A stretch of DNA of 39,430 nt from a virus. The number at the start of each line of letters is the position of its first letter. Position 1 is the first letter of the stretch. Below are positions 1 through 39,430 of the stretch, piece by piece. The position numbers and the translations under genes were made by a program. A model generated the notes under the pieces. It searched no databases, was not told where the DNA came from, and was given only the letters and a program-made list of their open reading frames with translations. The stretch is from IMG/VR virus record IMGVR_UViG_3300043570_000466, positions 1 through 39,430 of that record, one strand, 5' to 3'.

Positions 1-1
1 C

Positions 2-229
2 ATGAAACTAAAAGTACATGACCCTAGCGGTGAAGTGATAGCAGAGGTATATGATTATGCTGCTGGTGCATTACTAATGAGCCTATACGGAGATAGGTCT
101 CATATTACTTACAGAGGTAGGATATTATGGCTTGAAGGCGCAGATGGTGAAGGTGCTGAAAGTTATGATACGACAAGCATGACAATAGATAACCGACTAA
201 TAGAGATGGGAGTTCAAGTTGACGGCTGA
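2..229 (+). CDS. Hypothetical protein, 75 aa
   Basis: An open frame starts with ATG at the second base of the window and ends with TGA. I do not recognise the family. The protein is acidic, soluble and without a signal peptide or membrane segment. It overlaps the next gene by 11 bp, the tight packing seen throughout this plus-strand operon. Because the window begins one base before the ATG, I cannot see a ribosome binding site or rule out an upstream extension. Confidence 0.6.
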   Translation: MKLKVHDPSGEVIAEVYDYAAGALLMSLYGDRSHITYRGRILWLEGADGEGAESYDTTSMTIDNRLIEMGVQVDG

Positions 230-470
230 AGTAACTCGTGAGGAGATATTAAATAAATATATGGTTCAATCAAGTGGCATAGAGTCAACTGGTTGGACCA
301 AATACATCATACTAAATACTGGCGCTGTTAATGGCGAGTATACTGGTAGACTTCATTGGGATTCTAATGATGGATACACAATGGTGTGGAATAATGATAG
401 AGCACCTAAAGAGGCGTACCGCCCTGAGTTTGAGTATGTAATCGATTCTATTACAGAAGGGGATAGATAA
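219..470 (+). CDS. Hypothetical protein, 83 aa
   Basis: The frame opens with TTG inside the end of the preceding gene and closes with TAA, which shares one base with the ATG of the next gene. The product has many Trp and Tyr residues and an acidic C-terminus, with no membrane segment. No family recognised. The overlaps on both sides suggest translational coupling and support it as a real gene; the exact start is uncertain. Confidence 0.6.
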   Translation: MTAEVTREEILNKYMVQSSGIESTGWTKYIILNTGAVNGEYTGRLHWDSNDGYTMVWNNDRAPKEAYRPEFEYVIDSITEGDR

Positions 471-619
471 TGGAAAAGTTAAAAGAAGGTGTAGTATGGG
501 AAGCAAAAGTAAGACAAATCGACATAGGAGGTATGGATGAAGTAATGATTAATAAAATGATTGTGGAGTTAAACTTAAACTTCCAAAAGATATGCTGGGA
601 TTATGGGATACACAACTGA
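470..619 (+). CDS. Small hypothetical protein, 49 aa
   Basis: The ATG at 470 shares its A with the TAA of the preceding gene (TAATG), and the frame runs 49 codons to TGA at 617..619. It overlaps the first 28 bp of the WhiB-like gene. The product starts MEKLKEGVVW and is mildly acidic in the middle; I recognise no family. The stop-start overlap is the main support. Confidence 0.5.
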   Translation: MEKLKEGVVWEAKVRQIDIGGMDEVMINKMIVELNLNFQKICWDYGIHN

Positions 620-975
620 TGAAACTTGACGTGAGTAATGGAACATGTCTATCCCATGATGAACCTGACATATGGTTTGCTGGTGAGGTAGATTTGGCTG
701 ACCCTAACAGTAGTGTTAATACTAATTCACCAGAGGCTAGAAAACAAGTAGAAGATGCTATCATGGCATTATCAATATGTAGGAATTGCCCCGCCAAGAA
801 TGACTGCCTAGAGATAGGTATGAGTGGTGATTCATTACACTTTGGTATATATGGTGGTACTATGCCAGGTGAAAGATTGGCTATGATGGGTAGGGTTAAT
901 AGAAATTCTCGTATCTTACAGAAGGTAAGATTTGCCAATAAAGTTAGGAATGCTATGAAAGAAAGGGGTATGTAA
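592..975 (+). CDS. whiB: WhiB-like iron-sulfur transcription factor
   Basis: WhiB proteins bind a 4Fe-4S cluster through four cysteines and act with the principal sigma factor to switch promoters; they are confined to Actinobacteria and their phages. Here the cluster ligands are visible as C19, C63, C66 and C72 (C..CxxCxxxxxC). The family's G-[IVW]-[WY]-G-G turn is present as GIYGG at residues 85-89, followed by PGER and a basic C-terminal tail (residues 96-127) that would contact DNA. The length, 127 aa, is normal. Its last base overlaps the ATG of the next gene. It could redirect host transcription during infection or regulate phage promoters; the target is not visible. Confidence 0.93.
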   Translation: MLGLWDTQLMKLDVSNGTCLSHDEPDIWFAGEVDLADPNSSVNTNSPEARKQVEDAIMALSICRNCPAKNDCLEIGMSGDSLHFGIYGGTMPGERLAMMGRVNRNSRILQKVRFANKVRNAMKERGM

Positions 976-1157
976 TGGAAGCCAAGCGATATAGGGTAGA
1001 AGTAAGTACTAGGGCTACCTTAGTTTATTATGTAGTAGAGTATGATATAGACACGGCTATAGGTCTAGCGTTGGATGCACCCTATCGAGAATGGGAAGTG
1101 TCTGAGTTCGACATGCCAGCAGATAGTGATGTTATAGCAGAGGAAACGAGGCTGTAA
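975..1157 (+). CDS. Hypothetical protein, 60 aa
   Basis: The ATG overlaps the TAA of the WhiB-like gene (TAATG), so translation is probably coupled. The 60-aa product begins MEAKRYRVEVSTRATLVYYV and has alternating hydrophobic and charged residues, suggesting a small beta-rich fold, then an acidic C-terminus. No family recognised. Confidence 0.6.
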   Translation: MEAKRYRVEVSTRATLVYYVVEYDIDTAIGLALDAPYREWEVSEFDMPADSDVIAEETRL

Positions 1158-1159
1158 GT

Positions 1160-1546
1160 ATGAGAAGATTATTGTTGTTATTTATAGGTATATTTTCTAT
1201 CTTTGGGATAACTAGGGTAGAGACTTTACCAGCACCAATGGAATGGACAGTTGATGATAGTAAAATGTACGCTAGGGATTCATTACTGGCGTGGCAACAT
1301 AATCAATGGCTATGTTTAGATAAATTATGGACAAAGGAATCTAACTGGAGACATAAAGCATACAATAAACAACCCGTATATCAGAAAGGTGAGAAACTAC
1401 ATGCTGGTGGTATCCCACAGATTCTCGGGCTTTCGCCCGACACAAACCCAACAGAACAAATTGACCGAGGATTGGATTATATAATTTACAGATACAAAAC
1501 TCCATGTGGAGCGTGGAAGTTTTGGGAAAAAAATGGGTGGTACTAG
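1160..1546 (+). CDS. Secreted lytic transglycosylase-like protein
   Basis: The 128-aa product has an N-terminal hydrophobic segment (residues 3-18, preceded by two Arg) that reads as a signal peptide or anchor. A compact transglycosylase-like domain follows, of the type common in actinobacteria and their phages: a QW.CL.KLW.KES.W motif with the probable catalytic Glu at residue 60, then GIPQILG, then a GL.YI..RY.TPCGAW...NGWY ending. These enzymes cleave the peptidoglycan glycan strand. The gene lies in the plus-strand operon, far from the late lysis genes, so it may act in wall remodelling or in entry rather than final lysis. Cysteines C52 and the one in TPCGAW could form a disulfide outside the cell. 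Confidence 0.8.
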   Translation: MRRLLLLFIGIFSIFGITRVETLPAPMEWTVDDSKMYARDSLLAWQHNQWLCLDKLWTKESNWRHKAYNKQPVYQKGEKLHAGGIPQILGLSPDTNPTEQIDRGLDYIIYRYKTPCGAWKFWEKNGWY

Positions 1547-1659
1547 TGCCATCAGTAATAAAGCCATTGAAAAGATGGAAGCGCTCTAAGTTTAAGAAAA
1601 ACTATATGAGCACAAGTAAGCGCTGGGGTAAGATAACAATTACTTATAAAGATAAATAA
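1546..1659 (+). CDS. Very small basic protein, 37 aa
   Basis: A GTG at 1546 shares its G with the TAG of the transglycosylase gene, and the frame runs to TAA at 1657..1659, which overlaps the next ATG. The 37-aa product is very basic (about 14 Lys/Arg, few acidic) and could bind nucleic acid. No family recognised. The stop-start overlaps at both ends are the reason to call it. Confidence 0.45.
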   Translation: MPSVIKPLKRWKRSKFKKNYMSTSKRWGKITITYKDK

Positions 1660-1835
1660 TGGCAAGTTATGACTATCTATGCCCATTCGGGAACGAGATG
1701 ATAACTATTGAACGCGGAATGACAGAAGATGAAGTTGTTCCAATATGTGATAATTGTAATACAGAAATGAAGCGGGTGTATCATGCACCACCAGTTAAGT
1801 TCAATGGGACTGGATTCTACTCGACAGGGGGATGA
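1659..1835 (+). CDS. FmdB-type zinc-ribbon protein, 58 aa
   Basis: The small product has the outline of FmdB/CxxC zinc-ribbon proteins: MASYDYLCPFG at the N-terminus, CDNC at residues 30-33, then a variable stretch and the signature ending VKFNGTGFYSTGG. This family is frequent in actinobacterial genomes and phages; its function is poorly known. The first metal-binding pair is incomplete: only C8 remains where the family has CxxC, with Gly at the second position. Zinc binding may therefore use another ligand or be lost. ATG overlaps the previous stop; the next ATG follows directly after the TGA. Confidence 0.7.
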   Translation: MASYDYLCPFGNEMITIERGMTEDEVVPICDNCNTEMKRVYHAPPVKFNGTGFYSTGG

Positions 1836-1955
1836 ATGGAAGAATCAATAGAAGATGCTAGGCTAAGGCAAGAGTTAATTGAAAGTATCATGCACTCAAT
1901 AAGTATAATCAATTCTAATATAGAAGAGCGGAGAAAAGATGATGAAGAACTCTGA
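1836..1955 (+). CDS. Small acidic helical protein, 39 aa
   Basis: ATG directly follows the TGA of the zinc-ribbon gene and the frame ends at TGA 1953..1955, overlapping the nuclease gene by 17 bp. The product is a charged, probably all-helical peptide with many Glu and an Ile-rich centre, possibly a short coiled coil. No family recognised. Confidence 0.45.
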   Translation: MEESIEDARLRQELIESIMHSISIINSNIEERRKDDEEL

Positions 1956-2376
1956 CTGGGATATAGACCTACGTGATGGTCAGTTTGGTGAAAGTAAAGT
2001 AGCCAAGTTGCTACACATAGAAACTATAGAGGTTAAAACAGATAGACGCTGGATGGAGACAGGTAACTTATTTATAGAGGAGTCGTGTTTTTATCAAGGG
2101 AGTGGTTCATGGCAACCATCAGGTATAGCCGTAAGTAAGGCTACTCATTGGGCTTTCGTGTTAGATAACAATGTAATCATAACACCAATAGACCATCTAA
2201 TAGATGTAGTAAAACACTTTGGGAAACCAATAGAGAATAAGCAACCACCTAATCAATCAAAGGGACATTTGATTAAACCAGCACATTTAATTAACTATAA
2301 GAGAGTTATAAATGAAACTTTTGATAGGGCTGGTGAAGCGTATAAGAATTATATGGAGCAGGAGTATCCAATCTGA
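1939..2376 (+). CDS. Putative PD-(D/E)XK nuclease
   Basis: The 145-aa product has the core of a small PD-(D/E)XK endonuclease: an N-terminal D-x-D...GQFGES helix (residues 8-19), then a strand with E31-V-K33-T-D, the E-x-K catalytic signature. A GN-x-F-x-E strand follows at 42-47 and a conserved PSGI..SKA.HWAF segment around 61-74. Related small phage nucleases have roles in DNA processing or host DNA degradation. It is the last gene of the plus-strand operon and converges with the sigma-like gene with only 11 bp between the stops. The ATG-ATG start is the first available; either Met could be used. Confidence 0.65.
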   Translation: MMKNSDWDIDLRDGQFGESKVAKLLHIETIEVKTDRRWMETGNLFIEESCFYQGSGSWQPSGIAVSKATHWAFVLDNNVIITPIDHLIDVVKHFGKPIENKQPPNQSKGHLIKPAHLINYKRVINETFDRAGEAYKNYMEQEYPI

Positions 2377-2387
2377 TTCAGACAATT

Positions 2388-3128
2388 CTAATTATCTTCA
2401 AGCCTATCTTCATTCCTATTGCTATCATCATGCTCATGGTCTATGGCTGGTTCCTCTTCTTTGGCATCATCGACTTTTTTCTCAAAATCTTTATCTGACC
2501 AAGGTCGGAATCCACCGATTCTAGTGATAAGTTTTTTGACTGCACGATTATGGCGCATACGAGCAGCATCTTCGCTACCTAAATTCATCTCAGTAGCGAC
2601 ATCGCCATAGTCCATAGATTCAGCGTACCTGTAAAATAGTACCGTCCTATCCTCGGTGCTAAGTTTGCGGTACGCTTTATCTATTTCAATCATCATTACC
2701 ATCATGTTGCCGCCTTCAGCGGGAGCAGGTGGCTTACTTGGACCAACTAGATTTAACTTATGCGACACGCCAAACTCACCTCGTAGAACTGAAGGTAAGA
2801 GTGCTTCGATTATATCTGATTCATAAAAGAATACATCTGAAGTTTCATAGCCAACAGATTTGGCTTTCCACTCTAAGCAATAATCCAATGCATCATTACG
2901 AAGACAACGATAGATTAGATTCTTAGCATCTTTCTCACCTATTGCTTCCCATTCATTTAACTTATTGGGATGCTCAAGGAACCACTTATATAATGATTGT
3001 TTGATATCATCTAACTCAACCATATCATATTTTCTATGGTACTCAGAAGCAACAGCGACTACAATATAGTCCCATTTTTTTATGCGTTCCCAAGGATAAC
3101 GCTCAAGGTCTTTGTTTACCACTTCCAA
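2388..3128 (-). CDS. Sigma-70-like factor
   Basis: The 246-aa product looks like a divergent sigma-type protein. Residues 10-95 form a helical region with Trp-rich segments that could correspond to region 2. Residues 150-200 carry a region-4-like helix-turn-helix (KLSTEDRTVLFYRY..... YGDVATEM...EDAARMRHNRAVKKL). The C-terminal 30 residues are very acidic and probably disordered. It may redirect host RNA polymerase to phage promoters, possibly together with the WhiB protein. The longest frame starts at TTG 3128; a GTG at 3122 gives a shorter overlap with the upstream metallophosphoesterase gene and is equally likely. It is the promoter-distal gene of the replication operon. Confidence 0.72.
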   Translation of the reverse strand: MEVVNKDLERYPWERIKKWDYIVVAVASEYHRKYDMVELDDIKQSLYKWFLEHPNKLNEWEAIGEKDAKNLIYRCLRNDALDYCLEWKAKSVGYETSDVFFYESDIIEALLPSVLRGEFGVSHKLNLVGPSKPPAPAEGGNMMVMMIEIDKAYRKLSTEDRTVLFYRYAESMDYGDVATEMNLGSEDAARMRHNRAVKKLITRIGGFRPWSDKDFEKKVDDAKEEEPAIDHEHDDSNRNEDRLEDN

Positions 3129-3856
3129 GTCTTTCCTTCCACAGTAAATGACCTATTCACAATAGGAACTAATTGTGGAACTACAGTCTTACCATCAACA
3201 TGAAGGATACCGAATCCTTGTTGCCATGTAAATAGACCAGCCTTTATATACTTAGCATTACTATAATTCATTAGGTTGCCCAGTTCTAAACCCCAAATAG
3301 TTTTAGGTTTACCACCACGATATGTTTGAGTATGATGAGTTAAACCCATGCGGTGAGTGTGTCCACAGACTACAGACATACCACTACGCTTGGCTAATCC
3401 AAGGGCTGTAGCACCAGCAGTAGGCTGGACATTACCCTCATCACCATGCATTAACAACCAACCAGGGGCTAGTTCATAAGGGTCTTTGTGATATTTAATT
3501 TCTAACTCATCAAGTCCCAAGAAGTTTTCTAATCGTAATTCAGGCAAGCCAAGTAATCCCGGCGCTCTCATTGCAACTGTATTAAATAATCTATCTGTAT
3601 GATTACTACGAACCATATGCTCGACAGTTAAGTCGTAAAGAACTTGACGAGTAGTGTCTCTATCGCGTCCAATAGAACGCTCAAACTCTAACTCAGTTCC
3701 CTTACTCCATTTACTGATAGTCTGCATATCCATTTCATCACCACAAGATACTACAGTTTCAGGCTGATACCACTTAATGAATTTTGCAATAGCCTTGACG
3801 GCTTCTACATCGTGGTAAGGTACTTGGAGGTCTGATATGCAAACAATAGTTTTCAT
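3116..3856 (-). CDS. Calcineurin-like metallophosphoesterase
   Basis: The 246-aa product has the five metallophosphoesterase motifs in order: S-D9-L-Q (Gln in place of the usual His of DxH), G-D40-E-M-D, S-N85-H86-T-D-R, H137-G-D-E and G-H166-T-H168. This two-metal hydrolase family includes nucleases and phosphatases; in phages these proteins usually sit with replication genes and are assumed to act on nucleic acid or nucleotides. The Gln at motif I may weaken one metal site. The start overlaps the HNH gene stop by 4 bp (ATGA). Confidence 0.85.
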   Translation of the reverse strand: MKTIVCISDLQVPYHDVEAVKAIAKFIKWYQPETVVSCGDEMDMQTISKWSKGTELEFERSIGRDRDTTRQVLYDLTVEHMVRSNHTDRLFNTVAMRAPGLLGLPELRLENFLGLDELEIKYHKDPYELAPGWLLMHGDEGNVQPTAGATALGLAKRSGMSVVCGHTHRMGLTHHTQTYRGGKPKTIWGLELGNLMNYSNAKYIKAGLFTWQQGFGILHVDGKTVVPQLVPIVNRSFTVEGKTWKW

Positions 3857-4134
3857 TTCTTTTTGGCTCGTCTCTTATTCTCTAAGCCTACATTTTTCTT
3901 TTTGGATAGAACTCTTAGGTTAGATATCTTATCATTACCTTTGCGACCTTTATTATCTTTATGGTCTACTTCTTGGTTACGTTTTAACTTCTTACCAGTA
4001 GCCTTCTTGTAATCAAGGCGTGCTTTATTGGTAGATGTAGTCTCAGTAGTGCCATCTTTTTTCTTGCGCTTGATGACATAGATGGGACGACCACCATTTT
4101 GTTTACTTCCTTTATAAGGTCCAAATATTTTCAT
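3853..4134 (-). CDS. HNH endonuclease
   Basis: The 93-aa product is strongly basic and carries an HNH core in the second half: E-V-D-H-K-D (residues about 55-60), then N..I.NLRVLS and a final N, which is the beta-beta-alpha metal fold of HNH nucleases. There are no CxxC zinc knuckles. Free-standing HNH enzymes in phages can be homing nucleases or packaging/replication cofactors; this one is in the replication operon rather than beside terminase. The ATG precedes the downstream gene by an ATGA overlap. Confidence 0.82.
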   Translation of the reverse strand: MKIFGPYKGSKQNGGRPIYVIKRKKKDGTTETTSTNKARLDYKKATGKKLKRNQEVDHKDNKGRKGNDKISNLRVLSKKKNVGLENKRRAKKK

Positions 4135-4141
4135 ATTATTC

Positions 4142-4216
4142 CTATCTGAATAGTGCTGCTATCAAAGCCAGCAGAGCCGTTAGTTGTAGTTGGAAAGCGA
4201 ATAGTATCTCAATCAT
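4142..4216 (-). CDS. Possible 24-aa hydrophobic peptide
   Basis: An ATG at 4216 overlaps the TGA of the upstream 51-aa gene (ATGA), and the frame runs 24 codons to TAG, 7 bp before the HNH start. The product is almost entirely hydrophobic (MIEILFAFQ...LIAALFR) with a terminal Arg, compatible with a single membrane helix. Support is only the overlap and spacing, so this is tentative. Confidence 0.35.
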   Translation of the reverse strand: MIEILFAFQLQLTALLALIAALFR

Positions 4217-4368
4217 TTAATTCCCTCAAGGGCAAATGCTTCATCAACTATTGTATTTATATCTTCTTGATGTATGCAATACCATTCTGAGTTGCCATCT
4301 ATTGATAGATTTATAACACCAAATAAACGCATTAACCATTCAAATGGTTTAGCCAGTATACGTCTCAT
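4213..4368 (-). CDS. Small hypothetical protein, 51 aa
   Basis: ATG at 4368 overlaps the TGA of the upstream DUF1599-like gene (ATGA). The 51-aa product has a basic, hydrophobic N-terminus and an acidic C-terminal half, with no recognisable family. The overlaps at both ends support translation in this operon. Confidence 0.5.
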   Translation of the reverse strand: MRRILAKPFEWLMRLFGVINLSIDGNSEWYCIHQEDINTIVDEAFALEGIK

Positions 4369-4733
4369 ATATTATCCCACTCTCCTCTAAGCACTAGCAA
4401 TCCAATGATTGCATAGTTAGCCATGTCCTTGAAAGAATCTTCAAGGCTTTCATGTTCAGGGTTTCGATTGTTATCGACCAAGTTATTTATACGAGCCAAC
4501 TTGTCATGCATACGAACCCTTAACCCATTAACTGGTCCACCAGGTGAATCAGATATATTCTTTGGTCCGTAATCCTTATGTTTAGATAAAAGTAAATCTA
4601 ATAATTCTTGGTAGGTTTTTCCAACATGGTACTCAAAAGTGGTATTTTGAGCGTCAATATTAACGATTTTTCCTCTATCGTCTTCTTGGTTATATGGAAA
4701 CCTTGTGTTTCCAAGTGGGTTATAATCTGCCAT
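4365..4733 (-). CDS. DUF1599 / Nmad1-like protein
   Basis: The 122-aa product has the helical motif pattern of the DUF1599 (nucleotide modification associated domain 1) family: LLLSKHKDYGPKN near residue 48, then G..VRMHDKLARI..L, then ESLEDSFKDMANYAIIGLL. The family is found in phages beside nucleotide metabolism or DNA modification genes and its reaction is not well established; a MazG-like metal-binding helix arrangement is plausible. Neighbours are replication genes. No DNA base-modifying enzyme was recognised in the window. Confidence 0.7.
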   Translation of the reverse strand: MADYNPLGNTRFPYNQEDDRGKIVNIDAQNTTFEYHVGKTYQELLDLLLSKHKDYGPKNISDSPGGPVNGLRVRMHDKLARINNLVDNNRNPEHESLEDSFKDMANYAIIGLLVLRGEWDNI

Positions 4734-4739
4734 ATCTCT

Positions 4740-5108
4740 TCACTCTCCATCTTTTTCTTCGTTGGTTTCTTCTACTAATAGTTGATTTAAATCATCATCA
4801 AAGTTTATCATCTGTTCATGAACTACCATGTCTTCAATGAAGTGTCTCATTTCTCCAGGATTTTTTTCTGCTGCATAAAGTGTAGCATAAGTAGATTGAG
4901 CAATCCCTTTAACTTCTTCTGGGTTATCAGCATAATCATATATACATCTTAACAATGAACCTATCATTAGTGTATACCCATTAGGGAGTATTAACTTAGG
5001 GTCAAACTCTTGCTCACCAGCATCATCTAATAGATGGTCTGTCGCTTCAAATATATTATCAAACTTCTGACCACATAATTTACAGTCAGGTATCTTTTTA
5101 AATTTCAT
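4740..5108 (-). CDS. Hypothetical protein with possible zinc finger
   Basis: The 122-aa product begins with CKLCGQKFDNIFEATDHLL (C9, C12, H25), resembling half of a C2H2-type finger, followed by an alpha-helical acidic region. I do not recognise the family. It overlaps the TOPRIM gene by 11 bp and precedes the DUF1599-like gene by 6 bp, so it belongs to the replication operon. Confidence 0.6.
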   Translation of the reverse strand: MKFKKIPDCKLCGQKFDNIFEATDHLLDDAGEQEFDPKLILPNGYTLMIGSLLRCIYDYADNPEEVKGIAQSTYATLYAAEKNPGEMRHFIEDMVVHEQMINFDDDLNQLLVEETNEEKDGE

Positions 5109-5724
5109 CTAGTCCTGCTCTTTCTCGAATATACTGGGAGCCGTATCTAACGTAACAAGAGTTGACATCTTCTCCGTCTGGCATTTGCACGACTGTGACT
5201 GGCAACTCACGGGCGAGACTAGCAGCAAATTCTTTTCCTGGTTGGTCCCCGTCAGCAAAGACAAAGACTCGCTCAAAGTCTGCAAGTAGTCTGGTATAGT
5301 GTTTCTTCCAAGAGTTAGCACCAGGTACACCGATGCAAGGAATGCCAACGCAAGCAGACAAAGTAATAGTATCCAGTTCACCTTCGCATACTCCAATCCA
5401 ATCCCCTGCTCTATCAATATCTAATACATTATACATTTTTGTTTCAATGCCTGTCATTCCCATGTACTTCGGTTCCACCGCTGGATTAAGCGACCTAAAA
5501 CGTAAGTCAACAACACCAGTTTTAGTAATGTAAGGAATCGAGAGACGACCTTGGAATGCTTCATGACCAATCTCAGGCTCCTCTACTACGCCGAATCGAG
5601 CCAGACGTGCTGCTTCCCTTGTTATTCCCCTGCTTGCTAGGTAATCTTCCGCCTGATAAATGTTTGCCGCGTACTTTACTGTTGCTCTGCCCAGTAATTC
5701 CTTCTGCGAAAGACTTTGCTTCAC
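5098..5724 (-). CDS. DNA primase, TOPRIM half
   Basis: This is the catalytic half of a DnaG-like primase. Counting from the first TTG (5733), residues 28-50 are a linker typical of phage primases (A-E-D-Y-L-A-S-R-G-I-T). Residues 60-80 form GRLSIPY...VVDLRFR. The TOPRIM core follows with the metal-binding E117 or E119 in VCEGELD and D161-G-D163 in FADGDQPG. I chose the GTG at 5724 because AGGAAAGGG lies 9-10 nt upstream; the TTG at 5733 is too close to that site. It lacks the zinc finger, which is encoded in the overlapping upstream gene in another frame (5573..5947). The two products probably work together as the primase. Confidence 0.85.
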   Translation of the reverse strand: MKQSLSQKELLGRATVKYAANIYQAEDYLASRGITREAARLARFGVVEEPEIGHEAFQGRLSIPYITKTGVVDLRFRSLNPAVEPKYMGMTGIETKMYNVLDIDRAGDWIGVCEGELDTITLSACVGIPCIGVPGANSWKKHYTRLLADFERVFVFADGDQPGKEFAASLARELPVTVVQMPDGEDVNSCYVRYGSQYIRERAGLDEI

Positions 5725-5947
5725 GTATATCAACCCTTTCCTGCTTCGCTATAATCTGTAAACTATTGCCATTCATTCCACAAGCAAAACAATTAAATAT
5801 GTTTTCCTTCGTGTTAAAACTTGCCGAACTATGAGTGTCATCATGGAACGGACACTTTAAATTAACCTGTCCACTAGTCCTTGGTGGGTTAGCACCATAG
5901 TGTTTTAACACTAAGACTATGTCTGGCAAATCATCCGTCAAATACAT
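5573..5947 (-). CDS. DNA primase, CHC2 zinc-finger half
   Basis: The 124-aa product carries the CHC2 zinc finger of DnaG-like primases: C32-P-F-H35...N.FNC53FAC56G, followed by GNSLQIIAKQE. The finger binds template DNA for primer initiation. Residues after about 75 are low-complexity and basic (Ser, Gly, Arg, Lys rich) and are read from DNA that also encodes the N-terminus of the TOPRIM gene, with about 150 bp of dual coding. The TOPRIM frame is +1 relative to this one, so either two separate proteins or a frameshifted fusion is made. The start overlaps the resolvase gene by 17 bp. Confidence 0.85.
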   Translation of the reverse strand: MYLTDDLPDIVLVLKHYGANPPRTSGQVNLKCPFHDDTHSSASFNTKENIFNCFACGMNGNSLQIIAKQERVDIREAKSFAEGITGQSNSKVRGKHLSGGRLPSKQGNNKGSSTSGSIRRSRGA

Positions 5948-6299
5948 CGCCCAACCTTAATACTAAATAAGAATCTGCTATTGATTTTCCTCGCGCTTTG
6001 ATGACCACCGCAGATAAGACGGATGTTCTTTTGATGCCTCTTGCTTCCGAATAATGTGTTGCTTCAATCTGAGCCTCTTTCGTCCAACCAGAGAGGTCAA
6101 TGCGACCTGATTGACCTGGGGCTTTGGCTTCAATGATTCCAATATATCCGAGGAAGTCCGACCTGACGACAACATCTCCTTCATCTTTAGAACCTCTTCT
6201 TGCAAGTCTCTCACTATCAAGTCCAATTCGTCTAAAATAATCTCGTAAGTCGGTTTCAAAGTTTGCTCCTCTAGCCTTGTGGCTTTTTCTAGTTGTCAT
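5931..6299 (-). CDS. Holliday-junction resolvase-like PD-(D/E)XK nuclease
   Basis: The 122-aa product fits archaeal/phage Hjc-type resolvases: RGANFE15..L...F...G..SERLARRGSKDEGDVVV with D42, then the E57-A-K59 catalytic strand, then a DLSGWTKEAQIEATHYS helix. Such enzymes cut four-way junctions and branched DNA before packaging. Length is typical of the family. It overlaps the helicase gene by 4 bp (ATGA) and the CHC2 gene by 17 bp. Confidence 0.8.
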   Translation of the reverse strand: MTTRKSHKARGANFETDLRDYFRRIGLDSERLARRGSKDEGDVVVRSDFLGYIGIIEAKAPGQSGRIDLSGWTKEAQIEATHYSEARGIKRTSVLSAVVIKARGKSIADSYLVLRLGDVFDG

Positions 6300-7078
6300 G
6301 AATTTTCTGGTATGTCTTCTACATACATGTACTCTGGATTAAACGCTAACCAAGTCATAAGCGTCCCTCCCGCATCTGCTCTTCCGTAGCGATTCTTGAC
6401 TGCTGCCACGCCAAGCGATGTGCCCACCGTACCGAGTGTACATATGAGAGCAGGAAGTTGAGAGACCTTACCTTGGATTGCGCTTCTTGGCTGACAAGGA
6501 TTTCCAGGAACTGCTTCAGAAGTGTGGTGTAATACGACAATCGCAGCATTAGTTGCTCTAGCAAGATACTTCAACTCCTTCATAATAGCACGCATTGATG
6601 CAAACTCTTCGCCACCATCTGTGGCCACATCCATTAAGTTATCTAAAACTATTAGTGTTGGTGCACAACCCCATAGTTCTTCAAAGGCTTGTACTTCTTC
6701 ATCAATGTCTTGTAATGTTGGAGATGAATCAAATGACCAAACTATATGACTTCCCTTTTGTAAGATAGCCTTAGTCCAACCAATATCATTATTAAGTTTT
6801 TCTTCAACATCTGATTGATTCTTTCCTGATATCATTGATGCTAACCGCATAGCCATTGTATGTGCATTAGTGTCAGCAGATATGTAAAGTGTTGGAACAT
6901 TAGTCTTTAATGCTATCGCTAGGGCAAGTGTTGATTTACCTGCCCCAGGAGCACCCGCAAACATTGAAACCTCTGCACGTCTGATAATAATCTTAGAGGC
7001 TTCAAATGATTTAAAACAACTAGGTAGGGGTTCCCCTCCAATAGAGGCCCGTCCCACAGACCTTACTAATGTACGCAT
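6296..7078 (-). CDS. RecA/DnaB-type ATPase, probable replicative helicase
   Basis: The 260-aa product has a single RecA-fold ATPase core: Walker A GAPGAGKST at residues 42-50, Walker B LIVLD at 142-146, and a sensor strand IVVLHHTS around 179-186, all in the arrangement of RepA/DnaB-like phage helicases. It lacks the N-terminal domain of DnaB, as is common in phages of this size. Position next to primase supports a role at the replication fork. The start is preceded by AGGGGG with good spacing. A RadA/RecA-like recombination role is the alternative. Confidence 0.82.
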   Translation of the reverse strand: MRTLVRSVGRASIGGEPLPSCFKSFEASKIIIRRAEVSMFAGAPGAGKSTLALAIALKTNVPTLYISADTNAHTMAMRLASMISGKNQSDVEEKLNNDIGWTKAILQKGSHIVWSFDSSPTLQDIDEEVQAFEELWGCAPTLIVLDNLMDVATDGGEEFASMRAIMKELKYLARATNAAIVVLHHTSEAVPGNPCQPRSAIQGKVSQLPALICTLGTVGTSLGVAAVKNRYGRADAGGTLMTWLAFNPEYMYVEDIPENS

Positions 7079-7123
7079 TTTACTGCCCCCTACCTATTTG
7101 CTAGAACGGAAATTGTTCGTCGA

Positions 7124-7507
7124 CTAATTTACTGGCTTGCATTGGTCCGCGCCCTGAGGCATCGGACAGACCCACATTGCGTATGGATTCCCCGTCTTGC
7201 TTGAGATTCCCGACTTGTACTTGCGTGCTCCGTGTTGACACGTTGGACCTGCTCCAGCGGACGGAGGCGTTGCCTGGGGTGGTGCTGAGGAGCGCTGAGG
7301 CTCTGTGTTTGGAGTGGTACTCTGCGTTGATAAAGGGGCGGTAACCGCTGCTCCCACCACCAACTTTTGTACTGCTGCAATTTGAGTAGCAAAGTCACCA
7401 ATGCCCTCAAGCAATACACTAAGTTCGTCTGCCGTGTTGGCTCTAACGTTAATTAAATCGCCAGTTCCAGTCTTGTATGATACTTGTAACTTCCAGTCTT
7501 CTGCCAT
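7124..7507 (-). CDS. Zinc-domain protein, possible ssDNA-binding protein
   Basis: The 127-aa product has three parts: an N-terminal beta-rich segment (1-60), a Pro/Ser/Thr/Gln-rich linker (60-86), and a C-terminal Cys/His domain with C-x-H-G, W-V-C-P and QC near the end. Proteins with this tail are frequent in actinophages beside helicase and nuclease genes and may bind single-stranded DNA; this function is an inference from position and layout. It lies between helicase and nuclease genes, 44 bp from the helicase start. Confidence 0.6.
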   Translation of the reverse strand: MAEDWKLQVSYKTGTGDLINVRANTADELSVLLEGIGDFATQIAAVQKLVVGAAVTAPLSTQSTTPNTEPQRSSAPPQATPPSAGAGPTCQHGARKYKSGISSKTGNPYAMWVCPMPQGADQCKPVN

Positions 7508-8125
7508 TTATATTTCCTTCTTTGTTGAGAATTGACAATGAGCGGTAAGTCCGCACATGTATTGACAAGAGTTTGTGTTGGGCAAGAATATTCCTGCTTT
7601 GCGTGCTTTGTCAAAACCTTTTACCAGGAACTCCATTTTATCATATGTATATCCTGATAAATCAACCATCTCTACAGTATTGCTACCGCGAGACATGTAG
7701 TAATTTCCCCAGTCAACCTTTATATCAAAAGTTTCTTCGAGACCAAGTTTGTAAAAACCTAGTTGCAAAGTACTGGTTGGTGTGTTCTTAGATGTTTTGA
7801 GGTCAACAATTACTAGTTGCCCATTAACCTCAAAAATTCGGTCTATCACCATTTTAATTGGAACATCCGCCACTACTGGCATTAGTTCTAATTCAATTGC
7901 TGGTCTTCCATCTGGAGCAATCCAAATCTTCCAGTTAGGATTCTGCTTACGCCAAGCAATATACTCACTAACCCACATAGGTCCTGCAGTCTGCCAAAAA
8001 TTAATATCTTCCTTGTTAGGATTAAGTTTGGTAGCCTTACCACCTATACGAGCATTGGTTAAATCAATATCACCTTTACAGGTATTCCAAGATTCTGTCC
8101 ATAAATTATCAACATCATTTATCAT
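7508..8125 (-). CDS. RecB/Cas4-like exonuclease, C-terminal part
   Basis: The 205-aa product contains the catalytic half of a RecB/Cas4-family PD-(D/E)XK nuclease: VIDRIFE with D95, the VDLKTSK strand with D108-x-K110, the QLGFY helix at 121-125, and a C-terminal C187-x3-C191-x5-C197 set that in this family binds a 4Fe-4S cluster. The first cluster cysteine and the N-terminal H motif are missing here and lie in the upstream gene (8122..8346). The start ATG overlaps that gene's TGA (ATGA). Together the two proteins have the full motif set of one nuclease of about 270 aa. A role in recombination or host DNA degradation is likely. Confidence 0.82.
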   Translation of the reverse strand: MINDVDNLWTESWNTCKGDIDLTNARIGGKATKLNPNKEDINFWQTAGPMWVSEYIAWRKQNPNWKIWIAPDGRPAIELELMPVVADVPIKMVIDRIFEVNGQLVIVDLKTSKNTPTSTLQLGFYKLGLEETFDIKVDWGNYYMSRGSNTVEMVDLSGYTYDKMEFLVKGFDKARKAGIFLPNTNSCQYMCGLTAHCQFSTKKEI

Positions 8126-8346
8126 AGGTTGTCCCTATCATAAGTTTCACAAGCCAAGTGGAATGCTGAACCTCCAACAGACCATACAGATGGCTCTTCT
8201 TGTTTTGCTAATAATCTACCTAGGTAATACTGATATCCACAAGTCAAATAGGTACTGAAAGCACTATAGGATATATGTTCTGGTAGTGTATATTCTTCTA
8301 GTTTTATTGTCATTAGATTAAGTATATCATTGTGGATAAGGAGCAT
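8122..8346 (-). CDS. RecB/Cas4-like exonuclease, N-terminal part
   Basis: The 74-aa product matches the N-terminus of RecB/Cas4-type nucleases: LPEHISYSAFSTYLTC36GYQYYLGRLL, then GGSAFH63LACETY. C36 would be the first Fe-S ligand and H63 the motif-I histidine. The frame ends in an ATGA overlap with the C-terminal gene, which is in the -1 frame. Two starts are possible: ATG 8346, with AGGGAGG about 20 nt upstream, or ATG 8313, which begins MTIKLEEY just before the conserved part. The stretch between them holds a perfect DnaA-box sequence (8331..8339), so 8313 is attractive. Confidence 0.7.
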   Translation of the reverse strand: MLLIHNDILNLMTIKLEEYTLPEHISYSAFSTYLTCGYQYYLGRLLAKQEEPSVWSVGGSAFHLACETYDRDNL

Positions 8347-8373
8347 TGGTAGGCTACTTGGAGTTGCCTCCCT

Positions 8374-8392
8374 ACATAGGTTATTCCTATGT
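8374..8392. promoter_or_regulatory. Operator-like inverted repeat before the replication operon
   Basis: ACATAGG and CCTATGT form a perfect 7-bp inverted repeat around TTATT. It lies 28 bp upstream of the first ATG of the leftward replication operon and directly downstream (in the leftward sense) of an AT-rich stretch with TATACA. This is the expected place for an operator or a leader hairpin of the early operon. No regulator can be assigned. Confidence 0.45.
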
Positions 8393-8421
8393 GTATAATT
8401 GATATTAATATAATATATAAA

Positions 8422-8438
8422 AGACCCCGAAGGGGTCT
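8422..8438. terminator. Bidirectional terminator-like hairpin
   Basis: AGACCCC and GGGGTCT pair over a GAA loop, flanked on both sides by AT-rich runs. In the leftward sense a short T run (CTTTTAT) follows the stem, so it may stop transcription from the late region before the replication operon. The symmetry also makes it a possible insulator between the small plus-strand gene and the early promoter. Confidence 0.5.
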
Positions 8439-8481
8439 ATAGTATAATATATAATTAATTATATATCTAAGGAGTACTATA

Positions 8482-8643
8482 TTGGAAATCATAAATAATA
8501 CCTTTTGGGCTGTATTCTTTGGGTCTACGTTAGGAACCCTAACTGTATACCTAATCACAACTATACTCGATGAGTATCGTTCTGCAAGAGAGCAAAAGAA
8601 CATTAGACTTCTAATGGAAGAGTGGGAAGAACTAGAAGATTAA
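8482..8643 (+). CDS. Isolated small membrane protein, 53 aa
   Basis: A plus-strand frame with TTG start, preceded at 7 nt by AAGGAG (8469..8474), runs 53 codons to TAA and is followed by a strong terminator. The product has one hydrophobic segment (residues 7-29, FWAVFFG...LITTI) and a charged, acidic helical C-terminus. It is the only plus-strand gene inside more than 32 kb of minus-strand genes and sits between lysis and replication modules. A TATAAT at 8443..8448 could be its -10 element. Possible roles include a holin partner, antiholin or superinfection-exclusion peptide; none can be shown. Confidence 0.6.
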   Translation: MEIINNTFWAVFFGSTLGTLTVYLITTILDEYRSAREQKNIRLLMEEWEELED

Positions 8644-8661
8644 GCCTTAAAACGACAAAAG

Positions 8662-8705
8662 AACCCCCTTACCCAGTATCTCTACTAGGTTTGGGGGTTT
8701 TCGTG
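8662..8705. terminator. Rho-independent terminator, probably bidirectional
   Basis: AACCCCC (8662..8668) pairs with GGGGGTT (8693..8699), with further pairing inside (ACCCAGTA against TACTAGGT). A TTTTC tract follows on the plus strand and a TTCTTTTGTCGTTTT tract on the minus strand. It separates the plus-strand 53-aa gene from the convergent late operon, whose last gene ends at 8741. Confidence 0.75.
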
Positions 8706-8740
8706 TCTCTAAAGGGCGTTTAAAGCCCTATTAGGGGTAT

Positions 8741-8953
8741 TTAATTAGAGCCTATGCCGTATTCTTTTTCAGTCTTATCAGCCCATTTAGCCAACGGAGC
8801 AGCCAATGCGCCAATTAGGATTGCTTGCTCAGGAGCAAGGTCAGCAGCAAGGGCTAAGCCCATTGTTACAGCCGATGCTAGTACTGCCCGTACATAAGAC
8901 TTAAATGCAGCCTTAGTCTTTGGGTCTTTTAGTTTAGCGATTAGGTCTTTCAT
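8741..8953 (-). CDS. Holin-like membrane protein
   Basis: The 70-aa product has a charged N-terminus, then hydrophobic segments (about residues 22-39 and 43-57: AVLASAVTMGLALAADL and AILIGALAAPLA) and a charged C-terminus, the outline of small holins. It is next to the endolysin-like gene with 8 bp between. It is the last gene of the late operon, just before the terminator. Confidence 0.6.
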   Translation of the reverse strand: MKDLIAKLKDPKTKAAFKSYVRAVLASAVTMGLALAADLAPEQAILIGALAAPLAKWADKTEKEYGIGSN

Positions 8954-8961
8954 TGTTTCTC

Positions 8962-9366
8962 CTATTTTTTTTTAGGTGGTACACCCATCCAACTGAACCA
9001 GTTAGAATCGTCTTTAGCGTATTGTTCTTTAATTGAAATATGTAAATGTTTATTATGTTGGTTACTACCCTTATAGGTATGTTCGCCTTTTTCCTTGCTC
9101 CAAATTTTACCTTTAAATATTAAATACTTAACCCTAATATCATCTTGTATCTTAATATAAATATCTTTACAGTCTATCCCGTTGTCTGGGTCGTGTGTTA
9201 AGTCTACTGCTAATCCAGTATTGTGGTCTGAGTTAGGACTCTGACTTAGGTGGGCAGCAGATGGTAGTAGACCATCGCTTGCTTTCTTCCTGTTGGGTTT
9301 TAATGCCGTCGCTTGGCGCAATACAGCAATCGCAGCAGGTGTGGCTTTCTTGACAACAGTTGCCAT
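8962..9366 (-). CDS. Endolysin, M15-type peptidase
   Basis: The 134-aa product carries the zinc-peptidase motifs of the M15/VanY-like family: S-D-H48-N-T-G-L-A-V-D55 and H107-L-H109, with a VKYLIFKGKIWS segment between. Enzymes of this type cut peptide cross-links of peptidoglycan. There is no separate wall-binding domain or signal peptide, so release would need the neighbouring holin-like protein. Confidence 0.82.
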   Translation of the reverse strand: MATVVKKATPAAIAVLRQATALKPNRKKASDGLLPSAAHLSQSPNSDHNTGLAVDLTHDPDNGIDCKDIYIKIQDDIRVKYLIFKGKIWSKEKGEHTYKGSNQHNKHLHISIKEQYAKDDSNWFSWMGVPPKKK

Positions 9367-9951
9367 TTATTTTTTCCTTATCCATACTTGCCATCCCATA
9401 CGTAGTATATCAATTTCATTCTTATGTTTTGCTAGCCAAGCATCTATTGCTGGCTTAGGATTTTTATCTGTACCATCTGGATGGTCCCATTCATAATCAT
9501 CAAATGCCATAATGCCGCTAGGTTTAAGTAAGTCCCAAGATAGGTCAGCATCTAAAGTAACTGACTCTGGTAGATGGTCTCCATCAATATAGATAAAGTC
9601 ATACTTAACATCTCTATGTTCTTTTAGCCAATCACCACTAAATGCTTTATGTGATGCCACTTTTTTAGCATAAGGCTTCATCTGTTCCTTATATGCTTCT
9701 TGTATATCATCCCAGTTATATACTGACTCGTGAGGTAGATTACCACACCAAGGGTCTATATCTACAAGCAATGATGTTGGGTCTGTAAGAATATTCTCTA
9801 GTAGCCAAGCAGATGCGTTGCCAGTAAAGACACCTATCTGTAAAAACTTAAGATTTTTCTTGCCTTTAAACTCTGCTAATCCATTCTCAAAATCTTGGAC
9901 TGTTGCATTGTTATAAAACCATTTTGGAAAGTTATCTGTTTTCATCCCCAT
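9367..9951 (-). CDS. Class I SAM-dependent methyltransferase
   Basis: The 194-aa product has the Rossmann methyltransferase motifs of the Methyltransf_24-like group: LQIGVFTGNAS (motif I, residues 37-47), LLVDIDPW (motif II, 61-68), and YDFIYIDGDH followed by LLKPSGIMAFDDY. No DNA-methylase NPPY-type motif is seen, so the substrate is more likely a small molecule, sugar or protein. It sits between lysis and tail genes, with a 1-bp gap to the endolysin. Confidence 0.75.
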   Translation of the reverse strand: MGMKTDNFPKWFYNNATVQDFENGLAEFKGKKNLKFLQIGVFTGNASAWLLENILTDPTSLLVDIDPWCGNLPHESVYNWDDIQEAYKEQMKPYAKKVASHKAFSGDWLKEHRDVKYDFIYIDGDHLPESVTLDADLSWDLLKPSGIMAFDDYEWDHPDGTDKNPKPAIDAWLAKHKNEIDILRMGWQVWIRKK

Positions 9952-9957
9952 TACTTT

Positions 9958-10152
9958 CTACTTTTGTATTAAAATTTGGTAAAGCGTATCTACTTTTTCC
10001 TCTAACCGATTGACCTGGTCCTTGACACTAGAGCCCCCATTGGGACGAAGTTCAGACAGATAGTGTTTAACTAAGTGTCTTACTGTCATCGCTAGTGTTC
10101 CCACTAATGTAGTTGCTGCTACGGCAAGGGCTGCCCAGTCATTCGGTGTCAT
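9958..10152 (-). CDS. Small membrane protein with coiled coil
   Basis: The 64-aa product has an N-terminal transmembrane helix (about residues 6-26), then LRPNGGSSVKDQVNRLEEKVDTLYQIL, a short coiled coil. Proteins with this exact layout (membrane helix, LRPNGG, helix) are very common at the end of tail genes in actinophages and are often annotated as holin or membrane protein. ATG overlaps the stop of the tail gene (TAATG). Confidence 0.65.
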   Translation of the reverse strand: MTPNDWAALAVAATTLVGTLAMTVRHLVKHYLSELRPNGGSSVKDQVNRLEEKVDTLYQILIQK

Positions 10153-12368
10153 TATACTGTCCTAATCGTAATCTCAATTACGCCTCCAAAACCATCAAAT
10201 CTTTTATCTGGTGGAGTCATACGCATAAACGAGATTTGCTCAATAACTACTTGACGACTTTCGCCAGTAGTAAGGTCTTGCCAGGTAACAACATCGCCAC
10301 CTTCTTCAACATTTTCTAGAAGTTGTAATCTTTCTAGTGCCTTACCTTCATAGCCAGATACCACATTGTATCTATCTGTTTCAATATCAAAGCAGTAAAC
10401 AGGAAATCTCATAACCCTCTGACGAGGTGTAGCAATAGTAGCCTTTGCTTGATAGCCCTTAAATATAGGACCTGCACTAGTGGTTGTAGCATCACGATTA
10501 AGAATAAACTTATAGGCTACATACTCTTGCGCTGTATCAGGATTAGATGTACCTACTTCAACTGCAGTTACTCCTGCTTCGTAGGTAATGTGGTCATACT
10601 CAACACCATCTTTATCAACAGTCTCAAGGACTAATGAACCTTTAGTAAAGTCTCCACGAGCAAGTAAACGCTTAAAGTTCTTAGGTTCTAATGTTCCATA
10701 GCGAATGTAACCGCTAGTGATAAAGCCAGTAGATGTTAGTGTTGCACTTGCTTCAATGTTAATGCTACCTACCTTGTTAACCTTACCAACAGGTGATACG
10801 GCAGTAGATGCTACGTTAGAGGCAGTCTTGGCATAGGTAAATGTTGTAGTGGTTGGTACGCCAGTAACCGTGTACTGACCATTGAATGTAGAGTCAACGC
10901 CTTCTACCCATACAGAATCATCAACGGCTAGGCCGTGTGCTGCAGATGTAGTCAAGGTTGCTACGTTAGATGTGAGTGCTTTGTTGCTTACTGAGCCAGC
11001 ATTAACTGCCGTAGTAGCAAATACTAATCGGTCTGTTGTACCAGCAAATGCACAGGTTGTTGTGCTGTATCCTGATGTACCGCTTACATATAAGTCATTA
11101 GCATAAGCAAAGCGTAGAGTCTCTATCTCATTACCAAGGTCAATACGGATAACTCCTGCTGCACCATCTACACCAGTTGCACACCAGATAAATCTGTCTC
11201 GTGCAGCAAAGTCATAGCAAGGCTGAGTGGTTTCCACAATAAGTGGACCATAGTTAATGGAGCCGTCTTGGTCTGAGACAACTGCTGCACGGATTCCTTT
11301 ATTAGTACCTATCATCATATAACCTAGGTAGTAAAAAATCTTATGGATAATTTCTCCAACTGGCATCTCTGCTGCAGTAATAGCAGTAGTAAGAGTTGGC
11401 ATAACACCAGAGGTATTAAGAGTAAATTTAAATATGCTTGACTGGGTGCCACTATAACCTGCTATGTAGATGGCTGGACCAGAAGCGGTAATGCTTGTAA
11501 AAACAATATCAGTATCACTGTGTGTGTATACAGGGCTTGGAAGGGTAGACGCAGATGAAGATATTTCGTATATCTTATTGTTAATACCCATAACGATACG
11601 GTCTTTAACGTATTCCATAGTGGCAGTAGTTACAGTAATACCATTGTCGGTAATCATAAGAGTATCACCAGCACCAGAAACACCAGTTAATAACTTTTTG
11701 TATACACGCAATCTTGGAGTACCGCTAGCAATAATATTAGTAATCCAATAAGCATAGGTACCATCATCACATATAGCATTAACTGCATAATCAGTTCCTG
11801 CTGCATAATCTAAGAAATGTGTAACAGTTCCATCTTCTGCAATTTTGTCTACATCATACTCATCCCACAGTAAGACACCATTAGTTCCACCGTACTCAAT
11901 AGAACGGGCAATCTGAAATGGTTTACCGTTAGTCTGAATTGCGCCAGTTGTATAGTGTGTAGTAGCGGTATCTTTAAGTAGGGTTACTTGTCCCTTAGTC
12001 CAAACATTAACACCCTTGCTATCTGTAAATCTGTAATCAACAGTCTCACCAGCAGATGGGTCATAGAACTTTATACCTGAACCTGAGTGGAATGATGACT
12101 GAGAACGTAACCACCAGCCAGTAAGTGACTGCTCACCTGGCTCTTTACCATTATCAAACTGGTCTTTCTTATAAGGAGCAGTTTGTCTGATGTAAGGACG
12201 TGCATCATTTATGGCATAGAAGAATGGTTGGCCACCAACTGCTACATCATAGGAATCAGATGTATTCTGCCAGTATGTACTTGTAGAAACAATGCCGATG
12301 TCAACGGCAATTGCTTTAGCATTACCAGACGAATCACCACGCCCTTCGGTTATATCACGACCAGCCAC
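10152..12368 (-). CDS. Large minor tail protein, 738 aa
   Basis: The 738-aa product is beta-rich and rich in Thr, Ser and Gly. Residues about 465-525 resemble the FCCH-like beta domain often found in phage tail proteins (NVATLTTSAAHGLAVDD..WVEGVDSTFNG.YTVT). The N-terminal half has repeated strand patterns with conserved Trp, compatible with a propeller or similar fold. Start is GTG, with AAAGGAG 5 nt upstream. It is probably part of the tail hub or baseplate; the first of the downstream lysis genes follows at once. Confidence 0.7.
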   Translation of the reverse strand: MAGRDITEGRGDSSGNAKAIAVDIGIVSTSTYWQNTSDSYDVAVGGQPFFYAINDARPYIRQTAPYKKDQFDNGKEPGEQSLTGWWLRSQSSFHSGSGIKFYDPSAGETVDYRFTDSKGVNVWTKGQVTLLKDTATTHYTTGAIQTNGKPFQIARSIEYGGTNGVLLWDEYDVDKIAEDGTVTHFLDYAAGTDYAVNAICDDGTYAYWITNIIASGTPRLRVYKKLLTGVSGAGDTLMITDNGITVTTATMEYVKDRIVMGINNKIYEISSSASTLPSPVYTHSDTDIVFTSITASGPAIYIAGYSGTQSSIFKFTLNTSGVMPTLTTAITAAEMPVGEIIHKIFYYLGYMMIGTNKGIRAAVVSDQDGSINYGPLIVETTQPCYDFAARDRFIWCATGVDGAAGVIRIDLGNEIETLRFAYANDLYVSGTSGYSTTTCAFAGTTDRLVFATTAVNAGSVSNKALTSNVATLTTSAAHGLAVDDSVWVEGVDSTFNGQYTVTGVPTTTTFTYAKTASNVASTAVSPVGKVNKVGSINIEASATLTSTGFITSGYIRYGTLEPKNFKRLLARGDFTKGSLVLETVDKDGVEYDHITYEAGVTAVEVGTSNPDTAQEYVAYKFILNRDATTTSAGPIFKGYQAKATIATPRQRVMRFPVYCFDIETDRYNVVSGYEGKALERLQLLENVEEGGDVVTWQDLTTGESRQVVIEQISFMRMTPPDKRFDGFGGVIEITIRTV

Positions 12369-12425
12369 AGTGCTCCTTTAAATAGTTGTTACTTTAATTA
12401 GAATTTGTAATCCTGTAAGATTGTA

Positions 12426-12641
12426 CTAAGCAATTGGTTTTATTTTAATTATTGCAGGTTCAATACAAATAACTAAACCCTCAGCATATTCTTCTTGAAC
12501 CATCGCTTTTGCTTTACCATCTGTATCAATAATACAGTCGCTATATCTAGTTGACCCAGCACCCAAGTCTTTACCAATAATAAAATTACTATGCCAAATT
12601 TCAAAGAGTTCAGCATTATCCCATTCATACCAATTCCACAT
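12426..12641 (-). CDS. Hypothetical protein, 71 aa
   Basis: The longest frame starts at 12659, but the ATG at 12641 overlaps the upstream TAA (TAATG), the pattern used by neighbouring genes, so I chose it. The product is Trp-rich at the N-terminus (MWNWYEWDNAELFEIWHSNF) and hydrophobic at the C-terminus. Family not recognised. Position between fibre and tail genes suggests a small chaperone or virion accessory protein. Confidence 0.5.
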   Translation of the reverse strand: MWNWYEWDNAELFEIWHSNFIIGKDLGAGSTRYSDCIIDTDGKAKAMVQEEYAEGLVICIEPAIIKIKPIA

Positions 12642-13372
12642 TAGGCTGTTATACTCCATTTCGAACTAAGATAATCTCTAACTTGTGTCAATTCTGTAGC
12701 ATCTAAAACTTTATTGTAAGTAATTATTTCTGAAATTATGCCAGAAAATGCCAATACAGGCGTAAAGTTATAAGCACCAATAGCAGTGCTTGAACCCGAC
12801 CTTGATAACGTTGAACCAATAGTTCCAGTAAAAGTAAGAGTTATTTCACTTCCGTTAAAACGGCCTTTCATTTTATCTGCATTTGTAGCACCACCGCCAT
12901 CATACCTAACTTCTAGATTAGACAAACCTGATGGAAAAGTTATTGATGAATTAAGTCCCCAATCGCTATCAATTTGCCAATATAAAGTACTAGGTTGAGT
13001 GTAAGGCCAATATATATTAGTACCACCTCCACCTGTACCTATTAACGTAGCCCCATTATTATAATCCCTTGCAATAATAAAAGTTGTAAAAGCGCTACCA
13101 TTAAAACTAGCAGTAGTAGATAACACATCATTGCTGCCATCAAAATCAACACCAATTGAAGGTGAAGTAACTCTAGTAGGTTGGTTTGCTACTGTTGCTT
13201 GAGTAGCGTGGTAAGCATTTCCGCTTTTATCGTTCCATTGGCTAACTACTGCACCGCTAGAATAAGTAAAGGTTGTAGCATCATTAGCATCTAACCATAA
13301 GTATAGATTACTAATATTTGCAGGTGAAAAAGCAGTTAGTTTAGATGAGGCTACGGCTCCTAATATAGGCAT
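12641..13372 (-). CDS. LamG/concanavalin-like fibre protein
   Basis: The product (243 aa from the ATG at 13372) has the pattern of LamG-type jelly-roll domains: LYLWLDANDATTF, VSQWNDKSGNAYHATQA near residues 22-60, VDFDGSNDVL, then strands ending with FSGIISEIITYNKVLDATELTQVRDYLSSKW. Such domains bind carbohydrate and serve as receptor-binding parts of tail fibres. I chose ATG 13372, which overlaps the upstream stop (TAATG), over the TTG at 13381. Confidence 0.8.
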   Translation of the reverse strand: MPILGAVASSKLTAFSPANISNLYLWLDANDATTFTYSSGAVVSQWNDKSGNAYHATQATVANQPTRVTSPSIGVDFDGSNDVLSTTASFNGSAFTTFIIARDYNNGATLIGTGGGGTNIYWPYTQPSTLYWQIDSDWGLNSSITFPSGLSNLEVRYDGGGATNADKMKGRFNGSEITLTFTGTIGSTLSRSGSSTAIGAYNFTPVLAFSGIISEIITYNKVLDATELTQVRDYLSSKWSITA

Positions 13373-14280
13373 TATGTCCAACTCACATTTCCAGTACCAG
13401 CAGTAATTGTGGCTCGCTTGTAACCACCACTTGCAGAACTTTCTGTACCTGTTAAGCCTGCACCAATTGTAATTGTTTTAGTATCAGGGTATCTTAAGAT
13501 AACAACTCCCGAACCACCAGCGCCACCATTATCAGAACTAGAAGTGCCACCACCTCCACCGCCACCACCTGTGTTTACGCTACCTGCTGTTCCAGGATTC
13601 CCACCTAATCCACCATCTCCGCCACCACCAGTGCCACCTGTTCCAACTAAACCAGGACCGTTTGAGTGACATCCACCGCCACCGCCACCAGCATAAGTTA
13701 CAGATGAACCTGTAATAGATGTTGCAACACCATTACCGCCATTAGTAGCGTCATTATCTGAGCCGCCATCTTGACCTTGTGCTCCAGCACCGCCACCGCC
13801 GTTACCAGCAAAGGCGCCACCGCCTGTTACACCATTTCCGCCACGAAAACCTTGTCCGCTTGTACCCGTTCCACCATTGGGACCAGCAGAAACACCGCCA
13901 GTAGCACCACCGCCACCTGAACCACCATTAGGATTTGAGGAAGCATTATATCCACCACTACCACCACCACCGCCTGTAGAAGTAATTGTTGAAAAAACTG
14001 AATCATTACCTTTAGAGCCTGGCTCGCTTCCACTTGAACCACCATTACCACCAGCACCTATTGTCACCGTGTAATTAGTATTTGTTGTAAGAGATAAAGC
14101 AGTTTCTAAACTACCTCCACCACCAGTTGCTGTAACGGTACATCTTAAGCCGCCAGCACCTCCGCCGCCGCCACGAAAACTACCACCGCCTCCACCACCT
14201 GCAACGACAAGGTAGTCAACGGTAATTGGTGCGCCAATGTTTCCTGAAATTGCCGAAGCAAAGATTCCTGAAATTCGCAT
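13372..14280 (-). CDS. Glycine-rich fibre protein
   Basis: The 302-aa product is dominated by Gly runs broken by Ser, Thr and Asn, with a short N-terminal domain containing VDYLVVAGGGGG and a final VVILRYPD strand. These are the start and end marks of the glycine-rich domain often found in phage tail fibres and adhesins, which can fold as a polyglycine helix bundle. Its antisense frame is Pro-rich and only a shadow. ATG overlaps the upstream TAA (TAATG). Confidence 0.8.
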   Translation of the reverse strand: MRISGIFASAISGNIGAPITVDYLVVAGGGGGGSFRGGGGGAGGLRCTVTATGGGGSLETALSLTTNTNYTVTIGAGGNGGSSGSEPGSKGNDSVFSTITSTGGGGGSGGYNASSNPNGGSGGGGATGGVSAGPNGGTGTSGQGFRGGNGVTGGGAFAGNGGGGAGAQGQDGGSDNDATNGGNGVATSITGSSVTYAGGGGGGCHSNGPGLVGTGGTGGGGDGGLGGNPGTAGSVNTGGGGGGGGTSSSDNGGAGGSGVVILRYPDTKTITIGAGLTGTESSASGGYKRATITAGTGNVSWT

Positions 14281-14963
14281 TAAGCAATATCTCCTATTAC
14301 ATACCAGGTATCTGTTGCTGCTTTAATACAAGTAGCCATACCATAACGAGCACGAATCTTAGGTGCAGCAGCAGAAGCGCCTGTTGATTGAATAGTTGTT
14401 GTACCACTTGTTACGGCTTGAATAGTTGTTTGACCTGCACCAATTTGCAATACGTTTATTTGAGTACCTACTGGAAAAGCAACCGAAGCATTTGTAGGTA
14501 TAGAAAAAGTATTTGCTGCCGCATTATTCATTGTTACTACTTGGCTATTATTAGCAAGAACAGCCGTATAAGAAGCAGTTTCAGCGTCAAAAGCAAGATT
14601 TATTTTTGCGTCAGTTAATGTTTTATTAGTTAAAGTATTCGTGCTTGAATCAGTTACTGTAATATCGCTAGTAAGAGCGAGTGTTCCAGTAGTTGTTGGC
14701 AAGGTTAAAGTTCCAGTATTAGATATACTAGAGATAACAGGACTTGTTAAAGTTTTATTAGTTAGAGTAGTTGTGCTTGAAGCAGTAACTGTAATATCGC
14801 TAGTCAAAGCAAGCGTACCTGTACTTGTTGGAAGTGTTAAAGTTCCAGTATTTGTAATGCTTGATATTACAGGACTTGTTATTGTTTTATTTGTGAGCGT
14901 TTGAGAACCTGTAAGGGTTACTCCAAATGCTGCGTCATCGGCAATCGTTCTTGCACGGGTCAT
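14280..14963 (-). CDS. Repeat-containing tail fibre protein
   Basis: The 227-aa product has about 2.4 copies of a 43-residue unit: LTNKT[IL]TSPVISSI.NTGTLTLPT.TGTLALTSDITVT, followed by a partial third copy ([12 protein letters not shown]). The C-terminal 90 residues form a globular cap ending in WYVIGDIA, like the end of the larger fibre gene upstream (VIGDIA). The gene probably arose from the neighbour by duplication. The stop overlaps the next ATG and the start overlaps the upstream stop. Confidence 0.75.
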   Translation of the reverse strand: MTRARTIADDAAFGVTLTGSQTLTNKTITSPVISSITNTGTLTLPTSTGTLALTSDITVTASSTTTLTNKTLTSPVISSISNTGTLTLPTTTGTLALTSDITVTDSSTNTLTNKTLTDAKINLAFDAETASYTAVLANNSQVVTMNNAAANTFSIPTNASVAFPVGTQINVLQIGAGQTTIQAVTSGTTTIQSTGASAAAPKIRARYGMATCIKAATDTWYVIGDIA

Positions 14964-17275
14964 TAGGCTATATCTCCAATCACTGTAAAGTTGTTGCTGC
15001 TAGTACAAATTATAGTACAAGCCGAAAATTGCGCTCTTAGGTTAGGCGCTCCTGATGTAGCACCAGTTGAGGTTAGTACGCTAGTTCCATTATTTCTAAT
15101 TTGAACTGCACCAGCACCAATGCGTTGTATGTTAATCATTTGTCCTGTAGTAAATATTCCGCTAGGCACAGTCAAGGTTAAGGTCCCAGCATCACTCATA
15201 GTAATTAACTTATTAACATCACCAGCAACCAAAGTATAGTTAGCAGTTTTTGCATTTATAGTTACATCAAGAGTAGATACTGCATTTAGTGTTTCCCATT
15301 TAAGTCCAGAACCAGTTGATGAATCTGCAATTAAATATTGGTTATTAGTTCCAACTGCAAGTCTACCAACAGTGTCAGGTGCGGTACCTATAAGTATGTC
15401 ACCCTTAGCATCTATTGTAGTCACTGTTAATGCGTTGGCTACAGTAAATTGAGTAAAGGCTAATACTTCTATTATATCTCCTGCTGCTAAAGCAGTAAGA
15501 CCAGTAATGCTTGAACCAGTAGTGGCTGCATAATCTCCACCTCTTGATAGTAATACACCATTAAGATATACTTGCTCATAACCTACTGTGTAAGCAAGGG
15601 TTACCGAGTTATCATCTGTACCATTAAGTGTGGTCTCACCACCTGTTGCAGTCTTACTCCAACGAAGTGCTGTAACACTTGAAGTAATATTACCCCAAGC
15701 AGAACCAGACCATACCTGCATAACAGAGGTTACGGTATTAAAGTAAAGAGCACCTGTAAGTAAAGCATTACCATCATTATCTACTGACGGAGCAGATGCT
15801 TTAGCACCTAAGTATCTATCATCAAATGAATCATATGAGGCTGCAGCAGCAGTAGCGGCAGCAGAAGCAGTGGCAGCATCGGCTGCTACGGCAGAACTGA
15901 TTGCATCTGCATAAGTTTTAGTTACTGCGTGTAGTCCAATTGTAGGAGCACCTGAAAGAGTTAAGGCTCCAGTCATCGTTGAACCTGATTTAAGTACTAC
16001 TGTATCTGAGAAGTTGGCTGTATCAGCAAGGGCTGCAGCAATCTCATCAAGGGTATCTAATGTGCTAGGAGCGCCTGAAATTAAGTTAGCAATAGATGTA
16101 TCTACATAAGCAGTAGTTGCAGCATCTGTTGTGTTAGCAGTAGGTGTACCTAAGCCTGTAATCTTTTGGCTATTAAGGGCAACTGAACCAGTAGGTGCAG
16201 CCATCTGGTCTAAACGAGATGTGCGAACCTGTGTATCAAAGTCAGAGACTGTGGCAGCAAGTTGTGTACCAGTATGATTAGCACGAGCAAATGGGTCGGC
16301 AGTTAACTTAGCAGCAGTAATAGTTCCATCAGCAATATCAGCAGCAACAATAGTTCCATTTGCTATATCAGCAGATGTAATAGTTCCTGCAAGGTTTAAC
16401 TTGCTATATGAGATAGCAGCAGATGCGTTAATGTCAGCATTAACAATTGCGCCAGTACCAATAACAGTTGTTAAACTTACATTACCAGTACCATCAAAAG
16501 ATACTCCGCTTGCTTCTACATCTCCAGTAAGTTGGAATGTTCTACCAGTAGCAAGGGCTGTAGCAGTAGCAGCATTACCTGTTGCACTACCTGCAGTACC
16601 TGATACATTACCTGTTACGTCACCAGTTAGGTTACCTGTAAAAGTACCTGCAATAGCACCAGTACCAGTAATGGTAGGGCTTGCAATAGTTGGGCTAGTT
16701 CCTAATACATTTGCACCAGAACCAGTTGAAGTGGTTACTCCAGTACCACCATTGGCTACTGGTAAAGTTCCAGTTACGCCAGTAGTTAAAGGTAATCCAG
16801 TTGCATTAGTAAGTACTGCAGCAGTTGGAGTTCCCAATGCTGGAGTAGTTAATGTTGGGCTAGTTAAAGTTTTATTAGTTAAAGTCTGAGTATCGGTAGT
16901 TCCCACTACGGAACCAGTTGTACCGTGTACCGCAGAAGATGCCTCAATATGAGTATTTGCTTCACGATAGTCACGACCAATTGCCATATGTCGTACTACT
17001 GCACCAGCAGAGTGAGCAGAACCAGTGCCTGGGCTAGCACCATCTACACCTCTAGATATAGAGATGGTATTGCCTGAAGAGTAGTTACTTATATCTACAA
17101 TTTCTTCAAGGGCTGTATCTGGGTCAATCACCACCGTAAAGGTCTGGCCAGCAGGAACTGTAACTCCACCTAGTAATGATGAACCTGATACTACAGTTGC
17201 AGTAGTAGCAGTAGAAGTTATTGCGGCAGACAGTGTGGTCTGTTGTGAGCGTGAGGAGTATTTGCGTGTTGTCAT
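14963..17275 (-). CDS. Major tail fibre protein, 770 aa
   Basis: The 770-aa product is Thr, Ser, Ala and Gly rich and low in charge, typical of phage fibres. The N-terminal 110 residues carry the [13 protein letters not shown]...ISRGVDG...[18 protein letters not shown] module that often anchors fibres. [21 protein letters not shown] repeat segment follows, then degenerate beta repeats, and a C-terminal cap ending in VIGDIA, shared with the 227-aa protein downstream. There is a Met start with a short 8-bp gap to the upstream gene. Confidence 0.78.
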
Positions 17276-17283
17276 TTATTTAC

Positions 17284-18204
17284 CTATCGGCTGTAGTGGA
17301 CGCGGATTGGATACAGGGTCTGTTGTCTTTGAGTTTCCTCATTGAGACGTTGTGTATATAGGGCGTATAGTTGTTTTGTTGCAGTTTGTGAAGCACCATA
17401 AGGACGTTTGCTATCTGTTTCATCTGCTTGTGGGCTAACTTGGCCAGCACGTGCAGGGTCAAGGTAGGTAAGCAAACGATAAGAAGCGCCAAGAACGATT
17501 ACATCTTTACAAGATTCTGGCAAACCAGTTTGTGTTGAAAAGTCTTGAGCGTTAGTTGTAAATGGTGTTGGGTCTGTAGAGTATACAACCTTAACAGTTC
17601 TACCAGGAGTAATGTAATCTCCAATGGTTACTGTCTGAGATGTAGCACCAAATGCTGTAGCATCAGCCTTAGAATCCCAAGACCAGCGACGCACAGGAAT
17701 CCATTCAAGTGATGGACCAACTGATTGCCACATAATTGTAAGGATGTTTTGGATGTTTAATCCATCAAAATCATAGGTTGTTTGAGCAGCATTAAATGTA
17801 AAGGTAGTTACTTTAGCAGCATAGATAGTAGAACCAGCAGCATTGATAGTATCATTGATAGCCTTCTTAACCACATAACGTGGGAAGGTTGGTGAGATAG
17901 TAACCTTAGTATCTAATGTGTGTGTAGCAGCAGTAGTACCTAGATAACCACGACCATAAGGAGATACAGTTGCTGTGTTAGCAACACGGTCAAATGAATC
18001 AATCCACATTAACTCTTCATCAATCTCAACTACACCTTTACCTAGATTTTCAGTTGAACCTAATGATAAGATAGTAGGAGATGTAGATGATGATGTGGTA
18101 GTAGTAACAGCACTGCTTAAGTGTGTTGCTCTATCCTGTTGATAGGTATAACCAGCAAGGTTAATACTTACTTCATTGATTAAGTCTGTTAATGTAGTTG
18201 TCAA
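17284..18204 (-). CDS. Putative head-tail connector or tail protein, 306 aa
   Basis: The 306-aa product starts with a helical segment (TDLINEVSINLAGY), contains a beta module (ENLGKGVVEIDEELMWID...YGRGYLGTTAATH, residues about 52-95) like that at the N-terminus of the fibre gene, and ends with a helical region containing YRLLTYLDPARAG and a basic tail. Position between capsid-side genes and fibres, and the absence of other tail genes, suggest a short-tail tube or adaptor. Family not firmly recognised. Confidence 0.5.
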   Translation of the reverse strand: MTTTLTDLINEVSINLAGYTYQQDRATHLSSAVTTTTSSSTSPTILSLGSTENLGKGVVEIDEELMWIDSFDRVANTATVSPYGRGYLGTTAATHTLDTKVTISPTFPRYVVKKAINDTINAAGSTIYAAKVTTFTFNAAQTTYDFDGLNIQNILTIMWQSVGPSLEWIPVRRWSWDSKADATAFGATSQTVTIGDYITPGRTVKVVYSTDPTPFTTNAQDFSTQTGLPESCKDVIVLGASYRLLTYLDPARAGQVSPQADETDSKRPYGASQTATKQLYALYTQRLNEETQRQQTLYPIRVHYSR

Positions 18205-18476
18205 GAGGCTATGCTCCTTAGTGCGTCAATTGCTGATTTGCCAGTAGTTCCAGCAAGTTCATTACAGATACCATTTAAATCTTTATAAGCAGAAGGTGCT
18301 CTACCAGCACTTGCCTTTTTATTCAAGGCTCCAATTATTCCAAGTCCTGATGTGCTAGCCCAAGCATTAGCAGCACCTTGTTCATCTTTAAATGCTGTTA
18401 TTGCTGGGTAAGTTCCACCATTGGCTAGGCGATTTAGTTCAGCACATAGAGTGCTACCTGCGGTACCTGTTGGCAT
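18201..18476 (-). CDS. Hypothetical structural-region protein, 91 aa
   Basis: The 91-aa product is Ala, Gly and Thr rich with two similar halves: TLCAELNRLANGG...FKDEQGAANAWA and NGICNELAGTTG...AYKDLN segments, suggesting a repeat of a LCAELN-like helix. It could be a small virion or fibre-assembly protein. It overlaps the connector-like gene by 4 bp (ATGA). Confidence 0.5.
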   Translation of the reverse strand: MPTGTAGSTLCAELNRLANGGTYPAITAFKDEQGAANAWASTSGLGIIGALNKKASAGRAPSAYKDLNGICNELAGTTGKSAIDALRSIAS

Positions 18477-18484
18477 TGTTTATC

Positions 18485-19234
18485 CTATCTAGGTGTAATG
18501 ATTTTCTTATCAGGGGTGATAAGTTTTGACTTAGGCTCTTCCTTAGGTTTACCAAAGAATGCCTTGTAATAATGTTCATCAAATGAAAAGCGTTTCATAT
18601 GTGGAGCAGTGGCTCCTGTATGGCAATAGAGTGGAACTTCTGCCTTATCGCATAGTGCAAAGAAGAATATATCTTCGCCTATAAACTTAGTTCCTCTACC
18701 CATCTCCATAAACATCTGTCCATCTGGTGCTACGGGTCTTACCTTTTCAACTACGCTACGGTGCATTAGGATAAATCCAAATCCTGCAGCATCTACTTTA
18801 ATCAGTTTATTCTCAGGTAATGGATGCACTCTGGTTAAACCAAAGCCACCTTCATTATCATTAACAAAACTAAATACTGTAGGCATTGGAACCATCAAAG
18901 GTTCCTCAGGGTTATCTGTAGTAAAGTATACTCCAGAAATTAATGGACGCTCTTTAGCATCTCTATTATCCCATAATAATCTAAATTTCTCTGGACTAAT
19001 TACTACATCTGAGTCTACCCATAGTAGCCATTCGTAGTTAGTCTTATCATACCAGTAATCAATTACTGTCTGTCTTTGTCTAGCAATCTGATTGCCTTGA
19101 CTTCTTAGTGATGTTGCAAACTCTACACCAGACTTTAACATTACATCTGTTACGCCTTGCATAAACTTGCCATCAACCATACCGTTGTCACACCATACAA
19201 CTGCTATTGAATCTTTTGTCCCCTTGGTACTCAT
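18485..19234 (-). CDS. Glycosyltransferase, GT2-like
   Basis: The 249-aa product has a GT-A fold signature: SIAVVWCDNG near the start, YEWLLWVDSDVV with the D-x-D metal site at residues 74-76, a PLISGVYF strand, then GFGFILMHRSVV and GEDIFF downstream as the acceptor-side Asp/Glu motif. It would transfer sugar from a nucleotide donor; the acceptor could be a virion protein, host surface glycan or modified base. I chose ATG 19234, 1 bp past the upstream stop, instead of the longer frame that would overlap it by 35 bp. Confidence 0.78.
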   Translation of the reverse strand: MSTKGTKDSIAVVWCDNGMVDGKFMQGVTDVMLKSGVEFATSLRSQGNQIARQRQTVIDYWYDKTNYEWLLWVDSDVVISPEKFRLLWDNRDAKERPLISGVYFTTDNPEEPLMVPMPTVFSFVNDNEGGFGLTRVHPLPENKLIKVDAAGFGFILMHRSVVEKVRPVAPDGQMFMEMGRGTKFIGEDIFFFALCDKAEVPLYCHTGATAPHMKRFSFDEHYYKAFFGKPKEEPKSKLITPDKKIITPR

Positions 19235-19235
19235 A

Positions 19236-19517
19236 TTACCACTTAACCTTGTCCGCCCAATAGGCTGCACTCATCTTACCTTTAGCAATATTCTTTCCGT
19301 GTCTTGCTTTAAAAGACTTGCGCTTTGCTTTCATACGCTCTGATTCGCCAGCCTTAGGAGCACCTGCTGTACTTGCACCTTGCTCGCCAAATCTGATAGT
19401 CTTTACTTTTTCTCCTACCTTAGCCACTACTACGTGTGACTTCTTAGGATGATTAGGTGTACGCTTTGGCTTGTTGAAGCCAGATACTCCTGCTCTCTTT
19501 AATCTTGAATCAGCCAT
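19236..19517 (-). CDS. Small basic conserved phage protein (DUF6321-like)
   Basis: The 93-aa product is rich in Lys and Arg. It follows a layout I associate with small proteins of aquatic phages, including cyanophages and pelagiphages: an SRLKRAGVSGFNKPKRTP start, a central VVAKVGEKVKTIRFGEQG strand, and a C-terminal KRKSFKARHGKNIAKGKMSAAYWADKVKW. The DUF name is from memory and moderately sure; function unknown. It belongs to a chain of tiny basic genes with 1-bp overlaps. Confidence 0.7.
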   Translation of the reverse strand: MADSRLKRAGVSGFNKPKRTPNHPKKSHVVVAKVGEKVKTIRFGEQGASTAGAPKAGESERMKAKRKSFKARHGKNIAKGKMSAAYWADKVKW

Positions 19518-19759
19518 TATTTGCCCCTATACTTTGCTGTCTTCTTTGCTATGCTCTTAGGTTGTTTAACAAACTGTTTGCCTTTAGCATTACCTTTGGC
19601 CTTAGCCCTATTGGTTGCTGCCTTCTCTGCAGGACTTAATGCAGCCCACGCTGCAGTAGGTAGATATCTCTTCTTACCTTTAGATGGTTTACCATCAGAT
19701 GTTTTCCACTTTTCAGCAGACCACTTCTTAAGTGATTGTTGAGATTTAGCAAGTGCCAT
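19517..19759 (-). CDS. Small basic conserved phage protein (DUF5872-like)
   Basis: The 80-aa product shows a pattern I recall from DUF5872: SLKKWSAEKWKTSDGKPS, RYLPTAAWAALSPAEKAATNRAKAKG and GKQFVKQPKSIAKKT. It is about one third Lys/Arg and probably binds DNA or acts inside the virion. The ATG overlaps the upstream TAA (TAATG), and the stop overlaps the next ATG. Confidence 0.7.
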   Translation of the reverse strand: MALAKSQQSLKKWSAEKWKTSDGKPSKGKKRYLPTAAWAALSPAEKAATNRAKAKGNAKGKQFVKQPKSIAKKTAKYRGK

Positions 19760-19941
19760 TACTTGTAACCTCCGCCTGCTTTCTTATATTGAACTGCAAG
19801 TAGTTGTGCTTTACGGGCTGACCATTCTCCAGGGTCTCCACCCTTAGAACCAGCCTTAATCTTCTTAAACAATGTTGCTCTCATACCAGGTTTGGTATAG
19901 TTCCCAGCAGCATTAACTTTAGACTTTGCTTTCTTCTTCAT
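19759..19941 (-). CDS. Small basic conserved phage protein, 60 aa
   Basis: The 60-aa product begins with a Lys-rich stretch and carries NAAGNYTKPGMRATLFKKIK, GG.PGEWSARKAQ and a final YKKAGGGYK. I know this pattern from small aquatic-phage proteins of unknown function. It is the third of a chain of basic proteins (19236..20477). One-base overlap with the DUF5872-like gene. Confidence 0.65.
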   Translation of the reverse strand: MKKKAKSKVNAAGNYTKPGMRATLFKKIKAGSKGGDPGEWSARKAQLLAVQYKKAGGGYK

Positions 19942-20081
19942 TTGCTCCCCTTTATTGTTTCTTTAGTCTTAGGGTCAAGACGAGTTTTTTCCCGTCCATC
20001 TTTTCGGAGAATAACAATTAAACCGTCCCGTATAATTGATTTATTAAATCCGTCGTGACGCTTGCGTTGACCCGATGACAT
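19938..20081 (-). CDS. Small basic protein, 47 aa
   Basis: ATG at 20081 shares one base with the TAA of the upstream gene, and the frame ends in an ATGA overlap with the next gene. The 47-aa product (starting MSSGQRKRHDGFNKSIIRDG) is basic and reads like a small beta-hairpin protein. It is the fourth member of the basic cluster. No family recognised. Confidence 0.55.
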   Translation of the reverse strand: MSSGQRKRHDGFNKSIIRDGLIVILRKDGREKTRLDPKTKETIKGSK

Positions 20082-20356
20082 TACTTCTTCTTTACTCCAG
20101 GAGTTTTACGAGTCTCTGGTATAAACATTCCTGGATATTTTTTTTCAAGGGCTTTACGAGCCTCAGCCTCAAACCTAGCCACACTCTCAGGAGATATTGA
20201 TTCTTGAGATTGTCTAAGAATTTCTTCACGTCTTTTGGCTTCTCTTGAATTTATTGATGTGCCTTTACCTACTGCACGTATTTCTTCTGGAGAACTACCA
20301 GCACCCCAAGTTTTTGGTTTAGAACTTGGTTTAGGCTTTGGTTTAGGGGTAGCCAT
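20081..20356 (-). CDS. Hypothetical basic protein, 91 aa
   Basis: The product starts with a Pro-Lys-Ser repeat (KPKPKPSSKPK), probably disordered, and continues as a charged helix (SREAKRREEILRQSQESISPESVARFEAEARKAL) before a PGMFIPE motif and basic tail. No family recognised; position in the basic-protein chain suggests a virion or assembly role. Confidence 0.55.
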   Translation of the reverse strand: MATPKPKPKPSSKPKTWGAGSSPEEIRAVGKGTSINSREAKRREEILRQSQESISPESVARFEAEARKALEKKYPGMFIPETRKTPGVKKK

Positions 20357-20357
20357 A

Positions 20358-20477
20358 TTACTTCTTCTTACCCATTTTCTTCATAACCATTTTCTTACCA
20401 GCCTTTTTGGCTGCCTTCTTTGCATCTGCCTTACCTTTTGCTGTGTAAGGGAAGTTCATTTTTCCTACTTTTGGCAT
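20358..20477 (-). CDS. Very small Lys-rich protein, 39 aa
   Basis: ATG at 20477 overlaps the stop of the upstream gene and the frame runs to TAA. The product (MPKVGKMNFPYTAKGKADAK then Lys, Ala and Met) has 15 Lys in 39 residues. The MPKVGKK.FPYT.KG.A.AK pattern is familiar from other aquatic phages. Possible DNA-condensing or capsid protein; function unknown. Confidence 0.55.
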   Translation of the reverse strand: MPKVGKMNFPYTAKGKADAKKAAKKAGKKMVMKKMGKKK

Positions 20478-20785
20478 TAGATTTGTCCTATCTCTTTCAT
20501 TATGGTTGCGGCTTTTGGAGTTATATCTTTAGTCTTAGGCATAGTGTCCGCATTATACGCTTTACCTAATACTTCTGATGCCCTATGCGCTTCTTGTACA
20601 TGACGCATAGTTGTTCCTGCTGGTTGTATTCCTTGTGCTCTTGCATCTCTATAAGCCTGCAATTCAGATGTCCACTTCTTATCTGAAATATCTCTTTTAG
20701 CATCTCCAGAGTTCATCTGAAGTCCTAAACCTTTACATCCAAAACATCCATCAATTGCAACTGGATGATGTTCCCAGTGTTTCAT
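20477..20785 (-). CDS. Hypothetical protein with CxxC, 102 aa
   Basis: The 102-aa product has an N-terminal His/Cys patch (HWEHHPVAIDGCFGCKG) that could bind zinc and a helical C-terminal part (WTSELQAYRDARAQGIQPAGT...VQEAHRASEVLGKAY). The pattern recurs in phage genomes next to capsid genes. Function unknown. Stop overlaps the next ATG. Confidence 0.6.
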   Translation of the reverse strand: MKHWEHHPVAIDGCFGCKGLGLQMNSGDAKRDISDKKWTSELQAYRDARAQGIQPAGTTMRHVQEAHRASEVLGKAYNADTMPKTKDITPKAATIMKEIGQI

Positions 20786-20793
20786 ATATCCCC

Positions 20794-21063
20794 TTATACT
20801 GCTGTAAAGTTTGCTTCTGTTACTCCTACGCCACCAGCAATTAGTGCTGCTTTAATAGCATCGTTAACTATATGATTATGTCCGCCAAGATAGAACTCTT
20901 GGTAATCATCTATTGCTTCATCAAGAACATAACGGACTCTTGAATATACTCCGCCACTCTTAGCAATACTGATACCTCTATCTAGTTTATAGAAGTAAAA
21001 TAATCTATGTTTACCTGCTGGTCCTTCTCGGACTGTAGGTGTTTTAAAAACATAATCTGCCAT
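20794..21063 (-). CDS. Hypothetical capsid-side protein, 89 aa
   Basis: I chose ATG 21063 because AAGGAG lies 6 nt upstream; the longer frame to 21123 would start inside the hairpin after the capsid gene. The product (MADYVFKTPTVREGPAGKHR...) has a compact mixed alpha/beta pattern. Its position directly after the major capsid gene suggests a decoration or head-completion role. Family not recognised. Confidence 0.6.
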   Translation of the reverse strand: MADYVFKTPTVREGPAGKHRLFYFYKLDRGISIAKSGGVYSRVRYVLDEAIDDYQEFYLGGHNHIVNDAIKAALIAGGVGVTEANFTAV

Positions 21064-21085
21064 TGTTCTCCTTAATGAACTTACT

Positions 21086-21113
21086 GTAAGGCTAGAGTTT
21101 CCCCTAGCCCTAC
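21086..21113 (-). terminator. Intercistronic hairpin after the capsid gene
   Basis: GTAGGGCTAG and CTAGCCTTAC form a 10-bp stem with one G-T pair and an 8-nt loop, 10 bp after the stop of the capsid gene. There is no U-run, so it may be a partial terminator or an RNA-stabilising end that keeps capsid mRNA abundant while lowering downstream expression. Confidence 0.5.
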
Positions 21114-21123
21114 CGTCAATCAA

Positions 21124-22077
21124 CTAAGCGATTGAAGAACCTGATTCGATTCTGTATAGTGCCTCTTCACGGTAGCGTGCAAAGCCAAGTACGCCGTACC
21201 AACCCATTGGGCGGTGACGCATTAACTTGTCAACTACTGGTCCGATAACTACGTGTGGCTCTTCTGCTACGGCCTCGGCCAATGCTTGCTGTCCAGCAAG
21301 AATTGTACGATAAACACGTGCAGATGAAGAACCGTCAGTAGCATTGTACAGACGTGCAGACTCTACGAAGTATGCACCTTCGTAAGTTCCGATTTCTCCT
21401 GCCCAGATACGGTCTTGTGCAGAGCCGTATTGGTTAGGAAGCAACCATCCTGCTGAACCTGTCTCAGCACGAAGGTCGTGTGAAACTTCTGGGTGGATAC
21501 CACACCAGTATAGGCTACCCTTGCGAGCAATAGACTTGTTAGCACGTAATTTTGCTACTGCCTTGCGTAGGTTTGCAGATGAAAGTGTAGCAGCAGCAGT
21601 AACTGTTGCTGTTGAAGTTGCAGTTGAACCTGAGTAGATTACGTTTGAACCGCCACGCAATGTTGTCATTGCGATAGAGTCAATAGAATCTGCAAGGTTG
21701 AATGCAATAATGTTTGCGATTGCTGGGTCTACATCAGCAAGGCTGAATAGTTCCAACGCACGTGTTACCAACACTGAGTTACCATACTCGTTAAGAGTAA
21801 TAGTTACTGAGGTTGGTGTGGACATTGCTACTGCATCTGGGTCAGCATCCTCAGTGAGGGCTGTAGTTGCAGCAGATAGGTCAACATAACGTTGTAGAAC
21901 AACTGTTGAACCTGGGATTGCTTGACGTGCTGGACGCTTGTCTGCTACTGAGCGAATTAACGGCTCAGAGCGAAGAGCGAATTCAAGAAGACGGTCATAA
22001 GCCTTCTGAACTAAACCAGCAGCACCAGCGGTACCTCCTAATGAGGACGAACCTGTTGATACGTAGGCGTTAGCCAT
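21124..22077 (-). CDS. Major capsid protein, N4-gp56-like
   Basis: The 317-aa product has the outline of the N4-gp56 family of HK97-fold capsid proteins. There is an N-terminal helix (VQKAYDRLLEFALRSEPLIRS), a KRPARQAIPGSTVVLQRYVDL strand pair, TPTSVTITLNEYGNSVLVT, then LADSIDSIAMTTLRGG, a CGIHPEVSHDLRAETG domain and a final GWYGVLGFARYREEALYRIES. It forms the head shell. It has the strongest ribosome binding site in the late region (GGAGGTGA) and is flanked by hairpins on both sides, fitting high expression. The scaffold-like gene is directly upstream. Confidence 0.9.
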   Translation of the reverse strand: MANAYVSTGSSSLGGTAGAAGLVQKAYDRLLEFALRSEPLIRSVADKRPARQAIPGSTVVLQRYVDLSAATTALTEDADPDAVAMSTPTSVTITLNEYGNSVLVTRALELFSLADVDPAIANIIAFNLADSIDSIAMTTLRGGSNVIYSGSTATSTATVTAAATLSSANLRKAVAKLRANKSIARKGSLYWCGIHPEVSHDLRAETGSAGWLLPNQYGSAQDRIWAGEIGTYEGAYFVESARLYNATDGSSSARVYRTILAGQQALAEAVAEEPHVVIGPVVDKLMRHRPMGWYGVLGFARYREEALYRIESGSSIA

Positions 22078-22080
22078 GTT

Positions 22081-22095
22081 TCACCTCCAGGGTGA
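22081..22095 (-). promoter_or_regulatory. RBS hairpin of the capsid gene
   Basis: On the minus strand TCACC-CTGGA-GGTGA forms a 5-bp stem whose 3' arm and loop contain the GGAGGTGA Shine-Dalgarno, 3-4 nt before the ATG at 22077. It may modulate capsid translation or protect the mRNA 5' end. Confidence 0.45.
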
Positions 22096-22109
22096 TTAAT
22101 AACGGAATT

Positions 22110-22586
22110 TTATTGTGAGCGGAGTACATCCAATAATGCATCCATCGAATCTGCATTATCAATGCGAAGATTTAAGTCTTCTGCTCGGTCTGGGGTCATA
22201 GCGTTAGACGTTAGAACATCCTGTTGACGCAATGCGGCACGGTCTTGTTCTGATGCTTTAGGCTCCTCTTTAGCAACTGTTAGTCCGAATAAGTCTGCGT
22301 TATCATCGAGCCAGTTATTAACTGACTCCTCGTTAACATCATCCAAATCCTTAAGAACTAATCTTGCTGCTTTAAGGTTGACACCCTTCTTTTCTAGGAC
22401 TTCTTTGACTGTACGCTCACGCTGCACCTTGGATAATCCCTCAAGTTGCTCAGTGAGTTCTTTGATACGCTTCTCATCGTTACGCTTGGCTTTTCGCAAT
22501 TTTTTAAGTAAATCGCTTCCATCCATTTGCGTATCAGTGTCGGTATCTTGGTCGTCTTCGTCTTCATCCCAGTAGTTGTTGCTCAT
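22110..22586 (-). CDS. Scaffolding protein
   Basis: The product (158 aa from ATG 22586) fits phage scaffolds: an acidic N-terminus (about 15 Asp/Glu in the first 25), a long coiled-coil-like helix (LLKKLRKAKRNDEKRIKELTEQLEGLSKVQRERTVKEVL), and a mixed C-terminal part. It lies directly upstream of the major capsid gene, the usual scaffold position. The longer frame to 22619 has no better start signal. Confidence 0.75.
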   Translation of the reverse strand: MSNNYWDEDEDDQDTDTDTQMDGSDLLKKLRKAKRNDEKRIKELTEQLEGLSKVQRERTVKEVLEKKGVNLKAARLVLKDLDDVNEESVNNWLDDNADLFGLTVAKEEPKASEQDRAALRQQDVLTSNAMTPDRAEDLNLRIDNADSMDALLDVLRSQ

Positions 22587-22619
22587 AGCAACCCACCCTT
22601 CTATTCGTTGTAGTCGCAA

Positions 22620-22708
22620 GCCTCAGATTCTGGTCGGGGAACCAGCCTGGCTCTTGCTATCGGTCTAGTACACTATGTGGGGCCGATGGATTCACATAGG
22701 ATTCTATT
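22620..22708 (-). promoter_or_regulatory. Structured intergenic region before the scaffold gene
   Basis: This gap holds two inverted repeats: ATCGGYC..GRCCGAT arms around 22660..22688 (7 bp with one G-T pair), and CTGGT..ACCAG (22630..22645). It is GC-richer than the neighbours. It could hold a capsid-operon promoter, processing site or partial terminator. I see no convincing -10/-35 pair and no gene. Confidence 0.35.
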
Positions 22709-24109
22709 TTAGTACTGACCAGCACCTTTATTTGTAAGGCTAGTCTTTGTTAATCCAGATTGTCCTTTAAATCTGCCTTCTTCTAAAGCAGTTAAAGATT
22801 CTCTTGCTCTCTTAGCGGATGCTAATCCAAGGAATGCTTCTTGCTCTGCTTGAAGTCTTGTATAATCTTCTCCTGTAGAGATACTCGATAAGAATTCTGA
22901 GCGAGGCGCAATACTTGCTACAGTTTGATAACCCTTACGTGCTTCTTCTTGAGTAATACCAAATGATGCTAGTGCTTCAGCACCTAATGCTCCAGTGGTT
23001 ACATTCTCAAATTGTTTAGAAGTCTCAGACATTGAACCAAGTCCAGTCTTTAAACCTTGTACAGCAGCAGCGCCACCAATTTCAGCAATATTGACCTTGC
23101 GCTTTAATGATGGTAGTCCTTCTGCTGGGTCTAATACTGCAGCAACAATATCTCCCTGAGTAAGCATAGGATAATACTCTGCTAAAGCAGCCTTTGTAAA
23201 TGGGTCAGCATTCTTTACTCTATCTACCGCTAAACCTACTCGGTCAGATACTTCTGCTGCTGAGATATCATTTGCAATAAAAGAGTTCATTCTATCTCTT
23301 GTAGCAAGAGTAGATACACCATAAGATTGTAATACTTGAGTGTATGAACGTTCTGCTGCTAGGTATTCTGCTGCGCTTAATACTGATTTACCAGCAGTAA
23401 GGCGTGTTTTATTTGCAGGAAATCTTTTTTGGAATGCAACCGCTAATGGGTCTTTACTATTAGGGTCTTGCATAATTAATTGAATAGTATCGCTTGTATA
23501 GCCCTTTTGAACTGCTTCGGTTATTGCACTACTTAAGTCGCCAATTCCATATGAAGAAAGTAATGCAGCAATTGCTGCAATTGCATTTACTGAGGCTGCA
23601 GTAACTCCAGATGTAGAAGTTGTACCTAAAGTACCTGTGCCCGTACCTGTGCCTGAACTAGAGCCACCAAGTAAAGTAGGTAATCCATTTTTAGTTCGTT
23701 TTGCATCAGTTGCTGCAGTAATTGCTTCACCAATTGAGGTCCCAGTTAATCCTTGACCGATAGCATCATTTATAACTTTTTGATATTCAGCATCGGTTAA
23801 GTTGGCTTGAGCGCTCCAAGAATCTCCAAAATAACCAGCCTTATTAACGCCACCACGAGATTCATAATATTGTTGAGGTGTCATATTATTAGAAGCAGCG
23901 TTTGATACTATTGCTTGTTTTGTGCTTGGGTCTAATTTAGTATAAGAAACTTTTGTAAAATTAGGGTCTACAGTTTGATACTGACCCACACCTGATAATG
24001 GATTAACTGGTGCTGATGATTGTGGTAATGGATTATAGTTATACGCAGGTGTTGAAGGTACTGGGGGTAAACCCAATCTTGCTCTAGCCTTATCGCGTTC
24101 GTCAACCAT
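22709..24109 (-). CDS. Internal or minor structural protein, 466 aa
   Basis: The 466-aa product has a Pro-rich N-terminus, a Gly/Thr/Ser linker (residues about 148-170), and a helical C-terminal part with features common in actinophage minor structural proteins: YGIGDLSSAITEAVQKGYT, a F.KRFPANKTRL..G...LS.AEYLA.ERSYTQVL repeat-like unit, and LAEYYPMLTQGDIVAAVLDP. No enzymatic motif. Position between portal-side genes and scaffold suggests a protein packaged in the head or ejected with DNA. Confidence 0.6.
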   Translation of the reverse strand: MVDERDKARARLGLPPVPSTPAYNYNPLPQSSAPVNPLSGVGQYQTVDPNFTKVSYTKLDPSTKQAIVSNAASNNMTPQQYYESRGGVNKAGYFGDSWSAQANLTDAEYQKVINDAIGQGLTGTSIGEAITAATDAKRTKNGLPTLLGGSSSGTGTGTGTLGTTSTSGVTAASVNAIAAIAALLSSYGIGDLSSAITEAVQKGYTSDTIQLIMQDPNSKDPLAVAFQKRFPANKTRLTAGKSVLSAAEYLAAERSYTQVLQSYGVSTLATRDRMNSFIANDISAAEVSDRVGLAVDRVKNADPFTKAALAEYYPMLTQGDIVAAVLDPAEGLPSLKRKVNIAEIGGAAAVQGLKTGLGSMSETSKQFENVTTGALGAEALASFGITQEEARKGYQTVASIAPRSEFLSSISTGEDYTRLQAEQEAFLGLASAKRARESLTALEEGRFKGQSGLTKTSLTNKGAGQY

Positions 24110-25026
24110 TACGCTCCCAATCCAAACATCTTAGTCATATCTCTTGCAAGTGAACTTAAAGAATCTTGAGCATTTTTTGTATAAGCCCATTTAGGGTTTT
24201 TACGTAGAGAAATTTCATAATCATATAGTCCCACTAAACCCTTAGGGTCTTTAGCAATACTTTGTAGTTCTTTTAAGTCAATAGCATCTGCATCTTCTTC
24301 AAGTATGTTTGCTCTAGTCTGAAGATATGGACTTAGCAATTGTTTTACAGTGTAGCCTTTATCAATCTTATCTGCTAATGCAGGGAAGTAGGTCTTAGCC
24401 TGTAGGTTAATTAGATTAATATTGGACTTAAGTCTATCTGGGCTAATTGCTGATTCAGTTGTTATCTTTAATAATGAATCTTCATTAAATGGTATACCAT
24501 TATCAGCATAGGCATTCTTTAGTGTAGTGTATGTAACTCCAAAGTTACCTCTTTGAAGGGCAGCCTTAGCCTTAACATCACCTAACTTAGCAGCACCAGT
24601 TATGTTCTTGGCATGTGTGGTAAGATACTTATTAAGGATATTAGCACGTTCTTGAGGAGATACTCCTTGGTAAATGATATTCTCATTTTTACCAACACGC
24701 TTTGTTGAACGTGACATTTGAAGTGCTTGAAGTTCATTGGTAAATGCTGTTGTTAATGCTTTAGGAGCAGTTGCTCCAAACATGTTTGTAAAGGCAGTTG
24801 TAAACTCAGCAACTGCTTCACCAACTGTAGATACGCTTGAATAAGGCTTTCCTTCTGGAGCAAACTCTAAAGGTTTATCAGCAGGTTTATCAGCAGGCTT
24901 GTCTTCGGATGCAGGCTCAACCTTGCTTTTATCTTGACCAGCAGGAGGTTTTTCATTTGGCATCTCAGGGTCTGGATACCAAGAGACTAGGCCATCACCA
25001 TCTAAATCTTGATAACTACCTGACAC
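24109..25026 (-). CDS. Internal or minor structural protein, 305 aa
   Basis: The 305-aa product begins SGSYQDLDGDG and has an acidic, Lys/Pro/Asp-rich N-terminus with three KPAD-like repeats (residues about 40-55). The rest is helical, including LINLQAKTYFPALADKIDKGYTVK and LLSPYLQTRANILEEDADAIDLKEL, segments I know from structural genes of actinophages. Start is GTG with AGGAG 8 nt upstream. Function unknown; probably a virion component paired with the 466-aa neighbour, whose ATG overlaps its stop. Confidence 0.6.
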   Translation of the reverse strand: MSGSYQDLDGDGLVSWYPDPEMPNEKPPAGQDKSKVEPASEDKPADKPADKPLEFAPEGKPYSSVSTVGEAVAEFTTAFTNMFGATAPKALTTAFTNELQALQMSRSTKRVGKNENIIYQGVSPQERANILNKYLTTHAKNITGAAKLGDVKAKAALQRGNFGVTYTTLKNAYADNGIPFNEDSLLKITTESAISPDRLKSNINLINLQAKTYFPALADKIDKGYTVKQLLSPYLQTRANILEEDADAIDLKELQSIAKDPKGLVGLYDYEISLRKNPKWAYTKNAQDSLSSLARDMTKMFGLGA

Positions 25027-25028
25027 TA

Positions 25029-28000
25029 TTAATCTCCTATCAATGGACTAAGAACTGAATTAAAAAATATTGTTGCATTTTCATTGCCTTGAGATAGTTT
25101 AGTTAAAAGTTCTTGAGCATCGGCTCTAGTGTTTCTTTTAAACTCATCTGCTCTATCTGAAGAACCAACTACTCTACTAAGAGTAGCATTCATGTCATCA
25201 TATGCTGCAATCATAGCGGCAAATGTTTCACCAAGGGCTTTATTTGGAGCCTTGTTTTCTCTAAGTAATTTTTTCATATCGTCAATTACTTCAACTCTGC
25301 GTGCATTGCTTTGGCCAGTAGGGCTTATTTGAGTTTCTAAAAGAGGATATGCAATCTTTAATCCTTTTTGACGAGTGGCTAACTGCTCCCTATAGTAACG
25401 TTTTTCATTTGGATTAGTTGCTGCTTGAATTTTAGGGTTAAACTCATCATTTAAAGCATAGTATGCCATTCGAGCAGCGGTAGTAGCCGCTTCACGAATA
25501 AAGTTTTCTTTGCCTTCTGCTACGGCAGGATTTAATGGTTGATTAGATATGAAACCTTTACTCTTTAAGTAAGAATATGATTGTAAATCAGTAGTTCCAC
25601 TTACTGGAATAAAAAATGAACCAGCATCTCTATGCTCAATAAGTAATTTTTCGTTTTTGCGAACAAACTTTTCAGCCTCAATTGTTTTACGGAATGAAGC
25701 AAATCCTGTAGTATCTCTAGCAAAGTTAGTATAGGCTAATTTATCTGGATACAGTTTAGCAAAAGAAACAAGAGCCTTGCTTAAAGCATTTGGCTGGCCT
25801 TCGTATTTCTTCATCATCTTCTGGAATTCAGAATCCCAAGTAAATACACCAGAATCAATAAGTTCTTTTGGAACTCCTTTGGTATCAAATGCCACAATTG
25901 AAGCAATTGTACCCTGACCCATTACTAATTTTACAAAATCAACGTTTTTAGCCTGAGTTGCTATATTTTCAAAAAATGGTTGTAGTTCACTTGCGTTTGT
26001 TGGACCATTTCCAGTTGATACTAATAACTTAATTGCTTTTACAGCAGAAGAAAATCTTGACTCACTGTTTTCAACTGAACCAGCAGCATAGTTATATGCA
26101 CGTCTTAGGTTTGCTGGAAGCGCTTTTTCCCAGGCTGGAGCATCTGGATTTAATGTACCAGTTATACTTGTTTCGTAACCCTTTATATATTCACCAACAA
26201 ATGGCAGATTAGTCATTGCATCTACAGAAAGTGATGCAAGTGGGTTAGAAAGAGTAGGATTCCAGAACTCAGGGTCTAAAGATGGTGTTAACATCTTTAC
26301 GTATCCACCAAAGTTAACTGGCATTGGAGTATAACTTACTAAACCTATTAAACTAAATGTTTTAAGCATTGCGGCTGCAAACAAGTCATCACCTGGGTAG
26401 GTAAAATACTTTTGCCCTTTATCGTCTTCATGGATAAATCCAGAATCTTCAAATGTCTGGTTAAGAATTGCAAGACGGACTAATCCACGTTTTTCATATT
26501 TACCTAGACGAGCAAGACGACGATAGAAATCCTCTGTTGCACGATAGTAACGGCCAAGTGTACGTAAACTATAAGCCAAGTTAGTACGGACATCACCATT
26601 ATCAACAAATCCTAATGTTCTATTACGAGCAAGATTCATTGCCGTCTCGTGTACGGAAGCACGTGCTATAGAATCAGCACCTTCTTCACCAAGACCATTA
26701 TCCATTAGGCTCTTCTTGGTATTTGCTTCTGTTTTCATTAATTGTTTACGGAACATAAAATAATTTGCAAGAGTAATTGGCTCTCTATCTAATAGAGCAA
26801 TTTGTTTACCCATCCAACCATATCCAGAGTTAATTATTCTATATGAAATTTCAGAGAAATTCTTTCCAGTTAATGGAACAATTTCTTTACCCATAAGAGT
26901 TTCTGGGCGTGCATAAGGTTTGTCTAATTTTACTAAATCATCAATAGTAAAGTTATCCATACCACCCTTATTACGGATAGCGGTTACTAAATCCATATTG
27001 ATACGGCCAGAAAAATCTCTTAATGCATATGATGCGTCAGCGTATATATGTGCCGCTAAACCTTCAGCGCCTTGCTCAGAGTATATTGCAAACTTTTTAG
27101 CAATATCATTTCCTGGACCTTTAATATAGTCAACAAGTTTTCCAATTACTATCTCTTGTTTTTTGCCAATATTCCATAGAACAATATTTCCAAATTGACC
27201 GTTGGGTCTACCGACTGTATTATTAAGTTCAAATAACCAGTGTAGAACTGCCTTGTCACTCATGCTTGAAAATTCGCTAAACTCTCCTTTAAAGGAAAGC
27301 CCCTTTAGTGCTTCTTGATTCTGTACATTAAATCGTACAGATGGACCAAATTCTTTTAATGACTTAGACATTTCTTCTGCCTCAGTATATGGACGTTCCG
27401 CCTTAACAGTTGCTCCATTAAGTTCATCAAGAACTTTATACCCTTCGAACTCTGCAAAATCACCAGCAAATTTGGCATCATTTTTAGTAATAGTACTAAA
27501 TTTATTTTTAAGCATAGCAGTTGCTACGGCTTTATTAATCATAGTTGGATTATCAGCCATCATTAGCAACTCTTCTTTGCTATAATGTTTTTTAACAATT
27601 TTATATACGTTATCGTAGATAAATCCTAAATTTCTATCTTGCTTTTCTTTTCCAGTAACAGTTATTTTTGTTCCAGCGGGTCTTGCAGCACGAATTGCTC
27701 GAGATGCAGCGCGTCCTTTTATGTAATTTCCAAATCCTTCTGCTCCAGCAATTACTCCATACATACCAAGTTCTTCTGTGGAAGAACGAAGTCCAAGTCT
27801 AGGATAAAGGTTTGCAAAAGACCAAGCATCAGCAAGGCCTCTGCTGTAAGCATTGCTTGTAAAACGGCCCAAAAATGCAGTAAGAACTCCACCACGTTGT
27901 GCAATATTGCGCCATTCCGTAAAGTCAGGTAATGAACGATAGTCACTTAATTGATACTGGCGAATAGCACGAGGAGTACCATCTAGTGTTTGGCCGGCAT

Positions 28001-30323
28001 TAAATCTATCAAGAAATATATTATCAGCATTGGCTGCATCATCAAGTTGGGAAACTTCAATTTCTTTAACTTTGCCTTTAAGTTCTTTTTTGTTTTTTAA
28101 CTCTCTACCAAGTCTTGCAGAAACAATTTTAAGTTCATCATCAATTGCATTTACACGGTCCAAATCACCAGCAGCAAGTGCATCTGCTTTATCAGCCTTA
28201 AGGGCTTTTGAACGCAAAGTATATTCTGAAATTTTAGCATTTACAGAAGCAATAAGGCGGACAGCCTTACCTTCTGCATTTGCTGAAACAAGAGCATCTT
28301 GTACCTTTTTACGAACACCTTTAGGTGCAGTAAGTGTGGCTCCACCTTTTACGGTTCTCAAAACATCAGCAAGGTCACCTATATCAACAGCGCTTTGGCT
28401 TGGTGAGTAAAGTTCTCTTGACATATCATCAAGTTTAGAAAGAGCAAGTTTTCCTTCATTAGATAGGTTAAGTCCCATACCCACACCTAATGTCTTAAGC
28501 AAACCTTTAAATATAAGAAGACGTTCACCTTCGCTAGCATTTAACCAAACTGCACGCATCTGCCCAGCAGATGTTTTGTCAAGAACTGTACGTGCTAATC
28601 TAAAAATTTGAGTTGCACTAGAACCATCGCTAATATTAATGATACGTTCATTTTTAGGAGCAATTGCAAATGTACGAGTTACTCTATCAATTTTAGCAAG
28701 TGTTGATTGGTCTTTTGCTGCTAATATTTTAGGAACAGAGGTTTTTTGAAATCCTATTTTCTTTGCCCAAATTAACGGGTCAAGAGAAAATTGTGCAATA
28801 AATTCTTCTTGAGTTTTAGTCACATCAAGTGCTGAGTAACGTTCAGTTCCCAAAGTCTTGGCAACGGTATCTTTAAATTTGTTACTTGCGGTACGAGTAC
28901 GACTCATATAAGGTATAAGTGTATCTTTGCCAGCGATTCCAGCATTGCCTGATAAAATTTCTGTAAAGCGTCTACCATTGTCAAAATACATTAATGCATC
29001 ATCAGCATTGCGAACATCGGCTTTAGCCAAATCATTAACTACATTGATATTGATTTCAGGAAATCTATCTTGTAAACGATTAAGGGCTTGAGCCTTAGTA
29101 GGTAAATCACCATTACGGAAAGTTTCAATTAACTTTCCTGCTTCGTCCCAGTAGTTACGAACTTTAACTCTAGTAAATGCTTGTTCAAGAGGAATAGCGC
29201 CTTCGCCAACTTTAATAAATCCATATTTAGCAACCATTAAGCCACGATTAATTTTACCACCAACAATAAGTGGGTCAAGGGCAAAAGTTACACCAAAATC
29301 TATTGGTGCAGAAATAGTACTAAATAATGCTCTTGCCTTGCTATCACCTAAGACTGCTTGTTCATACTCATGTGGAAGCAATGAAATTACTGCACGAGCA
29401 ATATCACGTCCAGGACTTATTTTAGATTTTTCAAATCTTGCTACAGCGTTAGAAACTTCTTTTAATGCTTCTTCTTCGCCACTAACATAACGATTAATTA
29501 AATCTAAAACGCCTGCATTGTTTTCATATTGTTCAAAGTTTTCAATTAAATCTTCTTTAGAGGCAAGCAATCTACCAACATATGATGCAGCAGGAGTTAA
29601 GTCATTATTAAACTGAGCAACTGCTTTTTCGTCAAATACTCTGTTTGGTGCAGCAGCCTGTTCCCAATATTTTTTCCATGTAGTTGAATCATCTGTTGGT
29701 AATGCATCTTCTCCACCAGGAAGTAATTCTTTAAATCCTTCAACAGTATATCGCCCAAAAGAAGTTAATAAATTATCGCCTTCTGCTTGCGCTAACCTGG
29801 CAGCAATAAATGGTTGTTTAACAAGTTTTTCTTGAGGACGTACTAGAAGTTCTAACCCTTTTTCAACTTTAGTAGCAGTTTTACCGCCAACTTCAGTTTC
29901 AGTAAATTCATTAAATAAACCTTTTACGCCACCAATTGCTGCCCTTCCACCTGCTGAAAGAGCACCTAATGGGCTAAGTGATTGAAGGTTCTTAACAGCA
30001 TCTATTGCTGTAGTTCCGCCACCATACCATACAGCACTTTTAACTGATGATAATATATTACCTAAAAAACTTTTATCTTCTTTAGCATATTTAGGACTAT
30101 ACATTGATGTTAAAGCATCACGAGTAACTTTGTCCATAGCCTGAAACTTTTTGTAGGCATCACCTTGTGAAAGTGAAGTAAGTTCATTATGCTTATTGCG
30201 CAGGTCAACCATCGCAGCAAGTTGATTAACCTCATTCTTTGGCAATGCTCTTTGAGCAGCCGCTACAGCCACACCAGGTGCGGACTCAGCAATTTTAGTT
30301 AACGGTTTGTCTTTCTCGGCCAT
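25029..30323 (-). CDS. Giant virion protein, 1764 aa
   Basis: At 1764 codons this single frame is 13 percent of the window. The sequence is mostly helical, with Lys/Glu-rich stretches (one coiled-coil-like segment around residues 700-760, LIASVNAKISEYTLRSKALK...), and several hydrophobic patches near the N-terminus (SSVKSAVWYGGGTTAIDAV, LGALSAGGRAAIGGV) and C-terminal third (LIGLVSYTPMPVNFGGYV). I see no RNA polymerase or protease motif. In podoviruses a protein of this size and place is usually an internal core/ejection protein that helps DNA cross the wall. Alternative: divergent virion RNA polymerase, not supported by visible motifs. Confidence 0.6.
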   Translation of the reverse strand: MAEKDKPLTKIAESAPGVAVAAAQRALPKNEVNQLAAMVDLRNKHNELTSLSQGDAYKKFQAMDKVTRDALTSMYSPKYAKEDKSFLGNILSSVKSAVWYGGGTTAIDAVKNLQSLSPLGALSAGGRAAIGGVKGLFNEFTETEVGGKTATKVEKGLELLVRPQEKLVKQPFIAARLAQAEGDNLLTSFGRYTVEGFKELLPGGEDALPTDDSTTWKKYWEQAAAPNRVFDEKAVAQFNNDLTPAASYVGRLLASKEDLIENFEQYENNAGVLDLINRYVSGEEEALKEVSNAVARFEKSKISPGRDIARAVISLLPHEYEQAVLGDSKARALFSTISAPIDFGVTFALDPLIVGGKINRGLMVAKYGFIKVGEGAIPLEQAFTRVKVRNYWDEAGKLIETFRNGDLPTKAQALNRLQDRFPEININVVNDLAKADVRNADDALMYFDNGRRFTEILSGNAGIAGKDTLIPYMSRTRTASNKFKDTVAKTLGTERYSALDVTKTQEEFIAQFSLDPLIWAKKIGFQKTSVPKILAAKDQSTLAKIDRVTRTFAIAPKNERIINISDGSSATQIFRLARTVLDKTSAGQMRAVWLNASEGERLLIFKGLLKTLGVGMGLNLSNEGKLALSKLDDMSRELYSPSQSAVDIGDLADVLRTVKGGATLTAPKGVRKKVQDALVSANAEGKAVRLIASVNAKISEYTLRSKALKADKADALAAGDLDRVNAIDDELKIVSARLGRELKNKKELKGKVKEIEVSQLDDAANADNIFLDRFNAGQTLDGTPRAIRQYQLSDYRSLPDFTEWRNIAQRGGVLTAFLGRFTSNAYSRGLADAWSFANLYPRLGLRSSTEELGMYGVIAGAEGFGNYIKGRAASRAIRAARPAGTKITVTGKEKQDRNLGFIYDNVYKIVKKHYSKEELLMMADNPTMINKAVATAMLKNKFSTITKNDAKFAGDFAEFEGYKVLDELNGATVKAERPYTEAEEMSKSLKEFGPSVRFNVQNQEALKGLSFKGEFSEFSSMSDKAVLHWLFELNNTVGRPNGQFGNIVLWNIGKKQEIVIGKLVDYIKGPGNDIAKKFAIYSEQGAEGLAAHIYADASYALRDFSGRINMDLVTAIRNKGGMDNFTIDDLVKLDKPYARPETLMGKEIVPLTGKNFSEISYRIINSGYGWMGKQIALLDREPITLANYFMFRKQLMKTEANTKKSLMDNGLGEEGADSIARASVHETAMNLARNRTLGFVDNGDVRTNLAYSLRTLGRYYRATEDFYRRLARLGKYEKRGLVRLAILNQTFEDSGFIHEDDKGQKYFTYPGDDLFAAAMLKTFSLIGLVSYTPMPVNFGGYVKMLTPSLDPEFWNPTLSNPLASLSVDAMTNLPFVGEYIKGYETSITGTLNPDAPAWEKALPANLRRAYNYAAGSVENSESRFSSAVKAIKLLVSTGNGPTNASELQPFFENIATQAKNVDFVKLVMGQGTIASIVAFDTKGVPKELIDSGVFTWDSEFQKMMKKYEGQPNALSKALVSFAKLYPDKLAYTNFARDTTGFASFRKTIEAEKFVRKNEKLLIEHRDAGSFFIPVSGTTDLQSYSYLKSKGFISNQPLNPAVAEGKENFIREAATTAARMAYYALNDEFNPKIQAATNPNEKRYYREQLATRQKGLKIAYPLLETQISPTGQSNARRVEVIDDMKKLLRENKAPNKALGETFAAMIAAYDDMNATLSRVVGSSDRADEFKRNTRADAQELLTKLSQGNENATIFFNSVLSPLIGD

Positions 30324-30754
30324 TAAAGACCTCGTGAGGAAACAAAGTTATAAAGGTCTTGTACTTCTCCAGTAGGGTCAATATCAATCATTGACGCAAG
30401 AACCTCAGACAATGAGCGCTCACGAGGTAAATTAAGTGCTTCACTTCCTGGGCCTGCACCAAAATCCATACCAGCAGTTAATGGTTCATTTGGTCGCTCA
30501 GTAGGGGCAGTTAAAGGTGTCATAGGCTCTAACATTGCAGCCATAGGGTTTGCATTTGATGTAGTAGGTTTATTTGGTCCAGCCATAGGCGCAGCCATTT
30601 GTTGTGCCATTGTCTTTTGACCTTCGCCATAGGCAAGTCCAGGAATATATTTGGCTGCTTGTGTGCCAGATTGTCCTGCTCCGCCTGTTGCGGAAACATT
30701 TGCTGGATTGTTCTGTGGTGCTGTTGGGCGCATGCCTCCACGATTTTCAGCCAT
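30323..30754 (-). CDS. Low-complexity structural-region protein, 143 aa
   Basis: The N-terminal 110 residues are rich in Pro, Ala, Asn, Gly, Met and Gln and probably disordered; the C-terminus RSLSEVLASMIDIDPTGEVQDLYNFVSSRGL is ordered and looks conserved. A strong AGGAGG precedes the ATG. It lies between the protease-like and giant virion genes and could be a protease substrate or scaffold-like helper; this is inference. Confidence 0.55.
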   Translation of the reverse strand: MAENRGGMRPTAPQNNPANVSATGGAGQSGTQAAKYIPGLAYGEGQKTMAQQMAAPMAGPNKPTTSNANPMAAMLEPMTPLTAPTERPNEPLTAGMDFGAGPGSEALNLPRERSLSEVLASMIDIDPTGEVQDLYNFVSSRGL

Positions 30755-30763
30755 GATTTCCTC

Positions 30764-31306
30764 CTACTTAATTTTTCTAGGTTGTTCTTTTGATATATAA
30801 GGACCTGCAGTAAATGCGGTAAGTTTAGATGCTATTTCCATTGCTTCATAAGCATCTGCGCCAGCATGTATAGCACCAAGTGCGTATGCTGCTCCTGAGC
30901 CTGCAGCGTATACTCCATCTGCAGATTTACTTATAGACAATTCTTGGTCAACATCAAATATTTCCCCACCAACAGCAATAATAAACTGAAAGCGAGTTTC
31001 TTTAGTATCTTCATCAAAGTTATAACCATTCTCTGTCATACACTTGCGAAGAGATGGCATTGCTTTTCTAATCATAAAACGATAAAGGTCTTCTTTATCT
31101 TGTTTTGTAGGAATAGGTGATTCCCAAATATGTTGTGCTATATCGCAAGGTAAAGTCTCTCCAGAACCTGCAATTAAAAACGAACCATTTGCAGTAATCT
31201 TTTCAACTTCAGGATGCGTATAAATACGCCCACCCTCATCAGTTGTTTGACTATCGGCAACTATGAAGCATCTGTCTTTATGTTCTAAGCCTATTATAGT
31301 TGTCAT
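30764..31306 (-). CDS. HslV/proteasome-like Ntn protease
   Basis: The 180-aa product matches the beta-subunit fold of HslV and proteasomes. M1 is followed by T2-T-I, so T2 would be the N-terminal nucleophile after Met removal. D18 (FIVADSQTT) corresponds to the conserved Asp17 and K36 (VEKI) to Lys33; FLIAGSGE corresponds to the next turn; and YAAGSGAAYALGA near the C-terminus matches the HslV GSGG.YA.AA motif. No ATPase partner (HslU) is seen. It sits between portal and internal virion genes, where phages place the prohead protease, so processing of capsid or scaffold is a reasonable role. Confidence 0.82.
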   Translation of the reverse strand: MTTIIGLEHKDRCFIVADSQTTDEGGRIYTHPEVEKITANGSFLIAGSGETLPCDIAQHIWESPIPTKQDKEDLYRFMIRKAMPSLRKCMTENGYNFDEDTKETRFQFIIAVGGEIFDVDQELSISKSADGVYAAGSGAAYALGAIHAGADAYEAMEIASKLTAFTAGPYISKEQPRKIK

Positions 31307-31323
31307 TGTCCCCTACTTGGTTA

Positions 31324-33108
31324 TTAGCCCCTAGTTACTACTCTTGCGTTTCCTTTTCCACCTGCTGTTAAACTTGTTAAAATTGTTTGAATATCTGGTG
31401 GTGGTGCCATAGATTCACTGATTGGTGCACCTTGCTCAGGAGAAGGAGAGCCTCCTACTGGGGCACCAGAGGGAGCAGGGGACGTTTGCTCAACCATTGG
31501 ATTAGAAGCGCCAGCAGGAGGGACCTGTTGTTGCGGTGCAAAGGTAGCCTCAATAGCATCTTCTAATGCTTGTCCCTTTTGGCGAGCCTTGATTACCGCA
31601 GCAATTTTATTTACCATATCAGATGGGTCTTGTCCCTGTGTTGCCATCGCTGGAATGGCTTGAGCCATTGCTGTAATACCACCGAGTAATGCTGTACGCA
31701 TATCTTCGATTTCAATCTTTTCAAGTTCTTGTGTTACGTTAACTGTAAATGGCAACTCACGCATAGCCATATCTTTAGAAATTAACTTGCCTCCAAGAGC
31801 CTGTAGCATAAAGATAAGACCTTGGGCTGGATTAAGACCAGCAAGCATTCCATAACGAACATCAGCAGAATAATCTTTTTTGATATCCTTGGTTGGCTTG
31901 TATGTAATTTCATAAGGTGAGCCAGAGTCTACACCACGAATTGTTTTTTCTTCAGGGTAGATTGATTCATCAACTTCAAAACAGATACTAATAACATCAC
32001 GAAGTGCTGCAGCAAAGATTGCTTGGGCTGATTTAACCTGTGTATCAAATGCTCCCATAAGAGCCTGTACACCTTGACCAGTAACAATAGATGCATCAAT
32101 ATTACCAGTACGTCCTTCTGGATAACGAGCACCAACTCTAAGTTCTTGGTTAAGTAATGTTTGTTCTGTAAATGCGCCTTGTGGTAGAGTAAGTTCTACT
32201 CGACGAACACCTGCTGGGTTGGCGGTACGGATAACCGCATCTCCACCCAACTGTAATTCTTGTACATCTTGTGGAAGTACAATAGGTGCCTGTACTGATT
32301 TCTCCGCTGCTTCCATTGCCAATAAGGCGAAACGGTTGCGGAGTAACTGAATTCCAAGTACGTCGTCAAATTGTCCACGTAGTTCGCTATCAATAGATGG
32401 CTTACGTGCTACAACTACCATCATCTTACCAAGAGGATTCTTGGCTTGTGATAATACTAAATTATCCTTTGAAGGGATATAAACAACTGATTGGTCTTTA
32501 TCGTAATAACGAATCATCTCAACCATGCCATTTAGGTCTTGCTTGTAACCCATTCCGCCAAGAAGTATATTATCATATTCTGGGAACTGACTTACTAACT
32601 CACCTAATGTTAAACTGTATCTTTTAGCAAATGCTACGCAACGACCATATCTATCAAACTCTGGATATGCTCCAATTGGATTTTCAATACGAACACGAGG
32701 AAGATTTGCTTCATCATCTAATTCTATAATAAACGGAACAAAGCCGTAGGTTATATACCAGTCTGCTCCTGAGTACATCTGGACCGATAGGTCAGAATGC
32801 GAAAAATAATTACTAGCAATACGAGTACGCTTATCGGCAAAATTACGAGCACGGTCATTAACCGCATTAGCCGCCGAGCAGTTGACTGCTGGGAGAGGAG
32901 CCATAACCTCTGAAAGGTCTCTGGCAACGACATCAATAAAATTTGCAACGACATTAGCATCTACACCATCTGGAAAGAAGTCAGGATAGACTTCAGAAAT
33001 TTTGCCCTTACGAACAGCAAGAACATCTAGATTGCGAGCATCTCTCTCGCTATTACGATAACGTAGCGATTGGACTCGCGCCGATATCTGTTCAATTGTT
33101 AATGCCAT
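31324..33108 (-). CDS. Portal protein
   Basis: The 594-aa product has portal features: an N-terminal helical part with MALTIEQISARVQSLRYRN, a beta-rich stem (VRIENPIGAYPEFDRYGRCVAFAKRY), a long central helix region, and a low-complexity Pro/Gln/Ser C-terminal tail (residues about 530-580). It forms the dodecameric DNA entry ring. Position one small gene downstream of terminase supports the call. Sequence motifs for portals are weak, so context carries part of the weight. Confidence 0.82.
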   Translation of the reverse strand: MALTIEQISARVQSLRYRNSERDARNLDVLAVRKGKISEVYPDFFPDGVDANVVANFIDVVARDLSEVMAPLPAVNCSAANAVNDRARNFADKRTRIASNYFSHSDLSVQMYSGADWYITYGFVPFIIELDDEANLPRVRIENPIGAYPEFDRYGRCVAFAKRYSLTLGELVSQFPEYDNILLGGMGYKQDLNGMVEMIRYYDKDQSVVYIPSKDNLVLSQAKNPLGKMMVVVARKPSIDSELRGQFDDVLGIQLLRNRFALLAMEAAEKSVQAPIVLPQDVQELQLGGDAVIRTANPAGVRRVELTLPQGAFTEQTLLNQELRVGARYPEGRTGNIDASIVTGQGVQALMGAFDTQVKSAQAIFAAALRDVISICFEVDESIYPEEKTIRGVDSGSPYEITYKPTKDIKKDYSADVRYGMLAGLNPAQGLIFMLQALGGKLISKDMAMRELPFTVNVTQELEKIEIEDMRTALLGGITAMAQAIPAMATQGQDPSDMVNKIAAVIKARQKGQALEDAIEATFAPQQQVPPAGASNPMVEQTSPAPSGAPVGGSPSPEQGAPISESMAPPPDIQTILTSLTAGGKGNARVVTRG

Positions 33109-33122
33109 CTACGTCCTAACGA

Positions 33123-33389
33123 TTATTTACGCTTGTTTTTATTTGCTTCTTGTACTTGACGCTTAATGCTTTCTTTTACTGCTGGGACTTGTGTGAATCC
33201 ACCAGTTGCAATGCCAGCACCTGCAAGTTTTGCAATACCTTTTGCTTGTGTTTTTACTAAAGAAGGAGTGTTGTAAATTGGATTTACACTCTTACCGCCA
33301 GCACCAACAATACCGCTAGTGGCTCTTGTAGCGAGTTTCTTTGCAACTGCTCTAGCAGCGATACCTGCTGCGATTAATGGAAGTGCCAT
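33123..33389 (-). CDS. Small Ala-rich basic protein, 88 aa
   Basis: I chose ATG 33389 because AAAGGAG lies 6-7 nt upstream; the longer frame overlaps the terminase. The product (MALPLIAAGIAARAVAKKLA...) is Ala, Gly and Lys rich with two weakly hydrophobic segments and a Lys-rich C-terminus. It could be a small virion or membrane-active protein. No family recognised. Confidence 0.55.
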   Translation of the reverse strand: MALPLIAAGIAARAVAKKLATRATSGIVGAGGKSVNPIYNTPSLVKTQAKGIAKLAGAGIATGGFTQVPAVKESIKRQVQEANKNKRK

Positions 33390-33400
33390 TTGTTTCTCCT

Positions 33401-35326
33401 TTAACTGTAAGTTTCTTGCCATTGCTCTGCAAAGGCTTCGTCTAAATTAAGTGAACCTCTACCAGCCATCTGTGCTCTAGTAGCCCATCTGTTTGTCTGG
33501 TACTGTCCAACTCTACTTGATGTTTGCATAAGTTCTCTACATCTGATGATGGCGAACCATAATGCCATAACACAGTCGGTTGGGTTCTTAGTATCAGGCT
33601 TCCAAATAATAAGTTGCTGTACTAAAGACTTAAGGCCTTCAGAGCCTTCATTGCTTGGTAATTCTATTAAGTTGTTATCTTGGAATCTACCATCTTTGGA
33701 TGAACCAAAAAGGCTTGCCATAGATGCTACACCAAATCCAACATCCCATTTATTCTTACCAGTAAAGTGTGAGTTAAGTTGACATCCATAGGATGCAAGA
33801 TAGTCACGCAGTTCTGTATCCATAGCATAGTACTTCTGGTGGGCGTTGATTTCAACCCTAAACTCTTGTGGCTTAAACTTCTCTACCCATTCCTTGATAA
33901 GAGCATTCTCTTTTTGAGGAGTAGGGTCAACCATGTTGACACAGTCTAAAACATATATACGACCATCAGAGCGATTATAGGAGACTGCTACGAAAGCAGA
34001 ACGTCCTGATACCGCTGGGTCAAAGCCAATAATAGTATAAGTTGAATCTACGTTCTTGGGATGGCCTGCCGTGTCTTTTTTAAGTGGTCCACGCTTTCGC
34101 ATACCGTTAACACATCCTGCGACAATTGTTGGCGAGAATATGGAATCGGATTGGACGTCTTCTTGCTGGTAGACCATAGCCCAGACACTCGGAGCAACTT
34201 CAGACCGCCTTGTAAATAGCGAGGGTCCATCCCACTTGGGGTATAGTCCTTGCTCATTAGGTTCGTCCTGTTCTCCTTCAGCCCTATCCGTCCAAGGCCA
34301 AAGTGTTTTCCAGTTCTTTGGGTTCTCATCAAATTCTAAAACTGATGGCATAGCCATATATGTAAAAGGAGTTTTCCCGCCGGTCCATTGGTCGGGGTCT
34401 CTAATCATTTTATATAAATCTATAGGTGCGACACGGGTTCCTACTATAAGCAGTTTGCCGTGCCGCCCTAGGCGGGTGATGACTTCTTTTTGAAGCCATT
34501 CAATTTGCTTCTCCCACTCATGGGCGTTTGCATTCATCACCACATCGTCAAGGATAATCAGGTCGGCGCGAGCACCGTAAATCTGTGACCCGAATCCTAA
34601 TGCTTGTACAGTTGGGTCCTTCTCACCTGAGTCACGTCCTGCACCCAAGTAAATCATGTCAGCAGACCAGGTTGGTGAATCTGCCTTATAGCCACCGTTA
34701 GGTCCGAAGGACACTTGCATCTTGGTCCAGTTAGGATGGCTTAATCTTGTCTTAATCGCAGATAGGAACTTACGTGCCATACCTTGCGTCTTTGATACAA
34801 TAATGATTCTAACGTTAGGGTCTATAGATAAACGATAGGTAACGTAGTTGATGGTAAGTACTGTAGACTTAGCATGCTCTGGTGGAACGTTAATAAGAAT
34901 ACGATTGGTTGCTGCTTGCTCATAGGTCATGCTAGGATGAATAAACCTAGGTGGCTTACCCTCTACCAAATCAATCCAAGACTTATGATGGTCAAAGAGT
35001 TTGGTATCTAGGAACTGCTCTGAGAAATCTTCAAATGATATATCTTTAAGATTGGCTAGGTCGGTCTTGATACCCTTACCAGATAGGCGAGCCTTGTCAG
35101 CCTTATCCTTAAAGTCGGCATCTGCCATAGACCATTGACGGAAGGTAACATCGTTTCTACCTACAGCCTTCATAGCATCTACTACGGTAGCCCCCTGGGC
35201 TAACAGTTCTAGCACCTGCAGTTGGGCAGCATCCTTAGGGATGTTTTGTACCCCTGGCTTACGACCCACAGTTGCCCCCAATAACGCTGATTTAACGGTC
35301 CCTATAAACGGGCAGACTATCCCCAA
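33401..35326 (-). CDS. terL: Terminase large subunit with N-terminal HTH
   Basis: The 641-aa packaging motor has a Walker A variant VPPEHAKST at residues 147-155, Walker B LIILDD at 256-261, a coupling motif LIVGTR at 293-298, and an RNase H-like nuclease starting GFDPAVSG with D436. Residues 32-82 form a helix-turn-helix-like region (LQVLELLAQGATVVDAMKAVGRNDVTFRQW) of the kind found in small terminase subunits, so DNA recognition may be fused to the motor; no separate small subunit was found. The start is uncertain: TTG 35326 has no Shine-Dalgarno, while GTG 35269 has GGGGG 5 nt upstream. Confidence 0.9.
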   Translation of the reverse strand: MGIVCPFIGTVKSALLGATVGRKPGVQNIPKDAAQLQVLELLAQGATVVDAMKAVGRNDVTFRQWSMADADFKDKADKARLSGKGIKTDLANLKDISFEDFSEQFLDTKLFDHHKSWIDLVEGKPPRFIHPSMTYEQAATNRILINVPPEHAKSTVLTINYVTYRLSIDPNVRIIIVSKTQGMARKFLSAIKTRLSHPNWTKMQVSFGPNGGYKADSPTWSADMIYLGAGRDSGEKDPTVQALGFGSQIYGARADLIILDDVVMNANAHEWEKQIEWLQKEVITRLGRHGKLLIVGTRVAPIDLYKMIRDPDQWTGGKTPFTYMAMPSVLEFDENPKNWKTLWPWTDRAEGEQDEPNEQGLYPKWDGPSLFTRRSEVAPSVWAMVYQQEDVQSDSIFSPTIVAGCVNGMRKRGPLKKDTAGHPKNVDSTYTIIGFDPAVSGRSAFVAVSYNRSDGRIYVLDCVNMVDPTPQKENALIKEWVEKFKPQEFRVEINAHQKYYAMDTELRDYLASYGCQLNSHFTGKNKWDVGFGVASMASLFGSSKDGRFQDNNLIELPSNEGSEGLKSLVQQLIIWKPDTKNPTDCVMALWFAIIRCRELMQTSSRVGQYQTNRWATRAQMAGRGSLNLDEAFAEQWQETYS

Positions 35327-35361
35327 TATAATTATAAATTATTAATAATATTATATAGGAG

Positions 35362-35386
35362 CGGAGTCTTAAACGGAGCGACTCCG
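35362..35386 (-). promoter_or_regulatory. Alternative hairpins in the late leader
   Basis: On the minus strand CGGAGTC pairs with GACTCCG over 11 nt. A second option, CGGAG-TCG-CTCCG, uses the same first arm, so the two structures exclude each other. They lie between the leftward promoter candidate and the terminase start and could act as an attenuator or mRNA 5'-end structure. Confidence 0.4.
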
Positions 35387-35389
35387 TAT

Positions 35390-35420
35390 ATTATATATAT
35401 ACTATAGATAACCTGTTCAA
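35390..35420 (-). promoter_or_regulatory. Candidate late (leftward) promoter
   Basis: On the minus strand TTGAAC (35420..35415) is followed by TATATA after 16 nt or TATAAT (35395..35390) after 19 nt, in an AT-rich tract upstream of terminase. The -35 is overlapped by one arm of an inverted repeat CTGTTC (35413..35418) / GAACAG (35433..35438), which may be an operator. Leftward transcription from here would cover the whole late region. Confidence 0.42.
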
Positions 35421-35450
35421 AGTACTAAAACCGAACAGATAGGTAATAAT

Positions 35451-35469
35451 TACGCTCATTCTGAGCGTA
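35451..35469. repeat. Perfect 8-bp hairpin in the control region
   Basis: TACGCTCA and TGAGCGTA pair over a TTC loop. There is no T-run on either side. It lies upstream of the leftward promoter candidate and may be an operator or a terminator for readthrough toward the accessory genes. Confidence 0.4.
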
Positions 35470-35692
35470 TATCATATATATCCCCCCTATAATATAACAG
35501 TAATTTTTTATGGGATAGTACAGTATAGCACCGAGCCTCGTTTAATAACCTCTGGGTCATAATCACACTCTCTCCTTCTGTACATGTTGGCTATCGGTGG
35601 CTTAGTGATAAGGCTAATAGTGGTGATTAGACTATCCAATAGAGATATTAGTGGGGGGTAAGTAAAAATAAAAACCAAAAGCAAAACAAGAT

Positions 35693-35766
35693 TAAAGGAC
35701 TAAAGACGTTTATAGAATTAAAAGATAAAAGCAAAAGACAAAGACAAAAGATAAAGGACTAAAGAC
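35693..35766 (+). repeat. Direct repeat in an A/G-rich tract
   Basis: TAAAGGACTAAAGAC occurs at 35693..35707 and again at 35752..35766. The DNA around (35660..35766) has almost only A and G with scattered C on the plus strand. Such asymmetric, easily melted tracts with direct repeats are found at replication origins; no protein site can be assigned. Confidence 0.5.
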
Positions 35767-35791
35767 TTATTACCCCAACACAAACCTTTTT

Positions 35792-35877
35792 TCTCAGCCA
35801 ATTCTCAGGAAACTCTCAGCAACCTATCTGCGCTGATTCGAACAGATGTTCGAGGGATTCTCTCAGGATTCTCTCAG
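35792..35877 (+). repeat. Five TCTCAG repeats with 11-bp spacing
   Basis: TCTCAG occurs at 35792, 35803, 35814, 35861 and 35872. Neighbours within each group start exactly 11 bp apart, so the copies face the same side of the helix. The LexA-type box lies between the group of three and the group of two. The second group is also a tandem GGATTCTCTCA repeat. This is the pattern of an iteron array or cooperative operator. Confidence 0.65.
35838..35853. promoter_or_regulatory. LexA (SOS) box, actinobacterial type
   Basis: TCGAACAGATGTTCGA fits the actinobacterial LexA consensus TCGAAC-N4-GTTCGA with every defined base matched, and arms are complementary for 7 bp. It lies about 160 bp upstream of the rightward gene at 36015. 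Host LexA could repress a promoter here and release it on DNA damage. No LexA or repressor gene was recognised in the window. Confidence 0.72.
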
Positions 35878-35954
35878 GTATTGTTCACCTGCTGTTCATC
35901 TAAATAAGTGCCGAATAGCCTTGTAATATGCCTACCAAAATGAGATGATTCTCC

Positions 35955-35973
35955 TGTAATCAAATAGATTACA
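35955..35973. repeat. TGTAATC-AAATA-GATTACA inverted repeat
   Basis: A perfect 7-bp inverted repeat directly before the first copy of the long palindrome. GATTACA also precedes the third palindrome copy (36927..36933), with the same 2-bp gap before GTGTATTAA, so the combination GATTACA-RA-GTGTATTAA is a repeated module and may be part of the operator or promoter. Confidence 0.5.
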
Positions 35974-35975
35974 AA

Positions 35976-35994
35976 GTGTATTAAATTAATACAC
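35976..35994. promoter_or_regulatory. Palindromic operator, copy 1
   Basis: GTGTATTAAATTAATACAC is a perfect palindrome around one central A and extends by one more A-T pair on each side (35975..35995). It ends 20 bp before the ATG at 36015, with GAAAGGG between as ribosome binding site. It is one of six copies confined to the right arm. Confidence 0.75.
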
Positions 35995-36014
35995 TAAGTC
36001 CGAAAGGGTACAAA

Positions 36015-36620
36015 ATGACTACAGCAACAAAAGCAAAAGCACCAAAAGTATCTGCAACAATTTCTTCAGTAGTTGTAGACGCTTATTCAAAGTTAGTTAA
36101 TTTAGAGGGTGAGCAAAACTTTATCTCTCTATGTGTTAAGCGACTAAAAGCCAACACCTCAAGCGTCCGTGATATTCAAGCGAGTATCGAAAAAGCGGGG
36201 GGAACTGCCCCAACGATTCGCAAGGCTCATGTTCAATATTTTATCACCATGCAGGAAATATTGGATACAGTTGCAAATGCAAAATCTCAACCATTAGCCG
36301 AATTGTTAAAAATGGCTCAACGAGTACAAACTGCCAATGGTAAGGAAAATGTTGCAGATGTAATTGCAGATGTAAAAGACTATGCCGAATTGGTGGCAGA
36401 AACTCCAACGCTTGACCAAACCCGAACACGCAAAAATGCAACAGCGCCAAAAGCACCCGCAAGCGTTGAAAACATTTTCATAAAAACAGTTAGCGACCTA
36501 AAAGCGCTAAAGGGAAATGGCTCATGGGAAACCATCAAGACAACCGACCTGCAAACCCTTGCAAATCTAAATGAGATTCTAAAGGTAATCGCAAGGAACT
36601 CCGCAACAGCCAAAAAGTAA
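36015..36620 (+). CDS. Hypothetical protein, 201 aa
   Basis: The 201-aa product has Lys/Ala-rich ends (TATKAKAPK and SATAKK) and a helical middle with VVDAYSKLVNLEGEQNFISLCVKRLKAN and IRKAHVQYFITMQEILDTV. No family recognised. It has its own operator, a good Shine-Dalgarno (GAAAGGG, about 7 nt from ATG) and its own strong terminator, so it is a stand-alone transcription unit next to the LexA box. This fits an early, strongly expressed protein, perhaps a DNA-binding or regulatory one; the function cannot be read from the sequence. Confidence 0.7.
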   Translation: MTTATKAKAPKVSATISSVVVDAYSKLVNLEGEQNFISLCVKRLKANTSSVRDIQASIEKAGGTAPTIRKAHVQYFITMQEILDTVANAKSQPLAELLKMAQRVQTANGKENVADVIADVKDYAELVAETPTLDQTRTRKNATAPKAPASVENIFIKTVSDLKALKGNGSWETIKTTDLQTLANLNEILKVIARNSATAKK

Positions 36621-36630
36621 ACCGACCAAA

Positions 36631-36663
36631 AGTAGCCCCCGAGAAATCGGGGGTTACTTTTTT
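36631..36663 (+). terminator. Rho-independent terminator of the 201-aa gene
   Basis: AGTAGCCCCCGA and TCGGGGGTTACT pair over a GAAA tetraloop (one internal mismatch or wobble), followed by six T. It ends the transcript of the 36015 gene 11 bp after the stop. Confidence 0.88.
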
Positions 36664-36860
36664 GCCCAAAACGACACGCCCGAGTGCGTTGTAAAATTTT
36701 TGCCCAACACAAACTTTCCATAAGTGCGAGGAGTGTGCGCCTTGACCAAGAAAAAATCCGCCAACACAAACTTTTTGCGGGGCGTGTAGTATGGGCGAGC
36801 ATGGGCGTATACTTGGCGGGGCGGGGCGCATGGGCGGGTAAGTGTATTAAATTAATACAG
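36664..36860 (+). other. GC-rich noncoding island with G-quadruplex motif
   Basis: Between the terminator and palindrome copy 2 the DNA is clearly G/C-richer than the rest of the window. It holds two copies of CCAACACAAACTTT (36704 and 36762 region, third related copy at 35775), three copies of ATGGGCG (36791, 36801, 36830) and a G-quadruplex motif with four G tracts at 36818-36821, 36823-36826, 36832-36834 and 36836-36838 (loops 1, 5 and 1 nt). A 73-codon frame across it looks like chance. No gene is supported between 36664 and 36977. Confidence 0.6.
36843..36859. promoter_or_regulatory. Palindromic operator, copy 2
   Basis: TGTATTAAATTAATACA, perfect over 17 bp; the outer G-C pair of the consensus is lost (G to G). 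This copy lies upstream of the 36879 promoter candidate rather than before a start codon, directly after the G-rich motif. Confidence 0.65.
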
Positions 36861-36878
36861 AATAAAACCCGAATATAC

Positions 36879-36906
36879 TTGACTACTTGGGAGATGAGAG
36901 TATGAT
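36879..36906 (+). promoter_or_regulatory. Candidate sigma-70 promoter of the right-arm operon
   Basis: TTGACT (36879..36884) and TATGAT (36901..36906) are separated by 16 bp, close to the bacterial consensus. Transcription would start near 36913 and palindrome copy 3 would lie in the leader. With copy 2 at 20 bp upstream of the -35, the promoter is flanked by operator copies. Confidence 0.6.
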
Positions 36907-36936
36907 TATCTTATGAGGTTAATTACCGATTACAGA

Positions 36937-36955
36937 GTGTATTAAATTAATACAC
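36937..36955. promoter_or_regulatory. Palindromic operator, copy 3
   Basis: Perfect 19-bp GTGTATTAAATTAATACAC, preceded by GATTACAGA. It ends 22 bp before the ATG at 36978, with a GAAAGAGAGG ribosome binding site between. Confidence 0.75.
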
Positions 36956-36977
36956 CTGCTGAAAGAGAGGATAGGTC

Positions 36978-37130
36978 ATGAACACAACAGAGTTTATTAA
37001 CTCTTTTGATGAAGTTGCAGAGTTTACTCAGCAATTACTTCATGATGAGATAGAGCGCAATAAGCAAGAGCAAGCAAATCGTAATCGTCCAAATTACGAA
37101 TATTTAAGGGCTATGGGGTTGCTACAATGA
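36978..37130 (+). CDS. Small hypothetical protein, 50 aa
   Basis: ATG is preceded by GAAAGAGAGGATAGGTC, which holds a good Shine-Dalgarno. The product (MNTTEFINSFDEVAEFTQQL...) is helical and mixed-charge; no family recognised. Its TGA overlaps the ATG of the next gene (ATGA), so the two are coupled. Confidence 0.6.
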   Translation: MNTTEFINSFDEVAEFTQQLLHDEIERNKQEQANRNRPNYEYLRAMGLLQ

Positions 37131-37282
37131 GTGGCAACGATATAGCCTTAGATTTCATGAGTGAAGACGAGATTGCCGAGATACTCGCTACAGAGGATTT
37201 ATTAGAAGTTGAGATGGATACCTTTGACGAGAATGATGAAGACTTGCTAATGGATGCTGAGTTGGACTCGGACACCAACTAA
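37127..37282 (+). CDS. Extremely acidic protein without basic residues, 51 aa
   Basis: The 51-aa product has about 20 Asp/Glu and no Lys, Arg or His, a net charge near -20. It begins MSGNDIALDFMSEDEIAEIL and continues as an acidic, probably partly helical chain. Such composition is typical of DNA-mimic proteins (phage Ocr, ArdA, Gam-like inhibitors of restriction, RecBCD or repressors), but no homology is claimed. It is coupled to the 50-aa gene (ATGA) and its stop codon is directly followed by the tRNA-like region. Confidence 0.6.
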   Translation: MSGNDIALDFMSEDEIAEILATEDLLEVEMDTFDENDEDLLMDAELDSDTN

Positions 37283-37283
37283 C

Positions 37284-37339
37284 GGCTGGATAGCCCACGC
37301 TGGTGCGTGTGAGCATAGGTTCAATTCCTATGGTGGGCA
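37284..37339 (+). ncRNA. tRNA-like structured element
   Basis: Three adjacent hairpins resemble tRNA arms: GGCT-GGAT-AGCC (37284..37295), CACGC-TGGT-GCGTG (37296..37309), a 5-nt spacer TGAGC, and a canonical T-arm ATAGG-TTCAATT-CCTAT (37315..37331) with the TTCAATT loop, then GGTGGGC and A as a 3' acceptor strand. The first two loops are too short for a normal D and anticodon loop, so no decodable anticodon. The 5' acceptor partner is uncertain: either CACC (37273..37276, inside the preceding gene end) or GCCCAC (37293..37298). No CCA is encoded. It may be a tRNA mimic, a decayed tRNA or an attachment-site remnant of a tRNA 3' end. Confidence 0.5.
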
Positions 37340-37341
37340 CG

Positions 37342-37435
37342 AGTGTATTGGTATGCATAGTCAATCAGCAGGGAAACCTGAAATGATGTTATGAGAGGTC
37401 GCCACTTGCCATACCATAGTGGATACCAATACACT
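37342..37435 (+). ncRNA. Long inverted repeat with inner GNRA hairpin
   Basis: AGTGTATTGGTAT (37342..37354) and ATACCAATACACT (37423..37435) are perfectly complementary over 13 bp. Inside lies CAGG-GAAA-CCTG (37369..37380) and CATACCA (37410..37416), which can compete for the same 5' arm. No ORF crosses it. Together with the tRNA-like element it makes about 150 nt of structured noncoding sequence. The outer 8 bp equal the half-sites of the palindromic operator. Confidence 0.5.
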
Positions 37436-37441
37436 TCTACT

Positions 37442-37462
37442 AGTGTATTAAATTAATACACT
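37442..37462. promoter_or_regulatory. Palindromic operator, copy 4
   Basis: Core GTGTATTAAATTAATACAC (37443..37461), extended by one A-T pair each side to 21 bp. It ends 18 bp before the ATG at 37481 and is followed by AACGAAAGG. Confidence 0.75.
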
Positions 37463-37480
37463 TATTAACGAAAGGTAATC

Positions 37481-37609
37481 ATGTACATAGAGATAACAGA
37501 TACGATAGCAATTATTATCGCATTGACCATTAGCACTACGCTAGTGATTACTACTGCGATTAAAAATGCTAAACTTATGCGTGCTTTGCGTGAGTTAAAT
37601 GTCAAGTAG
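37481..37609 (+). CDS. Small membrane protein, 42 aa
   Basis: ATG follows GAAAGG at a good distance. The product has a short acidic N-terminus, one hydrophobic helix (residues 8-27) and a basic C-terminal tail (KNAKLMRALRELNVK), so it probably sits in the inner membrane with the tail in the cytoplasm. No family recognised. It overlaps the next gene by 11 bp. Confidence 0.6.
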   Translation: MYIEITDTIAIIIALTISTTLVITTAIKNAKLMRALRELNVK

Positions 37610-37820
37610 AGAAGTAGACTTTGCCAATGATGTTATCCTTGCACTTTCTAGAGATGAACTAGAAACTATCAGGGAAGCATTAAGACAATTCTCTATGAAT
37701 AATAATCGGCATGGGTTCGAGGCTCGTGCTAAACATGCCGATACTTTACGGGATAAGATTGTAAACATTATCCTTGATAGTGTTCAGCGTAGGCTTGACA
37801 AGTCTAAGGAACTAGTGTAA
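37599..37820 (+). CDS. Hypothetical helical protein, 73 aa
   Basis: The 73-aa product (MSSREVDFANDVILALSRDE...) is helical, mixed-charge, and reads as one or two amphipathic helices. No family recognised. A 9-bp inverted repeat (ATCGGCATG 37705..37713 / CATGCCGAT 37734..37742) lies inside the gene. The start overlaps the membrane-protein gene. Confidence 0.6.
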   Translation: MSSREVDFANDVILALSRDELETIREALRQFSMNNNRHGFEARAKHADTLRDKIVNIILDSVQRRLDKSKELV

Positions 37821-37848
37821 ATTAGTTCATGTAAGTCAGTAAGCCTAG

Positions 37849-37865
37849 TGTATTAAATTAATACA
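37849..37865. promoter_or_regulatory. Palindromic operator, copy 5
   Basis: TGTATTAAATTAATACA, 17 bp perfect; the outer pair is G-T. It ends 24 bp before the ATG at 37890 with GAGAAAGGATAGG between. Confidence 0.7.
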
Positions 37866-37889
37866 TTAGATACCGAGAAAGGATAGGTT

Positions 37890-39430: not shown

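Follow-up and report, generated by a model that had tools for sequence, protein, structure and literature searches.

Host regulators are already known to act on phage DNA, LexA at a promoter of phage GIL01 and PhoB at cyanophage genes. In Bacillus phage GIL01, host LexA is described as repressing a phage promoter through SOS boxes (PMC4551915), and cyanophage genes have been reported to come under the control of host PhoBR through Pho boxes (PMC10976474). Some M. tuberculosis promoters are described as being under both PhoP and CRP (PMC9645806). Two further phages, LanE43-AprE7 and LanE43-AprF5 (OX376640 and OX376641; E7 and F5 below), are reported to lyse Ca. Planktophila LanE-43, and the Nanopelagicales are described as abundant in freshwaters worldwide (PMC10202952).

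The window, the whole stretch of 39,430 nucleotides analysed here, is an IMG/VR virus record whose terminase is 73.9% identical to those of OX376640 and OX376641. As in E7 and F5, it carries a WhiB-like gene (592–975), a sigma factor gene (2388–3128) and a glycosyltransferase gene (18485–19270). Judging from these relatives, its host is probably a member of the Nanopelagicales; the LanE-43 genome used for comparison was located via a 16S probe scan. The original prediction had remarked that no integrase was visible, which holds for the 30 window ORFs compared with PHROGs, shorter ORFs lying outside the comparison. The sites of interest lie in a divergent intergenic stretch, 35327–36014, between the leftward large terminase gene (terL) and a rightward 201-aa ORF. 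Its features, from left to right, are as follows.

33401–35326, minus strand: large terminase gene (PHROGs terminase large subunit, E = 1.2e-60), left flank of the divergent region; the listed start is TTG and the true start may be further in
35792–35819, plus strand: first predicted PhoP-type array, TCTCAG at 35792, 35803 and 35814 in 11-bp steps; 35802–35819 agrees at all 18 bases with the consensus found ahead of host PhoP genes
35838–35853, no strand assigned: predicted LexA (SOS) box TCGAACAGATGTTCGA, 16/16 bases as in the LanE-43 DnaE-family operon site; kept in 11/11 loci with the same first rightward gene
35861–35877, plus strand: second predicted PhoP-type array, TCTCAG at 35861 and 35872
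35883–35900, plus strand: predicted PHO box GTTCACCTGCTGTTCATC, extending the 11-bp series 35861, 35872, 35883, 35894
35977–35993, no strand assigned: palindrome TGTATTAAATTAATACA, kept in 11/11 loci with the same first gene
36015–36620, plus strand: first rightward ORF, 201 aa, of no known family; presumed target of the control region

The LexA box of the original prediction, TCGAACAGATGTTCGA, is indeed present at 35838–35853, once in the window. When one mismatch is allowed, a single such box is by itself no rarity in 39 kb (0.22 expected from shuffles). There is nevertheless good support for reading it as a LexA site: LexA is present in the probable host group, where recA, lexA and a DnaE-family operon are each preceded by the same box. 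Of 121 genomes in the LanE-43 order, 109 contain the LexA DNA-binding family. In 15 genomes of our choice from that order, the pattern CGAACN4GTTCG occurred at 50 places and in every genome, compared with 29 places for the pattern read backwards; the A..T centre seen in the phage box is shared by 42 of the 50. In 10 of the 15 genomes, the lexA DNA-binding domain has a box no more than about 200 bp ahead of it. The genes beside 13 inspected host boxes, assigned by eye from their translations, were recA-like (3), a DnaE-family polymerase together with a small ORF (5), lexA (1) and others (4). In LanE-43 itself, LexA and RecA score above the NCBIfam cut-offs and the polymerase is placed in the DnaE superfamily; from its context we take it to be DnaE2. 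The site ahead of this LanE-43 operon equals the phage box at all 16 bases, and the 14-bp core of the phage box is identical to the LanE-43 recA site.

The repeats on either side of the box had been described as neighbours exactly 11 bp apart and lying on one helix face. Both statements hold inside each group, of three and of two units, and fail across the two, which are 47 bp apart; this distance is 4 × 11 + 3, about 4.5 helical turns, and its misfit rules out both groups sharing a single face. The number of TCTCAG hexamers in the window is ordinary (19, with 18.0 expected). The arrangement of box and arrays is not ordinary: exact TCTCAG-N5-TCTCAG pairs occur in the window solely in the control region, and box and arrays recur at the equivalent position in related phages. 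Across IMG/VR, three exact TCTCAG units were found in 101 stretches and the reversed pattern in 11. Paired triple arrays whose starts are 48 bp apart were seen at L203, L206, L230, L249, L261, L265, L266 and L245, an offset close to the window spacing, which sets the arrays out of phase by roughly half a turn.

That a second, cooperatively binding protein occupies the repeats, with LexA perhaps as its competitor or partner, had also been proposed; the second protein gains support, and a host PhoP-type response regulator is the candidate. At six (L101, L102, L178, L181, L182 and L187) of 20 inspected host loci with TCTCAG pairs or triples, the repeats lie less than 100 bp ahead of a response regulator gene followed by a kinase-like ORF. 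Among solved structures, this regulator is closest to M. tuberculosis PhoP (E = 9e-90, compared with 9e-52 for PrrA); among the matches listed for it, no NCBIfam model was above its cut-off. PhoP-type matches (E up to 1e-60) were found in 104 of 121 genomes, 107 matches altogether, one genome having only a 50%-identical one. We took 80 of their upstream regions, and 79 had a best TCTCAG-N5-TCTCAG score of at least 10/12, where about 4 are expected from shuffles. The consensus upstream of these genes, ATTCTCAGGAAACTCTCAG, equals window positions 35802–35819 over 18 bases. Choosing the best site raises the agreement at the 12 unit letters but has no such effect on spacer and flank, where agreement is seen as well.

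M. tuberculosis PhoP is reported to recognize 7-bp units of sequence TCACAGC with a strict 4-bp spacer, giving an 11-bp period, and to bind three and four units more tightly; its Asn212 and Ser216 are reported to reach the third base through water (PMC4832192). The phage repeats keep the strict 11-bp direct repeat, and their unit, TCTCAG, is one base off, at position 3. Gly and Thr stand at the Asn212 and Ser216 positions in all 25 host sequences read (26 loci tried), a replacement that fits the change from TCACAGC to TCTCAG and is not proof of it. MprA, another candidate reader of TCTCAG, was dropped because the neighbouring host gene is PhoP-like and a literature search was unhelpful. CutR was dropped as well, its motif being TAWATAAA (PMC12802291). 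At host loci L103, L104, L185, L188 and L189, TCTCAG pairs were seen by eye near haem/cytochrome oxidase assembly-like genes, which perhaps belong to the host PhoP regulon.

Overlooked in the original prediction were the PHO box at 35883–35900 and the fact that it continues the 11-bp steps of the second TCTCAG group. We defined the pattern as two GTTCAYC units 11 bp apart and found it at 17 places in 16 of 61 host genomes, compared with 2 for the control. Inspected by eye, 10 of these places precede a PstC-like gene, 2 separate phoU from a kinase gene, 3 are close to other genes and 2 fall within an ORF (L503 and L504), the last two probably unrelated. One PstC (L490) and one PhoU (L498) score above their NCBIfam cut-offs, and the kinase beside phoU is nearest to the PnpS and PhoR models, below cut-off. 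The phage box has both units at the 11-bp distance, as have the sites ahead of host pst and phoU genes. A PHO box has PhoP units on its own strand no more than 80 bp away in three regions (the window, L511 and L632), and each time it is separated from the adjoining array by exact multiples of 11; in the window, the first array departs from this register by 3. Predicted Pho boxes in a phage have been described as unreliable without binding tests (PMC10976474).

Eleven loci share the first rightward gene, namely the window and L684–L693; L684, L685, L691 and L693 lie on contigs already in the terminase-match set described below, and L684 hardly differs from the window. All 11 have the LexA box at the equivalent place, its arms constant and its centre variable, and 10 carry a TCTCAG pair upstream, mismatched at no more than one base, the array of L690 being apparently inverted when read by eye. 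Just downstream of the box, 4 loci carry a PhoP pair and a PHO box and 7 a CRP-type site (1 exact, 6 with one mismatch). Beside the fixed box, blocks of sites are thus exchanged, a PhoP and PHO block for a CRP-like site. We also checked for loss of the box in relatives that keep the repeats. None of these 11 loci has lost it, whereas distant relatives carry either element alone, so that box and repeats are separate modules.

How far such sites extend through the family was examined in 309 loci with a terminase match, of which 224 gave a control region of at least 700 bases, forming 73 groups. Leaving out the group of the window (10 loci) and 24 groups fetched wholly by motif patterns, 48 groups were left, each represented by an independent region. 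Exact sites were counted as 9 for LexA, 10 for PhoP pairs, 2 for PHO and 28 for the CRP-type pattern TGTGAN6TCACA, with 0.00 in shuffles for each. At least one of these exact sites is present in 36 of the 48 regions and in none of 96 terminase-coding pieces, although coding DNA is an imperfect control for site counts. The other 12 regions have none of the four, and some of the site-free regions belong to terminases 92–96% identical to that of the window (L018, L021 and L024). As to spacing, 15 of 48 regions have PhoP repeats of period 11 with at most one mismatch, compared with 0 of 48 for periods 8, 9, 10, 12, 13 and 14, and other PhoP periods and other CRP spacers gave no exact match among the 48. 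LexA arms with other spacers gave 3 exact matches at spacer 5 and 1 at spacer 3; these are hairpin-like sequences 170–215 bases upstream of terL, a different element.

The 101 triple-array loci reduce to 72 distinct arrays, of which 27 have an exact CRP-type site within 300 bp (0.1 in shuffles), 9 a LexA site and 5 a PHO site. A CRP-family DNA-binding domain is present in 11 of 11 hosts examined, and exact CRP-type sites are scarce in the hosts themselves (2 places, against 2 for the control, in 6 genomes). The control region of E7 contains CRP-type sites and no exact LexA, PhoP or PHO site, and that of F5, read by eye, is the same.

The presumed target, the ORF at 36015, gave no Pfam, PHROGs or NCBIfam match, and a search of a phage collection with its protein gave none either; it has 10 relatives in IMG/VR, and its predicted structure has a mean pLDDT of 54.5. 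A promoter scan gave four matches, none of them between the sites and 36015, where no good promoter was seen. The palindrome TGTATTAAATTAATACA occurs three times ahead of rightward genes (35977–35993, about 36843–36859 and 36938–36954). Other relatives have different palindromes near the same place, for example TGTCTGAAAATCAGACA or GTATGATAATCATAC, and such changing palindromes are perhaps the operator of a phage regulator with shifting specificity. On the terminase side, GTTCAAAGTACTAAAACCGAAC with flanking pairs, at about 35410–35440, is common to the window, E7 and F5, the remaining leader being different; it is a hairpin-like element conserved ahead of terL. Runs of a degenerate 9-bp unit, for example TGTCCGATTTGCCCTATCTGCCCC, were seen upstream of terL in L005, L007, L024, L060 and L067 and are perhaps read by an initiator or another regulator. 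Many contigs stop 0 to 450 bp upstream of terL (L003, L004, L010, L012, L014, L016 and others), either at genome ends or at assembly breaks in a variable region.

These sites could be present without steering phage genes at all. As phage DNA multiplies, they might act as a sponge that titrates host LexA, PhoP and CRP and disturbs the host regulons, and it fits this idea that triples are rare in hosts and that phage arrays have more units than most host PhoP promoters (3 + 2 here; up to 5 or 6 in L063 and L081). A sponge is nevertheless improbable in our judgement: in the window the sites are confined to the divergent promoter region, the LexA box is single, and blocks are exchanged at one fixed place ahead of one gene. 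We also give little weight to the idea that a phage protein, or another host response regulator from this family, reads TCTCAG. The known PhoP unit is one base away and the suggested link to PhoP is one of promoter position, which leaves room for another reader, yet 79 of 80 hosts have a site ahead of their PhoP-type gene, which is what autoregulation would give, and the Gly/Thr replacement fits the changed base.

Two further explanations assign the repeats to DNA transactions other than transcription, and both fare worse. Closely packed direct repeats in number are what iterons of a phage replication origin would look like, with the LexA box incidental, and DnaA-type boxes do occur in the same region of some relatives (8 of 48, with 0.37 in shuffles). 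The control region of the window has no DnaA-type box, however, and its repeats match the host PhoP promoter consensus, spacer included; across the family the repeats vary in orientation and number and are missing from most related regions, so that we regard an origin as very unlikely. Integrase systems have direct-repeat arm sites flanking a palindromic core, and the 3 + 2 repeats around a palindrome resemble that layout, as if the arrays were the arm-type sites and the box the core of the attP of a tyrosine integrase. With no integrase among the 30 ORFs compared, and with the centre of the box variable among close relatives while the arms stay constant, we rejected the attP reading as scarcely credible.

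We therefore consider it probable that 35792–35900 is a plug-in regulatory platform, with predicted sites for the host LexA, PhoP-type and phosphate-starvation response regulators, through which the phage probably lets host stress sensors time its genes. At the level of sequence, this is supported by the agreement of the sites with those upstream of host genes, by their recurrence in related phages and by the exchange of blocks among close relatives. Counted against it are the 12 site-free regions, the fact that E7 and F5 have no LexA, PhoP or PHO site, the scarcity of host CRP sites, the one-base difference in the PhoP unit, the lack of a good promoter between the sites and 36015, and the published caution about Pho boxes (PMC10976474). 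We infer that host proteins bind the region and control the rightward genes from 36015, and likewise the sign of that control and its benefit. Under such a mechanism, the rightward genes would be transcribed early by host RNA polymerase; activated PhoP and the phosphate regulator would bind head to tail as activators; and LexA would repress until it is removed by damage to host DNA or by damage that the infection causes. Infection would then proceed at a pace set by the state of the host, and relatives would exchange PhoP, PHO, CRP and LexA cassettes as conditions favour. The earlier suggestion that damage may control early genes or a pseudolysogenic state belongs with these inferences. A broader claim, which we advance tentatively and with more doubt than conviction, is that the whole freshwater actinophage family tunes infection through interchangeable SOS, PhoPR, phosphate and CRP-type cassettes in one promoter region, where two different response regulators share a single 11-bp register, head to tail, and no phage repressor is dedicated to that decision.

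Little has been known so far of how Nanopelagicales phages respond to the state of their hosts, and naming the likely sensors from sequence makes this response testable. The analysis also provides a sequence signature for PhoP-type control in streamlined hosts, learned jointly from phage and host, and suggests that regulator sites in environmental phages may reveal which host stresses matter to them. We did not find the combination of such sites in phages in the open papers searched, which does not imply its absence from print.

Compared with E7 and F5, the window belongs to the same family by its terminase and shares the WhiB, sigma factor and glycosyltransferase genes; regulator sites are not discussed for these phages in the first part of their description (PMC10202952), and their control regions differ in having CRP-type sites without a LexA, PhoP or PHO site. 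As described for GIL01, host LexA would act on a phage promoter and host damage would control the phage, here as a prediction; GIL01, however, is temperate and is reported to use several boxes and a phage helper, gp7 (PMC4551915), whereas here a single predicted box stands among predicted sites of other host regulators. The M. tuberculosis promoters are alike in having PhoP and CRP sites adjoining in one actinobacterial promoter and differ in being host promoters (PMC9645806), whereas here phages carry such pairs, in 27 of 72 distinct arrays. With the cyanophages, the predicted likeness is a host phosphate two-component system acting on phage Pho boxes; in those large phages, the boxes are described as preceding single genes for metabolism and replication (PMC10976474), whereas here one control region has the PHO box joined, in register, to a PhoP array.
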